Origin: an uncultured Tolumonas sp. | GTDB lineage: Bacteria; Pseudomonadota; Gammaproteobacteria; Enterobacterales; Aeromonadaceae | NCBI RefSeq assembly: GCF_963556105.2 | Contig: NZ_OY829944.1 | Coordinates: forward strand, 2,323,515-2,387,514 | Length of the DNA: 64,000 nt | Direction of reading: 5' to 3' | Part shown: piece after piece, positions 1 through 64,000 of the stretch | Numbering within the stretch: the first letter of the stretch is position 1 | Layout: every line of letters starts with the position of its first letter | The notes under the pieces: generated by a model | What the model was told of the DNA's origin: nothing | Databases searched by the model: none | What the model saw: the letters and a program-made list of their open reading frames with translations, nothing else | Made by a program: the position numbers and the translations under genes

Positions 1-1
1 G

Positions 2-907
2 GCAATCCGCGCTGTAGTTCGTGCTGCACTGGCTAAAGGTATTGAAGTTTACGGTATTCGCGACGGTTATTTGGGCTTACACCGCGACCGTATCGAAAAA
101 CTGGATCGCCGCAGCGTGTCAGACATCATTAACCGTGGTGGCACCATGCTAGGCTCTGCTCGCTTCCCTGCTTTCAAAGAAGAAAGTGTACGTCGTGAAG
201 CGATCGCCAACCTGAATAAACACGGCATCGAAGCACTGGTTGTTATCGGTGGCGACGGCTCTTATATGGGCGCGAAAAAACTGACTGAAATGGGCTACCC
301 ATGTATCGGTCTGCCAGGCACTATCGACAACGATATCGCTGGCACTGATTTCACTATCGGTTTCGATACTGCACTGAACGTAGTAATGGAAGCGATTGAC
401 CGTCTGCGTGATACCTCTACTTCTCACAAACGTATCTCTGTGGTTGAAGTAATGGGCCGTCACTGTGGCGACTTAGCAATGGCAGCAGCTGTTGCTGGTG
501 GTGCAGAATTCGTTATCGTTCCTGAAAAAGGCTTCAAAAAAGAAGACCTGCTGGCCAATATCGATGAAGGTATTGCGAACGGTAAACGTCATGCAATCAT
601 CACCATTTGCGAACACGTTACCGATGTTAACGCGCTGGCCAATTTGATCGAACTGCATACTGGTTTGGAAACTCGTGCAACCATTCTGGGTCACATTCAG
701 CGTGGTGGTTCACCAACAGCACGTGATCGCGTATTAGCAAGCCGTATGGGCGCTTATGCTGTGGATCTGTTGTTACAAGGTGAAGGTGGTCGTTGTGTTG
801 GTTTGTTGAAAAATGAACTGGTTCACCACGATATCATCGATTGTATTGAGAACATGAAACGTCCATTTAACGAAGAACTGTATAATCTGACTGAAGTTCT
901 GTTCTAA
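2..907 (+). CDS. pfkA: 6-phosphofructokinase, 5' end outside window
   Basis: ATP-dependent phosphofructokinase of glycolysis (fructose 6-phosphate to fructose 1,6-bisphosphate, cytosolic tetramer). The frame is open from base 2, and its first residues ([10 protein letters not shown]) align with E. coli PfkA from about residue 20, so about 19 residues including the N-terminal SGGD nucleotide motif lie outside. In E. coli numbering the visible motifs are GGDGSYMG (ATP/Mg), PGTIDND (catalytic Asp127 and Asp129), the MGR substrate loop, HIQRGG near the effector/substrate site, and the C-terminal HHDIIDAIENM-like segment. An internal ATG at base 71 is not the start because homology continues upstream. 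A strong terminator follows the stop directly, so the gene ends its transcription unit. Confidence 0.97.
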
Positions 908-918
908 TATTCATCATT

Positions 919-952
919 AAAAAGCCTTCCTTTTTTAAGGAAGGCTTTTTTT
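919..952. terminator. Bidirectional terminator after pfkA and ybjD
   Basis: A-tract, 12-base arm AAAAAGCCTTCC, short T-rich loop, complementary arm GGAAGGCTTTTT, and a T-run. It serves convergent pfkA (+) and the OLD-family gene (-), whose stop codon overlaps its edge. Confidence 0.92.
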
Positions 953-2576
953 ATGCCTGCTCTCGCGCCAAGGCTACGACTCTGTTAAACATGTTTTGTA
1001 GTAAACTTGGTACGCTATCAACACCTTGCTTCATCGCTTCCTCAATCACCGCTAATGCCATACCCGGTTTTGAGCGACGAGAAACTGCACGTTCAATAAT
1101 TTTATTGGCCGGTAAATTATGCAGATCTCGGTTACCCGCTTCCCGCCGATAGACATCCTCAAAACCATGTGTAAAAAGAAAATGCTCAATATCTCGGCTG
1201 GGCAACAAGGTCAAATTGCTAGCACTACCATGCTGATGTTCCTCAGCCATTAATCTTCTGGCGCCTTGAACATACCGAACCCCTGCTTCATCGCCATCAG
1301 CCAGCATATGCCATGAAATACCCAGATCATTGGCCAATTTAATCAATGGTGAATACCCACACTGCGCATATTCAATGATACGCACGCCTTCCCCTGGCAA
1401 ATGGTAACCACATAACTGAGCCAATTCAGAGAGTAACCACAGCTCCGTTTCCCCTTCCACTAACAGCCAGCAACGGGCAAATAATGACATTGGCCGGTTG
1501 ATACGCACATGAAACGTGATCTTGCGTAAATCATCAGCGGTGAAACGATTTTCATCCATCTGATAACTTTTCGCCGTACCATTAGTTCTAACTAACCGCC
1601 TGATCTGGCTCAACGGCAATGTGGTCAACAAATCACCAGAGTTAGTCGTTAAAATTTTCTGCCCCGGAAGTTGCTGAATCAGCCCCCACGCAATCGACAT
1701 CATCGTTGGATGTAAACGACTTTCCGGATCTTCCAAAATATAGATAGGGCGTGCTTCGTGTTCTAACTTACGCCCTGAATGCGATGACAATAAAGCATGA
1801 CCAATCCGGGCCAGCATCTGCTGCATGGTGTCATTATCCATATTCCGTAATAGATCATGCCAGTCAGTTAAACCATGAAGTGAACCCGGTTGGTTAATAA
1901 TATCGCGCTGACTGCGCTTCGTTTGATGCGGAACATTCATGAAATAACGATCAAGCAAATATTCTGCGGCATGCACACCATCGGTGATGTGTTGCTGCCG
2001 ATCTGGAGTGCAATCCGGTAATAAGTCGGTAATGTCACCCACAAAATCATCCGGCTCAACGGCTGGTTCAACTAGTGCACTGATTGAACGGGAATCGCGA
2101 AGACGTAAGACTGGGTTCATTGAGCTTAATAAACGAATCAATTCCGTGCTATTTTCATCAGGCACTCGACTGCCATGTGCATCTTCAAAGAAATGTTCTG
2201 AAATAATCTCATCCGTATTCAAAGTGGCTTTGGCCACATAATGAATACGGTGAAACATGTCTAAATGATGACGGGTCCAGATGCTGGACAATCGGTTGAG
2301 GCGGTGAGAATGCTGACTGATACCTGGCCGGTGTTCCCGGAAGGTAAGACGGATAATGAGTTCCTGACCGTTGGCACCATCACAGGGCGCCCGGTAAAAA
2401 TCGTCAGCGACAAATTGATAAGGTAATTCATCATGACCAAGCAGACTCCATAATGCTCTTAATAGACTGCTTTTACCCCAGGCATTCTCCCCGATCAGCG
2501 CGGTAATTTGCCCCAGTTTAACTGATAGCCTGGAGATGCCACGAAATCCTGTTATTTCAATTTGTTCCAGAAACAT
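951..2576 (-). CDS. ybjD: OLD-family ATP-dependent endonuclease-like protein (YbjD)
   Basis: 541 residues, close in length and motif order to E. coli YbjD (about 550). It has an N-terminal ABC/SMC-like ATPase with Walker A GENAWGKS (residues 29-36), a Walker B-like ILEDPESRLHP near residue 275 and a downstream TTNSG segment, then a C-terminal Toprim domain (LLVEGETE near 372 and the acidic DGDEAG near 427). OLD proteins couple ATPase and Toprim nuclease activities. Some partner a UvrD/GajB helicase in phage defence, but no helicase or other defence gene is adjacent, so this looks like the stand-alone chromosomal YbjD type whose physiological role is not settled. Transcribed convergently with pfkA; base composition is like its neighbours. 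Confidence 0.85.
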   Translation of the reverse strand: MFLEQIEITGFRGISRLSVKLGQITALIGENAWGKSSLLRALWSLLGHDELPYQFVADDFYRAPCDGANGQELIIRLTFREHRPGISQHSHRLNRLSSIWTRHHLDMFHRIHYVAKATLNTDEIISEHFFEDAHGSRVPDENSTELIRLLSSMNPVLRLRDSRSISALVEPAVEPDDFVGDITDLLPDCTPDRQQHITDGVHAAEYLLDRYFMNVPHQTKRSQRDIINQPGSLHGLTDWHDLLRNMDNDTMQQMLARIGHALLSSHSGRKLEHEARPIYILEDPESRLHPTMMSIAWGLIQQLPGQKILTTNSGDLLTTLPLSQIRRLVRTNGTAKSYQMDENRFTADDLRKITFHVRINRPMSLFARCWLLVEGETELWLLSELAQLCGYHLPGEGVRIIEYAQCGYSPLIKLANDLGISWHMLADGDEAGVRYVQGARRLMAEEHQHGSASNLTLLPSRDIEHFLFTHGFEDVYRREAGNRDLHNLPANKIIERAVSRRSKPGMALAVIEEAMKQGVDSVPSLLQNMFNRVVALAREQA

Positions 2577-2654
2577 AAGGCATTACCAGTTTTTATTTTT
2601 AACTATAACAAACTGATAGCAAAGCCGCCGTCTGTTCTGCAAGAACAACCGTAT

Positions 2655-2771
2655 TTATCGTTCGCTGACCTTGACTGGTGTCAAATTTGCTTGATTGGCA
2701 GGTGAGGATTCATGCTGCCATAAGCTGAACCACATATGGCGCTGTTTAATTTTTTTACGACGTAGTTTCAT
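2655..2771 (-). CDS. Possible 38-residue basic small protein
   Basis: ATG at 2771 opens a 38-codon frame ending in TAA. The protein starts MKLRRKKIKQRHMWFSLWQH, strongly basic and then aromatic. An AAGAGAG Shine-Dalgarno-like stretch lies about 8 bases upstream. I do not recognise the family. It lies in the 272-bp gap between yfcA and ybjD, on the same strand as both, so it could be expressed from the yfcA side. The ribosome-binding site falls inside an inverted repeat (separate entry). Coding status is uncertain because 38 codons can occur by chance. Confidence 0.35.
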   Translation of the reverse strand: MKLRRKKIKQRHMWFSLWQHESSPANQANLTPVKVSER

Positions 2772-2772
2772 C

Positions 2773-2818
2773 GGCACTCTCTTGGGTTATTTCGTTCTAA
2801 TGACCAGTGCAGAGTGCC
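2773..2818 (-). promoter_or_regulatory. Inverted repeat covering the RBS of the 38-codon ORF
   Basis: Eight-base arms GGCACTCT (2773-2780) and AGAGTGCC (2811-2818) are perfectly complementary across a 30-base spacer. On the minus-strand RNA the 3' arm contains the AGAG of the likely Shine-Dalgarno and ends one base before the ATG. Folding would therefore occlude translation initiation. Function is inferred; it could instead be a DNA-binding site. Confidence 0.4.
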
Positions 2819-2848
2819 TGTGGAAAATGACAATATGATGACTAAAAA

Positions 2849-3610
2849 TCAGCCTGCATAATGTTGCCAGAGTAAACGAGCCGACATCACCAATGACATT
2901 GTCACCAATAATGGGCGGATAATTTTGCTTCCCTTACTTATTACCATTTTTGAACCAAGACGCGCACCGATGAATTGCCCAACGCCCATCACAATGCCCA
3001 CTTGCCAGAGAATTTTTCCGCCCAGCATAAAGAAAATAAGGGAAGCCACATTCGATGTGAAATTTAATAATTTGCTATACGCCGTTGCTTTAGACAGATT
3101 AAAACCCGCCAGTGCGACAAAAGCGATAGCAAAGAATGAGCCGGTTCCCGGACCAAAAAAACCGTCATAAAACCCCACACCCAAGCCAACTAACAGGCAG
3201 AACAGTGAAAAATTGATCCGTTGCTGACGGTCTTCTTCGCCAATACGCGGAGAAAACATGAAATACAGAGCAAAACCGATCAGCATAAACGGAATGGCTT
3301 GTTTTAATGCCGACGGGTCAATTTGCTGAACCAGCAAGGTGCCCAGCGCACTACCAATAAAGGTAAAAAAGATGCCGTTTCTGATCAGTTTCAGATCAAT
3401 ATAACCGCGGCGTAAAAAATAGAATGTGGCAGAAAAACTGCCAAAGCTACTTTGTAATTTATTGGTGGCCAATGCCTGAGCTGGCGAGATCCCCACACTC
3501 AGTAAGACAGGTACAGTTAATAATCCACCACCACCGGCAATTGAATCGATAAATCCGGCCGCGATGCCACAGAAAGCCAGTAAGATCAGGGTTGAAAGCT
3601 CTAATTCCAT
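2849..3610 (-). CDS. yfcA: TSUP-family membrane transporter (YfcA-like)
   Basis: 253-residue integral membrane protein of the TauE/SafE/TSUP family, similar throughout to E. coli YfcA. It shows the two characteristic glycine-rich repeats: GFIDSIAGGGGLLTVP near residues 20-34 and GFYDGFFGPGTGSF near 150. It also has the ATNKLQ segment after the first repeat, a cytosolic GEEDRQQR loop and about eight hydrophobic helices. Family members move sulfite, sulfonates or other small anions; the substrate of YfcA is not established and nothing nearby indicates one. Monocistronic on the minus strand, divergent from the VF530 gene. Confidence 0.9.
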   Translation of the reverse strand: MELELSTLILLAFCGIAAGFIDSIAGGGGLLTVPVLLSVGISPAQALATNKLQSSFGSFSATFYFLRRGYIDLKLIRNGIFFTFIGSALGTLLVQQIDPSALKQAIPFMLIGFALYFMFSPRIGEEDRQQRINFSLFCLLVGLGVGFYDGFFGPGTGSFFAIAFVALAGFNLSKATAYSKLLNFTSNVASLIFFMLGGKILWQVGIVMGVGQFIGARLGSKMVISKGSKIIRPLLVTMSLVMSARLLWQHYAG

Positions 3611-3745
3611 GATAATTAAGATAGATGTGGAAAAGTGATCATAATCACACAGATAACTGTCTATTTCTATCTTTGCTGATTTGCTATTTCAGCTTTCATC
3701 TCCTACTCTGTCGGCTTATTTTTATATCGCAGAACATGAATCAAT

Positions 3746-3997
3746 ATGTCCCAATTTCAATCCAAAGATCCGCTGCATGGCGTGACGCTGGAGCAGATCG
3801 TCACAGCACTGGTCGCTCATTATGGCTGGGATGAACTCGGTCAGCGCATCGATATCAACTGCTTTCAAAATGAACCCAGTGTTAAATCGAGTCTCAAATT
3901 TTTACGTCGCACACCTTGGGCCAGAGCCAAAGTAGAAGATTTGTATGTGTTAACTCAAAATTCACCTTGGGTTAAAAAAGAGCCGAATAAAGAGTAA
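3746..3997 (+). CDS. VF530 family protein (DUF2132)
   Basis: 83 residues with the compact family signature [22 protein letters not shown] and a central [13 protein letters not shown] segment. The family fold was solved from a Vibrio fischeri protein and is described as DNA-binding; its cellular role is unknown. The ATG at 3746 gives the start expected for the family ([12 protein letters not shown]). It is followed after 5 bases by ygjP, so the two are probably co-transcribed. Confidence 0.85.
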
Positions 3998-4002
3998 CAA
4001 CC

Positions 4003-4518
4003 ATGTCTGATTTAATGTATCTGAATGGTTACCCCGAACAGTTACTACAGCAAGTCCGGCAACTGATCACTAAGCAGCAATTAGGGGAATGGTTGGCAAA
4101 ACGCTATCCGGAACGACACGATATCCAGAGTGATACAGCACTGTTTGATTATGTTGCTGAACTCAAGAATCGTTATATGCGTAATGTTTCCGCCATTAGC
4201 AAAGTGCGGTATGACAGTAAATTATCAGTCGTACATCATGCGCTAGGTTTGAATGTACGAAAAGCACAGCTGCAAGGCAGTAAAATCAAGCGGAAACATG
4301 ACATCATTATTGCCAGTGTTTTCCGGGAAGCGCCGCCAGAATTTTTACGCATGATAGCCGTACATGAGCTGGCACACCTGAAAGAAACGCAACACGATAA
4401 AGCGTTCTACCAGTTTTGCACTTATATGGAACCGGCATATCATCAGTTAGAATTTGATTTCCGTGTGTTTATGACCAATCGCGATTTGATTAAGAAAACA
4501 CAAAATACCGAAATCTGA
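4003..4518 (+). CDS. ygjP: YgjP-like metallopeptidase (WLM/DUF45 family)
   Basis: 171 residues. The zinc-metalloprotease signature is HELAH at residues 121-125 with a third histidine at 131, the HExxH-x5-H pattern typical of SprT/WLM-type proteins. The N-terminal half resembles E. coli YgjP (MYLNGYPEQLLQQVR...). No signal peptide or membrane segment is visible, so it is probably cytosolic. The substrate is unknown. Lies 5 bases behind the VF530 gene. Confidence 0.85.
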   Translation: MSDLMYLNGYPEQLLQQVRQLITKQQLGEWLAKRYPERHDIQSDTALFDYVAELKNRYMRNVSAISKVRYDSKLSVVHHALGLNVRKAQLQGSKIKRKHDIIIASVFREAPPEFLRMIAVHELAHLKETQHDKAFYQFCTYMEPAYHQLEFDFRVFMTNRDLIKKTQNTEI

Positions 4519-4574
4519 TTTTTCCGCTACAATACACAAAACTGTATTCATCCACTCAAATTGGACAAATTAAT

Positions 4575-4928
4575 ATGACAGATCACATCGAACAGCACAT
4601 CCCAGAAAATTTTATCACCGAAGTCAAAGATAATGGTGTTCTTTGGGGGCTGCAGTTTGAAGATGAATGGGTGGTTTGCGACTCACAAGACGATGAAGCG
4701 GTTGATGTCTTACCTTTGTGGTCATCTGAACGTGCAGCAAAACTTTTGTGCTGTGATGAATGGAAAGAATATCAACCAGCCGCAATTCCATTGGACGAGT
4801 TCTTCGACGAATGGGTTAATGACCTGCATGCTGATGGCGTATTGATCGGTGTGGAGTGGGATGAAACCCTGAGTGGTGTGGAAATGGATATTCTGGATTT
4901 CGCGCGCGTACTGTCTCATTTCGAGTAA
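4575..4928 (+). CDS. DUF2750 domain protein
   Basis: 117-residue acidic protein. Its core is a WSSERAAKLLC segment, then IPLDEFFDEWVNDLHADG and VLIGVEWDE, matching the DUF2750 pattern (WSS-x-A-x-x-L, a LxxF-x-xWLP-like helix, DG-x-LxGVxW). No catalytic motif can be recognised and the function is unknown. It follows ygjP by 56 bases and may share its transcript. Convergent with the downstream DMT exporter gene. Confidence 0.7.
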   Translation: MTDHIEQHIPENFITEVKDNGVLWGLQFEDEWVVCDSQDDEAVDVLPLWSSERAAKLLCCDEWKEYQPAAIPLDEFFDEWVNDLHADGVLIGVEWDETLSGVEMDILDFARVLSHFE

Positions 4929-4938
4929 ACGCCCAAAT

Positions 4939-4968
4939 TTGAAGGGGAAGAACACATTTCCCCTTCAA
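4939..4968. terminator. Hairpin between convergent DUF2750 and DMT genes
   Basis: Perfect 11-base arms TTGAAGGGGAA and TTCCCCTTCAA around an 8-base loop, placed between two convergent stops. The flanking T-runs are weak, so it may be a poor intrinsic terminator or a 3' stability hairpin. Confidence 0.6.
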
Positions 4969-4989
4969 CTGTTGACTCAAACTTAGCAA

Positions 4990-5886
4990 TTAAACAGATG
5001 TTTGTTCTTCTGCTGTTGTCACCTCTTTTTCCGGTAACTGACTAATTACCACGCCAACAAATACTGCCGCACACGCCAGACATTGCCAAAAATTCAGCCG
5101 TTCATTCAATAACCAGAATGCCAATAACAGGGTAAAAACGGGGATCAAATTAATATATGCCGTGGCTAGTGACACCGGAACCCTGCTGATAGCCCAGTTG
5201 TACAACCAATAGGCACCGATCGTAACAATCGTTGCCAAATAAATGAAATTCCCCCACTGAAATAGCGGAATATTAGCTGGCATATCGTGTTGTAAAGCCA
5301 GTGGGCCAAAGAAAATGACGCCGACAAAAGCCTGAAACGAGGTCAGCACCAGTGCTGAATAACGCGTTGATAATTTCCGGATCGATGTTGAGTAAACCGC
5401 ACCACATAACATCGCCATAAACTCCAGCGTATTTCCCAATAGCGGATTGCTGGCTTGTTCGCCATTTTGCGCAGCCATACTTAACCCTGAACAACCCAGG
5501 ATCGCAATAATAAAACCGATGATCTGCGGTTTCCCGATACGCTCTTTCAGGATCAAAAATGCCGCCACAGAAGCCAGTAACGGTAATGTTGCGGTGATCA
5601 CACCCGCTTGCCCAGCAGTGGTGTATTGCAACGCCGATGTTTCAAATAGGAAATATAAACAGGGTTCCGCAATACCCATCACCAGCAGCCAGCGCCAGTC
5701 GCCAGCTTTATAACGAAACTGTAAAAGCTTCTTACCAAAAAGCAAAAAACAACCACTGGCAATCAACATACGGATAAATACAATCTGTGTCGGATGAAAG
5801 TAATCCAGCAGATATTTCAATGAGATGAATGCACTGGACCAAAGCAGCATGGCAAGAGTAAGTGCCAGCATCGATAAGCCGCCCAA
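4990..5886 (-). CDS. DMT-superfamily exporter (EamA family)
   Basis: 298 residues with ten predicted transmembrane helices arranged as two EamA repeats. The first covers about residues 3-135 and the second about 150-280. Typical features are the LLWSSAFISLKYLL start, FIRMLIASG and the PVFTLLLAFWLLNERLNFWQ segment in the second repeat. EamA proteins export amino acids or other metabolites; the substrate cannot be read from sequence. Monocistronic, divergent from the rsx operon. Confidence 0.85.
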   Translation of the reverse strand: MGGLSMLALTLAMLLWSSAFISLKYLLDYFHPTQIVFIRMLIASGCFLLFGKKLLQFRYKAGDWRWLLVMGIAEPCLYFLFETSALQYTTAGQAGVITATLPLLASVAAFLILKERIGKPQIIGFIIAILGCSGLSMAAQNGEQASNPLLGNTLEFMAMLCGAVYSTSIRKLSTRYSALVLTSFQAFVGVIFFGPLALQHDMPANIPLFQWGNFIYLATIVTIGAYWLYNWAISRVPVSLATAYINLIPVFTLLLAFWLLNERLNFWQCLACAAVFVGVVISQLPEKEVTTAEEQTSV

Positions 5887-5951
5887 AATTACCTCCTGGA
5901 AACGGGGCTAAAGAGAGCAAAGTCTAGCCATTCAACGTAGTAATAGCCAGA

Positions 5952-5998
5952 AACCCTTGTGATTAAGGGTTGTTAAGCATTCGGCATACTAAGATAAT
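5952..5998 (+). promoter_or_regulatory. Probable rsx operon promoter with inverted repeat
   Basis: A -35-like TTGTTA (5970-5975), 17-bp spacer and -10 GATAAT (5993-5998) precede rsxA by about 30 bases. The inverted repeat AACCCTT-N6-AAGGGTT (5952-5971) abuts and overlaps the -35, where an operator or activator site would act. The regulator is unknown. Confidence 0.45.
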
Positions 5999-6027
5999 GT
6001 GCGCGCTTGCAAGCTGAGGTATGAATT

Positions 6028-6609
6028 ATGTCTGAATACCTGTTACTTCTGGTCAGTACTGTACTGGTCAATAACTTCGTATTAGTTAAATTTCTCGGTC
6101 TCTGCCCCTTCATGGGCGTATCGAAAAAAATTGAACCTGCCATTGGCATGGGTGTCGCCACTGCGTTTGTATTAACGCTGACATCGGCTTTCTGTTATCT
6201 GGTCGACCACTACATATTGACGCCACTGGGTGCCGCATCACTCAGCACACTGGCATTTATATTAGTCATCGCGGTGGTTGTACAGTTTACCGAAATGGTC
6301 ATTCAGAAAAGCGCTCCCGATCTTTATCGCGTGCTGGGTATTTATCTGCCGCTGATCACCACGAACTGTATCGTGCTGGGTTTAGCTCTGCTGAATATCA
6401 ATTTGCAGCATAATTTTATGCAAAGCGTGGTGTATGGCTTTGGTGGCGGTATGGGTTTCATGCTGGTGTTGGTTTTGTTCGCCAGTTTGCGAGAACGCAT
6501 CGCAGCCGCTGATGTACCAGTTCCGTTTCAAGGTGTGGCAATTGGCATGGTGACCGCAGGGTTAATGTCTCTGGCTTTCCTCGGTTTCACTGGCTTAATA
6601 AAGCTCTAA
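6028..6609 (+). CDS. rsxA: Electron transport complex subunit RsxA
   Basis: 193-residue six-helix inner-membrane subunit of the Rsx/Rnf complex, the same length as E. coli RsxA (193). It starts [30 protein letters not shown] and carries the conserved TTNCIVLG and FGGGMGF segments. RsxA and RsxE form the inverted-topology core that holds an intramembrane iron-sulfur centre. First gene of rsxABCDGE, 4 bases before rsxB. In E. coli the complex keeps SoxR reduced; in other bacteria Rnf couples ferredoxin and NAD(H) to an ion gradient. Confidence 0.97.
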
Positions 6610-6613
6610 TATC

Positions 6614-7171
6614 ATGAATCAGATTTTATTCATCATCATTATTTTTACCGGCTTGGCTTTACTCTTCGGGGTACTGCTGGGTTATGCCGCTATTCGGTTC
6701 AAAGTGGAATCAGACCCCATCGTTGATCAACTGGATGCTATTTTGCCGCAAACACAATGCGGACAATGTGGCTACCCTGGTTGTCGCCCGTACGCACAAG
6801 CGATTGCAAATGGCGATAGTATCAACAAATGTGTGCCTGGCGGTTCGCAGACAATCCAAAAAATTGCCGATTTGATGGGGGTAGAGCCACCGTCAGATGA
6901 TAACGAATTACTAATAAGCCCACCGAAACGCGTAGCTTTCATCCATGAAAACCTGTGCATTGGCTGTACTAAGTGCATTCAGGCTTGTCCGGTAGACGCC
7001 ATCATTGGTGCGCCTAAACAGATGCATACCATCCTGCGCAGCGAATGTACCGGTTGTGACCTGTGCGTTGACCCGTGCCCAACGGACTGTATCGAAATGA
7101 TCGAATTACCTGCCACGCCGGATCGCTGGAAGTGGGATGTTGAAACAATTCCAGTGAGAATGGTGCAATGA
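6614..7171 (+). CDS. rsxB: Electron transport complex ferredoxin subunit RsxB
   Basis: 185 residues. An N-terminal membrane anchor (about 1-25) is followed by a four-Cys cluster motif (CGQCGYPGC and a later Cys) near residues 49-75, then two ferredoxin-type [4Fe-4S] motifs, [12 protein letters not shown] near 115 and [12 protein letters not shown] near 145. It carries electrons between the soluble donor and the membrane subunits. Its stop overlaps the rsxC start by 4 bases (ATGA), which indicates translational coupling. Confidence 0.96.
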
Positions 7172-9297
7172 GTATTCTGAATATCATCAGTAAAATCCGT
7201 AAAGGAAAGATCTGGGACTTCCACGGTGGGTTGCATCCCGATGAGCATAAGCGTGAATCCAGTGAAGTACCGTTAGTTAACGCCGGTATTCCGCCGTTTC
7301 TGGTTATTCCAATCAAACAACACAGTGGTCGCATCGGACGTTTGTTAGTAAAAGTCGGCGATCATGTTCTAACCGGTCAGCAGTTAACCGCCAGCGATCA
7401 CCCGATGGAAGTACCGGTCCATGCCAGCAGTTCAGGTGTCATCACCTCGATTGAATTGCATACCGTGGCACATCCATCCGGTTTAAGCGAACCTTGTATT
7501 CACATCAAACCCGATGGCTTGGATCAATGGCGGGAACGCGACCCTTGGCCAGATTTTCATCGTTATGATGCGGTTCAATTGTTCGACCGAATTCGTCAGG
7601 CCGGTATTGCTGGTTTGGGCGGTGCAGGCTTTCCGACTTACGCCAAATTGAGCGTAGCGCGTGAGAAAGCAGAGATCGTCATCATCAATGGGGCCGAATG
7701 TGAGCCTTATATTACCGCCGATGACCGACTGATGCGCGAGCATGCGCGAGAGATCCTTGAGGGCGTTGAGATCATTAAACACATCTTACGCCCTACCATT
7801 ACGATCATCGCGATTGAAGATAATAAGCCGGAAGCGATCGCCGCCTTTTTATTACACCCGTTGCCTGACGATGTCATCGTGCGTGTGATACCGACCAAAT
7901 ATCCGTCTGGCAGTGCGCGTCAACTGATAGAGATCCTGACTGGTAAACAGGTGCCAGCCCGCGGACGTTCATTGTCTATGGGTGTTGTCATGGTCAACGT
8001 TGGTACAACATACGCCATCCGGCAAGCCATTATTGAAGATGAACCGTTGATCCGCCGTGTGGTGACACTCACCGGCTCCCAATTTAAAAAACCTGGTAAC
8101 GCTTGGGTGCGTTTAGGTTCGTCTGTTCGCTGGCTATTGACACAATTCTCACTGACTCCTGAACCTCGTCAGCGCGTCATCATGGGCGGCTCGATGATGG
8201 GCTTTACCCTGCCCCATGCTGATGTGCCGGTAGTAAAAATAACCAACTGCCTTTTGGCGCCAAGCGTATCCGAATTGCCACCGCGCGATGACGAGGTGAA
8301 TTGTATTCGTTGCGCAAAATGTGCCGATGTGTGTCCGGTAAAATTACTGCCACAGCAACTCTATTGGTACAGCCGGGCCGGTGATCACGAAAACGCTGAA
8401 AAATATAATCTGTCTGATTGTATTGAATGTGGCGCTTGTGCGTGGGTTTGCCCGAGCAACATTCCACTGGTGCATTACTATCGTCAGGAAAAAGCAGAAA
8501 TCGAACATCTGCGCGAAGAAGCCGCGCAAGCCGAACGCGCAAAATTGCGTTTTGAAGCGAAAAAACAACGCTTAGAAGAAGAGCGGTTAGCTCGTGAAAC
8601 ACGAGCGCCTGCACCAGCTCGGCCTGTGGTTTCCGGCGACAGTGACCCTGTGGCAGCAGCCATATTGCGCATTAAAGCACAGCAAAACAAAGCTGGAACT
8701 AGCGCGGATCTTCAGGCAGAACGCGAAGCTCGAAAAGAGCAGGCTCGTCAGCATCAAGCAGAAAAAGCACAGCAAGCTGCAAGTGGCAATAACAACCCAG
8801 CAGTTGCAACCAACGACGACGCCCGTAAAGCAGCTGTCGCTACCGCACTGGCAAGAGCAAAAGCACGAAAAGCCGAGTTGGTGGGTAATACATCAGATAG
8901 CTCAGCAATAAATGCAGAGCAAGAACCCGTGGCATCTGTTGACCCAGAAGCTGCCAGAAAAGCGGCTGTAGCTGCAGCGATTGCCAGAGCGAAAGCTAAA
9001 AAAGCGCAGACTGAGCAGCCTGTCGTGCCAGTCGCAGACGTGGAACAAACAACCGAAGCAGCAGATCCCGACGCAGCCAGAAAAGCGGCTGTCGCTGCTG
9101 CAATTGCCAGAGCGAAAGCTAAAAAAGCGCAGACTGAGCAGCCTGTCGTTCCAGTCGCAGACGTGAAGCAAACTACCGAAGCAGTTGATCCCGATGCCGC
9201 CAGAAAAGCGGCTGTCGCTGCTGCAATTGCCAGAGCTAAGGCGAAGAAAGCACAGGCTGAGGCTGACTCTGCCAGTAACACAGAAACACAGGGATAA
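7168..9297 (+). CDS. rsxC: Electron transport complex subunit RsxC with Ala/Lys-rich repeat tail
   Basis: 709-residue peripheral subunit. It has an N-terminal barrel/sandwich part, a Rossmann-like NADH/FMN-binding core with [13 protein letters not shown] near residue 150 and NGAECEPY near 175, then two ferredoxin motifs [12 protein letters not shown] and [12 protein letters not shown] (about 375-430). From about residue 440 the tail is coiled-coil, rich in Glu, Arg, Ala and Lys, and ends in copies of a [20 protein letters not shown]-type repeat of 41 residues. Such repeat tails are known in gammaproteobacterial RsxC, vary in copy number, and make the protein longer than clostridial RnfC (about 440). 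The catalytic core is intact. Confidence 0.95.
8941..9276 (+). repeat. Tandem 123-bp in-frame repeats in the rsxC tail
   Basis: Three near-identical units whose ARKAAVA codons start at 8953, 9076 and 9199, exactly 123 bp (41 codons) apart. The last unit is truncated after the helix-forming part. A more diverged fourth copy lies upstream (cgt of its ARKAAVA at 8824, 132 bp before the next). The repeat length is a multiple of three, so gain or loss of units keeps the frame. Confidence 0.9.
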
Positions 9298-9302
9298 TCA
9301 TC

Positions 9303-10349
9303 ATGTCATTTGCCATTGCTATCTCACCGCACGGTCATAGCCAGAAAAGCACCAGTAGCGTGATGCGACTGACATTACTGGCCTTAATGCCAGCGATTGG
9401 CGCTCAATTGTATTTGTTTGGTTGGGGTGTGTTAGTTCAACTTGCCTTGACCTGCGTTACCGCACTAACCGCCGAAGCGGCTATTTTACGTCTGCGCGGC
9501 TACGCTCTTTTACCTTCTTTGCGTGATAGCAGCGCACTGCTGACTGCAGCCTTAATTGCGATTGCGATCCCACCATTACTTCCTTGGTGGATGACTGTGC
9601 TGGCAACGGCCTTTGCAATCGTCATTGCCAAGCAACTGTATGGCGGTTTGGGCCAAAATCCATTTAATCCGGCAATGGTCGGTTATGTGATGTTATTGGT
9701 TTCATTTCCGGTACCAATGACTACTTGGTTAGCGCCACAAGCCGTATCGGCACAACAATTAACCGTAGCCGATACAGCAGCAGTAATTTTTAAAGGAAAA
9801 ACCAACGAAGGCCTGAACAGTTATCAATTAAAAACGCTGGTTGATGGCACCACCATGGCGACCCCGTTGGATCACATGAAAACAGAAACCCAGCGTGGAC
9901 ATTCGGTTGAGTCAGCGATCGCTCTGCCGCACTTTTCGGCTATCAGCCATGATGGATGGCGGTGGATAAACTTAGGTTTTCTGGCCGGCGGCGTAATGCT
10001 TTTTGCTTTTCGCCTGATCCCGTGGCAAACCCCGTTCGCAATGCTGGGCTCGCTGGCGGCCTGTAGCGCTGTCGGCCATTATTTGTCTCCGGCCCATTTT
10101 GTGATGCCAGAAATTGAGTTACTCAGTGGTGCCACCATGTTGGGTGCCTTTTTTATTGTGACCGACCCAGTGACAAGCAGCACCACCTCACGTGGACGTT
10201 TGATCTTTGGAGCGCTCGTCGGTGGGCTGGTTTTCTTGATCCGGCATTTTGGTGGTTACCCTGATGGTGTGGCGTTTTCCGTATTGCTATGCAACATACT
10301 GGTGCCACTGATCGATAAATACAGTCAATCTCGCGTATATGGACACTAA
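9303..10349 (+). CDS. rsxD: Electron transport complex subunit RsxD
   Basis: 348-residue polytopic subunit, the family's usual length (E. coli 352). The SGATMLGAFFIVTDP segment holds the threonine that carries covalent FMN in RnfD/RsxD, followed by the conserved TSSTTSRGRLIFGAL and GGYPDGVAFSVLLCN near the C-terminus. The GQNPFNPAMVGY motif of the NqrB/RnfD family is at about residue 118. Encoded 5 bases behind rsxC and 3 before rsxG. Confidence 0.96.
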   Translation: MSFAIAISPHGHSQKSTSSVMRLTLLALMPAIGAQLYLFGWGVLVQLALTCVTALTAEAAILRLRGYALLPSLRDSSALLTAALIAIAIPPLLPWWMTVLATAFAIVIAKQLYGGLGQNPFNPAMVGYVMLLVSFPVPMTTWLAPQAVSAQQLTVADTAAVIFKGKTNEGLNSYQLKTLVDGTTMATPLDHMKTETQRGHSVESAIALPHFSAISHDGWRWINLGFLAGGVMLFAFRLIPWQTPFAMLGSLAACSAVGHYLSPAHFVMPEIELLSGATMLGAFFIVTDPVTSSTTSRGRLIFGALVGGLVFLIRHFGGYPDGVAFSVLLCNILVPLIDKYSQSRVYGH

Positions 10350-10352
10350 TTC

Positions 10353-10976
10353 ATGCTGAAATCTATGCAGAAAAATGGCCTTCGCCTCAGTATGTTCGCA
10401 TTGGCTTGTACTGGATTAATCGTTGCTACCGATTACAGCACGCATGAAGTTATCGTGGCTCAACAGCAATCTATGCAGCAGCAGATATTGGGGAAAATGT
10501 TACCCGCTGACAGCTATGACAATGCTTTGGCAAATGACTGCCGCTTGCTTACAACTCCTTATTTAGGGAATGCAAAACCTCACCCGGTTTATATCGCCCG
10601 TAAAGGTAATACCGTGAGTGGGTATATTGTCGAATCAGTCGCTCCGGATGGTTATAGCGGCTCAATTCGTTTGCTGACGGGAGTCAATGTCAGCGGTGAA
10701 GTACAACGCGTTGAAGTATTAGAACACCATGAAACACCCGGTTTAGGCGATAAAATCGATCGTAATAAGGGGAATTGGCTAGATAGCTTTACACACAAAA
10801 AGCTACAAAATGAAACTGACAGCAGCTGGGCTGTTAAAAAAGATGGCGGCCAATTCGATAGCTTTACCGGGGCAACTATCACTCCGCGAGCAATCGTGAA
10901 ACAATTAAAAAATGTTCTGTTACTGGTACAACATCCTGAATTAATTGAGCAGGCACCAGCCTGTAAGGCGGAATAA
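10353..10976 (+). CDS. rsxG: Electron transport complex subunit RsxG
   Basis: 207 residues: an N-terminal membrane anchor (about 9-30) and a periplasmic FMN-binding domain. The flavinylation site is the TGATIT motif near residue 172 (SFTGATITPRAIVKQL), modified by ApbE in related complexes; apbE is not in this window. The HHETPGLGDKI segment is typical of the family. Stop and rsxE start overlap by one base (taATG). Confidence 0.95.
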   Translation: MLKSMQKNGLRLSMFALACTGLIVATDYSTHEVIVAQQQSMQQQILGKMLPADSYDNALANDCRLLTTPYLGNAKPHPVYIARKGNTVSGYIVESVAPDGYSGSIRLLTGVNVSGEVQRVEVLEHHETPGLGDKIDRNKGNWLDSFTHKKLQNETDSSWAVKKDGGQFDSFTGATITPRAIVKQLKNVLLLVQHPELIEQAPACKAE

Positions 10977-11719
10977 TGGAACATTCACCAAAAGGGTGTC
11001 ATGATCTTGCTCCGAAAAGCACTGATAATGAAAACAGCTTCTATTCCATAGCAAAACAGGGCCTCTGGAAAAATAACCCTACACTAGTACAGGTGCTTGG
11101 CTTATGCCCTACTATGGCGATCACAACCTCTGCAGCTAACGCAGTGGGGATGGGCTTGGCCACCATGATCATTATGGCGATGTCGAATCTATTTATTTCT
11201 ATTTTCCGTCGTTGGATCCCGACTGAGATTCGCATTCCTGTCTATGTGTTATTGATTGCCGCACTAGTAACCTGTTTGCAATTACTGATGAATGCCTACA
11301 CGTTTGCCCTGTATCAGTCGTTAGGTATCTTCATCGCCTTGATTGTAACCAACTGTCTGGTGGTCGGGCGTGCCGAAGCTTTTGCTAATCAAAACCCACC
11401 GCTGTCTTCCGCATTTGATGGTTTTATGATGGGCATGGGCTTTACTTTCTCATTAACCGTACTCGGTTGCGTTCGTGAAATATTAGGTCAAGGCACTTTA
11501 TTTGCTGGTGCTGATGTCTTGTTTGGTAGTTGGGCTGCCGGATTAAAAATCGATGTTTATCATAGCGATAATACCTTTTTACTCGCTATTTTACCGCCAG
11601 GTGCGTTTCTGGTTTTAGGCTTTATGATTGCATTGAAAAATGTTATTAACGCACGTTTTGCCCGGAAAAAAGTCACAGCTAAAGTTCAGATCGAACGTGT
11701 TCGTGTAACCACATTCTGA
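10976..11719 (+). CDS. rsxE: Electron transport complex subunit RsxE
   Basis: 247-residue six-helix membrane subunit paired with RsxA. Core motifs are KQGLWKNNPTLVQVLGLCP, IVTNCLVVGRAEAFA, the DGFMMGMGF segment and LPPGAFLVLGFM. It is about 16-20 residues longer at the N-terminus than E. coli RsxE (231); no alternative in-frame start lies close to the conserved QGLWKNN region, so the hydrophilic extension is probably real. Last rsx gene; nth starts only 4 bases later. Confidence 0.95.
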   Translation: MEHSPKGCHDLAPKSTDNENSFYSIAKQGLWKNNPTLVQVLGLCPTMAITTSAANAVGMGLATMIIMAMSNLFISIFRRWIPTEIRIPVYVLLIAALVTCLQLLMNAYTFALYQSLGIFIALIVTNCLVVGRAEAFANQNPPLSSAFDGFMMGMGFTFSLTVLGCVREILGQGTLFAGADVLFGSWAAGLKIDVYHSDNTFLLAILPPGAFLVLGFMIALKNVINARFARKKVTAKVQIERVRVTTF

Positions 11720-11723
11720 TGCT

Positions 11724-12356
11724 ATGAATAAAGATAAACGCCGCCAGATACTGGAACGCCTACGCGATGCTAACCCGCATCCAACGACGGAGTTGAAATA
11801 TTCATCGCCGTTTGAACTGCTTGTTTCCGTGATTTTGTCAGCGCAAGCAACCGATGTCAGCGTCAATAAAGCTATGGCAAAGTTGTATCCGGTTGCGAAT
11901 ACACCACAAGCCATTTTGAACTTGGGTGTTGATGGCTTGAAAGACTACATAAAAACCATCGGCTTATATAATGCCAAGGCAGAAAACATCATTAAAACCT
12001 GCGGTATTTTGCTGGAAAAACATAACGGCGAAGTACCCGAAGACAGAGCTGCATTAGAAGCGCTGCCCGGTGTCGGTCGAAAAACGGCAAATGTCGTGCT
12101 AAATACCGCTTTTGGCTGGCCAACGATTGCTGTTGATACACACATATTTCGTGTAGCCAACCGTACCGGTTTTGCACCGGGCAAAGATGTGAACGAAGTG
12201 GAAGAAAAACTCCTCAAACACGTCCCTGCTGAATTTAAGCAGGACGTTCATCATTGGCTGATCTTACATGGTCGTTACACTTGTATCGCACGGAAGCCGC
12301 GTTGCGGCTCTTGTCTGATTGAAGATTTATGCGATTTCGATCAAAAAACTGACTGA
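11724..12356 (+). CDS. nth: Endonuclease III
   Basis: 210 residues, almost collinear with E. coli Nth (211). Bifunctional DNA glycosylase/AP lyase for oxidised pyrimidines. The helix-hairpin-helix LPGVGRKTANVV carries catalytic Lys120, VDTHIFR carries Asp138, and the C-terminal [4Fe-4S] cluster pattern C-x6-C-x2-C-x5-C is present (CIARKPRCGSCLIEDLC). The rsx-nth arrangement is shared with enterobacteria, and the 4-base gap suggests co-transcription. Confidence 0.97.
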   Translation: MNKDKRRQILERLRDANPHPTTELKYSSPFELLVSVILSAQATDVSVNKAMAKLYPVANTPQAILNLGVDGLKDYIKTIGLYNAKAENIIKTCGILLEKHNGEVPEDRAALEALPGVGRKTANVVLNTAFGWPTIAVDTHIFRVANRTGFAPGKDVNEVEEKLLKHVPAEFKQDVHHWLILHGRYTCIARKPRCGSCLIEDLCDFDQKTD

Positions 12357-12366
12357 GGGATAAATT

Positions 12367-12774
12367 ATGCGCCTTTTACACACCATGTTACGCGTAGGTA
12401 ATTTACAGCGTTCCATTGAATTTTATACCAATATCTTGGGTATGAAATTGCTGCGTCAGAGTGATAACACCGAATACAAATATTCTTTGGCTTTCGTCGG
12501 TTACGGTGAAGAAAGCAAACAAGCGGTGATTGAGCTGACTTATAACTGGGGTGTAGAAAGTTATGAGTTAGGCACCGCGTTTGGTCACTTGGCTTTGGAA
12601 GCGGAAGATATTTACGCCACCTGTGAAGCACTGCGTGCCGCAGGCGCAAAAATTACACGCGAACCAGGTCCGGTTAAAGGTGGCACGACTGTGATTGCTT
12701 TTGTTGAAGATCCTGATGGTTACAAAATCGAACTCATCAGTAAAAAAGACGCCGGTAAGGGTTTAGGTAACTGA
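12367..12774 (+). CDS. gloA: Lactoylglutathione lyase (glyoxalase I)
   Basis: 135 residues, same length as E. coli GloA. It isomerises the methylglyoxal-glutathione hemithioacetal to S-lactoylglutathione. All four metal ligands are in place at E. coli positions: His5 (LLHTML), Glu56 (VIELTY), His74 (FGHLAL) and Glu122 (YKIELI). Ten bases behind nth and followed by a strong terminator, so it closes the rsx-nth-gloA unit. Confidence 0.97.
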
Positions 12775-12783
12775 ATCATATAC

Positions 12784-12811
12784 AAACGGCCTCATCGTGA
12801 GGCCGTTTTTT
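12784..12811. terminator. Bidirectional terminator between gloA and motY
   Basis: AAACGGCCTCA, three-base loop, TGAGGCCGTTTTT; T-rich on both strands. It lies between convergent genes, overlapping the 3' end of motY. Confidence 0.92.
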
Positions 12812-13694
12812 CCACATTAAATTCTGGTGGTGTCCAACGTTGCATGGAGATCACAACACGTCGGTTTACTTCTCGACCACGCTCTGTTTCATTTGTGGCA
12901 ACATGTTGTTTTTCACCATGCCCTTCTATCTTTACACGTTTTTCATCAACCCCAAGCCCAGTAAAAAACTTCTTCACACTGTTGGCTCGTTTTTCTGACA
13001 ATTGCTGATTCGGCCATTTAGACCCCATACTGTCGGTATAGGCATCCACTAACGCCAGATCAATTTGCGGATCGGCCTTCAGATAATCACTGATCATGGC
13101 CAAGCGGCGTTTAGAATACGGTGTTAATTCATCACTGTTTTTCTCATAATTGAGAATAGTGAATGCAATATCTTCAAAGGTATAAGGCAGTAATGATTGC
13201 ATGCAACCCAGAAAATTCTGATAGGTGCTGCGAAATCCGACGGCAGAAACAGATACGGTGATCGGTTGATTTTGGTGATACCAATCTCTGAATAAAAATG
13301 AAGGGGTATACCCGCCTTCGAGTTCATCCAGCATGGTCCATGCAGCTTGACCATTCACTAATCCATCAAATTGTTTATAAAATCTGACTTTGGAAATACC
13401 GCTTTCCGCTACACCGGGGCGCCAAGACGGTGGCATTGAGCGAACAGTCACTGTTTGAATTCGAGCTTGCGGCCGTAGCGGTTTTAACTCAAAGTCCATA
13501 TTGGTATTTTTGCCCGCGTGGCTGACAAAAGCCCCTTTACCCCAACCAGGGATGATATGTTCCAGTCGGCATTCCAGAGGCGTATCCGTTGTCATTTTCC
13601 AGACAGACTGATCGAGTGATGCGCCATATTCCAGCACCCCCGCCTGACTGATTGGGATAAACAAAGATCCCAAAATTCCAATCCAGTATTTCAC
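12792..13694 (-). CDS. motY: MotY-like sodium flagellar motor T-ring protein
   Basis: 300 residues. A signal peptide (about 1-18, ending SQAG) is followed by a MotY-specific N-terminal domain with TPLECRLEHIIPGWG, FELKPLRP and MPPSWRPG, then a C-terminal OmpA-like peptidoglycan-binding domain (about 165-290; FEDIAFTI, DAYTDSMG, NQQLSEKRANSV, GHGEKQ, NRRVVISM). MotY forms the periplasmic T ring that holds the PomA/PomB stator in polar Na+-driven flagella. As in vibrios it lies near rnt. No other flagellar gene is in the window, which is normal for motY. Confidence 0.88.
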   Translation of the reverse strand: MKYWIGILGSLFIPISQAGVLEYGASLDQSVWKMTTDTPLECRLEHIIPGWGKGAFVSHAGKNTNMDFELKPLRPQARIQTVTVRSMPPSWRPGVAESGISKVRFYKQFDGLVNGQAAWTMLDELEGGYTPSFLFRDWYHQNQPITVSVSAVGFRSTYQNFLGCMQSLLPYTFEDIAFTILNYEKNSDELTPYSKRRLAMISDYLKADPQIDLALVDAYTDSMGSKWPNQQLSEKRANSVKKFFTGLGVDEKRVKIEGHGEKQHVATNETERGREVNRRVVISMQRWTPPEFNVEKTASR

Positions 13695-13866
13695 TGTACC
13701 ACCTCCTCTGCCTTATCCCTCTATCGGCCATATTCCTCCAATCTTTAGGAACTATTATTAGCTCAGCTATTTCTGCTGAATCCCATATAAATGAAAGCCT
13801 GTTTTTGCGATAATACTCCGATTTTTTGGATTTAATTATTGCATCTCTCAATGAAAGGAGGCGTCT

Positions 13867-15132
13867 GTGCGCACACAGATTATTCAAGTTGATGAACGTC
13901 CGCCGCTACTACAAGCGATCCCGTTAAGTCTGCAGCATTTATTCGCCATGTTTGGCGCATCAGTGCTGGTTCCGATGTTATTCAAAATCGATCCGGGCAC
14001 AGTACTGTTATTTAACGGTATTGGTACGTTGATTTATCTGGCATTGTGTCAGGGTAAAGTTCCTGCTTATTTAGGTTCTAGCTTCGCGTTTTTATCCCCT
14101 GTTTTTGCCGTGATGAGTAGCGCCAGCTATAACGCTGCATTAGGTGGTTTCATCGCTTCCGGCCTGATTTTCATTACAGTCGCCTTGATCATCAAGACAT
14201 TTGGTCATCGCTGGATTGAAGTGGTCTTCCCACCAGCCGCTATGGGCGCTATCGTCGCGATCATCGGTTTGGAGCTGGCACCTGTGGCTGCCGATATGGC
14301 GGGTTTAACCGCCAAAACATTGGATGCCAATACCATTACCGTTTCCATGTTTACTTTTGCCGTGGTTGTCTTCGGTTCTGTATTATTCCGTGGCTTTCTG
14401 GGCGTTATTCCAATTCTGATCGCGATCGTGGCAGGTTATTTACTGGCACTGTCGATGGGAATGGTAAAATTTGATGCCGTTGGTACTGCTGCAGTTTTCT
14501 CTGTTCCGACCTTTTATAAGCCAGAATTGAACTGGGGCGCCATTATTACCGTTATTCCAGCCGCATTCGTAGTTATTGCTGAACATATTGGCCACTTCAT
14601 TGTGACTGAAAAAATTATCGGTAAAAACTTGCGAAAAGACCCTGGCATGCACCGTTCTTTGATGGGCGATGGTGTTTCAACTGCCCTGTCTGGTTTCTTT
14701 GGCTCTGTTCCAACCACCACTTACGGTGAGAACATCGGTGTCATGGCAATTACCCGCGTCTATAGCGTTTGGGTTATCGGCGGTGCAGCGGTGATCTCAA
14801 TTGCGATGGCATTTATGGGTAAATTTACTGCGGTAATCGGCAGTATTCCGGTGCCAGTTATGGGCGGTGTTTCCTTGCTGTTGTTCGGGGTAATTGCTGC
14901 TTCAGGTGTGCGTATGTTGGTAGAATCGAAAGTCGATTACAGCAAACCGAAAAACCTGATCCTGACCTCTATCGTGCTGACCGTAGGTTTATCTGGCGCA
15001 CACGTTGAAGTCGGTACTGTCTCGCTGAAAGGGATGGCATTAGCCACATTGCTGGCCATCGTTGTGAGCCTGCTGTTTGGTTTGTTTGAAAAATTGGGTC
15101 TGATGAGCACCCAAGACATCATCGAACCGTAA
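13867..15132 (+). CDS. uraA: Uracil permease
   Basis: 421-residue NCS2/NAT nucleobase:H+ symporter with about 14 membrane segments. It has the UraA-type N-terminus (PPLLQAIPLSLQHLFAMFGASVLVP), the AEHIGHFIVTE segment carrying the substrate-binding Glu of TM8, and the TTYGENIGVMAITRVYS signature in TM10. An AAAGGAG ribosome-binding site precedes the GTG start, so the start is well supported. rnt follows by 33 bases. Confidence 0.94.
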   Translation: MRTQIIQVDERPPLLQAIPLSLQHLFAMFGASVLVPMLFKIDPGTVLLFNGIGTLIYLALCQGKVPAYLGSSFAFLSPVFAVMSSASYNAALGGFIASGLIFITVALIIKTFGHRWIEVVFPPAAMGAIVAIIGLELAPVAADMAGLTAKTLDANTITVSMFTFAVVVFGSVLFRGFLGVIPILIAIVAGYLLALSMGMVKFDAVGTAAVFSVPTFYKPELNWGAIITVIPAAFVVIAEHIGHFIVTEKIIGKNLRKDPGMHRSLMGDGVSTALSGFFGSVPTTTYGENIGVMAITRVYSVWVIGGAAVISIAMAFMGKFTAVIGSIPVPVMGGVSLLLFGVIAASGVRMLVESKVDYSKPKNLILTSIVLTVGLSGAHVEVGTVSLKGMALATLLAIVVSLLFGLFEKLGLMSTQDIIEP

Positions 15133-15165
15133 AAATTATAATTAATTCTGAGTTGGTATCGGTTT

Positions 15166-15786
15166 ATGTGCTTGAAAGAACGCTTTCGTGGTTATTACCC
15201 GGTTGTGATTGATGTAGAAACTGCCGGGTTTAACCCGAAAACGGATGCATTGCTGGAAATTGCAGCGACAACATTACAGATGGATCAAGACGGCTGGTTG
15301 GTTCTCGACCAGACCGTTCACTTCCATGTTGAACCTTTTGAAGGGGCTAACATTGAAAAAGCCGCGATTGATTTTAACGGCATTGATCCCTTTAACCCGT
15401 TACGCGGTGCAGTCAGTGAATATGATGCGTTGCATGAGATATTTAAAGTTATCCGTAAAGGAATGAAAGCGGCTGGCTGCAATCGCGCCATCGTGGTTGC
15501 ACATAATGCGGCGTTTGATCATAACTTTCTGATGGCAGCGTCTGAGCGCGCATCATTGAAACGTAATCCATTTCATCCGTTTGCGACTTTCGACACAGCA
15601 ACCCTAGCTGGTCTGGCCTTAGGTCAGACTGTGCTGGCGAAAGCTTGTCAGACAGCGGCAATTCCGTTTGATAATAGCGAAGCACACTCTGCTTTGTACG
15701 ATACAGAACGAACGGCAGAGCTGTTTTGCTATATCGTGAATAAATGGAAATCGCTGGGTGGCTGGCCATTGGCCGATACAAATTAA
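15166..15786 (+). CDS. rnt: Ribonuclease T
   Basis: 206-residue DEDDh 3'-5' exonuclease that trims tRNA CCA ends, 5S and 23S rRNA and also acts on DNA. Catalytic residues visible: Asp16 and Glu18 (VIDVETAGF), the Asp in [10 protein letters not shown] near 118, and His/Asp in [15 protein letters not shown] near 178-183. Three basic NBS patches typical of RNase T are partly recognisable ([20 protein letters not shown]). Followed by an ERIC element and then a terminator. Confidence 0.96.
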
Positions 15787-15803
15787 CTATGTAACTCTGG
15801 ATA

Positions 15804-15930
15804 TATACCCAAAGTAATTGGAGTTGCAGCAAGGCGACAAGTGAGCGAATCCCCATGAGCATAGATAGGCTATGTGATTGGGGTGAGAGAACGCCGTCAA
15901 CGACGCTGCAACTTCAAGTACGAAGGGTAT
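15804..15930. repeat. ERIC (enterobacterial repetitive intergenic consensus) element
   Basis: A 127-bp imperfect palindrome in the intergenic space between convergent rnt and dusC. It starts TATACCCAAAGTAATTGGAG and ends CAACTTCAAGTACGAAGGGT, with terminal TATACCC/GGGTAT complementarity. The central stem is AATCCCCATGAGCATAG paired with CTATGTGATTGGGGTGA. Length, termini and core match the ERIC/IRU consensus as I know it. Only one copy is seen in the window. Confidence 0.9.
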
Positions 15931-15959
15931 GAGCGGGCTATCAGGCCCGCTCTGTTTTT
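15931..15959 (+). terminator. Terminator of rnt, overlapping the dusC 3' end
   Basis: GAGCGGGC, loop TATCAG, complementary GCCCGCTC, then TGTTTTT on the plus strand. The right arm also encodes the last codons and stop of dusC. Confidence 0.85.
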
Positions 15960-16951
15960 ACAGTTCTTAATCGCTCAATAAATTTAGCAGTGTCATGCTC
16001 GGTGCGGATCGACATGAATAATTCAGCCGCCTCCGAATATTGATGTTTCAAAAACACCAGCCATTGCTTCAATCGGCTAGGCACATAGTCTGATCTGGGT
16101 AGCTGCAAGGCGGTATCAGCATATTGGATCAACAAATCGAGTACGTCGGTCCACACCATAGCTTGCTGATTTTTCGCAATAACCGCACCTAAATTAGGCA
16201 GCTGTAATGCCCCTCGCCCTACCATCACATCCTGACATCCGGTGATCTGGCGACATTTGGCTGCATCTTCCGCATTCCAAATTTCACCATTAGCGATCAA
16301 CGGAATATTAATTTTAGGCCGCAGGACATCAATCCATTCCCATTTTATCGTTTCTGCTTTGTAACCGTCTTCTTTGGTGCGGGCATGGATCGCCAGCTCG
16401 CCGGCTCCGCCTTGCAAGACTGCGTCAATGATTTCATGGCATTCATCCGGCGAACTCCAGCCCAATCTGACTTTTGCCGAGAGCAATTGCTCGGCAGGTA
16501 ATGCATCACGGACGGTGCGTAAAATCTGATAAATGCTTTCGGGGTCTTTCAATAACGCTGCACCACCACATGAATTATTCACGCGTTTGGCAGGGCAACC
16601 AAAATTGATATCAATGCCGGGTGAACCCAGTTCTGTGGCTAATATGGCATTCTCAGCCAACCATTGCGGATGTTGCCCCAGCAGCTGCACACGCACAGGT
16701 GTACCGCTGGTCGTTTTACCACCTTGCAGCAATTCCGGGCACAGCCGGTACAGTGTTTTTTTAGTCAGTAGTTGATCGACAACTCGCACAAACTCAGTGA
16801 CACACAGATCGTAGTGGTTTACTGCCGTCAAAATTTCTCGCAGTAAAGAATCGAGTACACCTTCCATCGGTGCAAGAATGATGCGGCCTTGTGGCGCAGT
16901 CGTGGATAAGGAATGTAATGGCATGGCGACCTCAATATTGCAGGCCGCCAT
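15941..16951 (-). CDS. dusC: tRNA-dihydrouridine(16) synthase
   Basis: FMN-dependent reductase of tRNA U16. The 336-residue frame contains the Dus core: LAPMEGVLDSLLRE, VRVQLLGQHP, DINFGCPAKRVN with the catalytic Cys, KVRLGW, HARTKEDGYKA, NGEIWN and VGRGALQLPN, with a C-terminal helical tRNA-binding domain. The EFVRVVDQLL segment matches DusC rather than DusA/B. The frame starts about 24 residues before the conserved RIILAPMEG; an internal Met10 (16924) is an alternative start. Lies 32 bases downstream of glgX on the same strand. Confidence 0.92.
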   Translation of the reverse strand: MAACNIEVAMPLHSLSTTAPQGRIILAPMEGVLDSLLREILTAVNHYDLCVTEFVRVVDQLLTKKTLYRLCPELLQGGKTTSGTPVRVQLLGQHPQWLAENAILATELGSPGIDINFGCPAKRVNNSCGGAALLKDPESIYQILRTVRDALPAEQLLSAKVRLGWSSPDECHEIIDAVLQGGAGELAIHARTKEDGYKAETIKWEWIDVLRPKINIPLIANGEIWNAEDAAKCRQITGCQDVMVGRGALQLPNLGAVIAKNQQAMVWTDVLDLLIQYADTALQLPRSDYVPSRLKQWLVFLKHQYSEAAELFMSIRTEHDTAKFIERLRTVKTERA

Positions 16952-16983
16952 TCTACTGATCTACACCCGACACTCCAGCAGTA

Positions 16984-19089
16984 TTAACGAAAATGATGCT
17001 CGATCCCGGCAAAGTTTCCACACGCAAACAAGCTGGCGGAACGCGGTTTAGCCAAATAACTGGTTTCAATTTGCGGCAATGCTTCTCCCATCGGAATAAT
17101 GTCATGCGGTGAAGGTAATGACGTGTCTAACACCCGATGCCAGCAGCCTTCAATATCATGCGGTGGCAATGGCAAAATGAACGACAGTTCTTCCCAAAAG
17201 GCATTAAAGATGATGTATATCGCCATATCAACATCGAGCGAAATAGCGGAAAATGCCAGCGCATGGGATTTCTCCCCCCAGTCCGGCGAATAAGAGTGCA
17301 CCCCATGCCAACAAATATCCGCTCGTCGCAACATTTCCGCCAACGATAACATACTGCCATCTTCGCGTTCCCGGCTGAATAAATAGCGGCGGTATTTCAG
17401 CAATTCACGCACAAATCGAGACATATCGTGCCCTCGATGGCCCGTTTCCCACTGCATCCAGCTGATTTCGTTATCCTGACAATAGGCATTGTTATTACCA
17501 TGCTGGGTGCGCAACAACTCATCGCCCATCAACAACATCGGCGTGCCAATCGACAGCAAGTTGGCTGTCAGTAAATTTTTCGCCTGTCGGATACGCAAAC
17601 CGTTGATCGTCGGATCATCCGTTTCGCCTTCTACTCCGTGGTTCCAGCTATGATTGTTATCTGAACCATCACGGTTATATTCCCCATTCGCTTCATTATG
17701 TTTTCCGTCATAACTGACCAGATCCCATAACGTAAAACCATCGTGGCAGGTGACAAAGTTAATGCTCTTTTCCGGGTCGGAGTGATGATATTGGTAGATA
17801 TCTGGGCTACCCATCATGCGATCAGCAAATCGCCGCGTGGTGCCTTCTTCACCTTTGATAAAACTTCTGACATCATCGCGAAATTGCCCATTCCATTCGC
17901 GCCAGCGCGAGCCGGCCAGAGAACCAACCTGATATAACCCACCAGCATCCCAGGCTTCCGCGATCATTTTGCAATTAGACAATACCGGATCAGTGTCGAT
18001 CGCGAGCAACGTTGGAGGATTAACCAGCGGATTACCATCTTCATCACGCGAAAGTATCGACGCCAAATCAAAACGGAATCCGTCCACATGCATGAACTCA
18101 CGCCAGAAACGCAGACTATCAATGATCATCCGTTTCGTGACGGGATGTGAGCCATTGAGGGTATTGCCACAACCGGAATAGTTGGTATCAGCCCGAGTTT
18201 TCGGATCAAGAATGTAATACGCCTCATGATCAGTACCTCGGAAACAAAATAATGGCCCGCTCTCTGCCCCTTCAGCCGTATGGTTATAAACCACATCCAA
18301 AATAACCTCTAAACCTTCACGGTGTAATGCCTTCACCATTTTCCGAAACTCACTAATCGGCCCGGTTCGGCTTTGATCACTGGAATACTGATGATGCGGC
18401 GCAAAAAACGACATCGGGGAATATCCCCAGTAATTACTTTTGCCAGCAGGTGCATCTTGCGGATCAAATTGAAACACAGGTAATAACTCAATCGCCGTAA
18501 TACCTAATGATTTCAAATAAGGTATTTTTTCGATCAGCCCGGCATAAGTACCTCTGAGATTGTCTGGTAACGCGGAAGATGGATGCTTAGTGAAACCACC
18601 AACATGTAATTCATAAACCACAGAGCGGGATAAAGGATGACAAGGCATGGTGTCACCTTCCCAATCATAATTATGAATATCGACCACCACACTTTTTGCA
18701 CAACAATGCATATTGGAACCGACCCGTGCGGCTGCCATACGGTCATAATTTTGGGGAAAATTAACTAAGACGCCATAGGGATCCAGCAGGATTTTTTGCG
18801 GATCAAAGCGCGTGCCTTCATACGGACGCCAAGGGCCATTAATACGAAAACCATACAACTGGCCATCACCAATGCCTTCAACCCAGATATGCCAGTAATA
18901 GGCCGTTCGGTTTACTTTCGGATTTAATTTAATCACGGTGGGAGATACATCATCCGGCGACACAAACAACAGCAATTCAACGCCACTGGCTAAACGTGCC
19001 CATAAAGAAAAATTGACACCGCCTGATTCAATGGTTGCGCCAAGTTGCCGGCAATGACCATTTTTTGTCTGCATATCCACACCCCGCAT
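16984..19089 (-). CDS. glgX: Glycogen debranching enzyme
   Basis: 701-residue GH13 isoamylase-type alpha-1,6-glucosidase acting on phosphorylase-limit glycogen branches. An N-terminal CBM48-like domain (about 10-120) is followed by the catalytic barrel: VYELHVGGFTKHP, VILDVVYNHTAEG, GFRFDLASILSRD (nucleophile Asp), IAEAWDAGG (acid/base Glu), FVTCHDGFTL (transition-state stabiliser) and the NNAYCQDNEISW segment. Met6 (MQTKNGHC) is an alternative start. Other glg genes are absent from the window. Confidence 0.93.
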   Translation of the reverse strand: MRGVDMQTKNGHCRQLGATIESGGVNFSLWARLASGVELLLFVSPDDVSPTVIKLNPKVNRTAYYWHIWVEGIGDGQLYGFRINGPWRPYEGTRFDPQKILLDPYGVLVNFPQNYDRMAAARVGSNMHCCAKSVVVDIHNYDWEGDTMPCHPLSRSVVYELHVGGFTKHPSSALPDNLRGTYAGLIEKIPYLKSLGITAIELLPVFQFDPQDAPAGKSNYWGYSPMSFFAPHHQYSSDQSRTGPISEFRKMVKALHREGLEVILDVVYNHTAEGAESGPLFCFRGTDHEAYYILDPKTRADTNYSGCGNTLNGSHPVTKRMIIDSLRFWREFMHVDGFRFDLASILSRDEDGNPLVNPPTLLAIDTDPVLSNCKMIAEAWDAGGLYQVGSLAGSRWREWNGQFRDDVRSFIKGEEGTTRRFADRMMGSPDIYQYHHSDPEKSINFVTCHDGFTLWDLVSYDGKHNEANGEYNRDGSDNNHSWNHGVEGETDDPTINGLRIRQAKNLLTANLLSIGTPMLLMGDELLRTQHGNNNAYCQDNEISWMQWETGHRGHDMSRFVRELLKYRRYLFSREREDGSMLSLAEMLRRADICWHGVHSYSPDWGEKSHALAFSAISLDVDMAIYIIFNAFWEELSFILPLPPHDIEGCWHRVLDTSLPSPHDIIPMGEALPQIETSYLAKPRSASLFACGNFAGIEHHFR

Positions 19090-19136
19090 CTTTCTTCATG
19101 TTGTGCATGAACATTGCTGTAAGTGTAGTCATAAAA

Positions 19137-19166
19137 AGAAAGGGCAAACCGAAGTCTGCCCTTTTA
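19137..19166 (-). terminator. Terminator after the LprI/MliC-like gene
   Basis: AAAGGGCA and TGCCCTTT arms around a ten-base loop; on the minus strand it is followed by CTTTCTTTTT. It closes the gyrA-lprI-like unit. Confidence 0.8.
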
Positions 19167-19186
19167 GATCCAATGCAATCTGTTTC

Positions 19187-19861
19187 TTAGTTCGATAATT
19201 GCTGGCATTCCAGTGTTTTATCATCCCAAGAGATTGTCGCTGCCTTTTTGCGTTCAATGACGGTTAATTCATGCGATGTGTATTTTACACCCCGACTGAG
19301 TGGCCCCATAAACGCACTACGGACTTGACCATTATATTTAACAATCACTGCCGGCAGTATTGTCGCGTAAAAAGTCAGCCAGGCATCTTGTTTATCAGTA
19401 CCGCACTGATAATGAATTGGCCCTTCTTTAGGGACCAATTCAAACTGTGCTTGTATCTGAGATAAACGCTCCATATAAGAAAGTTCAAGACACATTTTCA
19501 GGTCTTTATCTTTCATACACGTATCATGTCGTGACAACCAAGATTGTTGATCTTTTTGTAAATCGACATTATATGGCGACTGCTTAGTGGCAAGTTCGAC
19601 CATCAACTTCCGGATCTGACCGTCTAATGTATTTAGGATCGGCCGTTCACAATACGCTTGTAAAAGTGGAACTGTAACGTCGTTACAGTTCGGTTTTTTA
19701 TCCAGCGACTGTTTGGTGATGGCATATTTTGCCATCATTTCCGGTGTCACCATCGATGGTTTAGCTGGTGGATTTTTTTCACCAAAGTCTATTGAAGCTA
19801 CAGATACAGTCTGGACCCCACTAAACAGCACTGCTGCCAAACAGAATTTCCAAGCGTTCAT
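19187..19861 (-). CDS. Lysozyme-inhibitor-like periplasmic protein (LprI-like plus MliC-like)
   Basis: 224 residues with an N-terminal signal peptide (about 1-22, no lipobox Cys seen). The middle (about 55-135) has an LprI/DUF1311-like helical pattern with paired cysteines: CNDVTVPLLQAYCERP, then QQSWLSRHDTCMKDKDLKMC. The C-terminal 75 residues resemble the MliC/PliC beta-barrel: HYQCGTDKQDAWLTFY, AVIVKYNGQ and a final Cys in LECQQL. MliC and LprI proteins inhibit host or competitor lysozyme; inhibition here is inferred from the weak domain match only. It begins 21 bases after the gyrA stop, so it is likely co-transcribed with gyrA. Confidence 0.6.
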   Translation of the reverse strand: MNAWKFCLAAVLFSGVQTVSVASIDFGEKNPPAKPSMVTPEMMAKYAITKQSLDKKPNCNDVTVPLLQAYCERPILNTLDGQIRKLMVELATKQSPYNVDLQKDQQSWLSRHDTCMKDKDLKMCLELSYMERLSQIQAQFELVPKEGPIHYQCGTDKQDAWLTFYATILPAVIVKYNGQVRSAFMGPLSRGVKYTSHELTVIERKKAATISWDDKTLECQQLSN

Positions 19862-19882
19862 GAACTACTTCCTCGCTCTGGC

Positions 19883-22588
19883 TTATTCAGCCGATGATTC
19901 TTCAGACGAACTAGTATCTGCGTCAACATTGATCTCGGAAACATCAGACTCGTCACCTTCTGGTTCCGCAACACATTCCAGACTAACCAGTTTTTCATCT
20001 TCTGATGTACGGATCAGACGCACACCCGCGGTGTTACGACCAATCAGGCCAACTTCAGCAACACGAGTACGCACCAGCGTGCCGCCATTGGTGATCAGCA
20101 TGATTTCGTCAGATTCATCAACCTGAATCGCACCAACTACACGGCCATTACGTTCAGAAACCTGAATGGAGATAACACCCAAAGTGGCACGGCTCTTCAC
20201 TGGATATTCAGACAACGCAGTACGTTTACCGTAACCGTTTTCTGTCGCCGTCAGAATCGCACCTTCACTGCGTGGCACGATCAGCGAAACAACTTTATCG
20301 CCTTCCGCCAGTTTGATACCACGCACACCGGCAGCGGTACGACCCATTGGGCGGATACCTTTACCAGACGTGCTAACTTCCGCATTTTCAGTATTTTCGG
20401 TTTCTGAATCGTCGGTTGCATCATCATCTGAATCATTATCAGACTCTGAGCCACGGTTATTGCCTTCCGCAAAACGTACCACTTTACCAGCATCAGAGAA
20501 CAACATGATTTCATTGCTGCCGTCGGTAATATCTACACCGATTAGCTCATCACCTTCTTTCAAGGTGATCGCACGGATACCTGAACTCAGCGGGCGAGAG
20601 AATGCCGACAAGGCGGTTTTCTTCACGGTGCCATTCGCGGTTGCGAAGAAGACATATTTGTCATCATCGTAAGATTTCACTGGCAGTATTGCAGTAATAC
20701 GTTCGTTTTCATCCAACGGCAACAAGTTGATAATTGGACGACCGCGTGCAGTACGGCTGGCCTCTGGCAATTGATACACTTTCAGCCAGTAAACCTGGCC
20801 CATGGTCGAGAAGCACAGAATGGTGTCGTGTGTATTCGCCACCAGCAGCTGCTCAACGAAATCTTCATCTTTTACTTTCGCAGCCGCTTTACCACGACCA
20901 CCACGACGCTGTGCTTCGTAATCAGACAATGGCTGATATTTCACATAACCTTCGTGCGACAGGGTTACCACGACGTCTTCAGGTGTGATCAGATCTTCCA
21001 TGTTGATTTCGATGCTCGCGGCCTGAATTTCTGTGCGGCGCTTATCACCAAACTGTGATTTAACAAATTCCAGCTCTTCGCGGATAACTTCCATCAAACG
21101 TTCTGGGCTTGCCAAAATGAACAGCAAGGCAGCGATTTCAGTCAGCAGTTCACGATATTCATCGAGAATTTTTTCATGTTCCAGACCAGTCAGCTTGTGC
21201 AGACGCAGATCCAGAATCGCTTGTGCTTGTTGTTCGGTTAAGAAATACAGACCGTCGCGAATACCAAACTCTGGTTCCAACCACTCCGGACGTGCAGCAT
21301 CACCACCAGCACGTTCCAGCATTTCAGAAACAGCGCCCAGAGCCCACCCACGCGCAACCAAAGCTTGTTTTGCATCAGCAGGGCTGGAGGAATTTTTGAT
21401 CAACTCAATAACTGGGTCGATATTCGCCAGTGCGATCGCCAAACCTTCCAGAATATGAGCACGTTCACGCGCTTTACGTAATTCAAATACGGTACGACGT
21501 GTCACCACTTCACGACGATGGTCGATGAAAGCAGCGAGAATTTCTTTCAGATTCAGTGTTTTTGGTTGGCCATTAACCAGCGCCACCATGTTGATACCAA
21601 ACACGTTTTGCATCTGTGTGTGCGTATAGAGATTATTCAGCATAACCTCGGTCAACTCACCACGACGCAATTCGATCACGATGCGCATACCGTCTTTGTC
21701 TGACTCATCGCGCAGCGCGGTAATACCTTCAATTTTTTTGTCTTTTACCAGTTCAGCGATTTTTTCTACCAAACGGGCTTTATTGACGGTATATGGTAAT
21801 TCAGTGACGATAATCGATTCTTTACCGCTCTTTTCGTCACTTTCAATTTCAGTACGTGCGCGCACGTAAATTTTGCCGCGGCCTGTACGATAAGCATCAA
21901 TAATACCGGAACGACCATTGATGATACCGCCGGTTGGAAAATCAGGGCCTGGGATCAGTTGGATCAACTCATCAATCGTTAATTCTGAGTTTTCCATCAG
22001 CGCCAGACAGCCATCAACGACTTCAGTCAGGTTGTGTGGCGGAATATTGGTCGCCATACCAACGGCGATACCTGATGAGCCATTGATCAACAGGTTAGGC
22101 ACCTTCGTTGGCATAACAGCCGGGATCTGTTCTGTACCGTCGTAGTTAGGAACCCAATCTACGGTCTCTTTTTCCAGATCAGCCAGCAATTCGTGAGCAA
22201 TACGGTCCATACGAATTTCGGTATAACGCATCGCCGCAGCAGAGTCGCCGTCAACCGAACCGAAGTTACCTTGACCATCGACCAGCGTGTAACGCATGGA
22301 GAAATCTTGCGCCATACGAACAATGGTGTCGTAGACCGCAGAGTCACCGTGTGGGTGATATTTACCGATCACGTCACCGACGACACGCGCAGATTTCTTA
22401 TAAGGTTTGTTCCAGTCGTTACTCAACTCGTGCATCGCGAATAAAACGCGACGATGCACTGGTTTTAAACCATCCCGCACGTCTGGCAGTGCACGCCCGA
22501 CGATAACACTCATGGAATAATCGAGATAAGAGTTACGTAACTCATCTTCGATATTTATCGGGATGATCTCTTTGGCTAGATCGCTCAT
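19883..22588 (-). CDS. gyrA: DNA gyrase subunit A
   Basis: 901-residue breakage-reunion subunit of gyrase. Catalytic Tyr122 is present ([10 protein letters not shown]). The quinolone-determining region reads GDSAVYD at residues 81-87 with Ser83 and Asp87, the susceptible wild-type pattern. The GyrA box QRRGGRGK is near residue 565, and a six-bladed C-terminal pinwheel follows. Unusually, an acidic low-complexity stretch of about 30 residues interrupts the pinwheel before [17 protein letters not shown], where E. coli has only a short loop. The C-terminal tail is also acidic. Divergent from ubiG. Confidence 0.97.
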
Positions 22589-22702
22589 ATAATTATAGGT
22601 TCCTACTTCAAGCTACTTGAAAGCAATGGTCGCGAATTCTATCACAAATGATGGATTTCCCCAATCGCTGACAGAGACTCTGTTTTAAGCTAACTCGTTG
22701 GA

Positions 22703-22708
22703 TATAAT
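22703..22708 (+). promoter_or_regulatory. -10 element upstream of ubiG
   Basis: A perfect TATAAT lies about 43 bases before the ubiG ATG. The matching -35 (CTGTTT at 17 bp) is poor, so the assignment is tentative. Confidence 0.4.
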
Positions 22709-22750
22709 ACCCAGATGCCAACCCTAAACTGTCACAAAGGACAGCCATAA

Positions 22751-23449
22751 ATGAATGTTGATTCGCAGGAAATCGCTAAATTTGAAGCCATTGCCAGTCA
22801 CTGGTGGGATCCTCATGGTGATTTCAAGCCATTACACCTGATGAACCCGCTGCGTTTAGAGTGGATTTCTGACCATTGCGAAGGTTTATTTGGCAAACAA
22901 GTGCTGGATGTCGGCTGTGGCGGCGGCATTTTAAGTGAAAGCATGGCGAAACAAGGCGCACAGGTATTAGGCGTTGATATGGGCCATGAACCGTTACAAG
23001 TAGCTCGCCTGCATGCATTGGAACAAAACGTAAAACTCGATTATCAGCGCATTACCGTCGAAGAGCTGGCCGAACAGCGCCCTGCCTCGTTCGATGTTGT
23101 CACCTGCATGGAAATGCTGGAGCATGTGCCTGACCCCGCCTCTATCGTGCGTGCTTGTGCCAAATTAGCCAAACCTGGCGGAAAACTTTTTTTCTCAACC
23201 ATTAACCGCACAAAACAATCCTGGTTATTGATGATTTTGGCGGCAGAGCAAGTGTTGAAGATTGTGCCGAAAGGAACGCATGATCACGCGAAATTTATTC
23301 GTCCGGCTGAACTTATCCGTTGTTGTGACAGCGCCGATTTGCTAACCAAAAAAGTCAAAGGGGTACGCTATAACCCACTGACAGAACACTTTAAGCTGTC
23401 AGACGATGTTTCGGTTAACTATCAGATTTTCTGTGAAAAGCCACTATGA
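22751..23449 (+). CDS. ubiG: Ubiquinone biosynthesis O-methyltransferase
   Basis: 232-residue SAM-dependent methyltransferase for both O-methylations of ubiquinone synthesis. Motif [17 protein letters not shown] lies near residues 51-66. [34 protein letters not shown] and FSTINRT are UbiG-specific segments. An AAAGGACAG site precedes the ATG. Divergent from gyrA as in E. coli. Its stop overlaps the next ATG by 4 bases (ATGA). Confidence 0.96.
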
Positions 23450-24114
23450 CACAGTCACGCTTTGCGGCAGTTTTATTTGATTTAGACGGTACGTTGCTGG
23501 ATACCGCACCTGATCTCGGCGCTGCCGCCAATCACGTGTTAGCGCAAATAGGTAAAGCACCGCTCTCTGATTTTGTGATCCGGCAAACTGCGTCCGATGG
23601 GGCGCTGGCTTTAATTAAGGCTGGGCTTTCTGAAACCGAGCAAGCAGAACACGATTTACCTGTGTTACGGCAGCAGTTATTAGATCACTACGCCCAACAT
23701 TTATATGTTGGTACACGTCCGTATGACGGTATGGTTGAACTGATTACCTGGCTGAATAACCGCGCCATTCCATGGGGTGTTGTTACCAATAAACCGGCCT
23801 TTTTAACTGACCCTCTGCTAGCTTTAGTAACCGAGTTACCTCACTGTGCAGTCGCAGTCAGTGCCGATACTCTGCCGTTACGAAAACCACATCCGGAGCC
23901 GTTATGGCATGCTTGTGAGCAAATCGGAGTGACGGCAAAAGAGTGTCTCTATGTCGGCGATCATATCCGCGATATCGAGGCCGGTCGCAATGCAGGAATG
24001 ACTACCGCTATTGCAGCATGGGGTTATATTGCGGAAAATGAACGCCTGACCGACTGGTTGGCAGACGTTGAAATGGCTGATCCACACCGCTTATTAACGT
24101 GGTTATCTCGCTAA
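23446..24114 (+). CDS. HAD-family phosphatase (Gph/MupP-like)
   Basis: 222-residue haloacid-dehalogenase phosphatase: motif [10 protein letters not shown] (nucleophile Asp near residue 12), motif II VVTNKP, motif III Lys in [10 protein letters not shown], motif [18 protein letters not shown]. It overlaps ubiG by 4 bases. A gene in this position is usually called phosphoglycolate phosphatase, but the WGVVTNKP, GDxxRDIExGRxAG and GYI segments and the ubiG linkage also match Pseudomonas MupP, the N-acetylmuramic acid 6-phosphate phosphatase of peptidoglycan recycling. The two cannot be separated from sequence alone. Confidence 0.8.
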
Positions 24115-24148
24115 AAATCAGGTTTCGGCTCACCCTTCTGATAACACC

Positions 24149-24177
24149 AATGGCTCTTTTAAAGAGCCATTTATTTT
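24149..24177 (+). terminator. Terminator after the ubiG operon
   Basis: ATGGCTCTTT and AAAGAGCCAT arms followed by TTATTTTC, 35 bases behind the HAD phosphatase stop. Confidence 0.8.
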
Positions 24178-24251
24178 CTCCATTCATGTGATTTACTGCT
24201 ACATTTTTCAACAACCAGTTTTTGTCAAGCTATCGCTTTTATTCTTTATGT

Positions 24252-24288
24252 TGTATTTTATATACATCATAAGCACTACATATAGTGT
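24252..24288 (+). promoter_or_regulatory. NrdR-type operator region upstream of nrdA
   Basis: GCACTACATATAGTGT (24273-24288) matches 14 of 16 positions of the NrdR box ACACTATATATAGTGT as I know it. A second palindrome TGTATTTTATATACA (24252-24266) has its centre about two helical turns upstream. E. coli nrdA has two NrdR boxes about three turns apart, so the second site is less certain. Predicts dATP/ATP-dependent NrdR repression of nrdAB. Confidence 0.65.
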
Positions 24289-24317
24289 TTTCCTAAACAA
24301 CAAATACGGGAGTTACC

Positions 24318-26594
24318 ATGACAGTCAGCTTGATGGTCACGAAACGGGATAACGTTACCGAGCCACTTAATCTGGATAAGATCCACCGCGTTGTAACATG
24401 GGCTGCAGAAGGCTTACAGGGTGTTTCTGTCTCGCAGGTTGAGTTAAGTGCTCATATCCAGTTTTATGATGGAATTCGCACCTCCGACATCCATGAGACC
24501 TTGATCAAATCAGCGGCTGATCTAATTTCCGAACAAGCACCTGATTACCAATATCTGGCGGCTCGCCTGGCAATGTTCCATCTGCGTAAAAAAGCTTATG
24601 GCGGTTTCACACCACCTTCTTTATTTGAGCAGGTAAAAACGCAAGTGGAAGCCGGTCGTTACGATCAGCAGTTACTGACCGATTACAGCCAAGAAGAGTT
24701 CGATCTGCTGGATAGCTATCTGGTGCACGATCGCGACATGCATTTTGCTTATGCTGCAGTTAAACAGCTGGAAGGTAAATACCTGCTGCAAAACCGTGTG
24801 ACCGGCGAAATCTACGAAAGCCCGCAGTTCCTGTATATGCTGGTGGCGGCATGTCTGTTTGCTAAGTACCCAAGAACAACGCGTCTGGATTACATCAAGC
24901 GTTTTTACGACGCGGTTTCTACCTTCAAAATTTCGCTGCCGACACCCATTATGTCTGGCGTGCGTACCCCTACCCGTCAATTCAGCTCTTGTGTCTTGAT
25001 CGAGTGTGGTGACAGCTTAGATTCTATCAACGCGACCGCATCTTCTATCGTACGTTATGTTTCGCAGCGTGCCGGTATCGGTATCAACGCTGGCCGTATT
25101 CGTGCGCTGGGGAGTGAAATCCGTGGTGGCGAAGCGTTCCACACCGGTTGTATTCCATTCTACAAATACTTCCAGACTGCGGTGAAATGTTGCTCTCAGG
25201 GCGGCGTTCGTGGTGGTGCTGCCACTGTGTTCTATCCACTGTGGCATCTGGAAGTCGAATCACTGCTGGTATTGAAAAATAACCGTGGCGTGGAAGAAAA
25301 CCGCGTTCGTCACATGGACTACGGTGTACAGATCAACCGTCTGATGTATCAACGTCTGATCCAGGGCGGTAACATCACCCTGTTCTCGCCATCCGATGCA
25401 CCAGGTTTATACGATGCGTTCTTTGCGGATCAGACCGAATTTGAACGTCTGTATCTGCAATACGAACAAGACCCAGCGATCCGTAAACGTCAGATCAAAG
25501 CCGTTGAGCTGTTTTCATTGCTGATGCAGGAACGTGCCGGTACAGGTCGTATCTACATTCAGAACGTCGATCATTGCAACACGCACAGTCCGTTTGACCC
25601 AGCCGTTGCGCCGATCCGCCAAAGCAATTTGTGTTTGGAAATCGCGCTGCCAACTAAAGCACTGGATCATTATCTGGATGAGAAAGGCGAAATCGCCCTG
25701 TGTACACTGTCTGCGTTTAACTTAGGTGCTATCGAATCACTGGATGAATTGGAACCACTGGCTGAACTGGCTGTGCGTGCACTAGACGCGTTGCTGGATT
25801 ATCAGGATTACCCAATTCCAGCAGCTAATAATGGCGCAATGTGGCGTCGTCCGTTAGGTATTGGTGTTATCAACTACGCCTATTATCTGGCGAAAAACGG
25901 CGTGCGTTACTCCGATGGTTCAGCGTTGGGTCTGACGCATCGCACTTTCGAAGCCATTCAATATTACCTGCTGAAAGCATCGGTAAAACTGGCGAAAGAA
26001 TCTGGCGCCTGCCCGCGTTTCAATGAAACCATGTATGCACAGGGTATTCTGCCGATCGATACTTACAAACGCGATCTGGATGATCTGTGCCAAGAGCCAT
26101 TACATCTGGATTGGGAAACACTGCGCAGCGAAATCAAACAGCACGGTCTGCGTAACTCCACACTGACGGCACTGATGCCATCTGAAACCTCAAGCCAGAT
26201 CGCCAATGCCACCAACGGCATTGAACCGCCACGAGGCTTGATCAGCGTGAAAGCATCAAAAGACGGCATTTTGCGTCAGGTTGTGCCTGATTACACGGAA
26301 CTGAAAGATAACTACGAGTTATTGTGGAACCAACCAAACAATGATGGCTACCTGCAATTAGTTGGTGTGATGCAAAAATTCGTCGATCAGGCGATTTCTG
26401 CCAATACCAGCTATGACCCTAGCCGGTTTGAAGGCCACAAAGTGCCAATGAAACAGCTACTGAAAGATCTGCTAACCGCCTATAAATACGGCCTAAAAAC
26501 GCTGTATTACCATAACACCCGTGACGGTGCGGATGATGCACAATTGCAGGCAGCACAAGCAGACGATTGCGCCGGCGGTGCATGTAAAATTTAA
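24318..26594 (+). CDS. nrdA: Class Ia ribonucleotide reductase, alpha subunit
   Basis: 758 residues (E. coli 761). It reduces NDPs to dNDPs. An N-terminal ATP cone (about 1-95; MTVSLMVTKRDNVTEPLNLDKIH) provides allosteric activity control. Active-site cysteines are visible in FSSCVLIECGD (first redox Cys) and in SNLCLEIALPT with CTLSAFNLG (thiyl and second redox Cys). The C-terminal relay pair is in DDCAGGACKI. No intein or split is seen. nrdB starts 54 bases later. Confidence 0.97.
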   Translation: MTVSLMVTKRDNVTEPLNLDKIHRVVTWAAEGLQGVSVSQVELSAHIQFYDGIRTSDIHETLIKSAADLISEQAPDYQYLAARLAMFHLRKKAYGGFTPPSLFEQVKTQVEAGRYDQQLLTDYSQEEFDLLDSYLVHDRDMHFAYAAVKQLEGKYLLQNRVTGEIYESPQFLYMLVAACLFAKYPRTTRLDYIKRFYDAVSTFKISLPTPIMSGVRTPTRQFSSCVLIECGDSLDSINATASSIVRYVSQRAGIGINAGRIRALGSEIRGGEAFHTGCIPFYKYFQTAVKCCSQGGVRGGAATVFYPLWHLEVESLLVLKNNRGVEENRVRHMDYGVQINRLMYQRLIQGGNITLFSPSDAPGLYDAFFADQTEFERLYLQYEQDPAIRKRQIKAVELFSLLMQERAGTGRIYIQNVDHCNTHSPFDPAVAPIRQSNLCLEIALPTKALDHYLDEKGEIALCTLSAFNLGAIESLDELEPLAELAVRALDALLDYQDYPIPAANNGAMWRRPLGIGVINYAYYLAKNGVRYSDGSALGLTHRTFEAIQYYLLKASVKLAKESGACPRFNETMYAQGILPIDTYKRDLDDLCQEPLHLDWETLRSEIKQHGLRNSTLTALMPSETSSQIANATNGIEPPRGLISVKASKDGILRQVVPDYTELKDNYELLWNQPNNDGYLQLVGVMQKFVDQAISANTSYDPSRFEGHKVPMKQLLKDLLTAYKYGLKTLYYHNTRDGADDAQLQAAQADDCAGGACKI

Positions 26595-26602
26595 GCAGGT
26601 AT

Positions 26603-26621
26603 GGCCTCTCACTGAGAGGCC
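26603..26621 (+). other. Hairpin between nrdA and nrdB
   Basis: Perfect arms GGCCTCTC and GAGAGGCC with a three-base loop, followed by TTAATACTT instead of a T-run. It probably stabilises or processes the nrdAB message rather than terminating it. Confidence 0.55.
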
Positions 26622-26648
26622 TTAATACTTATAAGCAGGAATAGAATA

Positions 26649-27782
26649 ATGGCGTACAGCACTTTCTCAAAACAACCGAACGATGCCCGCAAAGAGCCGA
26701 TGTTTTTCGGCCAGACCGTTAACGTGGCACGTTATGACCAACAAAAATATGAAGTTTTCGAACGTCTGATCGAGAAACAGCTTTCATTTTTCTGGCGCCC
26801 GGAAGAAGTCGATGTTTCGCAAGATCGCATCGACTATCAGGCGCTGCCACCGCATGAACAGCATATTTTTATTTCCAATCTGAAATATCAAACCCTGCTG
26901 GATTCGATCCAAGGCCGTAGCCCCAACGTGGCATTGTTACCATTGGTTTCTCTGCCAGAGCTGGAAACCTGGATCGAAACCTGGGCGTTTTCTGAAACCA
27001 TTCATTCACGTTCTTACACCCACATCATTCGTAATATCACCAATGATCCGGCGATTATTTTTGATGACATCGTGGCCAACGAACAAATCATCAAACGTGC
27101 GGAAGACATCGCCGGTTATTACGATGAACTGATTGAGCTGACTCAATACTGGCAGCTGCTGGGTGAAGGCACGCATCTGGTCAACGGTAAAACCGTGGTG
27201 GTTTCACGCCGCGAGTTGAAAAAGAAACTGTATCTGTGTCTGATGAGCGTAAATGCGCTGGAAGCGATCCGTTTCTATGTCAGTTTTGCTTGTTCTTTTG
27301 CCTTTGCCGAGCGAGAGCTTATGGAAGGTAATGCCAAGATTATCAAGATGATAGCCCGCGATGAGGCATTGCATTTAACCGGTACGCAGCACATGCTGAA
27401 CATTCTGCGTGAAGGCAGTGATGATCCGGAAATGGCTGAAATTGCCCGTGAATTGCATCACGAATGTTTTGAATTATTCAAAACGGCAGCGGAACAAGAA
27501 AAAGAGTGGGCAGCGTATCTGTTTAAAGATGGCTCCATGCTCGGTTTGAACAAAGATATTCTGTGCCAGTACGTCGAGTTTATTACTAACGTGCGGATGC
27601 AAGCAGTTGGTTTGCCGTTGGCCTTTGATGCCGATCGTCAGAACCCACTGCCATGGATCAACACTTGGCTGAATTCTGATAACGTGCAAGTTGCGCCGCA
27701 AGAAGTCGAAATCAGCTCTTATCTGGTAGGTCAGATCGATGCTGAAGTAAACCCTGATGATCTTGGTGATTTCCTGCTGTAA
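26649..27782 (+). CDS. nrdB: Class Ia ribonucleotide reductase, beta subunit
   Basis: 377 residues, collinear with E. coli NrdB (376). It houses the diferric-tyrosyl radical: Tyr in HSRSYTH (Tyr122 of mature E. coli numbering), iron ligands in the DSIQG region, [17 protein letters not shown] and [12 protein letters not shown]. The C-terminal [11 protein letters not shown] tail docks to NrdA. A GCAGGAA ribosome-binding site precedes the ATG. Confidence 0.97.
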
Positions 27783-27823
27783 TCTTGCGTGGAATATCAC
27801 GCGATAGGAAAAAATCGGACACA

Positions 27824-28165
27824 ATGAAACGGGAAAGTGTCGTACGGGGCAAAGTGACCATAATAACCCCGCATACCACGTTTAAGCTTTCCAGCGGCGA
27901 AAGTCTGCTGGACGGCTTGTTACGTACTGGTCATCAAATCGAGTATCAATGCCGCAATGGTTATTGTGGTGCTTGCCGCTGTAAGCTGGTGTCTGGGGAA
28001 GTGAGTTATCCTACCCTGCCACTGGCTTTTATTCCTGCCGGAGAGGTGCTTACCTGTTGTGGTAAACCAGAATCAACGCTAGTGCTTGATCTGCCCGCCG
28101 CGGAAAAGACGACAACCGCGAAGACGAATGAAGTAAAGAAAGAACAGATCCAGCATACTGTTTGA
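27824..28165 (+). CDS. yfaE: 2Fe-2S ferredoxin YfaE for NrdB cofactor maintenance
   Basis: Plant-type [2Fe-2S] ferredoxin: YQCRNGYCGACRCKL supplies three cluster cysteines and LTCC the fourth. In E. coli YfaE helps assemble and repair the NrdB diferric-tyrosyl cofactor, which fits its place after nrdB. Start chosen at ATG 27824 (113 residues). The frame is open upstream to a TTG at 27785 immediately after the nrdB stop, but that region has no family similarity. The C-terminus carries about 25 extra Lys/Glu/Thr-rich residues compared with the 84-residue E. coli protein. Confidence 0.88.
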   Translation: MKRESVVRGKVTIITPHTTFKLSSGESLLDGLLRTGHQIEYQCRNGYCGACRCKLVSGEVSYPTLPLAFIPAGEVLTCCGKPESTLVLDLPAAEKTTTAKTNEVKKEQIQHTV

Positions 28166-28203
28166 TGTTAGCCTAAGCATCACTGTCATACAGGATCACT
28201 GAT

Positions 28204-28854
28204 ATGTTTGGAATTCACGATCTCACGCTATTTATCATCTCTGGTTTTTTACTCAACGTAATGCCTGGCCCAGATTCATTGTTGATCATGTCCAAAAGCG
28301 CCTCTCACGGATGGCGCGCAGGTAGTATCGCCTCATTAGGAATTGGTTCTGGTGTGTTTGTGCATGTATTGGCCGCAGCCTTGGGTTTATCGGCGATCCT
28401 GGCTAGCTCCTCCACGGCTTTTACCGTTGTAAAATATATCGGTGCCGCCTACCTTGCTTATATCGGCGTTGTAGCCTTGCTTCAGAAATCAAAAACTAAC
28501 TCAGCTGCAGCATCACAGGAAAAATCATTACTCACGGCCCCTCTTTCTATGCGCGCGGTGTATTGGCAAGGTTTTTTAAGCAATGCGTTAAATCCTAAGG
28601 TAGCCCTGTTTTTCCTGGCTTTTGTTCCGCAATTTATCAATCACGATGCCTCCAGCAAAGCATTGGCATTCATCATTCTTGGTCTGATTTTTAATTTTAA
28701 CAGCATGTTATGGTGTCATTTTCTGGCCGTTTCTACTTCGTTAGCCAATAAACGCCTCAAAGTCAGTCACACCGTTAGTTTTTGGCTGAATAAGATGATT
28801 GGCACACTGTTTATTGCGCTCGGCCTGAAATTGGCCTTAGCAGCAAAAAACTAG
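28204..28854 (+). CDS. LysE/RhtB-family amino-acid exporter
   Basis: 216 residues, six hydrophobic helices. The family signature is at the N-terminus (LNVMPGPDSLLIMSKSASHGWRAG, where G-P-D/N is diagnostic), then LNPKVALFFLAFVPQFI in the middle and a C-terminal GTLFIALGLKLAL helix. Members export homoserine, threonine, leucine or lysine; the substrate is not determinable. AGGA lies 10 bases before the ATG. Monocistronic. Confidence 0.88.
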   Translation: MFGIHDLTLFIISGFLLNVMPGPDSLLIMSKSASHGWRAGSIASLGIGSGVFVHVLAAALGLSAILASSSTAFTVVKYIGAAYLAYIGVVALLQKSKTNSAAASQEKSLLTAPLSMRAVYWQGFLSNALNPKVALFFLAFVPQFINHDASSKALAFIILGLIFNFNSMLWCHFLAVSTSLANKRLKVSHTVSFWLNKMIGTLFIALGLKLALAAKN

Positions 28855-28878
28855 CCTAACGAATATGAGCTTATTTTT

Positions 28879-28898
28879 GCTATCATTTCTATGATAGC
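28879..28898. other. 20-bp perfect palindromic hairpin after the LysE-type gene
   Basis: GCTATCAT-TTCT-ATGATAGC. Only two T follow on the plus strand, so it is a weak terminator at best. It may be a 3' stability structure or an operator for the next gene. Confidence 0.4.
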
Positions 28899-28934
28899 TT
28901 GAAAGTGGTTAGCGGGGTTTGGTTGCGGTATTTC

Positions 28935-29336
28935 ATGGATAAATTCAAGTGGTTCGTCATCGCGTTCGTCCTCGGACTGACGCTGTGCACCCATGCGTTT
29001 TATCCGGCAAAAATAGACTTGTCGTCATCCGTATCGCCAATCACACCCCAGCAACAACTGGCTGATAATTTGGGCACGTTTAAGTTTATTACCAGTAATC
29101 AGCAACTACGGTTACGCCTGAGTTCTGTCATCAATGATGACGACGACTCAAAACCAGTACTGTTTGATTTAATTAAAACCTGGGGCGGTGATGTCATCAC
29201 TCTGCTGCTAGCCGGGTTAATTCTACTCATCACCCCGCTATTACAAAAATACAACGCCCGTGCGCTAGCCTGTTTTCCGGCTGCTTACTGGAACCTTAAA
29301 AATCTCCAGTTCCGCTTTTCTCATTCCAGAAACTAA
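28935..29336 (+). CDS. Small two-helix membrane protein of unknown function
   Basis: 133 residues from ATG 28935 (MDKFKWFVIAFVLGLTLCTH). I recognise no family. The N-terminal hydrophobic segment (about 5-21) could be a signal anchor. A polar, Gln/Asp-rich region follows, with an acidic NDDDDSKP run. A second membrane helix (VITLLLAGLILLITPLL, about 90-107) is followed by a basic tail. The frame stays open upstream to TTG 28899, so the start is uncertain. It lies 74 bases before secD and could belong to that transcription unit. Confidence 0.55.
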   Translation: MDKFKWFVIAFVLGLTLCTHAFYPAKIDLSSSVSPITPQQQLADNLGTFKFITSNQQLRLRLSSVINDDDDSKPVLFDLIKTWGGDVITLLLAGLILLITPLLQKYNARALACFPAAYWNLKNLQFRFSHSRN

Positions 29337-29410
29337 TTTTTTCACTGTACGTCTATAAACCGCTCTATGCCTGATTTCACTCCGGCGTAGCGATTATTTC
29401 ATTTCAAAAT

Positions 29411-31225
29411 ATGAATCAGACTATGATGAAAAAAAACGAAAGTCTCATCAAAAACCAGATGAGCAAATGGCAATATGCCCTTTTAGCGTTGATATTTATC
29501 ACTTTTAGCTTTTATTCCCTGCCCACCTTCTTTGGCGAGCGACCAGCCTTGGGCCTGCATTACGAACAGGCATGGGCTGGCAACGATAAAAATATTCTGC
29601 AGGAAAATCAGATCTCACCGGAAACGATGATTCAATCGGAAGATAGAACATTACTGGTTTTTTCGTCACAAGCCGATCAGCAACGAGCCAAACAGCTACT
29701 AGAACTGAATGGTTATGATGGCAGTCAACTCACGCTCGAATTCTTCTCTGACTCACCGCGCTGGATGCAATCGCTGGGTGCCGCTCCGATCCGGTTAGGG
29801 CTCGATCTCCGCGGTGGTTCTCAGCTGTTAATGGCAGTGGATACCGACTTTATCGTTAAAAATCACACCCGTAATTTTGCCGACACACTACGCACTGAGT
29901 TTAAAAAAGAGAAATTACGCGGCACAACAATCACCGCCAACAACGATGAAGTGCAGATCACGTTACCAACCACACAGGAAATCAGTTCTTGGCTGAAAAT
30001 TATCCGTCAGGAAACCACAGGCCAGACTAACCCTTGGGTTTCACAACGCGAAGATAACCGGATAACGCTGCGCGTGAGCGAAACAGAACGCAATACCCTG
30101 ATCAACAATGGCGTGACACAGAATCTGTCGATCCTAAAAAAGCGTATCCATGAACTTGGGATCGTCGAAGCCTCCGTGCAGCGCCAAGGGCAAAATGGTA
30201 TCCGGATCGAACTGCCCGGTGTGCATAACCCGAAACAAGCCAAAGATGTGATTGGGGCGACGGCATCATTGGCCTTTTATCAGGTCAGTAATACCGGTAG
30301 TTACCAACTGCAGGATAAATCGGCTCGTAACATCAACATGATGCGTGAACCGGTGCTGAGTGGTGAACATATTGTTGATGCGCGTGCGGGTGCTGATGAA
30401 ATGGGTCGTCCGCAGGTGAGTATTGTGCTGGATAAAACCGGCGGCGATAAAATGAACTGGTTCAGCAGAAATAATGTCGGTCAGGCCATGTCGACAGTGT
30501 TTACTGAATATAAAAATGCCCCTGACGGTTCATTAAAAGCCAACAGTCAGGTGATTAATGTTGCTACCATTCAAACTACATTGGGTAACCAATTCCGCAT
30601 CACCGGGCTTGATAGTCTGAGCGAAGCGCAGGAGTTGTCGATGTTGTTGCGAGCCGGTGCATTGACTGCGCCACTCAAGATACTCGAAGAACGCTCAATT
30701 GGCCCGACGTTAGGTATGGAAAATATTAAAGCCGGATTCAGTGCCTTAGCCTTTGGTATGGCTGGCATGATGCTATTTATGCTGGTGTGGTATCGCCGTT
30801 TTGGTTGGGTCGCTATTGTCGCGCTGCTCACAAACTTATTGATGCAAGTTGGCTTGTTAGCACTCTTACCCGGAGCGGTATTAACGCTGCCCGGCATTGC
30901 GGGGTTAGTGCTCACCGTTGGTATGGCCGTTGACACGAATGTGCTGATTTTTGAGCGGATTAAAGATCGGTTGCGTGAAGGCGGCAGTCTGGCGAATGCC
31001 ATCGATTTTGGTTATCGCTCGGCCTTTGTCACCATTTTTGACGCCAATATCACCACATTGATCAGCGCCATTGTGCTCTACAGCATTGGTTCCGGCCCTC
31101 TGCAAGGCTTTGCCATTACGCTGATCCTCGGTCTTATTTCCAGCATGATCACCGGTGTCTGGGGCACCAGAGCGATAATCAATCCTATCTGGGGAAGAAG
31201 CTCCCTGAAACTGCTGCGGGTATAA
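29411..31225 (+). CDS. secD: Protein translocase subunit SecD (apparent second copy)
   Basis: 604-residue RND-type subunit with six transmembrane helices and a large periplasmic P1 domain. Motifs: RLGLDLRGGSQLLM, NILKKRIHELGIVEASVQRQG, the ELPGV segment, and TM4-TM5 with VLTVGMAVDTNVLIFERIKDRLREG, whose Asp is the proton/sodium-relay residue. The FDANITTLISAIVLYSIGSG region is intact. SecDF pulls exported proteins across the membrane using the ion gradient. The gene is not flanked by yajC, tgt or queA as the housekeeping copy is, and the N-terminal 100 residues are diverged, so it is probably the second SecDF set known in vibrios and relatives. Confidence 0.88.
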   Translation: MNQTMMKKNESLIKNQMSKWQYALLALIFITFSFYSLPTFFGERPALGLHYEQAWAGNDKNILQENQISPETMIQSEDRTLLVFSSQADQQRAKQLLELNGYDGSQLTLEFFSDSPRWMQSLGAAPIRLGLDLRGGSQLLMAVDTDFIVKNHTRNFADTLRTEFKKEKLRGTTITANNDEVQITLPTTQEISSWLKIIRQETTGQTNPWVSQREDNRITLRVSETERNTLINNGVTQNLSILKKRIHELGIVEASVQRQGQNGIRIELPGVHNPKQAKDVIGATASLAFYQVSNTGSYQLQDKSARNINMMREPVLSGEHIVDARAGADEMGRPQVSIVLDKTGGDKMNWFSRNNVGQAMSTVFTEYKNAPDGSLKANSQVINVATIQTTLGNQFRITGLDSLSEAQELSMLLRAGALTAPLKILEERSIGPTLGMENIKAGFSALAFGMAGMMLFMLVWYRRFGWVAIVALLTNLLMQVGLLALLPGAVLTLPGIAGLVLTVGMAVDTNVLIFERIKDRLREGGSLANAIDFGYRSAFVTIFDANITTLISAIVLYSIGSGPLQGFAITLILGLISSMITGVWGTRAIINPIWGRSSLKLLRV

Positions 31226-32152
31226 ATGATGAATCTATTTCGTACGTTAACGCTAACCCATTACCGTTATGCCGGGCTGATGCTTTCTATCATTCTGACC
31301 CTGCTTTCCATCATTATTCTTTCCATCTACGGACTCCATCTTGGTCTCGATTTTACCAGTGGTGTGTTGCTGGAGCTTAAAATTCAGACCTTAAAAAGTG
31401 CTACCGAGCTAAATACCATTCTTAATTCATCATTAGCGAATTTTGTTCAGCTGCAATACAACGGCATTCCTGGTGAATGGCTGGTAAAATTACCACCACA
31501 GGAAAGTAGCTTTGTTGCCACTGAATTGGTGAAACAAATCAGTGCTGAATTAAACCTGCCGGTTGAATTAAGTAAAACAACGATTGTCGGGCCACAGGTC
31601 GGGGCAGATCTCTTTGAGCAAGGGCTATTAGCACTTTTAGCTGCTTCAGTCGCGATCTCGGTTTATCTGGCATTCCGGTTTGAATGGCGACAAGCGATTG
31701 GGGTATTACTGTCTGTTTTACATGATGCCGTGATCGCACTGGGTTTACTGTCATGGATGCAAATCGAGTTTGATCTGAATGTTATTGCCGGACTGATGGC
31801 CGTCATTGGTTATTCGCTCAATGACAGTATCGTGATCTCAGATCGATTACGCGATTTACTGCGTAGCCCTACGGCGACAGACATTTATCAATGTTCAAAC
31901 AAGGCAATCAAGGCCACCTTCAGCCGAACTTTGATCACCTCAGGAACCACCTTATTTACCGTCAGTGCATTACTGTTATTTGGTGGCGAAGCGCTGTTCT
32001 CTTTTTCTTTTACACTGTTTATCGGGGTATTAGTGGGCACCGTCTCATCCATTACCATCGCATCAACGGTGCAGGAGTTGCTGGGATTAAGCGCCGAGGC
32101 CTACAGGAAAAAAGAACTGATTAGCGATGATGGAATAACTGAATCACTCTAA
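31226..32152 (+). CDS. secF: Protein translocase subunit SecF (apparent second copy)
   Basis: 308 residues, starting at the base after the secD stop. It has LGLDFTSGVLLEL after TM1, the periplasmic domain, GADLFEQGLLAL at TM2, and VIGYSLNDSIVISDRLRDLLR carrying the conserved TM4-5 Asp. TFSRTLITSGTT is intact. Forms the SecDF complex with the preceding gene. A good terminator follows, so the pair forms a complete unit. Confidence 0.9.
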   Translation: MMNLFRTLTLTHYRYAGLMLSIILTLLSIIILSIYGLHLGLDFTSGVLLELKIQTLKSATELNTILNSSLANFVQLQYNGIPGEWLVKLPPQESSFVATELVKQISAELNLPVELSKTTIVGPQVGADLFEQGLLALLAASVAISVYLAFRFEWRQAIGVLLSVLHDAVIALGLLSWMQIEFDLNVIAGLMAVIGYSLNDSIVISDRLRDLLRSPTATDIYQCSNKAIKATFSRTLITSGTTLFTVSALLLFGGEALFSFSFTLFIGVLVGTVSSITIASTVQELLGLSAEAYRKKELISDDGITESL

Positions 32153-32161
32153 TCTCGAATC

Positions 32162-32201
32162 AACATCAGGGTTTATCTCTGCATAGACCCTGATGTTTTT
32201 T
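32162..32201 (+). terminator. Terminator after secF
   Basis: AACATCAGGGT and ACCCTGATGTT arms flanking a 14-base loop, followed by a run of five T (32196-32201 includes the end of the arm). Confidence 0.85.
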
Positions 32202-32214
32202 AATAACGACGTGC

Positions 32215-33690
32215 TTAAACAATCTTTTTCTGCCACCAGCTAAAGATAAAAAACAAACCGCCCGCAACACCAATCCCCCAGAAAGCATCGAGGCACGACA
32301 TGACGACAGATTGCTGCGTCGCCAAGTTATAAAGCTGTGAAATTGAAACACTATAGTGCGCAACAGTTCGTTCATTCACATTTTCAGCAAGCCGCGTGTA
32401 ATGTTCGGCTTCTCTGGTTTGCAAAAACACATTCGTCAGTGAAACCGCGGTCGAATTCATTAACTCCCGCAGCATATTTTTAGTCTGATAAGCTTGAGAA
32501 AATAGTCGGCTATCTGTTTCCCTGAAGGTATTAAATGCAGCAGTACCTTGCCCTACCGCAGCAAAACCAGAGAGAAAAATCAGTGGAATTGCCATATCCC
32601 ACAAGCGAATACCTGAACTTAAATGACTACTAAGCAGACCAAAAATACTCAAGCAGGCGAAGGCAAATAAAAGATAGTGTTTCTGATTTGAATACTTGGC
32701 AGAAACCTTAAGATGCAACCAAGCAAATATCAGCGAACAGAGTGATGTGGTGGTCAGTAAAGCACCACAGTTAAGCACCGGGAACGAGAGCCCTTTTTGC
32801 AGGAAAATCGGGATCAGATAATTGGTGGAAGCAATAACCAGATAACAAAGCACATAAATCATCAATCCGGCTAAATACCGACTGGAAAAGAAATGACGGA
32901 AAGAAAGCAGTGAATAGTGACGTTGGTGTTCAAACCAAACAAACAAGCCAAGCCCTATTATCGCCAACAGCAATAATCCACAGAATAATGACTCATCACT
33001 AAAATAATCATACGGCGCATTTTCAACGATGTACTGTAATACAAACACCCCTGCCACCAAACAGAACATATTCGCAGGGTGCAATTTCCCGGATGGCCGA
33101 AGCTTGCGCACATTACTTGTCGTCTTTCCTGTTAACCACCAGACAGCGGCTATTTGTGGCAGTTGAATCAAGAACAACGCACGCCAGCTGTAATGCTCCA
33201 AAATCAACGCAGCCAAAAATGCAGCCATCGCACTTCCGCCCACTAAGCTGTATGCCATGTAACGAATCGCCAGCCCTCGTCCGGCTGGTGTTGGCGCAAA
33301 GAAATTAACGTGCACGCGCGCTGCGGTAAAAAAGGCAGAGCCGCCAATCGCCTGAATAACACGTCCGAAAATAAACAACGATGCCGCATCTGCATTAGCG
33401 CAAATCAATGAACCAACGGTAAAGAAAACAAGTGCACAACGAATAAACCGACGGTAACCAAGATGAGAAACCAGCCAATGATGCTGCGCGATCATTAAGA
33501 TCGCCGTTCCTGCATAGACAGCGGTCGTCAAACTGTAGGTATGCAACGTCATCCCTAAACCGCCACACAGGTATGAGGATGAAAATGACAACATGGCATT
33601 CATAATAAATTCAATACAAACCATGAGGCCAATATTGATACGGAGAAGTTGCCGGATAATCGGCGGATTAAATGGAGCTGCGTACAACAT
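32215..33690 (-). CDS. MFS transporter, DHA2/EmrB-like
   Basis: 491 residues from ATG 33690 with 12-14 hydrophobic helices. Family-type segments are LVSHLGYRRF after TM2, GRVIQAIGGSAFFTAARV in TM4 and the GRGLAIRYMAYSLVGGSAMAAFLAALI region resembling motif C. Start chosen because an AGG lies 7-9 bases upstream; an in-frame TTG 15 bases earlier is less likely. No EmrA-type adaptor is adjacent, so it probably acts in the inner membrane alone. The divergent LysR gene is the likely regulator. Confidence 0.8.
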   Translation of the reverse strand: MLYAAPFNPPIIRQLLRINIGLMVCIEFIMNAMLSFSSSYLCGGLGMTLHTYSLTTAVYAGTAILMIAQHHWLVSHLGYRRFIRCALVFFTVGSLICANADAASLFIFGRVIQAIGGSAFFTAARVHVNFFAPTPAGRGLAIRYMAYSLVGGSAMAAFLAALILEHYSWRALFLIQLPQIAAVWWLTGKTTSNVRKLRPSGKLHPANMFCLVAGVFVLQYIVENAPYDYFSDESLFCGLLLLAIIGLGLFVWFEHQRHYSLLSFRHFFSSRYLAGLMIYVLCYLVIASTNYLIPIFLQKGLSFPVLNCGALLTTTSLCSLIFAWLHLKVSAKYSNQKHYLLFAFACLSIFGLLSSHLSSGIRLWDMAIPLIFLSGFAAVGQGTAAFNTFRETDSRLFSQAYQTKNMLRELMNSTAVSLTNVFLQTREAEHYTRLAENVNERTVAHYSVSISQLYNLATQQSVVMSCLDAFWGIGVAGGLFFIFSWWQKKIV

Positions 33691-33692
33691 GG

Positions 33693-33714
33693 ATATACCT
33701 CGCAAGAGGTATAT
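33693..33714. promoter_or_regulatory. Perfect palindrome between the MFS gene and lysR-type gene
   Basis: ATATACCTC-GCAA-GAGGTATAT: nine-base arms, four-base centre, two bases upstream of the MFS start codon. It contains the MFS ribosome-binding site. It fits the T-N11-A style of LysR-family operators and would also form an RBS-masking hairpin in the MFS mRNA. Confidence 0.55.
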
Positions 33715-33764
33715 ATTGTAAGAAAGTCATATTATGAATCAAATGAGCATATATAATAGCCATT

Positions 33765-34718
33765 ATGAATGAAATGAATAATGCAAGATCGGCGAGCTTT
33801 TTCCAGCAATTCCGTCACTGGGATCTTAACCTGTTGGTAGTTTTGGAAGCATTGTATGCCGAACAAGGTAATGTAACCCGAGCAGCACAGCGGGTGGGTT
33901 TGAGCCAGTCAGCCTTGAGCCATGCCTTGAACCGTTTACGCGACATGTTGGATGACCCGTTATTTGTAAAACGCGGCGCTAAAATGCAACCTACTGCCCG
34001 TGCAAGCCAATTAGCACCTTTTGTTGCGCAATGGCTGGATCAATTGCAGGTGGAACTTAGCCCGCAATTATTTGACCCAATGACCATCAAAGCCTCGCTA
34101 CGCTTAGGAATGCCAGAGCATTTAGAACGCTTGTTATTGCCCGACTTATTACGTTATTTAGGCACCCATGCACCCGGCATCCACATTCATGTTAAAGCCG
34201 TGCCCATTTTTCAGCTCAGTGACGAACTGGATAACGGAGGTATTGATCTGGCGATTACAGGCGCACAAATTGACCTGTCTGAGGGATATCAACAACAGTT
34301 ACTGACACGCAGTCATTTTGTGTATGTGTATAACCCTAAATTACTCACATTGCCGGATAATCCGACACTGGAAGAATTGGCGGCAGTGCCGCAACTCACC
34401 ACCAGTTATGCGCATAACACGACCAGTATTATTGAAAGCTATTTTCAGGCGCATGGGCTGAAACGCAAGATCATGGCAACAACATCAGGCATTACAGCTA
34501 TTCCCGCCATCATCGCTATGTGCCCGGTATTGGTTATCTTACCTAGGCTCATGATCACGCAATATTCACTCTTTGATGAGTTCAACGTGGTGCCGTTCGC
34601 CGATCAGGATGTAAACGTACCGCTCAATCTGGTCTGGCATCGGCTGCATGATCATGATCCAGCGCATCAATATGTGCGGGATTACATCGTTCAGCAATTT
34701 ACAACGCTGGTTAACTGA
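33765..34718 (+). CDS. LysR-family transcriptional regulator
   Basis: 317 residues. A winged helix-turn-helix (about 18-78: WDLNLLVVLEALYAEQGNVTRAAQRVGLSQSALSHALNRLRD) precedes a periplasmic-binding-fold effector domain with the TARASQLAPFV linker. The DLNLL start and the DPLFVKRG segment place it near the NodD/LeuO/SyrM-like branch. Divergent from the MFS transporter, which it probably controls; the inducer is unknown. Its last 8 bases overlap the convergent tapT. Confidence 0.88.
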   Translation: MNEMNNARSASFFQQFRHWDLNLLVVLEALYAEQGNVTRAAQRVGLSQSALSHALNRLRDMLDDPLFVKRGAKMQPTARASQLAPFVAQWLDQLQVELSPQLFDPMTIKASLRLGMPEHLERLLLPDLLRYLGTHAPGIHIHVKAVPIFQLSDELDNGGIDLAITGAQIDLSEGYQQQLLTRSHFVYVYNPKLLTLPDNPTLEELAAVPQLTTSYAHNTTSIIESYFQAHGLKRKIMATTSGITAIPAIIAMCPVLVILPRLMITQYSLFDEFNVVPFADQDVNVPLNLVWHRLHDHDPAHQYVRDYIVQQFTTLVN

Positions 34719-35433
34719 TCGCACTACGCTGGTCATCACCAGCAGAGACGTTATCGGTCAGAAAACGTTGATGGTGTGGTTTGATGGTTAAATAACGTTG
34801 GCGGAACAGCGAAAACCAATCATGTAGCATGGTTGACGCAGCAAGATCACCTTGTTGTTGTAATAAACAACAAGCAACTTCCGCAGTGCACAGTTGATTT
34901 TCATTTGATGCCACGCGCAAACGATAGGCTGACAAGGTTTGTGGCTGCACGGATATTACTGGAAATTGATCGAGATACGGGCTTTTTCGGAACATCTTCC
35001 GAGCTTCACTCCACGTCCCATCAAGCAAAATATAAAGTGGGCGGTTTGGGAGTGTATCGACCGAATTGATCACTACGCGTTCGCCTTCCTGCACATAACT
35101 TTCTGGGAATACCACTATAGGTGAATAAGTTGGATCAGCTAATAAAGCCAACAACCCTTCATCCACTTCAGTACGTGACCACATAAACGCATGCGTGTTA
35201 TGCGGAAAGATATCAGCAATCAACCGGCCAGTGTTAGATGGCTTCATGGGTTCTGTGTCATACATCAGTAAACAGAAGGCAGCTTTCGGTGCACCCTCTG
35301 GCATTAATGCACAAGCGCACTGTACCACAGGTAAACCGCAACCTTCACAGCGAGCTATCGATCCACCACGGGCGTTAAATGGTTTTGTCGCTTTTGCTAG
35401 TCGTTGTTGTCTCAATCGTTGGAATGCATTCAT
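34711..35433 (-). CDS. tapT: DTW-domain tRNA-uridine aminocarboxypropyltransferase
   Basis: 240 residues from ATG 35433 (MNAFQRLRQQRLAKATK). Cysteines RCEGCGLPVVQCAC form the N-terminal zinc-type motif, and LLDGTWSEARKM carries the DTW signature. E. coli TapT (YfiP, about 230 residues) installs acp3 on U47 of tRNA from SAM. The frame is open 56 codons further upstream, but those codons run through a terminator hairpin and a probable sRNA gene and read as a non-conserved hydrophobic stretch, so the short start is preferred. No clear Shine-Dalgarno is visible. 3' overlap with lysR. Confidence 0.85.
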   Translation of the reverse strand: MNAFQRLRQQRLAKATKPFNARGGSIARCEGCGLPVVQCACALMPEGAPKAAFCLLMYDTEPMKPSNTGRLIADIFPHNTHAFMWSRTEVDEGLLALLADPTYSPIVVFPESYVQEGERVVINSVDTLPNRPLYILLDGTWSEARKMFRKSPYLDQFPVISVQPQTLSAYRLRVASNENQLCTAEVACCLLQQQGDLAASTMLHDWFSLFRQRYLTIKPHHQRFLTDNVSAGDDQRSAIS

Positions 35434-35445
35434 AGAAAAAAACCA

Positions 35446-35481
35446 AAATAAAAGGGGTAACCTTTCGGTTACCCCAAAAAA
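35446..35481 (-). terminator. Terminator of the GcvB-like RNA, just upstream of tapT
   Basis: On the minus strand: GGGGTAACC, GAAA tetraloop, GGTTACCCC, TTTTATTTT. Its T-run ends about 12 bases before the tapT start codon, so tapT expression from upstream would require readthrough. Confidence 0.88.
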
Positions 35482-35631
35482 CGAGGCACTGACAATAATC
35501 AGTAAAAAGAAATGCCCTTTCAACTGGTTTAGTGGGGGTGAATCACCGGCAACCACTTGATGGGCAACAACACACAACAACAAAGGAAACTGTGAAGACA
35601 AAGCAGAAGCTGAGTCAATGTGTTAATTCTT
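35446..35631 (-). ncRNA. gcvB: GcvB-like small regulatory RNA
   Basis: A minus-strand transcript of about 186 nt can be drawn from a promoter (TTACAA, 17 bp, TACGAT) to a strong intrinsic terminator. It contains a G/U-rich single-stranded-looking run, TTTGTTGTTGTGTGTTGTTG, like the R1 seed region of GcvB, which pairs with many amino-acid transporter mRNAs through Hfq. Downstream is a nested stem (TGCCC/GGGCA, AGTGG/CCACT, GGTG-ATT-CACC), then an ACTGA/TCAGT hairpin, then the terminator. Length is near that of E. coli GcvB (about 206 nt). gcvA is not adjacent here, unlike in E. coli. Confidence 0.72.
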
Positions 35632-35638
35632 GATCCTA

Positions 35639-35667
35639 ATCGTACAAATGTCCAGCATGATTTGTAA
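35639..35667 (-). promoter_or_regulatory. Probable promoter of the GcvB-like RNA
   Basis: Minus strand TTACAA (35662-35667), 17-bp spacer, TACGAT (35639-35644). Each hexamer matches consensus at four positions. Predicted start near 35631. Confidence 0.5.
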
Positions 35668-35845
35668 TTTTTTTACGTGATAACAAATTTTTTTGGTCAG
35701 CAAAGCAGCGGATATCTGTTTTTTATTGTTTTAGATCATTTATTGGCGAGATTTAATCTTTTTTTAATTTCATTTATGTAATCAAATTACGAAATTCGTT
35801 TTTTGATAGATAACGAGAAGAGATAGGTTTACGGATTCTGTCAGG

Positions 35846-35851
35846 TATAAT
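35846..35851 (+). promoter_or_regulatory. -10 element upstream of lonH
   Basis: Perfect TATAAT 32 bases before the GTG start, in an A/T-rich region (35602-35883) shared with the divergent sRNA promoter. No convincing -35 at 17 bp. Confidence 0.4.
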
Positions 35852-35883
35852 CATCTAGTCTATAGCAAAGGAATTAAATTTAA

Positions 35884-37875
35884 GTGACAGAACTAGCTGC
35901 AGAAGCCCTCCTTCCCGACTTTTCAGATTTGTCGTGCGAGAAATTATCCGCTGTTCAACCGATTAGTTTCGCTGAAACGCAAGAACGTGCGGCATCAGCT
36001 ATTTTACGCCTCAATACTGCCAGCCAAAGCTGTCCGGCTTTACTGTTAAGTGGTTTCCCTGGCGTCAACTACGAACGAGTCATCATGGATCTGATTGATG
36101 ACTGCCCCAAACCATTTAATCGTAGTTTTGATCTTTGCTATACCGAAAATCTGAAAAACCCTTTCCGCCCAATATGGCTGAAATTGAAAGCAGGTACCGG
36201 CCCGGAATTTTGCGACTTATTAGATGACCTGTTCAAATTGCTGCGACTGAAACTAGATGCGGAAGAACTGGTTAAAAAGATCCTGCGCAAACAGGATAAC
36301 GATGAAAAACTAGCCGAATACCTGACGGAGCTGTCCGCTCATGTGGCACAAGATGGTGTATTTACTCATCCGGTATTGATGAATCTGATGATCCACCAAC
36401 TGCAGCCACAGCCACCGGTTATCTATGCTCGCGACTTAACTTGGCGTTCCCTGTTTGGTTCGATCAATTATGTAACCGAACAAGGTAGCGTTTACAGCAA
36501 CCACCATTTACTGGAAGCCGGTTTATTGCGCGAGGCCAATGGCGGTTATCTGATCATTCCGGTGGATGAATTGCTGATGAAACCACAACTGTGGTTCAAA
36601 CTGCATAATGCACTGGCAACCGGTTATCTCGATTGGTCGGCGCCAGAAGATACGCCACCGCAAACACCATTTTTCCAGCCAGAAGCCACGCCATTGGACA
36701 TCAAACTGATCCTGGTTGGCGATCGTATCTCTATTGCAGAATTCAATCTGCTGGATAATGAGTTTTCAGAGAAGATTTTCCTGCGAACTGATCTCATCAC
36801 CGAATTTCCGTATGACGACGATTCTGTCGCCCAATTTACGGGGTTACTGTGTCATATTCGGCATCATTGGGAACTATTGGATTTTGATGCTTCGGCAATC
36901 AAAGAATTGATGCGTTTTTCCTGCCGCCTATGTGAACACCAGCGCATCCTCTCGTTTGCCGAAACTCAGCTGGTCGCACTGATGCAACTGGCACACAGTA
37001 TTGCCTCCGAGCAAGGTGCAGAGCTGATCACCGCACTGCATATCAAAGCAGCGTTGTCTGAACAGGAATATCGACTGAATTACATCGTCGAACAATCTGA
37101 CCAAGGCATTGTAGACCAGCAGATCTTGTTACAAACCGAAGGTGAAGTGGTTGGTCAGATCAACGGGCTCTCGGTCATTCAAATCATGGGGCACCCTTAT
37201 GACTTTGGCGAGCCGGTACGATTAACCGCAACTGTGCATATGGGCGACGGCGATGTATCAGATATCGAACGTAAAGCCGAGTTGGCGGGTCATATTCATG
37301 CGAAAGCCATGATGATCATCCATGGTTATCTCTCAACACTATTTGGTGCTGAAAACCCCTCGCCTTTGTCAGCTAATCTGGTGTTCGAGCAATCGTACAG
37401 TGAAATAGATGGCGACAGCGCGGCACTGACTGGCCTTTGTGCTCTGCTCTCTGCATTGGCACAACAACCGATCTACCAACATCTGGCCGTAACCGGTGCC
37501 GTAGACCAATTTGGTAATGTTCAACCAGTCGGTGGGTTGAATGAAAAAATCGAAGGTTTCTTCCGTGTCTGTTCGATTCAGGGATTAAACGGAAAACAAG
37601 GTGTCGTGATCCCCGAATCAAATTACCTGCAGCTGATCTTATCCGACGAGGTAATAGAAGCGGTTAAAAATGGTCAATTCCACATTTATCCGGTTGGCCA
37701 TGTTGAAGAAGCGGTCGAATTATTGATGGGTTGCCCTGCGGGTTCGATCGATGATGAACGAACCCTATTTGGCCGGATCAGACAGCGATTAGACGACCTA
37801 AATGGACCATCAGGCAGAAATGGGCTATTAAGCACACTTTTACGCAGGTTACGGGCACTGGTTGGACTTGCTTAG
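35884..37875 (+). CDS. lonH: Lon-family ATP-dependent protease-like protein (YcbZ/LonH)
   Basis: 663 residues from a GTG start (AAAGGAAT about 10 bases upstream). Its N-terminal half is a diverged AAA-like region without a clear classical Walker A. The C-terminal Lon-type proteolytic domain has the catalytic Ser in EIDGDSAAL (near 505) and catalytic Lys in GLNEKIEGF (near 550). E. coli YcbZ (586 residues) also sits directly upstream of fabA. Its role in protein turnover is poorly defined. fabA follows by 57 bases. Confidence 0.88.
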   Translation: MTELAAEALLPDFSDLSCEKLSAVQPISFAETQERAASAILRLNTASQSCPALLLSGFPGVNYERVIMDLIDDCPKPFNRSFDLCYTENLKNPFRPIWLKLKAGTGPEFCDLLDDLFKLLRLKLDAEELVKKILRKQDNDEKLAEYLTELSAHVAQDGVFTHPVLMNLMIHQLQPQPPVIYARDLTWRSLFGSINYVTEQGSVYSNHHLLEAGLLREANGGYLIIPVDELLMKPQLWFKLHNALATGYLDWSAPEDTPPQTPFFQPEATPLDIKLILVGDRISIAEFNLLDNEFSEKIFLRTDLITEFPYDDDSVAQFTGLLCHIRHHWELLDFDASAIKELMRFSCRLCEHQRILSFAETQLVALMQLAHSIASEQGAELITALHIKAALSEQEYRLNYIVEQSDQGIVDQQILLQTEGEVVGQINGLSVIQIMGHPYDFGEPVRLTATVHMGDGDVSDIERKAELAGHIHAKAMMIIHGYLSTLFGAENPSPLSANLVFEQSYSEIDGDSAALTGLCALLSALAQQPIYQHLAVTGAVDQFGNVQPVGGLNEKIEGFFRVCSIQGLNGKQGVVIPESNYLQLILSDEVIEAVKNGQFHIYPVGHVEEAVELLMGCPAGSIDDERTLFGRIRQRLDDLNGPSGRNGLLSTLLRRLRALVGLA

Positions 37876-37932
37876 TCGTCGCATGTTGGGTAGATTCTCC
37901 AGTTCAAAATTGACTATAAGGATTTGATAAGC

Positions 37933-38490
37933 GTGTCAGCAGAAATGACCAATACTCCTAAAGTATCCCTGTGCGATCAGGGTCGTACCAGTTTCACTAA
38001 AGAAGACCTGCTGGCGTGTAGCCGTGGTGAACTATTTGGTGAAGGCAACAGCCAATTACCAGCACCTAACATGCTGATGATGGATCGCATTGTCAAAATC
38101 ACTGACACTGACGGTGCATTCGAAAAAGGCGAAATTATTGCTGAACTGGATATCGCATCTAATTTATGGTTCTTCGATTGCCATTTCCCTGGTGACCCGG
38201 TTATGCCTGGTTGTTTAGGTCTGGATGCAATGTGGCAGCTGGTTGGCTTCTTCTTGGGTTGGAAAGGCGGCCCAGGTAAAGGACGTGCATTGGGTGTTGG
38301 TGAAGTGAAATTCACCGGTCAGATCCTGCCGACTGCGAAAAAAGTGACTTATAAAATCCAGATGAAACGCGTCATTATGCGTAAACTGATCATGGGTATT
38401 GCTGATGGTGTGGTTGAAGTTGATGGCCGCCCAATCTATTCAGCGACCGATCTGAAAGTAGGTTTGTTCCAAGATACTTCTTCTTTCTAA
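37933..38490 (+). CDS. fabA: 3-hydroxydecanoyl-ACP dehydratase/isomerase
   Basis: 185 residues from GTG 37933, placed 9-10 bases after AAGGA; ATG 37945 (181 residues) is an alternative. Bifunctional hot-dog enzyme that introduces the cis double bond for unsaturated fatty acids. Active-site His in [13 protein letters not shown] and Asp in LGLDAMWQ are present, together with the [10 protein letters not shown] and [10 protein letters not shown] segments. The N-terminus is about ten residues longer than in E. coli FabA. A bidirectional terminator follows. Confidence 0.95.
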
Positions 38491-38524
38491 TTGCTAGCCG
38501 TTCTAATTTTTAGATCGTAGAAAC

Positions 38525-38556
38525 TAAAAAGGCTCACTTCCTAAGTGAGCCTTTTT
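38525..38556. terminator. Bidirectional terminator between fabA and rmf
   Basis: AAAAAGGCTCACTT, CC-TA loop, AAGTGAGCCTTTTT between convergent genes. Confidence 0.92.
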
Positions 38557-38569
38557 ATATGAATTCGTG

Positions 38570-38746
38570 TTAGTTAACCGTATATCCCTGTGATCGCTCA
38601 TCAAACGCATCACGCCAACCACCTAACCAGTAACCTCGTGCATCTATACATTGATAAGGACAGACCTCTTTAGAACGCCCGGCTAAACCGGCTTGATAAC
38701 CTTTGGTGCGCGCTCTTTCTAAACGATCTCTTTTCTGTCTCTTCAT
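38570..38746 (-). CDS. rmf: Ribosome modulation factor
   Basis: 58 residues from ATG 38746: MKRQKRDRLERARTKGYQAG, then GRSKEVCPYQ and WLGGWRDA, matching E. coli RMF. It dimerises 70S ribosomes into 100S particles in stationary phase. A GAGGATT site precedes the start; the in-frame ATG three codons earlier is less well placed. A terminator-like hairpin lies 25 bases upstream on the same strand, implying transcriptional or mRNA-level control. Confidence 0.95.
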   Translation of the reverse strand: MKRQKRDRLERARTKGYQAGLAGRSKEVCPYQCIDARGYWLGGWRDAFDERSQGYTVN

Positions 38747-38770
38747 ACTTAACAATCCTCTTTCCCATAA

Positions 38771-38806
38771 TGAAAAAAGACGACAGTACTGATGCTCTGT
38801 CGTCTT
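38771..38806 (-). terminator. Terminator-like hairpin 25 bases upstream of rmf
   Basis: Minus strand AAGACGACAG, ten-base loop, CTGTCGTCTT, then TTTTCATT. It either ends the rlmKL-uup-DUF3466 transcript or acts in the rmf leader. Confidence 0.8.
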
Positions 38807-38808
38807 AA

Positions 38809-38837
38809 TTGATATCGGATCTGAGGATAAAGATCAA
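38809..38837 (-). promoter_or_regulatory. Possible rmf promoter
   Basis: Minus strand TTGATC (38832-38837), 17-bp spacer, TATCAA (38809-38814), four matches each. Transcription would begin at or within the hairpin that precedes rmf. Confidence 0.4.
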
Positions 38838-38895
38838 TAGGAGTTCACCGGATTTTTGTGCTGAACTCCATTTTAATCATGTCACTATGACAACC

Positions 38896-40611
38896 TTATG
38901 AACCTTTCTTTACAAAACGGCGATACTGACCTACCACCGCTGCACCGGCCATAGCCAGTAAACCAAAGATACCGAAGCTACCGCCACCACTGCTATCGCT
39001 AGCACCGAAATCAAATACCGGTAGCTGATTGGCAACTACATAACCAGCAGGAACATCGTGGTTACTATCAAATGCAGTAGTTGAAGATACAGATAGTTTC
39101 ACCACTACATTTGTTCCATTACTTAATGTTGACCAATCAGTATAACTGTCAAAACGACGAGCAGACGCAACTATTGCACCATCATCAGTAATGCCATTTG
39201 CATATTCAATGTAATAATACTTACCGTTATGCATGCATGATTTAGCACCTGCACTATCCAAACCACAAATTAGGTCATTAAGTGCGTAACGATTACCCGT
39301 ATTAATATTGTAAATAAACGCTTCTTGCAAACGAGAAACTGAGCCGAAGACAGGCTGACTGGTGACACTACGTTCATCTGTCCAGCCAACCACTTGGTCA
39401 GCATTATTTACAGCTGCAGCTTCTGAGTTAACACCAGAAGTGGTGATTGGTGTTGTGGTGCTAGAAATAGCGTCTGAAGAAGATGAATATTTCGCAATAA
39501 ACATCTTCGTTGGATAATTTCGGCTTTCTTTTGCTCTAAATGTACGGTTACCAACGATATAACCATTAGAGTTAACACCAACCGCCCAGCTATTATCGAT
39601 TGTATAATCACTATTAGTTCCAGGATTATCACTATCGTTTGCAAATACTAAAGATGTGGTTGGTGTTGTGCTTAATGAACCGTCGCCTAACTTCCAGAAT
39701 GCCGCTACATTTTTTGGTAAACTGCTTGTTGAACCGATGCCATAGCCGACTGTTGCCGAATACCCAACCGCGATATATTCAGAACCGACTTTTGCAGCAC
39801 CCATGGCGCTGGCGGTGTAAGGAAAATTTGTTGACGTAGATGTGTTATGTGAGTTTGCCAGCAAGGAAGTGTTTAGCGTTCCCGATGCATTCACTAACCA
39901 AAATGCGGTTTGTGTTTCATAACCGGGGCAATAAGAACTATAAGTTTGAACTTCTGAGTTGCCGTTATAACAATAGCTATATGCTGTCGCTTTTTGTGCT
40001 CCAGCGGTACCAACCACCAGATAATTTGAGCCAACTGGGACAATGTCATACGCTGATGCAAACGCATAGCCTGTACCACCCACAGAACTCAGATAAGTTG
40101 TCGCAGAGGGCAATGTAGCAACCGCCTCACGGCTATGTGAAGCAAGGCTCATATAACCTACAGACGTGACAGCAGTAGTGTCAGAACCATATTTGGTTAC
40201 AATTCCTGCCGATTCAGCCGTGACTGCCGATGAAGTCACATTAAACGTCTGATCTACATTTGAACTCAAGTCAGAGAACCAAGTCGCAGCCCAATTTGAC
40301 GTTTCTAAATAGCTTTTACAAGTAGTACTAGATAGAAGAGCGGTACAACCATTTTCATAATTAAAACGGTGCGCCAGATCCATTCCACTTGGCGACATAT
40401 GAAAATAATGATACCAATCGCTTTTCACCGCTAAGCTGGAAATTTCGGTGCCATCACCAGAAATGCTTAATGCCCATGGGCCATAGTTAGCACTTCCAAT
40501 GTTTGCAGCAGAAACAACCTCGGAGATTGAATAAAACGGATCCTGAGCTGCAGCAGATACAGCACCTGCCATCAATAATGGCAATATGGCTGCAATTTTT
40601 GTCATTTTCAT
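38896..40611 (-). CDS. DUF3466 surface/secreted protein with GlyGly-CTERM-like tail
   Basis: 571 residues. A signal peptide (about 1-22, ending SAAAQ) is followed by a Ser/Thr/Asn-rich beta-type body with repeated short glycine motifs such as YIAVGYSA, GYIVGN, DQVVGWTDE and GAIVASARRF, typical of extracellular repeat proteins. The C-terminus is SGGGSFGIFGLLAMAGAAVV followed by basic residues, the glycine motif-hydrophobic helix-Arg/Lys pattern of GlyGly-CTERM, a rhombosortase sorting signal linked to type II secretion. Function unknown. Last gene of rlmKL-uup-DUF3466, 6 bases after uup. Confidence 0.8.
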   Translation of the reverse strand: MKMTKIAAILPLLMAGAVSAAAQDPFYSISEVVSAANIGSANYGPWALSISGDGTEISSLAVKSDWYHYFHMSPSGMDLAHRFNYENGCTALLSSTTCKSYLETSNWAATWFSDLSSNVDQTFNVTSSAVTAESAGIVTKYGSDTTAVTSVGYMSLASHSREAVATLPSATTYLSSVGGTGYAFASAYDIVPVGSNYLVVGTAGAQKATAYSYCYNGNSEVQTYSSYCPGYETQTAFWLVNASGTLNTSLLANSHNTSTSTNFPYTASAMGAAKVGSEYIAVGYSATVGYGIGSTSSLPKNVAAFWKLGDGSLSTTPTTSLVFANDSDNPGTNSDYTIDNSWAVGVNSNGYIVGNRTFRAKESRNYPTKMFIAKYSSSSDAISSTTTPITTSGVNSEAAAVNNADQVVGWTDERSVTSQPVFGSVSRLQEAFIYNINTGNRYALNDLICGLDSAGAKSCMHNGKYYYIEYANGITDDGAIVASARRFDSYTDWSTLSNGTNVVVKLSVSSTTAFDSNHDVPAGYVVANQLPVFDFGASDSSGGGSFGIFGLLAMAGAAVVGQYRRFVKKGS

Positions 40612-40617
40612 TAGACA

Positions 40618-42540
40618 CTATTCCTCGTTCTTCATCGCTTCCAGCTCTTCCCAGCGGGCGAAAGCCTGTTCCAAATTCAATTCAGCTTGTTGTAAGGCAT
40701 CTAACATTTCTTTGGTGCGCTCTACTGGCAAACTGAAAAAGTCAGGTTGATTGATCTGAGATTGTATTGAGTCAATTTTCGCTTCTAATTGTTCCAGTTG
40801 AAGTGGTAATCCGTCCAGCTCTGACTGCAACTTATACGAAAGTTTACGAGTTTTTTTCGGTATTGCCGGTTTTTCTTCTTTATCACGTGTATCCGATGTG
40901 ATTTTTACTACTGGTGCTGACGCAGCCACTTTTACTGACTGCTGTTGACGAGTAGCCATAACATCGGCAAAACCACCGACATAAGGCGTAATACGACCAT
41001 CGCCTTCAAACAACCAGCTATGCGTTACGGTGTTATCAATAAAGCGTCTATCATGGCTGACTAATAACAATGTGCCTTGATATTCCGCCAGCAACTCTTC
41101 CAGCAATTCCAGCGTTTCAATGTCTAGATCGTTGGTGGGTTCGTCCAGGATCAGCAAGTTACACGGTTTCAGGAAAAGCTTCGCCAACAACAAGCGATTT
41201 TTCTCGCCACCGGAAAGGGCTTTAACAGGCGTCATCGCACGTTTCGGTTCGAACAGGAAATCCTGCAAATAACCTAAAATATGACGGCGACGACCGGCAA
41301 AATCGACTTCTTGGCGACCATCCGCCACGTTATCCATCACTGTTTTTTCTGGATCAAGCTGTTGACGATATTGATCAAAATACGCGACTTCTAATTTGGT
41401 ACCACAATATAAAGAGCCGCTATCTGGCTGTAGATCACCCAACAACAATTTAATCAGCGTGGTTTTGCCACAGCCGTTAGGGCCAATCAGCGCAATTTTA
41501 TCGCCGCGCATGACACGAAAATCAAAATTACGGATCAGAGATTTCCCTTCGATACTGTAATTGACTCGCTCACCTTCAAAAATAATTTTTCCAGAACGGA
41601 CCGCTTCATCCAGCTGGATTTTAGAAGTGCCCACTTTTTCACGGCGTTCGCCACGTTCCATACGTAATGCTTTCAGCGCCCGAACGCGGCCTTCGTTACG
41701 GGTACGGCGTGCTTTTACGCCTTGTCGGATCCAAACCTCTTCCTGCGCCAGTTTTTTATCAAACTGCGCATTTTTCAGCTCTTCAACTCGCAACCACTCT
41801 TCTTTACCGGTCAGATAAGCATCGTAATTGCCTGGCCATGACGTTAATACACCACGGTCCAGATCGACGATACGGGTGGCCATGCGTTGGATAAATTCAC
41901 GATCGTGACTGATAAAGACAATAGCCCCTTTGTATTGGCGTAAAAAATCTTCCAGCCAGGCGATAGAATCAATATCCAAATGGTTGGTTGGCTCATCCAA
42001 CAGCAGTAGATCAGGCTCATTAACCAGCGCGCGGGCTAATGCAACCTTACGCAACCAACCACCGGACAAATCAGACAGTGAGGTATCCGCGGTCAGCGAC
42101 AGCAGACTTAAGATCTGATTGATGCGGGTATCAAACTGCCAACCTTGTTGCTGATCGAGTTGTTCTTGCAATTCGCTCAGACGGCGCATTACGCGGTCAT
42201 CGTCATGGTGATCAGCCAAGAGCGTGAGTTGATGATGGTAATCCGCCAAGATCTTGCCTAACTCCGCCACACCGTCGGCAACATAGTCATAGACAGTGGC
42301 TGATTCCGTTTGTGGTGGGTCTTGCTCCAAACGGGCAATTTTCAGGTCTTGCAAATGCGTGATGGAACCATCATCCAGTAACACTTCACCACTGATCACT
42401 TTCATCAGGGTGGATTTACCTGCACCATTTCGACCAACCAGACACAACCGTTCACCAGACTCGAGGTGCAATTCCACATGGTCTAATAACGGCGCAGCAC
42501 TGTAAGAGAGATAACCTTGCTGAATAGAATAAATAGCCAT
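40618..42540 (-). CDS. uup: ABC-F ATPase Uup
   Basis: 640 residues, two ABC cassettes. Walker A sequences are GRNGAGKST (near 36) and GPNGCGKTT (near 355), signatures LSGG in both, Walker B LLLDEPTNHLD and LILDEPTNDLD. The interdomain linker is charged. A C-terminal coiled coil (about 560-640; LEQLEAKIDSIQSQ) is the DNA-binding Uup-type domain. ABC-F proteins act on ribosomes; Uup is also tied to precise transposon excision and replication stress. Five bases after rlmKL. Confidence 0.94.
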   Translation of the reverse strand: MAIYSIQQGYLSYSAAPLLDHVELHLESGERLCLVGRNGAGKSTLMKVISGEVLLDDGSITHLQDLKIARLEQDPPQTESATVYDYVADGVAELGKILADYHHQLTLLADHHDDDRVMRRLSELQEQLDQQQGWQFDTRINQILSLLSLTADTSLSDLSGGWLRKVALARALVNEPDLLLLDEPTNHLDIDSIAWLEDFLRQYKGAIVFISHDREFIQRMATRIVDLDRGVLTSWPGNYDAYLTGKEEWLRVEELKNAQFDKKLAQEEVWIRQGVKARRTRNEGRVRALKALRMERGERREKVGTSKIQLDEAVRSGKIIFEGERVNYSIEGKSLIRNFDFRVMRGDKIALIGPNGCGKTTLIKLLLGDLQPDSGSLYCGTKLEVAYFDQYRQQLDPEKTVMDNVADGRQEVDFAGRRRHILGYLQDFLFEPKRAMTPVKALSGGEKNRLLLAKLFLKPCNLLILDEPTNDLDIETLELLEELLAEYQGTLLLVSHDRRFIDNTVTHSWLFEGDGRITPYVGGFADVMATRQQQSVKVAASAPVVKITSDTRDKEEKPAIPKKTRKLSYKLQSELDGLPLQLEQLEAKIDSIQSQINQPDFFSLPVERTKEMLDALQQAELNLEQAFARWEELEAMKNEE

Positions 42541-42545
42541 GATGA

Positions 42546-44684
42546 TTAAGCTTGCTCCTGCGATGCGTCAGTTTTTGGAGCATGACGGATCAACCAGCTG
42601 TTATGGATATGCGGGTTACGCGCGAAATCTTTGGGTAAGGTTTTCGCACTGATATTTTCCGCGACTAACCCCAGTTCAGCGAGACCATTGAAATCCATTT
42701 TGAACTGACGTTTGTTGTTTGAGAAAACAATCAAGCCATCCGGGTTCAGAATTTTTTTCAGCATCGCCATCACATCAATATGATCGCGTTGCACATCAAA
42801 CGTATCATCCATACGTTTAGAGTTCGAGAAAGTTGGCGGGTCGATGAAGATCAGGTCAAACGTCTGCTCGCAATGGCGTAACCAATCTAAGCAGTCAGCC
42901 TGCTCAAATTTATGCTGCCAGCTCGTTAAGCCATTGTGGCGCATGTTATCGCGCGCCCAGTTCAGATAAGTACGAGACATATCCACAGTCGTGGTGGTTC
43001 GAGCACCGCCGAGAGCAGCATGCACTGAGGCAGTACCGGTATAAGAGAACAGATTGAGGAAGTCTTTGCCTTTCGCTAGTTGCCCTAACATACGGCGTGT
43101 ATAGCGGTGATCCAAGAACAAACCGGTATCCAGATAATCGCGCAGGTTGACTAAAAACTTCGCGTTGTACTCCTTAACTTCGAGCAACTGCCCTTCGGCA
43201 TTCAGTTTTTGATACTGCGATTCACCTTTTTGGCGTTCCCGCACTTTCAGGATCACGTTTTTACCCGGAACGCCGGTGACTTCGATAGCAGCCTGCATCA
43301 AATCGAGAATACGTTGACGCGCAACATGCTCTGGAATGGTTTTCGGCGGTGCATATTCCTGAATAACCAGATGGTTCGTGTAACGGTCGATCGCCACATT
43401 ATAATCTGGCAAATCAGCATCATAGATACGGTACGCATCGATGCCTTCTTGCTGAGCCCATTTATCCAGCGTTTTGATATTTTTACGAAGACGGTTAGCA
43501 AAATCTTCTGCCACCATTTTCTGGGATGCGACGGAGTTATCGGCGATCTGATAATTACGCAGCTGACATTCCAACGCGCCGTTGAATAAACGGTATTGTT
43601 TTTCTGCCCGCAGGCGTAAGCAACTCAGCAACTCTGGCGATGCCGACAATATGGTTACCCGCCAGCCTTGGAATTCGGTACGGAGTGCATTACCAACGTT
43701 TTGATACAGCTTTAACAGTTCTGGAAATTCACCCAGACGTTCACCATATGGCGGGTTACTAATGAGGAAACCCTTACTACCCGGCCATGGATTATGTAAT
43801 TGCATCGCATCAGCAGCTTCAAAACGGATCAGATCCCCCACGCCCGCGCGATTCGCATTCGCTTTAGCACGTTGTAATACGCGGTTATCGATATCAAACC
43901 CGACAAAACGATCGGCTTGCAACAGCGCCGCTTTATGCCCACGCTTTGCGCGCACTGAAGCTTCAGCAATAATTGGCTGCCAAATTTCTGGTTGATGTTT
44001 TAACCAGCTTTCAAAACCAAAACGACGGCGTAACAAGCCTGGCGCCATATCACAAACCTGCATGGCCGCTTCGATCAACAGCGTGCCAGAACCACACATC
44101 GGATCGAGCAACGGTTCATTTTGCCAGCCACTACGTGCTAATACGGCAGCCGCCAAATTCTCTTTTAGCGGTGCTTCGCCAGTCTCATCACGGTAGCCAC
44201 GTTGATGTAATGCCGGGCCGGAAAGATCGAGCGAAACAGTGACAGTATCTTTTTTCCAGTGTACTAACACTCGAGCGTCAGGGATTTTTTTATCGACTGA
44301 CGGACGAACACCACTACGTTTGGTGAAGCGATCAACAATCGCATCTTTAACTTTTAACGCACCGTATTGGGTATTGTTAATGGCTTTGGATGACCCAGAG
44401 AAATCGACAGCAAACGATTGTTCTACAGAGAAATGATTTTCCCATTGCACGTTAAAACAGCCGAGATAAAGATCCAGATCGGTATCGGCATAAAACGAAG
44501 TTAATTCCAGTGCGATACGGGAAGCATAGCGACTCCACAAACATGCCCGGTAAGCCACTTCCAACTCACCACTAAATGCAACACCCGCGACTGTTTCTTT
44601 AATATCGGATGCGCCAAGCCCTGAAAGTTCAGCAGCCAGTATAGATTCTAACCCTTTCGGGCATGTTGCAAAAAAGTCAGCCAT
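42546..44684 (-). CDS. rlmKL: 23S rRNA m2G2445/m7G2069 methyltransferase RlmKL
   Basis: 712-residue fusion. An N-terminal THUMP domain (about 45-155) is followed by the RlmL methyltransferase with LLDPMCGSGTLLIEAA and catalytic SNPPYGERLG. The C-terminal RlmK domain (about 400-700) has LNLFSYTGTASVHAALGG and FIDPPTFSNSK. Both SAM sites look intact. Heads the rlmKL-uup-DUF3466 operon. Confidence 0.96.
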   Translation of the reverse strand: MADFFATCPKGLESILAAELSGLGASDIKETVAGVAFSGELEVAYRACLWSRYASRIALELTSFYADTDLDLYLGCFNVQWENHFSVEQSFAVDFSGSSKAINNTQYGALKVKDAIVDRFTKRSGVRPSVDKKIPDARVLVHWKKDTVTVSLDLSGPALHQRGYRDETGEAPLKENLAAAVLARSGWQNEPLLDPMCGSGTLLIEAAMQVCDMAPGLLRRRFGFESWLKHQPEIWQPIIAEASVRAKRGHKAALLQADRFVGFDIDNRVLQRAKANANRAGVGDLIRFEAADAMQLHNPWPGSKGFLISNPPYGERLGEFPELLKLYQNVGNALRTEFQGWRVTILSASPELLSCLRLRAEKQYRLFNGALECQLRNYQIADNSVASQKMVAEDFANRLRKNIKTLDKWAQQEGIDAYRIYDADLPDYNVAIDRYTNHLVIQEYAPPKTIPEHVARQRILDLMQAAIEVTGVPGKNVILKVRERQKGESQYQKLNAEGQLLEVKEYNAKFLVNLRDYLDTGLFLDHRYTRRMLGQLAKGKDFLNLFSYTGTASVHAALGGARTTTTVDMSRTYLNWARDNMRHNGLTSWQHKFEQADCLDWLRHCEQTFDLIFIDPPTFSNSKRMDDTFDVQRDHIDVMAMLKKILNPDGLIVFSNNKRQFKMDFNGLAELGLVAENISAKTLPKDFARNPHIHNSWLIRHAPKTDASQEQA

Positions 44685-44832
44685 TCGTCTCTAATTCATC
44701 GGTACAAATAAACGCGCATTATAGCTGTGAATTGCTAAAACAGATATTAATTGACGGGAAGATACTGATTGTTGCATTTATCAGCGAATTGCTAACTTAT
44801 TAAGCAACAGTAAAATAAGCTGAAAATATCCC

Positions 44833-44861
44833 TTGCCAAATGTGAGTCAGCTCACTAATAT
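44833..44861 (+). promoter_or_regulatory. Promoter of initiator tRNA gene
   Basis: TTGCCA, exactly 17 bp, TAATAT, then a GC-rich discriminator (GCGCCCC) as in stringently controlled stable-RNA promoters. Confidence 0.75.
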
Positions 44862-44873
44862 GCGCCCCACTGA

Positions 44874-44950
<77 letters not shown>

Positions 44951-44954
44951 AATT

Positions 44955-44985
44955 TAAAAGCCACCTGATCAGGTGGCTTTTTTTA
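44955..44985 (+). terminator. Terminator of the initiator tRNA gene
   Basis: Self-complementary AGCCACCTGATCAGGTGGCT followed by seven T. Confidence 0.93.
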
Positions 44986-45011
44986 TGCTGTCGATATCCA
45001 TTCTGTAGTTT

Positions 45012-46217
45012 TTAAAAGAACTGACTGATATCAATTCCATATGCTTTAGGATGCACTACATTTTCTATCTCTTCGGTTGTATTTCTGGCCAGATCAACAA
45101 TCTTAACATCCAGATAATGTTGTCCTGTTGTACTATAGATAATCTTCACTACGGGCTGTAACGGTGTTTCAGTATTACTTTCAATCACCAACGCTAACTT
45201 ACCCGTTTTCAGTTTAACTAAACTACCAATAGGATAAATTCCCATGCATTTGATAAATTGCTTCACCAGCGTTTCGTCAAACTGCGTTCCGGCACCTTGC
45301 AATAAAATGTGAAATGCCTGCGTTGCTTGCATACCCTTTTTATAACAACGATCTGCAGTTAGCGCGTCAAATACATCAACAATCGTGCTAATTCGTGAAA
45401 TCAAGCAAAGCTCTAATCCTTTAAGGCCCCGGGGATAACCTAAACCATCAAGCCGTTCATGGTGGTTCGCCGCGACGGTACGCATGATAGAGCTGATCCC
45501 TTCGGCTTTATCAAGAAACTGCACACTGTATTCAACATGCTTTTTCATGATCACAAATTCGTCTGGAGTCAGTCTGCCAGGCTTATGCAGGATTTCATCG
45601 GGAACCATGACTTTGCCAGTATCGTGCAATAATCCACCAACCAATAAGTCTTTGATTGTCTGGCGGGATAATTTCAGATACCGGCCGAAATTCGCAAGTA
45701 ACATACCGACGTTCAAGGAATGTTCCATTAAATAGGTATCTTTTTCTCTGATACGAGAAAGAAAAATCATAGCATCTGGATTTTTAAAAATGGAGTCCAC
45801 CATTTCATCCGCCATCGCTTCTAATGGCGCAATATCAACAACCTCACCGTTTTTTAGTGCATCCAGCAATTTAGTCTGTAAAATTTTCGCTTCTGCATAA
45901 AGTTTTTGAGCTTGTTTTCGCGACTCTTTTTTTTCTGTTGGCGTCATTATTTCCTGAACTTGCTCTTCGGGCGCAAGGTTTGATTCAGGGTTTTCAAGGA
46001 GAGTTTCTTGCTGGTGTTTACTACGAGTAAGATCAATTTTGACCTCTAGCACACCCATGGATTGTAATGAGCGGCATGTAGCTTCACTGGAGACCATTCC
46101 CGGTTTAAAATGAATATCGCCTTTTTGCTTTGTAACAGCAATAACGAACATGCCCAACTTGATGTCGCGGATAGCTACGTTCTGATAATTTTCGGTAGAT
46201 AATGGTAAAACCGACAT
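45012..46217 (-). CDS. HD-GYP domain protein (DUF3391), probable cyclic-di-GMP phosphodiesterase
   Basis: 401 residues. An N-terminal DUF3391 domain (about 10-130) is followed by an HD-GYP domain (about 155-330). Metal and catalytic signatures are present: HSLNVGMLLANFG, LLHDTGKVMVPDEIL, NHHERLDGLGYPRGLKG (GYP intact) and the ISRISTIVDVFDALTADR helix. HD-GYP enzymes hydrolyse c-di-GMP to pGpG or GMP and thereby affect motility and biofilm, which fits the motY, pilU and LuxO-type genes in the window. Monocistronic. Confidence 0.9.
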   Translation of the reverse strand: MSVLPLSTENYQNVAIRDIKLGMFVIAVTKQKGDIHFKPGMVSSEATCRSLQSMGVLEVKIDLTRSKHQQETLLENPESNLAPEEQVQEIMTPTEKKESRKQAQKLYAEAKILQTKLLDALKNGEVVDIAPLEAMADEMVDSIFKNPDAMIFLSRIREKDTYLMEHSLNVGMLLANFGRYLKLSRQTIKDLLVGGLLHDTGKVMVPDEILHKPGRLTPDEFVIMKKHVEYSVQFLDKAEGISSIMRTVAANHHERLDGLGYPRGLKGLELCLISRISTIVDVFDALTADRCYKKGMQATQAFHILLQGAGTQFDETLVKQFIKCMGIYPIGSLVKLKTGKLALVIESNTETPLQPVVKIIYSTTGQHYLDVKIVDLARNTTEEIENVVHPKAYGIDISQFF

Positions 46218-46333
46218 TCACGATCCTGAATAAAGCAGTAACCTATTTACTCTTTACATTAAAATACCTTTACCGCCATAAAAGCAATACACTAGAGCAC
46301 AATAACCTAATAGTTTCACAGAACTAAAAAATA

Positions 46334-47029
46334 ATGCGCTTAGATAAACACCTTCATCAATGCCTTGGCATTTCTCGCTCTCAAGCGTCGCTGCTTTTAC
46401 GAGCAGGTCGTATCACAGTTAATGGCACAATAGTAAAAAGTGGTTCTCTGCATGTTAATGAGCAGGATGTTATTCTGTTTGATGATGATAGCCTGCAAAC
46501 ACTAGGAGACAATCTTTACTACTTTATGCTGCATAAGCCGCAAGGTTATGTATGTGCCAATGCCGATGCTAATCATCCCAGTATCACCCAATTATTCGAT
46601 TTACCACGCGCCGATGAATTGCATGCTGCCGGGCGACTAGATGTTGATACTACGGGGCTGGTATTAGTCACTAATGACGGACAGTGGTCACATCGCGTTA
46701 CCTCGCCACGAAAACAGTGTGAAAAGATTTACCGTGTCTGGTTGGCAGAGGCAATCTCTGATGAAACGCGTAAACAGTTCGCAGAGGGAATTCTGTTACG
46801 CAGTGAGACACAGCCAACACGCCCGGCAAAGTTGGAAATTGTCACACCTCGTGAAGTATTACTTACCATTCATGAAGGTAAGTATCACCAAGTCAAACGG
46901 ATGTTTGCCGCAGTAGGAAACCATGTTGAGCGGCTACATCGGGAACAGATTGGCGCATTAGCGTTAGATGCTAACCTGCCAGAAGGTGACTTCCGCGCGC
47001 TGACAGCAGAAGAGATTAGCTTGTTTTAA
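46334..47029 (+). CDS. rsuA: 16S rRNA pseudouridine(516) synthase
   Basis: 231 residues. An S4 RNA-binding domain (about 1-60; MRLDKHLHQCLGISRSQA) precedes an RluB/RsuA-type catalytic domain with nucleophile Asp in AGRLDVDTTGLVLVTNDG (near 103) and the EGKYHQVKRMFAAVGNHVERLHR motif. Length equals E. coli RsuA (231). Convergent with the EamA gene, 2 bases apart, with no terminator between them. Confidence 0.94.
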   Translation: MRLDKHLHQCLGISRSQASLLLRAGRITVNGTIVKSGSLHVNEQDVILFDDDSLQTLGDNLYYFMLHKPQGYVCANADANHPSITQLFDLPRADELHAAGRLDVDTTGLVLVTNDGQWSHRVTSPRKQCEKIYRVWLAEAISDETRKQFAEGILLRSETQPTRPAKLEIVTPREVLLTIHEGKYHQVKRMFAAVGNHVERLHREQIGALALDANLPEGDFRALTAEEISLF

Positions 47030-47031
47030 CC

Positions 47032-47916
47032 TTATCGGGCTAATACCAGTGCCGTTCCGCAAACAACTAATATAGCGCCCAGCCATGCCCCTAGGCTGGG
47101 GCGCTGTCGAGTAAAAAACCAAAGAATAGGTAAAAGCATGACTGGCGACGTTGATGACATGATCGCCACCAATGTTACGTTGCCATGACGTAATGCAAAC
47201 AGAAAGATGGTCATCCCTAACACCATTGCCAATAATCCGTTCAGGCAAATGATGCCTAATACACGCCATGTGATCGGCGATACAGCTCGACTGAAAGGTA
47301 CCTGCGCTAGACGTAACCCTGAATGTGCACCAAATGCTACCAACATACGCACACACGATGCAGCAATCGGGTCTGCCCCTGCAGACATAACCGGTTTCGC
47401 GATAATGGTTCCCAGCGATTGACACAATGCAGCCATTAACCCTAATGCCAGACTCAACCACAAAGCACCATGGCTATATTCTAGTTTTTGTGGCTTATTA
47501 CCACTGAATGCAACAGCAACCATGACACCAGCTAACACTAATACAGCGCCCGCCCAACCTTGCAAAGAGAGATGCTCTTTAAATAACCAGATCCCAAATA
47601 ATGCGGAAAATGCAGCATGTGTTGCGAATAACAAACTTGCCCGGCGCGGCCCAACCCGATTCATGCACGCATATAAACAGGTGTCGCCGACGAAGATACC
47701 GATTAACCCTGACGTGGCCATCATGCCAATTTGTGACAATGACAGGGTATGAAAACCACCGCTAATCAGACTCATTAAGCCCAACATCAAACTGACACAA
47801 GCCATACGCCAGCGGCTAAATGCAAAAGTACCTAAATGACGAGCCGGGGTGACCGACAATAAGCTAGCGCAAGCCCACAAAAAAGCCGACACCAATGCCA
47901 GCCACTCTAAAGACAT
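47032..47916 (-). CDS. EamA/DMT-family transporter
   Basis: 294 residues from ATG 47916 (MSLEWLALVSAFLWACASLL), chosen because GAGG lies 6-7 bases upstream; the frame is open to an ATG at 47964, inside the hairpin that follows pilU. About ten helices in two EamA repeats; GIFVGDTCLYACMNRVGPRRASLLFATHA ends the first. Substrate unknown; probable metabolite or drug exporter. Confidence 0.85.
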   Translation of the reverse strand: MSLEWLALVSAFLWACASLLSVTPARHLGTFAFSRWRMACVSLMLGLMSLISGGFHTLSLSQIGMMATSGLIGIFVGDTCLYACMNRVGPRRASLLFATHAAFSALFGIWLFKEHLSLQGWAGAVLVLAGVMVAVAFSGNKPQKLEYSHGALWLSLALGLMAALCQSLGTIIAKPVMSAGADPIAASCVRMLVAFGAHSGLRLAQVPFSRAVSPITWRVLGIICLNGLLAMVLGMTIFLFALRHGNVTLVAIMSSTSPVMLLPILWFFTRQRPSLGAWLGAILVVCGTALVLAR

Positions 47917-47938
47917 AACAACCTCAATACCAATACAA

Positions 47939-47962
47939 CAAACCGGCAAAAGCCGGCTTGTC
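47939..47962 (-). terminator. Probable terminator of pilU
   Basis: Minus strand AAGCCGGC, TTTT loop, GCCGGTTT, then GTTGT. The stem is good but the U-tract is interrupted. Confidence 0.55.
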
Positions 47963-47983
47963 ATTACAAAAAACGGAAATCAA

Positions 47984-49147
47984 TTAGAAGAAAGGATCTG
48001 GTTCATCATGCTTGATTGGGTCCAATTCCCAGCTTAACACGTGGCCGGACATTTTAAGTGAACCATTTTCAGTATGGAGTTTAATTTTCAGTTTTAAGTT
48101 GTTAACTGAGTCTGCATTCCGAAGTGCTTCTTCTTCATCAATCGCACCTTCGCAGAACAGTTCAAACAAACATTGGTCGAACGTTTTCATGCCCAGATTA
48201 ACTGATTTTTCCATGATCTCTTTAATATTGCCGAAATCACCACGGCGGATCATATCCTGAATCGTTGCCGTTCCCAGCAATACCTCAATGGCGGCACGTC
48301 GTTTCCCATCTTTGGTTTTAACTAATCGCTGTGAAACAAATGCTTTCAGGTTATTCCCTAAATCATTCATCAGTTGTGGCCGACGTTCTTCCGGGAAGAA
48401 GTTAATAATACGATCCAGCGCCTGGTTTGCATTATTCGCATGCAAGGTTGAAATAGCTAGATGGCCGGTCTCCGCGAACGCTAATGCGTGTTCCATCGTT
48501 TCGCGATCACGAATTTCCCCGATCAAAATAACATCTGGCGCCTGACGCAAGGTGTTTTTCAGCGCTGCATGGAAACTGCGGGTGTCTACCCCGACTTCAC
48601 GTTGGTTGATGATGCTCTTTTTGTGCGGATGAACATATTCGATAGGGTCTTCAATCGTAATGATATGCCCGCTGGTATTAGTGTTCCGATGGTCGATCAA
48701 TGCAGCCAATGTCGTGGACTTACCAGAACCAGTTGCACCAACAAACAACACTAATCCGCGTTTTTCCATGATGACATCGAGTAAAATTGGCGGCAATTTC
48801 AACTCTTCAAACGTCGGAATATCTAGTTTGATATTACGGGCAACGATGGAAATTTCATTACGTTGGCGGAAGATATTGACACGGAAACGCCCTACTTTGG
48901 ATAACGATAGCGCTAAGTTCATTTCCAATTCTTTATCAAAGATAATCCGCTGTTCTTCATCCATGATCCGGTTGGCAATTTCGGCAACCTGGCCTAACTC
49001 CATCGGACGTTCCTGGATCGGTGTTAACACACCATTAAATTTGATACTGGGCACGGCGCCGGTTGACAGATATAAGTCTGAGCCGTTTTCTCTGGCCAGC
49101 TTAATCAGCATATCTTCGAATTCCATGGTTCCATCGGCAGCAGACAT
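47984..49147 (-). CDS. pilU: Type IV pilus retraction ATPase PilU
   Basis: 387 residues. PilT-like N-terminal domain (about 1-110), Walker A GATGSGKST (near 137), Asp box with HIITIEDPIEYVH, Walker B ILIGEIRDRETM, and His box LAISTLHANN. The EDPIEYVHPHKKSIINQREVG stretch and long C-terminal tail place it with PilU rather than PilT. PilU cooperates with PilT in forceful pilus retraction. In most relatives pilT lies immediately upstream; here 49148-49330 has no pilT and the next gene is on the other strand. Confidence 0.92.
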   Translation of the reverse strand: MSAADGTMEFEDMLIKLARENGSDLYLSTGAVPSIKFNGVLTPIQERPMELGQVAEIANRIMDEEQRIIFDKELEMNLALSLSKVGRFRVNIFRQRNEISIVARNIKLDIPTFEELKLPPILLDVIMEKRGLVLFVGATGSGKSTTLAALIDHRNTNTSGHIITIEDPIEYVHPHKKSIINQREVGVDTRSFHAALKNTLRQAPDVILIGEIRDRETMEHALAFAETGHLAISTLHANNANQALDRIINFFPEERRPQLMNDLGNNLKAFVSQRLVKTKDGKRRAAIEVLLGTATIQDMIRRGDFGNIKEIMEKSVNLGMKTFDQCLFELFCEGAIDEEEALRNADSVNNLKLKIKLHTENGSLKMSGHVLSWELDPIKHDEPDPFF

Positions 49148-49330
49148 GCTTTTCTCCTTAAATTACTTCACTGTTATTTATTCTGGTGCATTTTGGCCGT
49201 TTATTTAAGTCATCCACCAGAAATATATAGATAAAAATGCAAAGACAACAACTGTGACCAAAGATACATCCGTATTTCAATAACCTGCTCTATACTTTGG
49301 ATAGCGTGTCAACTGAGGTCGGAGGTTTGT

Positions 49331-50197
49331 ATGTGGCAATCCATAACAAAACAGATCACAGATTGTATGGATGCACCGTTTACTATTGATAAACGGCAAT
49401 TACTGCTGCACACCCAAGATTCAAATTACTATCAAATCAGTGATCAAAAACTTGGTGTATCCTACATAGTGCGCATTACACCTAAGTCCATGGCAACTAA
49501 ATTCGACATAGTGACACGTAATTTGTCTTTGATGGCAGACTGGCTGATATCACCAAAAATCATTTTATTTGGTTCTACTGCTGATCAGTGTTTTGTGGTC
49601 TTTGAAACCTTTGATGTCGAAGAAAGCCCGCCACTGCCAAATGAATGGCATGCGCTTGGTAAACGCTTTGCGAAAATGCATCGTGAAAGTCAGCAAGGCA
49701 TGTATGGCTGGGAAGAAGACACCTTCATTTATCAGCAAATTCAGCCTAATCGCTGGCAAAAAAACTGGGCCTCTTTTTATTCTGAACAGCGTATTGGCTG
49801 GCAGTTGCAGCTACATCAGGAAAAAGGCAAACACCTCTTCAATATTTCCGATATCACCAGTGTGATACATCGCTTGCTGCATCACCATCACCCAGAGCCT
49901 AGTTTACTTCATGGGCAATTGTTGCCGGATAATATATTAGTGACCAGTAACGGGCTCTTTCTACCCGATAATGCTTGTTATTGTGGTGATCGGGAATTAG
50001 ATCTCGCGTGGTTAACGACATTTTGTCCAAACTATGATGACTTTATGCAGGGATACACAGAAACATGGCCGCTACCACAAGGCTATGAGACTCGGCAGGT
50101 TATCTATGCGTTATATCCACTATTAGTGCAATTACATCAAGATCCTGCGCTGGAAACGCGGGTGCACCATCATATTGCGCTAATTTTAGCCATCTAA
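49331..50197 (+). CDS. Fructosamine-kinase-family protein with altered catalytic residues
   Basis: 288 residues, the length of E. coli YniA. It begins MWQSITKQI and keeps the family segments RWQKNWASFYSEQRIGWQLQLHQEKG, PSLLHG and CYCGDRELDLAWL. Where active kinases have HGDLW-x-GN, this protein has HGQLLPDN, so the catalytic Asp is replaced by Gln; and where YniA has FDPACYWGDRE it has PDNACYCGDRE, shifting or losing the Mg-binding Asp-Pro. The N-terminal glycine-rich nucleotide loop is also not obvious. It is probably catalytically weak or inactive, a pseudokinase. Start preceded by GGAGG. yaeP follows. Confidence 0.75.
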   Translation: MWQSITKQITDCMDAPFTIDKRQLLLHTQDSNYYQISDQKLGVSYIVRITPKSMATKFDIVTRNLSLMADWLISPKIILFGSTADQCFVVFETFDVEESPPLPNEWHALGKRFAKMHRESQQGMYGWEEDTFIYQQIQPNRWQKNWASFYSEQRIGWQLQLHQEKGKHLFNISDITSVIHRLLHHHHPEPSLLHGQLLPDNILVTSNGLFLPDNACYCGDRELDLAWLTTFCPNYDDFMQGYTETWPLPQGYETRQVIYALYPLLVQLHQDPALETRVHHHIALILAI

Positions 50198-50268
50198 CAG
50201 GGATAAACTGGCAGGTTGGATGGCTTATAGCTATAGTGTCGACGTTTATAGTTAACCGAGAACAACCG

Positions 50269-50478
50269 ATGAAACACCTCGCCTATTGCGACAAAATCAG
50301 GGAGGTTTACAGTCAAATCGGAAGTGGTGATCAAGGCTATATGCCTGATGCAATCCGTGTTGTTTTAATTACATTGGATAAAATCGCCAGTAATCCTGAT
50401 TTGCCTGAAGACATCCGAAATAACGCTGCTTTTGCTGCTGCCAATTTACTTATCAGCGATTACTCTGAAGACGCCTGA
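50269..50478 (+). CDS. yaeP: UPF0253 family protein YaeP
   Basis: 69 residues from ATG 50269 (MKHLAYCDKIREVYSQIGSG), matching E. coli YaeP (66 residues) through SGDQGYMPDAIRVVL, LPEDIRNNAAFAAANLL and SDY. An upstream in-frame start at 50236 would add 11 non-conserved residues. Small helical protein of unknown function. Its last codons form the left arm of a terminator. Confidence 0.88.
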   Translation: MKHLAYCDKIREVYSQIGSGDQGYMPDAIRVVLITLDKIASNPDLPEDIRNNAAFAAANLLISDYSEDA

Positions 50479-50494
50479 ACATCAGGCGTTTTTT
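50471..50494 (+). terminator. Terminator overlapping the yaeP stop
   Basis: ACGCCTGA, ACA loop, TCAGGCGT, then TTTTT. Confidence 0.85.
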
Positions 50495-50518
50495 CTCAAA
50501 TAGTATAAAGGTCATACC

Positions 50519-51877
50519 GTGATTCAATATCAGCAGGAAATCCGCCGTCTTGTTCGGCTGGCGTTGCCTATTCTTCTGGCACAGGTCGCACAAACAGCAA
50601 TGACGCTGGTAGATACCATTATGGCGGGTCGCTACAGTGCGATTGATCTGGCCGCCATTTCCGTCGCCAGTAGCTTCTGGTTACCGATCGTACTGACCAG
50701 CCAAGGTATCATCATGGCGCTGACACCGATCGTCGCGCAGCTTAATGGTGCCCAAAAACAAGATCAGATCCCTGTAACCGTCGCCCAAGGTTTATGGTTA
50801 ACACTGCTGGTATTTGTTCCTGCCGGACTCCTGCTGTATTTCAGCCCAATGCTTCTTCATTGGATGGATGTTTCTGTCGTTATGGCACAGAAAACCACCA
50901 ACTATCTGCATGCAATGTTATTAGGGCTTCCGGCTTATCTTTTTTATCAGGTGTTACGAAATTACGCCGAAGGTTTATCGCATACAGTTCCAGGTATGTG
51001 CATTGGTTTTGCCGGGCTGTTGCTGAATATCCCGCTAAATTATTTGCTGATCTATGGCGTTTGGGGATTCCCTGAATTAGGCGGTGTGGGCTGTGGTTTC
51101 GCCTCTGCTGGCGCGATGTGGTTTATGGCCATCGCCATGACAGTATATGTACTGAAATCACCGTCTTATCAGCAATGTCGCCTGTTCCAGCATTATATTG
51201 GTTGGCAGTGGGACAGCATTCGGCGTATTTTCAAACTCGGTGCCCCTATCGCCTTAGCCTTATTTTGTGAAGTTACTTTGTTTACTGTAGTCGCGCTGCT
51301 TCTGGCGCCACTGGGCCCTGAAATTGTTGCCAGTCATCAAGTGGCGTTGAATTACTCATCACTGATTTTTATGCTACCGCTCTCTTTAGGTTATGCCGTC
51401 ACGATCCGCGTCGGTCATTCATTGGGCGAGTTACAACCCAAACAGGCTAAGGTTGCCGTTATCTGCGGTCTGTTGGTTGGATTATCGATCACCGTGATGA
51501 CAGCCACTTCGACAATCTTGTTACGGACCTGGATTGCAACACAATACACCGATGACCCAACGGTCATCACATTAGCGGCTCACTTGATTATTTTTGCCGC
51601 TATTTACCAATTTTCAGACACCGTCCAAGCGATTTCTTCCGGCGCATTACGCGGTTTGAAAGACACTCGTGTCATCTTTTTGATTACCCTGATTTCTTAT
51701 TGGATGATTGGTATTCCAGTTGGCACTATTCTTGGTTTGACTGATTGGGTCACACCACGCATGGGGCCACAAGGCTTCTGGTTAGGTATTATTTTAGGCC
51801 TGACAACCGCAGCCAGTATGCTGGCACTGCGACTAAGAAAAACCTTACGCAAAACGCTGCAACAGCACCCTGCGTAA
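50519..51877 (+). CDS. norM: MATE-family multidrug efflux pump NorM
   Basis: 452 residues, 12 hydrophobic helices in two six-helix bundles, close to Vibrio NorM (456). N-terminal EIRRLVRLALPILLAQVAQT, MTLVDTIMAGRYSAIDLAAISV in TM1-2 with the cation-site Asp, and the second-half LGAPIALALFCEVTLFTVVALL. A Na+- or H+-coupled exporter of fluoroquinolones, dyes and other cationic compounds in the family. GTG start with AAAGG 7 bases upstream. Preceded by the yaeP terminator. Confidence 0.93.
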   Translation: MIQYQQEIRRLVRLALPILLAQVAQTAMTLVDTIMAGRYSAIDLAAISVASSFWLPIVLTSQGIIMALTPIVAQLNGAQKQDQIPVTVAQGLWLTLLVFVPAGLLLYFSPMLLHWMDVSVVMAQKTTNYLHAMLLGLPAYLFYQVLRNYAEGLSHTVPGMCIGFAGLLLNIPLNYLLIYGVWGFPELGGVGCGFASAGAMWFMAIAMTVYVLKSPSYQQCRLFQHYIGWQWDSIRRIFKLGAPIALALFCEVTLFTVVALLLAPLGPEIVASHQVALNYSSLIFMLPLSLGYAVTIRVGHSLGELQPKQAKVAVICGLLVGLSITVMTATSTILLRTWIATQYTDDPTVITLAAHLIIFAAIYQFSDTVQAISSGALRGLKDTRVIFLITLISYWMIGIPVGTILGLTDWVTPRMGPQGFWLGIILGLTTAASMLALRLRKTLRKTLQQHPA

Positions 51878-51883
51878 TCAAAA

Positions 51884-51921
51884 TGGCGAATGGTAAATGC
51901 GACTTATATCGCCATTCGCCA
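51884..51921. other. Inverted repeat between norM and hxpB
   Basis: TGGCGAATGG (51884-51893) and CCATTCGCCA (51912-51921), perfect ten-base arms, with an inner GCGA/TCGC. No T-run follows. Either a norM 3'-end stability hairpin or an operator for hxpB. Confidence 0.55.
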
Positions 51922-52007
51922 CATTGAAAGCGGTTTCATCTTTACAGTGAGAATCAATCCACCTACCGTTCAAAAAGAATTTTTCCTTATTTTTCAGAGA
52001 ACATGAA

Positions 52008-52658
52008 ATGCAGAAAAAAGCCGTTATTTTTGATATGGATGGTGTATTGATCGACTCCGAACCCTTTTGGCAACAAGCACAAATTGATGTGCTAAAAGAA
52101 TTAGGCGTAGAAATTACTGTTGAGGAATGCGAACAAACCATGGGCCTGCGTATCGACGCCCTTGTTGCACATTGGTATGCCAAACACCGCTGGGAAGGCC
52201 CGGGTATTGAAGAAACCGCCAGCACTATTGTCGGCCGTGTAGCAAGCCATGTCATGTTGTCAGGGGTCGCGAAAGAAGGCGTTTTGGATGCATTGAAAAT
52301 CATTGCGGATCAAGGATTAGCCATTGGCTTAGCAACCTCCTCCCCTATGGCATTGGTTAATGCAGTTTTAGCGCGTCTGGAAATCGGTCACTATTTTTCT
52401 ATCTGCCATTCCGCTGAATTTGAAGAATACGGTAAACCACACCCGGCGGTTTATTTACAAACAGCCGTACAAATGGGTTTTCACCCTAAAGAGTGTATCG
52501 CCATTGAAGATAGTTTTAACGGGCTACTGGCGGCCAAAGCAGCTACTATGAAAACCATTGTGATACCGGAAGCTATCCAGGCCAACAACCCGCATTTTTC
52601 AATTGCTGATATTCGCTTATCCAGTCTAAGCGACCTCACAGTTGAACACTTAATGTAG
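52008..52658 (+). CDS. hxpB: Hexitol phosphatase (HAD family)
   Basis: 216 residues resembling E. coli HxpB/YniC. Motif I FDMDGVLIDSEPFWQ (nucleophile Asp near 9), GLRIDALVAHWYAKHRWEGP cap-domain segment shared with YniC, motif II LATSSPMALV, motif III Lys in EYGKPHP, motif IV AIEDSFNGLLAAKAA. Broad hexose/hexitol phosphate phosphatase in E. coli, including 2-deoxyglucose 6-phosphate. Start ATG preceded by an A/T-rich leader with CAGAGAA. Confidence 0.88.
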   Translation: MQKKAVIFDMDGVLIDSEPFWQQAQIDVLKELGVEITVEECEQTMGLRIDALVAHWYAKHRWEGPGIEETASTIVGRVASHVMLSGVAKEGVLDALKIIADQGLAIGLATSSPMALVNAVLARLEIGHYFSICHSAEFEEYGKPHPAVYLQTAVQMGFHPKECIAIEDSFNGLLAAKAATMKTIVIPEAIQANNPHFSIADIRLSSLSDLTVEHLM

Positions 52659-52680
52659 AAAAATAAAGATAGAAAAACAA

Positions 52681-52712
52681 AAAGCCCGCTAGTTAAGCGG
52701 GCTTTCTTTTTT
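52681..52712. terminator. Bidirectional terminator between hxpB and aroG
   Basis: AAAGCCCGCT, AGTTA loop, AGCGGGCTTTCTTTTTT between convergent genes. Confidence 0.92.
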
Positions 52713-52729
52713 AGCATCACGCGGAAATA

Positions 52730-53779
52730 TTAACTGCGACGTGCTTTCACTGCGGCTGCTAACTGACGTAACAGCACAGCAGTATCATCCCAACCGATAC
52801 AGGCATCAGTGATACTCTGACCACAGATCAATTCCTGACCTTCCACCAGATCCTGACGGCCTTCAACCATGTGGCTTTCAACCATTACACCCATGATGTG
52901 GTGATTACCACCAGCGATCTGACCACAGACATCGGTACAAACTTCCATCTGCTTTTTGAATTGCTTAGAGCTGTTGGCATGGCTGAAGTCGATCATCATT
53001 TTGGTTGGCAGACCTGATTTTTCCAGATCTTTCACTACAGCCGCGACATGTTTAGCGCTGTAGTTTGGCTCTTTGCCGCCACGCAGAATGATATGACAGT
53101 CTTTATTGCCTTCCGTGGTCACAATCGCGGAATGACCAAATTTGGTAACGGATAAGAAATTATGGGAAGCACCTGCGGCGCTGATCGCATCGATCGCCAC
53201 TTTAGTCGTGCCGTCAGTGCCATTTTTGAAACCAACCGGGCAAGACAGACCTGAAGCCAGTTCACGGTGGACCTGAGATTCGGTAGTACGCGCGCCAATT
53301 GCGCCCCAGCTCATCAGATCAGCCATATATTGTGGCGTGATCATATCCAGGAATTCAGTTGCAGTTGGCATACCCATGTTGTTCAGATCCAACAGCAGTT
53401 TACGGCCAATGCGCAAACCATCGTTGATCTTATAGGTGTTATCCAAGTAAGGGTCGTTGATCAGACCTTTCCAACCAACAGTCGTACGTGGTTTTTCAAA
53501 ATAGACACGCATGACGATTTCCAGCTGATCTTTCAGCTCTTCACGCATGGCCAGCAAACGTTTGCCATATTCAATCGCCACTTCAGGATCATGAATAGAA
53601 CATGGGCCGATCACTACCAGCAGACGCTCATCCTGATCATTGAGAATATTGTGAATCGCCTGACGACTTTCAAATGCCGTTTGAGTAGCAGTTTCAGTAG
53701 CAGGATACCGCTCCAACAGTGCGATTGGCGGTAATAATTCTTTAATTTCTTTGATCCTTACATCGTCTGTCTGATACAT
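52730..53779 (-). CDS. aroG: 3-deoxy-7-phosphoheptulonate synthase (AroG type)
   Basis: 349 residues from ATG 53779 (MYQTDDVRIKEIKELLPPIALLE); adjacent ATG 53782 is too near the AGAGG site. First enzyme of the shikimate pathway, condensing PEP and erythrose 4-phosphate. Motifs: VVIGPCSIHDP, RVYFEKPRTTVGWKGLINDP, GARTTESQVHRE, GFKNGTDG, IDFSHANSSKQ with the metal His, and ITDACIGW. Overall similarity is nearest to E. coli AroG, the Phe-sensitive isozyme, but the feedback specificity is inferred. Confidence 0.92.
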   Translation of the reverse strand: MYQTDDVRIKEIKELLPPIALLERYPATETATQTAFESRQAIHNILNDQDERLLVVIGPCSIHDPEVAIEYGKRLLAMREELKDQLEIVMRVYFEKPRTTVGWKGLINDPYLDNTYKINDGLRIGRKLLLDLNNMGMPTATEFLDMITPQYMADLMSWGAIGARTTESQVHRELASGLSCPVGFKNGTDGTTKVAIDAISAAGASHNFLSVTKFGHSAIVTTEGNKDCHIILRGGKEPNYSAKHVAAVVKDLEKSGLPTKMMIDFSHANSSKQFKKQMEVCTDVCGQIAGGNHHIMGVMVESHMVEGRQDLVEGQELICGQSITDACIGWDDTAVLLRQLAAAVKARRS

Positions 53780-53908
53780 CATGACCTCTGTGCAATTTCT
53801 ATGTACAGGCAATTCCGGTTTGCCCGTTTGTGGCGAATTAATCTAGTTAGATTGCACCTTCGCGTCAATCATATTGTGACTTTGTTCGCCCATGCGCCTT
53901 GCACAGGG

Positions 53909-53914
53909 TATAAT
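53909..53914 (+). promoter_or_regulatory. -10 element of the DEAD-box helicase gene
   Basis: Perfect TATAAT 41 bases before the preferred TTG start. It lies inside the longer open frame that begins at 53892, which argues against that upstream ATG as start. Confidence 0.5.
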
Positions 53915-53954
53915 GGCTGAAAAGATATCCGCCCATTCAATCAGGAGATTTACA

Positions 53955-55361
53955 TTGCGCTTTGCTGAACTGACTATGCATAAACGCTTAAAAGAGGCCA
54001 TGGCGCATCTCGACTACACCGAGATGACCGAAGTGCAGGCTCAGACTATCCCTTATGCGCTAATCGGGCGCGATCTGGCTGTGGCTTCCAAGACAGGTTC
54101 CGGTAAAACACTGGCCTATCTGATCCCGTTGATGCATCGACTGTTAACCTCCAGAGCGCTGTCTACTCGTGGCCCGCGGGCACTGATCTTGGCGCCGACG
54201 CGTGAGTTGGCAAAACAGGTGTATGCCCAACTGCGTTTTCTGGTAGCAGGAACGCAAGTGCATTGCAGCTTGGTGCTGGGTGGTGAAAATTTTAACGAAC
54301 AGATCAAATCTCTGCGCAAAACGCCGGAAATTTTGGTCGCGACACCAGGTCGTCTGCTTAACCATTTAAAAGCGCGCAGTTTCTTGTTTGATGGCGTGGA
54401 AATTTTGGTGCTCGACGAAGCAGATCGTATGTTAGATCTGGGTTTTGCTGACGCATTAAAAGCAATCCATTCCGCCGCATCGCACCGTTTACGTCAAACC
54501 TGGCTGTTCTCGGCAACGTTGAATCATCAATCAGTGGAAATGTTGTCAGGGTATATTCTGAAAGCGCCACAGACGATTTCCATTGGTGAAATGCATGCAG
54601 TTCATGCCGATATCAATGAAGTCTTCCATTTATGTGACCATCTCGATCACAAACAGGCTTTGCTAAAACATCTCCTATCACAACCCGATTACCAACAAGC
54701 GATCGTCTTTTTGGCTACGCGTGAAGATACTGAACGTTTGGCGAAGCAATACAGCGAATGGAATATTCCTGCATTGGCATTATCCGGCGATATGAAACAG
54801 GCACAACGTAACCAAGTGATCGATCAATTCTCTCGTGGTCACGCCAAAGTATTATTCACCACGGATGTAGCGGCGCGCGGATTAGATTTGTCGCACGTAT
54901 CGCTGGTGGTGAACTTTGATATGCCAAAATTACCTGAAGAGTATATTCACCGCATTGGGCGAACAGGCCGTGCGGGTAATCAAGGTAATGCAGTGTCATT
55001 GATCAGCCCCAAAGATTGGTCATCATTCCAAGGCTTATTAGCATTACAACGCCGCGAAGTGACATTCACCACTATTCCTGGTTTGGAAGGCAAATTCAAA
55101 GGCGTTCTGGCTCCGAAAAAGACTAAATTCTCCGGCAAAGGCGCTCATCCGCTGGCAGAAGCAAAGGCGGCTGCAGCTCAAGGCAAACGTCCTTTCAATA
55201 AAAATGCTGCGAAGGGGCCCGTTCGGAAAGAGTCTAAAAACCGACCTGCGCGTAATGCGACGCAAAATGTGGGCGACATTGATGGCTTTGCACCTGTACG
55301 CAAGAAAGCGCCTACTGAAGTTGCGTATGTCGAGAGAGATACTGATAACGAAGTAGAATAA
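53955..55361 (+). CDS. DEAD-box RNA helicase
   Basis: 468 residues from TTG 53955 (reading RFAELTMHKRLKEAM) with AGGAG 7-8 bases upstream. Complete helicase core: Q motif around TEMTEVQAQTIP, motif I ASKTGSGKT, Ia PTRELA, Ib TPGR, II DEAD, III SAT, IV IVFLATRE, V TTDVAARGLDL, VI HRIGRTGRAG. A basic low-complexity tail (about 380-468; KGKRPFNKNAAKGPVRK-like) follows. Similar to the SrmB/RhlE group of ribosome-assembly and cold-growth helicases; I cannot name the exact orthologue. Convergent with the hybrid kinase gene. Confidence 0.9.
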   Translation: MRFAELTMHKRLKEAMAHLDYTEMTEVQAQTIPYALIGRDLAVASKTGSGKTLAYLIPLMHRLLTSRALSTRGPRALILAPTRELAKQVYAQLRFLVAGTQVHCSLVLGGENFNEQIKSLRKTPEILVATPGRLLNHLKARSFLFDGVEILVLDEADRMLDLGFADALKAIHSAASHRLRQTWLFSATLNHQSVEMLSGYILKAPQTISIGEMHAVHADINEVFHLCDHLDHKQALLKHLLSQPDYQQAIVFLATREDTERLAKQYSEWNIPALALSGDMKQAQRNQVIDQFSRGHAKVLFTTDVAARGLDLSHVSLVVNFDMPKLPEEYIHRIGRTGRAGNQGNAVSLISPKDWSSFQGLLALQRREVTFTTIPGLEGKFKGVLAPKKTKFSGKGAHPLAEAKAAAAQGKRPFNKNAAKGPVRKESKNRPARNATQNVGDIDGFAPVRKKAPTEVAYVERDTDNEVE

Positions 55362-55363
55362 AA

Positions 55364-55401
55364 ACTGATAGCCGGTTGATTTAGTTCAACCGGCTATCAG
55401 T
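55364..55401. terminator. Long bidirectional terminator between helicase and hybrid kinase genes
   Basis: Perfect 16-base arms ACTGATAGCCGGTTGA and TCAACCGGCTATCAGT with a six-base loop, A-tract before and TTT after. The kinase stop codon lies in the right arm. Confidence 0.9.
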
Positions 55402-57421
55402 TTAATCTGCTGTACAGCGCCTGCCATGAGGCCTCAGCCACATTTGTCGTTGCCTGCAATAGCGCAACTATGTTCGGTTTTGATTCACGGCAGGCCACTT
55501 CTAACTGACCACACATATCCTGTAACGCAACAGCACCAAGTGCACCAGCGGTGCTTTTCACGGCATGGGCATGTTTCGCACAAGCTGCAATATCGCCTTG
55601 CTTGAGCAACTCCGGCAGTGCATCAAAATGCGCTTTACTCTCTTGCAGGAAAATCGCGACCAGCTGTTTAAATAAATCAGGGCTGGTATCACTGATCAAT
55701 GTTTGAATAATGGTTTCATCAAGTATCGGTTTAGTAGTTCCAACCATAGCGACAGGTGCAAGTACTGGCTCTTCGCTGTTTTCAACTACACTATCTTTAT
55801 GCAATGCCCAGCGCTTTAACATGGCATAGAGCTGCTCCCGCTGCAGTGGTTTACTCAAATAATCATTCATTCCCGCTTCTAAACACGCATCACGATCATG
55901 CGCAAAGGCATGAGCGGTCATCGCTAATATCGGTAATGTTTGATAATGCCCGCCTAAAGCCCGGATGCGGCGTGAAGCTTCCAAACCATCCATACCTGGC
56001 ATGGACACATCCATCAGCACTACATCAAACGCCGCTTTTTGTACCTGTTCAATCGCCTCATAGCCATTATTTGCAATAGTGATCTGACAACCGACTTTTT
56101 CCAGCATCGCCGTTGCGACCATTTGGTTTGTCAGACTATCCTCTACTAACAATGCAGTGATAGGTAATAACTCCATCTCACCAGCCGAACTTTTTTCATG
56201 CACAACACCGCTGGTTTTCACCGGCAATGTAAACCAGAACGTACTGCCCACACCGGCAACCGAATAACAGCCGATTTTGCCACCCATCAGCATGACTAAT
56301 CGGGCCGTGATAGCCAGCCCAAGCCCAGAACCACCAAAACGACGATCGAGATTAGTGTCGACTTGTGAAAATTCCTGAAATAGACGAAGTTGATCTTGTC
56401 GGGAAATCCCAATGCCCGTATCACTGATATGAAACACCATCATCGGTACAGAATCTAAGTTATGCTGATCTTCAGGTAACATGCGCACAGAGATGTTTAC
56501 GCTGCCAGATTCGGTGAATTTAATCGCATTAGCCAACAGATTTTGCAGTATCTGACGCAGCCGTGATGGATCTGCAGAAACAACCTCAGGAATGTTATCC
56601 CCGATACTCAAACCGAAATGCAGTTTTTTTATCAGCGCCTCTTTTTCAAACAAAGCGGCTAATCCATCCAATAAATCATGCAGCTTGAATGACGTGGCAA
56701 CTAATTCCAATCGACCCGCTTCGATACGGGAAAAATCCAATACATCATTAACTAGTTGCAATAATGACCGGCCACCTTCACAAACCCCTTGGGTCAATTT
56801 ACGTTGACGCTCATCTAAATGCGTTTCAAGCAGTAACTCAGAGAGGTTGATAACTGCATTCAGTGGCGTACGGATTTCGTGACTCATGGTAGCTAAAAAG
56901 TGACTTTTAGCTTTATTAGCCGCCTGAGCATCATCTCTTGCTTGGATCATGCTCTGTTGTGCCAGTTTTAAACGCTGAAATTGGCGACAACTATTCAGCG
57001 CTAACGCCAGTTTATTAACCAGCGGAACAATTTCACGAAACAAAGCATCACGAAACGGTGAGCTTCGTCCTAGCAATAACGCACCATAATCCTGGATCGG
57101 CCAGGCATAATAAAACAGCCCGGCTGACTCAAAATAACAAAGTGGAGTGGGTAAAACATCGTGATTTGTCAGACATTCTAACGAGCGGTTAATCGCCTGA
57201 TGCAAATAATGATTACGGACTGCCGCGCGTGGCAAGATATAGGTTGGTGTATAAAAATCGTCTTGTTCATCACGCAACAGGACAACGGCCGAAGCGCAAC
57301 CAAGCCCTCGCAAAAAAACTGGGATGCATTCTGCCAGCATTTTTTCCAGCTCAATGCTTTCACCAATCGACATGGCGATTTCATGCAATACTTCTTGTTC
57401 AATTAATCCCTGACGTATCAC
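55397..57421 (-). CDS. Soluble hybrid histidine kinase with receiver and Hpt domains
   Basis: 674 residues, no transmembrane segment. The N-terminal GAF-like region (about 1-145) has no recognised ligand motif. A short helix follows, then HisKA with phospho-His181 (FLATMSHEIRTPLN), HATPase_c (about 285-400; N box LANAIKFT, G1 DTGIGI, G2 GGSGLGLA), a receiver with Asp471 (LMDVSMPGMDG) and Lys525 region (YLSKPL), and a C-terminal Hpt with His619 (AHAVKS). It overlaps the FIST gene by 23 bases, so translation is coupled. Resembles NahK of Pseudomonas and VpsS of Vibrio cholerae in gene context; the Hpt could pass phosphate straight to the LuxO-like regulator. Confidence 0.9.
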   Translation of the reverse strand: MIRQGLIEQEVLHEIAMSIGESIELEKMLAECIPVFLRGLGCASAVVLLRDEQDDFYTPTYILPRAAVRNHYLHQAINRSLECLTNHDVLPTPLCYFESAGLFYYAWPIQDYGALLLGRSSPFRDALFREIVPLVNKLALALNSCRQFQRLKLAQQSMIQARDDAQAANKAKSHFLATMSHEIRTPLNAVINLSELLLETHLDERQRKLTQGVCEGGRSLLQLVNDVLDFSRIEAGRLELVATSFKLHDLLDGLAALFEKEALIKKLHFGLSIGDNIPEVVSADPSRLRQILQNLLANAIKFTESGSVNISVRMLPEDQHNLDSVPMMVFHISDTGIGISRQDQLRLFQEFSQVDTNLDRRFGGSGLGLAITARLVMLMGGKIGCYSVAGVGSTFWFTLPVKTSGVVHEKSSAGEMELLPITALLVEDSLTNQMVATAMLEKVGCQITIANNGYEAIEQVQKAAFDVVLMDVSMPGMDGLEASRRIRALGGHYQTLPILAMTAHAFAHDRDACLEAGMNDYLSKPLQREQLYAMLKRWALHKDSVVENSEEPVLAPVAMVGTTKPILDETIIQTLISDTSPDLFKQLVAIFLQESKAHFDALPELLKQGDIAACAKHAHAVKSTAGALGAVALQDMCGQLEVACRESKPNIVALLQATTNVAEASWQALYSRLN

Positions 57422-58529
57422 TGGCCAGCAATCCCACTACAGAAGTTTTGTTATAGAGTTCCAGATAATCATAGCCGCTATTAGCTATCTCCCCTAACGT
57501 CAGGGCCCCGGCAAGAGGAACATCATTCATCGATACATGGGTGATTTCCCGGGCAAATAATTCCCCAAGGAATAAAACGCGCGAAATACAATCCATAAAC
57601 AACATCAGCTGTGGTGTACGGCCTTTCAGATTTTCCATCGCTCGCTGACGAGCCCGCCCTGCAGCAGCCGAAACATAATCTGGTTTACCATGCATCACAT
57701 GCACATACGAGCCACGCCGCACTTCACCAACACAAACAATACGCTGACCTTTAAGTGCGATTGGATCACGGATCACCAGCTCATCAGCCAGTTTGGCAAT
57801 ACCAAAAGGATATGCGCGGGCAATTTCTGAAAATGGAATTTCACAAAACCGCAGGCCCGAATGATCTTCAACTACATTCCGATACACGTCGGCAGCGGGA
57901 CGCCAGTCAATCGAGATGATTTCATTACCCTCTACTTCAGTGACTTTAAACGCCCGTGAAATAGATTGCCAGCCATGTGCGACACCAATACCACTGGTGA
58001 TGTCGGCCATTAATAACAGCGCCGCATCTTGCAAAATACCTTGTGGGGTTAATACACACGGCTGATCCAGTTTTTGCAAAGTGCCACAACCACCACCGAT
58101 ATAGTTGATCTCGAGGCCATATTGATTAAATAAGCCGTCAACTAATCGCTGAACGCCTGAACTCATACCATGTACAAAGGTAAACAGCGTTCCCCGCTCC
58201 ATGTTTTGCCAGGGAAGTTGTTTTTGTAATTCAGTTTCTATCTCAACCGTTTTACTTAGCGCCGGAATAACCGCCATGCTGAATGAACAAGCAAACCCAA
58301 TTAATACAACCCCCGCGGTCAACAGCGACTTGCAATATAGAACATAGGGGAATATGCCGCCGATAATAGGTTTGGGGTTAATAACCAAGAGATTATTAAT
58401 CTCATCATGAGCGATGTCTGTCTGCGACGCCAGCAGCATCATAATGAATTTGATCTCAGGATCGTCATTCATTAACTGCAATTCAAGTTGTAACTGAGAC
58501 ACCCCTTCTGACACCAGCACACTTTTCAT
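57399..58529 (-). CDS. FIST-domain sensor protein (NosP-like)
   Basis: 376 residues. FIST N-terminal domain (about 25-235) with YIGGGCGTLQ (143-152) and GVAHGW (182-187), FIST_C (about 245-365) with the GRARQRAMEN helix, LMLFMDCISR and a GALTLGEIA segment typical of the family. No signal peptide. FIST proteins sense small ligands; the NosP branch binds haem and nitric oxide and controls a partner hybrid kinase encoded next to it, which is exactly the arrangement here. Haem binding is inferred from context, not shown by a motif I can verify. 37 bases after the LuxO-like gene. Confidence 0.82.
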   Translation of the reverse strand: MKSVLVSEGVSQLQLELQLMNDDPEIKFIMMLLASQTDIAHDEINNLLVINPKPIIGGIFPYVLYCKSLLTAGVVLIGFACSFSMAVIPALSKTVEIETELQKQLPWQNMERGTLFTFVHGMSSGVQRLVDGLFNQYGLEINYIGGGCGTLQKLDQPCVLTPQGILQDAALLLMADITSGIGVAHGWQSISRAFKVTEVEGNEIISIDWRPAADVYRNVVEDHSGLRFCEIPFSEIARAYPFGIAKLADELVIRDPIALKGQRIVCVGEVRRGSYVHVMHGKPDYVSAAAGRARQRAMENLKGRTPQLMLFMDCISRVLFLGELFAREITHVSMNDVPLAGALTLGEIANSGYDYLELYNKTSVVGLLASDTSGIN

Positions 58530-58566
58530 ACACCGACCTCATCACCATCAAAATACGCTATGACTT

Positions 58567-59952
58567 TCACGTCGATTGCCATGCCAGTCGTTTGCGATAG
58601 ATAGTCGATGGGCTCAACTCAAGTAAAGTTGCTGCCTGAGGAATATTGCCATCACATGCTGCAATGGCATTTTCGATGGTTTCTTTTTCTACCAACCACA
58701 TGGGGCGAATTGTTTCCATACTGTTCACAACTACAAGTGGCGCGACTACGGCTGCTTTTTGTGGAATTACAGCTACGGGCACAGAGTTCAGTGGCGGCGG
58801 GAACATAATCGGTAACACACGGTCGCCATCATGCAAAACAACCACATTACGGATCACATTCTGCAATTGCCGCACGTTACCAGGCCATTCGTAATTCAGC
58901 ATCATTTGAGCAGACTCGGGGCTGAAATCAGAAAAATGTTTATTCTCTTCAGTCGCAAATTGCCTCAGGAAATTTCGGGCGATCGCTAATACATCCTCAC
59001 CCCGTTCACGCAATGGAGGTAACGCTACCGGTATAACATGCAACCGGTAGTAGAGATCTTCGCGGAAACGCCCAGCCTGCACTTCAGCAATCGGGTCACG
59101 ATTTGTCGCACAAACAAAGCGCACATCTACGCTTTCCAGTTTACTGCCACCAACCCGCTGGAATGTACCTGTTTGAATAAAGCGTAATAATTTGGATTGT
59201 AAATCCAATTCCATTTCGCAGATTTCATCGAGGAACAATGTGCCGCCATTCGCCCGGGATGCCGCCCCTTCCCGATCACTTTGTGCGCCAGTAAAAGCGC
59301 CTTTAACATGGCCGAAAATCTCACTTTCGATCAAATCGCGCGGAATAGCCGCACAATTTAAAACCACCAGTGGTTGATCTTTTCGTGGGCTGATTTTGTG
59401 TAATGTTTCTGCGCAAACTTCTTTGCCGGTACCACTTTCCCCAGTAATAAAGACGGTTGCTTTACTCGGTGCGGCACTTTCCAATATGCGGTAAACCGCC
59501 TGCATCGACAGTGAACTACCGATAAAACCACCAAAGCCTGAGTGGTCATAATTGGCTCGGTAAGTATCCACCAGTGAGGCTAATTGCTGGTGTTTAGCGG
59601 CATTGCGTACTGTCGTGCACAAGCGTTTGCCATCAAACGGTTTGGTCAAAAAATCAAATGCGCTGTGCCGCATCGCTTCAACAGCAATATCAACAGAACC
59701 ATGAGCTGTGATCACCACGACACTGGTTGGTAACCCTTGTTCACTCACGTAGCGCAGCAGCGCCATACCATCCATGTCGGGTAATTCCAGATCAAGCAAC
59801 AGCACTTGCGGCGGTTGCTCTTTCAACGCATCCAACCCATCCTGACCGAGACGAAAGGCCTTGATTTGGTAGGGTTCTGCACGTAAATAATCCTGATAGA
59901 GCATGGACAGCATCTCGCTGTCTTCTACCAAATAAACCAGTGGACTCGACAT
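58567..59952 (-). CDS. luxO: LuxO-like sigma54-dependent response regulator
   Basis: 461 residues. Receiver domain with Asp54 (LLLDLELPDMDG) and TAHGS/Lys KPF region; AAA+ sigma54 activator domain with Walker A GESGTGKE, GAFTGA loop (HVKGAFTGAQSD), Walker B GGTLFLDEI and RFREDLYYRL; C-terminal Fis-type HTH (AIAACDGNIPQAATLLELSPSTIYRK). Several stretches match Vibrio LuxO closely: FIGSSLSMQAVYR, ESAAPSKATVFITGESGTGK, KLLRFIQTGTFQ and SPSTIYRK. In vibrios luxU follows luxO; here a FIST gene and a hybrid kinase follow. It may be the LuxO orthologue or a paralogue. First gene of the operon. Confidence 0.85.
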   Translation of the reverse strand: MSSPLVYLVEDSEMLSMLYQDYLRAEPYQIKAFRLGQDGLDALKEQPPQVLLLDLELPDMDGMALLRYVSEQGLPTSVVVITAHGSVDIAVEAMRHSAFDFLTKPFDGKRLCTTVRNAAKHQQLASLVDTYRANYDHSGFGGFIGSSLSMQAVYRILESAAPSKATVFITGESGTGKEVCAETLHKISPRKDQPLVVLNCAAIPRDLIESEIFGHVKGAFTGAQSDREGAASRANGGTLFLDEICEMELDLQSKLLRFIQTGTFQRVGGSKLESVDVRFVCATNRDPIAEVQAGRFREDLYYRLHVIPVALPPLRERGEDVLAIARNFLRQFATEENKHFSDFSPESAQMMLNYEWPGNVRQLQNVIRNVVVLHDGDRVLPIMFPPPLNSVPVAVIPQKAAVVAPLVVVNSMETIRPMWLVEKETIENAIAACDGNIPQAATLLELSPSTIYRKRLAWQST

Positions 59953-59985
59953 TGTTATTCTCTTTGTTTTAGTGCTCTGTTTACC

Positions 59986-60014
59986 AGTTTAGCATTCAGA
60001 TTTATTCGTTACAA
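59986..60014 (-). promoter_or_regulatory. Possible promoter of the LuxO-FIST-kinase operon
   Basis: Minus strand TTGTAA (60009-60014), 17-bp spacer, TAAACT (59986-59991), four matches each, about 35 bases before the start codon. Confidence 0.4.
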
Positions 60015-60076
60015 AAGCACTCTTATGATACGCTTTGCCAATCAACCCTGCCATGTAACATCGTGTTTTCTATCGC

Positions 60077-61447
60077 ATGTCATCACTATTTCAGCTTAAA
60101 ACATTTCCAATTCAATCTGCCACGCAACAGATGTTTGCCAAGATTGCTCATATGCCATGGGCGGTGTTATTAGAATCTGCCAGCCCTGACCATATTGATA
60201 GCCGGTTTGATATTTTTTCGGCTGACCCGATAGCCACGCTACAAACAACGGGCGATATCACCACAATCACGGAAGGTGCGCATACGGAATATTCCAAAGC
60301 CGCGCCGTTACAATTATTGAAAGAAACTCAACGTCGTCATTTTGGACCAGATATTAGCTATCACGGAGAATTACCGTTTATCGGCGGTGCTATCGGCCTA
60401 TTGGGATATGACTTAGGCCGTCGTATTGAAAAAATCCCGGTACATGCTGAACGTGATATCAATTTACCTGAACTGGCGGTCGGTATTTATGACTGGGCAT
60501 GGATCGTTGATCATCAGACCCAACAGATGCATTTCTTAGTCTGCGGTTCTGAAGAACAAATGGAATCACGGTGGGATTGGTGGCAACAACAAGTAGCCGT
60601 CATCGCAAAACCATTCAACCTCATATCAGGCTGGCAGTCTAATCTTTCTCAAGCGGCCTATACTGAGCGATTTAACGCAATTCAACGCTATCTGCGCGCT
60701 GGTGATTGTTATCAAATTAATCTAACCCAGCGTTTTCACACTCATTATTCAGGTGATGAATGGCAAGCCTATTGCCAGTTAGCACAAGTAAATCAGGCAC
60801 CATTTTCAGCGTTTATGCGTCTGCCAGACGCTGCAATTCTCAGCTTATCGCCAGAACGCTTTCTGGCACTTAATAATCGCGAAATTGAAACCAAACCGAT
60901 CAAGGGAACGCGCCCTCGCTTTGTTGATCCACAAGCGGATCAGGCCAGTATCACTGAATTACAAAACTCGCCGAAAGATCGGGCGGAAAATCTCATGATT
61001 GTTGACCTGTTACGTAACGATATAGGCCGGGTGTCAAAACCGGGCACAGTACGTGTGCCCAAGCTGTTTGATATCGAATCATTCAAGGCCGTACACCATC
61101 TGGTTTCGACCGTGACCAGTTCATTAGCCGATCAATACAGTGCTGTTGAACTGCTCGAAGCCTGTTTTCCTGGTGGTTCGATCACTGGTGCACCCAAAGT
61201 CCGGGCGATGGAAATTATTGAAGAGCTCGAACCACACCGCCGTTCGGCCTATTGTGGCAGCATGTTTTATATCAGCCGACATGGGCGCATGGATTCCAGT
61301 ATCACCATTCGTACCCTGATCGCATGGCAACAACAACTTTATGTCTGGGCGGGTGGCGGTATTGTGGCTGATTCTGATGTCGATGCGGAATATCAGGAAA
61401 CATTTGATAAATTAGCGAAGATATTGCCGATCCTGGAACAGTCATAG
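60077..61447 (+). CDS. pabB: Aminodeoxychorismate synthase component I
   Basis: 456 residues (E. coli PabB 453). Chorismate-utilising enzyme that makes 4-amino-4-deoxychorismate for folate with PabA ammonia. The conserved PIKGTRPR carries the active-site Lys. Also present are RAENLMIVDLLRNDIGRV, SFKAVHHLVSTVTS, CFPGGSITGAPKVRAMEIIEELEP, and YCGSMFYIS. The N-terminal part shows IGGAIGLLGYDLGRRIE. nudL follows after one base, as in E. coli. Confidence 0.95.
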   Translation: MSSLFQLKTFPIQSATQQMFAKIAHMPWAVLLESASPDHIDSRFDIFSADPIATLQTTGDITTITEGAHTEYSKAAPLQLLKETQRRHFGPDISYHGELPFIGGAIGLLGYDLGRRIEKIPVHAERDINLPELAVGIYDWAWIVDHQTQQMHFLVCGSEEQMESRWDWWQQQVAVIAKPFNLISGWQSNLSQAAYTERFNAIQRYLRAGDCYQINLTQRFHTHYSGDEWQAYCQLAQVNQAPFSAFMRLPDAAILSLSPERFLALNNREIETKPIKGTRPRFVDPQADQASITELQNSPKDRAENLMIVDLLRNDIGRVSKPGTVRVPKLFDIESFKAVHHLVSTVTSSLADQYSAVELLEACFPGGSITGAPKVRAMEIIEELEPHRRSAYCGSMFYISRHGRMDSSITIRTLIAWQQQLYVWAGGGIVADSDVDAEYQETFDKLAKILPILEQS

Positions 61448-61448
61448 C

Positions 61449-62015
61449 ATGAGCCGAGCTGAACACTTTCTGAATCGTTTCTTATTACAAAATACGCCGT
61501 TGACGCCGGTTGATATTCATCCGGGAACACACGATGCAGCGGTGTTAATACCAATTATTCTGCGCTCTGATGGCTGGACGGTATTGTTCACGCAACGAAG
61601 CTGGCAGCTGCGCCATCACCCAGGGCAAGTTTGTTTTCCTGGTGGCAGAAAAGACAACACAGATAGCTCTTTGCAGATGACCGCCATTCGCGAAATGGAA
61701 GAAGAGCTCGGTATCACGGAAAAACAGATCAGAGTACTGGGGCAATTATCCTCTGGGCACACTTTCACGGGGTATCAAATCCACCCCTATCTCGCCTTAA
61801 TACAACCACCATTTAAGCTCACACCAGCCCAAGACGAAGTGTCTGCCGTATTTGAATTGCCGCTGGAAACATTATTGGATCTCAGTACTTATCAACCACT
61901 GATCACCACACGAAATGGTACGACACATAAAATCATCGGACTAACGGTTGATGGCTGGTTTATCTGGGGTGCGACGGCGAGAATTCTTTATCAGCTGGCA
62001 AAACAGTTTGGTTGA
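61449..62015 (+). CDS. nudL: CoA pyrophosphatase (Nudix)
   Basis: 188 residues. The UPF0035 signature LFTQRSWQLRHHPGQVCFPGG precedes the Nudix box GGRKDNTDSSLQ...REMEEELGI. The Glu usually found seven residues before the Arg is replaced, which is also true of E. coli NudL. Hydrolyses CoA derivatives to 4'-phosphopantetheine products and 3',5'-ADP. C-terminal FIWGATARILYQLA segment as in the family. Encoded directly behind pabB. Confidence 0.93.
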   Translation: MSRAEHFLNRFLLQNTPLTPVDIHPGTHDAAVLIPIILRSDGWTVLFTQRSWQLRHHPGQVCFPGGRKDNTDSSLQMTAIREMEEELGITEKQIRVLGQLSSGHTFTGYQIHPYLALIQPPFKLTPAQDEVSAVFELPLETLLDLSTYQPLITTRNGTTHKIIGLTVDGWFIWGATARILYQLAKQFG

Positions 62016-62063
62016 AGCAATCAGGTTTACAGGAAGGTGTTTCAACGGATATTAAGAGGTTAT

Positions 62064-62137
62064 TGGAGGCGCGTCCCGGAGTCGAACCGGGCTAGACGGA
62101 TTTGCAATCCGCTACATAACCGCTTTGTTAACACGCC
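62064..62137 (-). tRNA. tRNA-Cys (GCA)
   Basis: 74 nt with encoded CCA. Anticodon loop ATTGCAAAT gives GCA. Acceptor GGCGTGT pairs with ACGCGCC (one G-T). Nearly identical to E. coli cysT. Second gene of a Gly-Cys tRNA operon. Confidence 0.97.
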
Positions 62138-62143
62138 TTAAAT

Positions 62144-62219
<76 letters not shown>

Positions 62220-62251
62220 TTCAATGAGATGTTGCCTTAGCAACGGCGCGC

Positions 62252-62279
62252 ATTATACGCAGAGGCAGAGTGAAGGCAA
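62252..62279 (-). promoter_or_regulatory. Promoter of the tRNA-Gly/tRNA-Cys operon
   Basis: Minus strand TTGCCT (62274-62279), 16-bp spacer, perfect TATAAT (62252-62257), GCGCGCC discriminator typical of stable-RNA promoters. Confidence 0.8.
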
Positions 62280-62356
62280 AACACTTTTTACGTCAGTGGA
62301 TGCTGACTGTCTGATATTTCTGCACTTCACTCTTTATCGCTGATTACTTAGGCTTT

Positions 62357-64000
62357 TTACTTCGTTTTCCCTGCTGCAGCCTGCCAGCGGCCACCAACAT
62401 AGTAGGCTGCCCAACCGGTCGCTTTACCGTCTACTTCCGAAGCAACATATTGCTCTTTCGTTTTACGGCTGAAACGCACAATCGTTGGATTACCATCAGG
62501 ATCAGCAACTGGTGCTTCCGCCAGATATTGATGTTTTGGTGCCAAACGATCTTTAAAGCGAAGTAATTCAGCAACCAACGGCGCTCGTGTTTCACGTGAT
62601 TTAGGGAATGTGCTGGCTGCCATAAACAGACCTGCCGCCCCATCACGTAACACAAAATGCGCATCGGATTTGCTGCATTTCAGCTCAGGCAGGAACACCG
62701 GATCTTCTTTCGGCGGTGCCACATCGCCATTTTTCAGGATCTTGCGCGTGTTCTTACATTCCGCGTTGGTACAGGCCATAAACTTACCAAAACGGCCGGT
62801 TTTCAGCTGCATGTCTGAACCACAACGATCACATTCCACTACCGGGCCTTCATAGCCTTTCAGACGGAACTGACCGACTTCGATCTCATAACCATCGCAA
62901 TCAGGGTTATTACCGCAAATATGGATTTTACGTGTGCCATCCAGCACATAAGAATCCATCGCTGTACCGCATTTTTTACAACGGTGCATAGCGCGCAGTG
63001 CATTGACTTCACCATCTTCGGAGTCTGCGGCGATAAATTCATCTCCCGGCACCAGATTGATGGTTTGTTTGCACCGCTCTTTTGGCGGTAAGGCATAACC
63101 AGAACAACCCAGGAACACACCGGTTGATGCTGTACGGATACCCATTTTGCGACCACAGGTCGGGCAATCGATATCTATCAGTACAACCTGATTGCTCCGC
63201 ATTCCGCCCATATCGCCTTCGGCTTTTTGCAGATCGGCTTTAAATTCGGAATAGAAACTATCCAGCTGTTTATGCCAGTCTAAATTGCCTTGGGCAATAT
63301 TATCCAACGAGCTTTCCATTTGCGCCGTGAAGTCATAACTCATCAGGTCAGTGAAACTTTCCACTAACCGATCGGTGACGATTTCACCCATTTTTTCAGC
63401 ATAAAAACGACGGGCTTCGACTTTCACATAACCACGATCTTGGATCGTGGAAATAATCGATGCGTAGGTTGACGGACGGCCGATGCCACGTTTTTCCAGC
63501 TCTTTAACCAACGCCGCTTCCGTGAAACGTGCTGGCGGTTTGGTGAAATGTTGTTTAGGGTCCAGTTTAACCAGTTGTAATACATCGCCAGCCGAGACAT
63601 TAGGCAACTCAATATCATCACCTTTACGACCCATTGGTGGTAATGCTTTAGTCCAACCGGCAAAACGTAAAATACGGCCTTTGGCTTTCAATTCGAAATC
63701 AGCGGCAGTCACGGTCAATGTGCTGGTGTCATATTGAGCCGGTGTCATCTGACAGGCCACAAACTGGCGCCAGATCAGGTCGTACAAACGAACAGCATCC
63801 GCTTCCATATCTTTTAACGCGTCGGCTTTCACTTCAACGTTTGATGGACGGATCGCTTCGTGTGCTTCCTGTGCATTGGCTTTCGAACCATACGTCAGCG
63901 GATCTTTCGGCAGATATTTTTTACCGAATTGCTGTTCGATATAGTCACGAACCGCAACCACCGCTTCCTGACTCAAGTTGGTAGAGTCAGTACGCATATA
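62357..64000 (-). CDS. topA: DNA topoisomerase I, N-terminal part outside window
   Basis: 547 codons visible. The last codon in the window is the Tyr of [10 protein letters not shown], the catalytic Tyr319 of E. coli, so about 318 residues (Toprim domain) lie beyond. Visible: [50 protein letters not shown], and three four-Cys zinc ribbons (CPTCGRKMG to CKQ near 270-300, CKKCGTAMD to [15 protein letters not shown] to CKNTRK), ending in the usual basic C-terminal domain. Relaxes negative supercoils, opposing the gyrase encoded at 20-22 kb. The internal ATG at 63997 is not the start. Confidence 0.97.

Follow-up and report, generated by a model that had tools for sequence, protein, structure and literature searches.

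The luxO-FIST-kinase locus of Tolumonas sp. is best read, with rather more confidence than doubt, as the output arm of a quorum-sensing system now wired to a FIST sensor, in which the three genes would form one relay, most likely driving an RNA of approximately 75 nt. The FIST protein would bind a small cytoplasmic ligand and act on its partner kinase, perhaps via the GAF-fold N-terminus of the latter, with both the binding and the sign of this control being postulated. Phosphate would then pass within the kinase from His181 to Asp471 to His619, from where the LuxU-like Hpt domain would phosphorylate the LuxO-type activator at Asp54. In this phosphorylated form, LuxO would drive sigma54-dependent transcription, most likely of the Qrr-like RNA at the uvrB locus. 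The interest of such a relay lies in its use of a regulator that relatives employ for cell-density sensing, while the density-sensing parts looked for are missing in Tolumonas.

Gene organization and conservation

Coordinates are given as positions within the window, namely the whole 64,000-nt stretch of Tolumonas sp. contig NZ_OY829944.1 which was analyzed. The features are as follows:

58567..59952, minus strand: gene of the LuxO-type sigma54 activator, ORF of 461 aa (Pfam Response_reg, Sigma54_activat and HTH_8)
57399..58529, minus strand: gene of the FIST protein, ORF of 376 aa (Pfam FIST N and FIST C)
55397..57421, minus strand: gene of the soluble hybrid kinase, ORF of 674 aa with a GTG start (Pfam HisKA, HATPase_c, Response_reg and Hpt)
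56942..57421, minus strand: predicted GAF-fold domain at the kinase N-terminus, residues 1-160 (AlphaFold2 and Foldseek)
55400..55747, minus strand: LuxU-like Hpt of the kinase, spanning residues 559-674 (LuxU profile; hmmsearch boundaries)
55362..55403, minus strand: terminator-like hairpin of 18 pairs at the operon end (from a terminator scan which as a whole gave no excess of terminators over shuffles)

An earlier, sequence-only reading of this DNA had described three minus-strand genes in one tight operon, and its coordinates, the 37-bp gap between luxO and the FIST gene and the 23-bp overlap between the FIST and kinase genes were all confirmed, as were the key residues (Asp54 of the LuxO receiver; His181, receiver Asp471 and Hpt His619 of the kinase). 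A FIST orthologue was found in 11 of the 11 Tolumonas genomes searched, counting that of the window, and LuxO in 10; in the genome with no LuxO match (G004), the contig stops approximately 0.7 kb past the FIST gene. The luxO-FIST-kinase order could be followed in six genomes (the window, G002, G003, G005, G007 and G008), with the kinase gene of G008 being interrupted by a contig end. Given the near-constant presence of both genes and their recurrent order, the grouping is not one of chance. Joint mention of LuxO and Tolumonas was not found in the open-licence literature.

The LuxO-type regulator

The regulator possesses a receiver with Asp54, an AAA+ domain with a GAFTGA motif and a Fis-type HTH that was found to be LuxO-like, its recognition helix being the same as that of LuxO by alignment. 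It scored 647.7 bits against the NCBIfam LuxO model, under the cut-off of 800 bits, which only the Vibrio-like genome G057 passed among 61 genomes. It was the single LuxO of its genome (647 bits), with the next match at 381 bits. The earlier description of this protein as LuxO-like is right, but requires qualification, as the regulator appears to sit in an Aeromonadaceae LuxO clade separate from LuxU-linked LuxO; this tree has long branches, and the AU test does not reject one clade uniting the LuxU-linked rows with the window clade (p 0.13).

A small RNA as probable output

The sequence-only reading had pointed to Qrr RNAs with sigma54 promoters. Within the genome of the window, the Rfam Qrr model (RF00378) gave only 20.2 and 15.2 bits, and a search for the Vibrio Qrr core found nothing; the LuxO operators led instead to a different small RNA. 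The 20.2- and 15.2-bit candidates were rejected, since by eye they are gene ends with terminator-like hairpins from which the Qrr core is absent. Perfect LuxO operators were present at eight sites of this genome, with the reversed pattern at three. None of the eight had a strict GG-N10-GC promoter in the right orientation within 40-200 bp, and no operator-promoter pair was found near the Tolumonas operon except for one within the FIST gene, in G000 and G001 only.

The RNA reached through these operators is a conserved element of approximately 75 nt at the uvrB locus, outside the window, where uvrB and folE adjoin it. It is carried by 18 genomes, with luxU or a VpsS-type kinase adjacent in the other 17. 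The copy in the genome of the window is preceded by a perfect LuxO operator and a sigma54-type −24 element. Across the carriers, a LuxO operator lies 5′ of the RNA with at most one mismatch in 12/18 and at most two in 17/18 (random windows, 1.9% and 9.1%), and the −24 element is present in 18/18. The −12 element is atypical, with TTTC or TTCC rather than TTGC, which is why the RNA failed the strict promoter scan. It should also be noted that G025 (group g2) carries the RNA without an operator, and that another carrier, G013 (group g4), gave no LuxO match when the strict threshold was applied. Within Tolumonas the RNA was seen in one genome only, the stretches of G003 and G007 that were examined lacking both the RNA and the uvrB-folE block and being uninformative either way. 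From its upstream sequences, the RNA is probably the output of the operon's LuxO.

No Rfam match was obtained for this RNA. Covariance model R1, run over 845 kb, had as its sole full-length outsider a Vibrio-like qrr, which was not significant (17.3 bits, E 0.68). No description of a Qrr-like RNA of Aeromonadaceae was found by title in the open-licence literature, a weak negative. A target search with the 25-nt 5′ region against 129 gene leaders yielded no clear outlier, with the FIST and kinase leaders ranked 5 and 6 and that of luxO 21. Separately, a 7-nt match to the RNA (AGAGCAC) was seen in the luxO leader, recurring in 4/6 Tolumonas leaders examined, and is taken as a lead only.

It is also conceivable, if somewhat unlikely, that the targets of the relay are polysaccharide or partner-switching genes, as with SypG, and that the small RNA is under other control. 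In the g5 genomes (3/3), luxO is flanked by LuxO-type operators with sigma54 promoters, a finding that also counts in favor of the main reading, and these pairs precede STAS and glycosyltransferase-like genes beside luxO; near other LuxO paralogues, similar pairs stand before a STAS gene (L098) and a receiver-SpoIIE gene (L101), and the atypical −12 of the RNA would also fit. However, the surroundings of the Tolumonas operon showed no such genes or sites, and the perfect operator before the RNA of this genome favors the RNA as output. The two readings are compatible with each other.

The hybrid kinase and the LuxU step

The kinase had been described as a soluble HisKA-HATPase-REC-Hpt protein. 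Those domains stand, but a GAF-fold N-terminus was overlooked, giving a soluble GAF-HisKA-HATPase-REC-Hpt architecture. Residues 1-160 had no match in Pfam and are predicted to adopt a GAF fold (AlphaFold2 model, pLDDT 90.8), with GAF domains among the top Foldseek matches (best E 1.1e-4).

A LuxU profile was run over the 61 genomes, with matches listed down to approximately 28 bits. Among the matches listed, the kinase Hpt was the best of its own genome by 26 bits (59.3 against 32.9 for the next) and the most LuxU-like in 9/11 Tolumonas genomes, a count that includes G008, where a contig-start fragment alone was taken as the tail of the luxO-FIST-operon kinase; in the remaining two (G001 and G010) the kinase is broken by a contig end. 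Unrelated Hpts in G046, G052 and G056 also score 50-60 bits with this profile, and an Hpt tree gave no resolved placement of the domain. No stand-alone LuxU was present among the matches listed in the 11 Tolumonas genomes, and all 12 Pfam Hpt domains in the genome of the window lie in frames of at least 679 aa. The LuxQ periplasmic sensor domain was found in 0/11 Tolumonas genomes versus 11/11 of group g2.

Together with the lack of a second LuxO in this genome, these searches for a separate LuxU and for the LuxQ sensor domain support the earlier proposal of a self-contained FIST-to-LuxO circuit in which the kinase's own Hpt would stand in for LuxU. It is quite possible, if a little short of probable, that Tolumonas lost its density-sensing parts (LuxQ, LuxU and LuxU-linked LuxO) and kept the LuxO-Qrr-like-sRNA output arm, connecting that arm to a FIST sensor and to a kinase that carries its own LuxU.

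The kinase could alternatively signal mainly to another regulator, with LuxO fed by other kinases and the operon coupling expression only. Group g4 has the same LuxO clade with no adjacent kinase and with LuxU elsewhere, and the genome of the window holds many receivers besides its Hpt domains. This is nevertheless considered unlikely in view of the conserved gene order with its overlap, the LuxU-likeness of the kinase Hpt and the lack, among the matches listed, of a stand-alone LuxU for the use of other kinases.

The FIST protein

Identification of the FIST protein as a NosP-type nitric oxide sensor, as first proposed, was not upheld. It scored 23.2 bits against the curated NosP model (NF041558), below the cut-off of 450, although the VpsV-type protein of G057 itself reaches only 71.5 bits and a low score alone therefore does not exclude haem. 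In a 35-row tree (midpoint root, long branches flagged), it belonged to a clade of 17 rows (100/99), distinct from those of NosP (97/89) and VpsV (100/100). This clade has invariant His185, Cys158 and Cys266 and shares Cys314, while the histidines typical of NosP and VpsV are not kept across it, with Thr, Tyr, Asp or Leu instead; His120 is common with VpsV but is Asp in g5 and the remaining clade. Elsewhere in the genome there is a NosP-like protein (426 bits) with its own kinase. A PDB sequence search found no significant relative (best E 0.22), and the predicted structure matches FBXO22 by fold. The nitric oxide identity was dropped as the default reading on model score, clade placement and this separate NosP-like protein. 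A circuit in which a haem-binding NosP controls the kinase, as with NosP-VpsS in Vibrio cholerae, draws on the FIST fold, the FIST-kinase pairing, the low VpsV-type score and the reported inhibition of VpsS by haem-bound NosP (PMC6769237), but is quite improbable given the separate clade, the replaced histidines and the 426-bit protein.

Implications and comparison with known systems

If the proposed relay holds, it would represent a quorum-sensing relay turned single-input ligand sensor, a minimal LuxO circuit of sensor, kinase, activator and small RNA, and an example of the LuxU step folded into a kinase. It would also provide a LuxO-linked small-RNA family, so far unclassified, for Aeromonadaceae, where the Rfam Qrr model finds nothing, and cautions that not every FIST-kinase pair is a nitric oxide sensor.

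The locus resembles the NosP(VpsV)-VpsS-LuxU-LuxO system of V. cholerae in having FIST beside a soluble hybrid kinase and a path ending at a LuxO-type activator (PMC6769237, PMC8738867, PMC4398556). There the VpsS-type kinase works through LuxU (same sources), and that of G057 ends in a receiver, whereas the Tolumonas kinase has its Hpt built in, with LuxO in the operon and a FIST protein of another clade. In V. fischeri, HnoX-HahK/SypF-SypG also links a ligand-controlled kinase, together with an Hpt carried by a kinase (SypF), to a LuxO-like sigma54 activator, but with an H-NOX rather than a FIST sensor, two kinases and LuxU still there (PMC12369376, PMC10162802). The RNA differs from Qrr in its core, its one internal hairpin, its −12 element and its failure to match the Rfam model, yet resembles it in its LuxO-type operator, TTGGCA −24 element, hairpins and T-run; its copy in this genome lies near uvrB, as does luxO-qrr1 in the Vibrio-like G057.

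Conservation of the operon

The genome of the window (G000; 4.0 Mb, 6 contigs) was compared as one of 11 Tolumonas genomes with three MAGs of a sister genus within the Aeromonadaceae (g5) and 11 genomes from each of two further genera of the family, g4 and g2, which we take to be Aeromonas and Oceanimonas-like bacteria, respectively. Also compared was a Vibrio-like genome (G057) with a LuxO above the NCBIfam cut-off and four Qrr RNAs. Examination of ORFs, Pfam domains and key residues confirmed the three genes, their gap and overlap, their domains and the phosphorelay residues of the sequence-only reading:

55397-57421 (-), hybrid kinase, HisKA-HATPase-REC-Hpt
57399-58529 (-), FIST protein
58567-59952 (-), LuxO-like regulator

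An 18-pair terminator-like hairpin lies 3' of the kinase gene. Elsewhere in the window are three tRNA genes, including an adjacent pair, at 62067-62219 (-) and 44874-44947 (+).

Orthologues of the FIST protein were found in all ten other Tolumonas genomes (69-99% identity) and all three g5 genomes (39-51%, one match partial). LuxO is present in 10 of the 11 Tolumonas genomes, and the order luxO-FIST-kinase was read in six; in g5, one opposite-strand gene lies between luxO and the FIST-kinase pair, the FIST gene of G017 being cut by a contig end. A scan of genome contigs yielded 13 FIST loci, four of them distant (Desulfobacteraceae, Flammeovirgaceae and Fulvivirga). At all four a kinase-like ORF follows the FIST gene (with Pfam results for two); luxO was found beside none of the four, L129 being covered on its downstream side only. 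We infer that the FIST-kinase pair is the older unit, to which luxO was added within the Aeromonadaceae.

The LuxO-type regulator

The LuxO-like protein retains the receiver aspartate and the GAFTGA motif, with a recognition helix (SPSTIYRK) resembling that of LuxO, and scored 647 bits against the LuxO model, the next match in its own genome reaching 381 bits. A 43-row tree placed it in a clade of Tolumonas, g5 and g4 proteins (20 rows, support 99/97), separate from the LuxU-linked LuxO of g2 and g5 (12 rows, 99/99), g5 carrying both types; the Vibrio-like LuxO was left without placement. Ten of the 11 g4 genomes gave one LuxO match at a strict threshold, and the nine placed in the tree all fell in the window clade.

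Kinase Hpt and LuxU

A LuxU profile (A3) built from five stand-alone LuxU-like proteins was run over 61 genomes. Its best match in the window's genome was the Hpt of the window kinase (59.3 bits; next 32.9), and this type of Hpt was the top match in 9/11 Tolumonas genomes, if a fragment at a contig start in G008 is included; in the other two, G001 and G010, a contig end truncates the kinase. No stand-alone LuxU was found among the matches listed for the 11 Tolumonas genomes, down to ~28 bits. Two short frames were among them: the G008 fragment and, close to a contig start in G001, a frame of 173 aa (32.8 bits) that matches as the 787-aa kinase of other Tolumonas does; neither looks like a LuxU. 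Pfam finds 12 Hpt domains in the window's genome, each within a frame of at least 679 aa. At the level of sequence, these results strengthen the earlier proposal that the kinase's own Hpt may stand in for LuxU. Counting against a LuxU likeness, scores of 50-60 bits are also reached by Hpts of G046, G052 and G056, and no resolution was obtained in a tree of 42 Hpt rows (joint LuxU and kinase-Hpt group, AU p 0.37).

A stand-alone LuxU-like protein (91-105 bits) is encoded in all 11 g4 genomes, not adjoining luxO; where read (L147-L153, L186-L188), its gene adjoins yvcK and genes for a VpsV-type FIST protein and a VpsS-type kinase. The LuxQ periplasmic domain was detected in 11/11 g2 genomes, 1/3 g5 genomes and G057, and in none of the 11 Tolumonas or 11 g4 genomes. 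A structure model predicts a GAF fold for the N-terminus of the window kinase.

The FIST sensor

The identification of the FIST protein as an NO-binding NosP was not borne out. Its score with the NosP model was 23 bits, where the cut-off is 450. In a 35-row tree it grouped with another FIST protein of its own genome and with distant relatives (17 rows, 100/99); NosP (97/89) and VpsV (100/100) formed separate clades. Where NosP proteins typically have histidine (columns of 161 and 353), and VpsV proteins likewise (255 and 358), the window protein has Thr, Tyr, Asp and Leu. His120 is common to the Tolumonas rows and VpsV; g5 and the remaining rows of the clade have Asp there. Invariant in all 17 rows, and particular to them, are His185, Cys158 and Cys266; Cys314 is kept too and is also common to NosP and VpsV rows. 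Taken alone, the NosP score is compatible with haem binding, since the model is strict: the VpsV-type protein of G057, whose gene neighbours a kinase gene and ccoN, reaches only 71.5 bits. We read the clade as probably having a different ligand site, with NO a possible ligand and not the default. The structure model of the protein (pLDDT 92) had FBXO22 as top fold match (E 1.7e-9).

Four further FIST genes lie in the same genome, at G000:C1:1009443, 989187 and 743843 and C5:319347. The first encodes a NosP-like protein (426 bits) and adjoins its own kinase. Of the others, one forms part of a chemoreceptor-like frame of 702 aa and one of a GGDEF/EAL-like frame of 853 aa; the remaining one has genes for a hybrid kinase and for an HD-GYP-like regulator as neighbours (receptor, HD-GYP and GGDEF labels by eye).

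LuxO operators and a conserved small RNA

The Qrr RNAs raised in the sequence-only reading were sought with the Rfam model and the Vibrio Qrr core, and nothing above chance was found in Tolumonas. LuxO operators (at most one mismatch) lying 40-200 bp upstream of a GG-N10-GC promoter were sought in 1,196,210 bases of loci, a non-random sample of which several were chosen for luxO or Qrr. This gave 44 hits, 22 of them distinct, where reversed sequence gave 3; the four G057 qrr genes are included. Near the Tolumonas operon the only site falls within the FIST gene, and only G000 and G001 have it. Two sites flank luxO in all three g5 genomes:

L089:3571-3650 and 6699-6807, operator and sigma54 promoter
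L091:3678-3790 and 8979-9063, operator and sigma54 promoter
L092:4561-4683 and 830-932, operator and sigma54 promoter

One precedes a STAS gene (Pfam, 3/3 genomes) and the other a glycosyltransferase-like gene (Pfam in 2/3 proteins, one below cut-off). Sites of this kind also occur next to other LuxO paralogues, ahead of a STAS gene in L098 and of a receiver-SpoIIE gene in L101, an arrangement that resembles the SypG regulon.

Operator-bearing regions also contained a conserved RNA of ~75 nt, in which TTTATCCCGTGCTCTCTTC is followed by a 7-bp hairpin and then by a terminator with a 7-bp stem and T-run; it occurs in 18 genomes of the Aeromonadaceae:

G000:C1:1392964-1393046 (= L198:7965-8047), +, single copy of the window's genome, outside the window
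L050, L056, L059, L060, L061, L063, L065, L066, L068, L069, L070, L090, L093, L152, L186, L187, L188, other RNA loci

All 14 pairs are kept in 18/18 sequences, one showing a C-G/U-A exchange in eight; with stems so nearly invariant, covariation lends little support. For the Tolumonas copy the folding energy is -24 kcal/mol (z -4.7). Six carrier loci (L136, L188, L097, L093, L152, L186) gave no Rfam match to the RNA at E <= 5. A covariance model (R1) run over 78 sources (845 kb) returned the known copies and, in antisense, partial matches of their terminators; the sole full-length outsider, a Vibrio-like qrr (E 0.68), is suggestive only.

Upstream of the RNA a TTGGCA -24 element is invariant, with TTTC or TTCC at -12. 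A LuxO operator lies within 230 bp in 12/18 cases with at most one mismatch and in 17/18 with at most two, G025 having none at that distance and stringency; for random windows the figures were 1.9% and 9.1%. The copy in the window's genome stands behind a perfect operator, TTGCAAATTGCAA, between folE and exonuclease I and beside a uvrB 76% identical to that adjoining luxO-qrr1 in G057. In the 17-kb stretch around it no relics of luxO, luxU, vpsV or vpsS were found, the one match covering 10 residues (E 0.32). The RNA is immediately 3' of luxU in 11/11 g2 genomes, and beside the VpsS-type kinase in 3/3 g5 genomes and the three g4 loci spanning that place. The g4 genomes help to link it with LuxO: of the nine whose single LuxO match falls in the window clade, two (G016 and G026) carry both operator and RNA. 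G013, however, has the RNA and no LuxO match at the strict threshold.

It should also be noted that the luxO leader (window 59973-59985, -) contains AGAGCAC and TAAAAC, complementary to the 5' region of the RNA. AGAGCAC was found again in 4/6 Tolumonas luxO leaders; a Qrr-like feedback on luxO is therefore possible.

Proposed circuit and known systems

In the proposed circuit, a ligand would act through the FIST protein on the kinase, from which phosphate is predicted to pass through Asp471 and Hpt His619 to Asp54 of LuxO, which with sigma54 would drive the small RNA and perhaps polysaccharide genes too. The open-licence papers searched held no description of a single operon with built-in Hpt and no LuxU, of this FIST clade or of the ~75-nt RNA family. 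The idea of a FIST-to-LuxO path is already known from NosP-VpsS-LuxU-LuxO of V. cholerae (PMC6769237, PMC8738867, PMC4398556), where VpsS is inhibited by NO-bound NosP (PMC6769237); this sign of control is not carried over to the Tolumonas relay. For Aeromonas, homologues of LuxQ, LuxU, LuxO and LitR are listed in a review, on genetic evidence only (PMC5247445). Transfer from a kinase Hpt to a LuxO-like activator is likewise known, from HnoX-HahK and SypF-SypG of V. fischeri (PMC12369376, PMC10162802).
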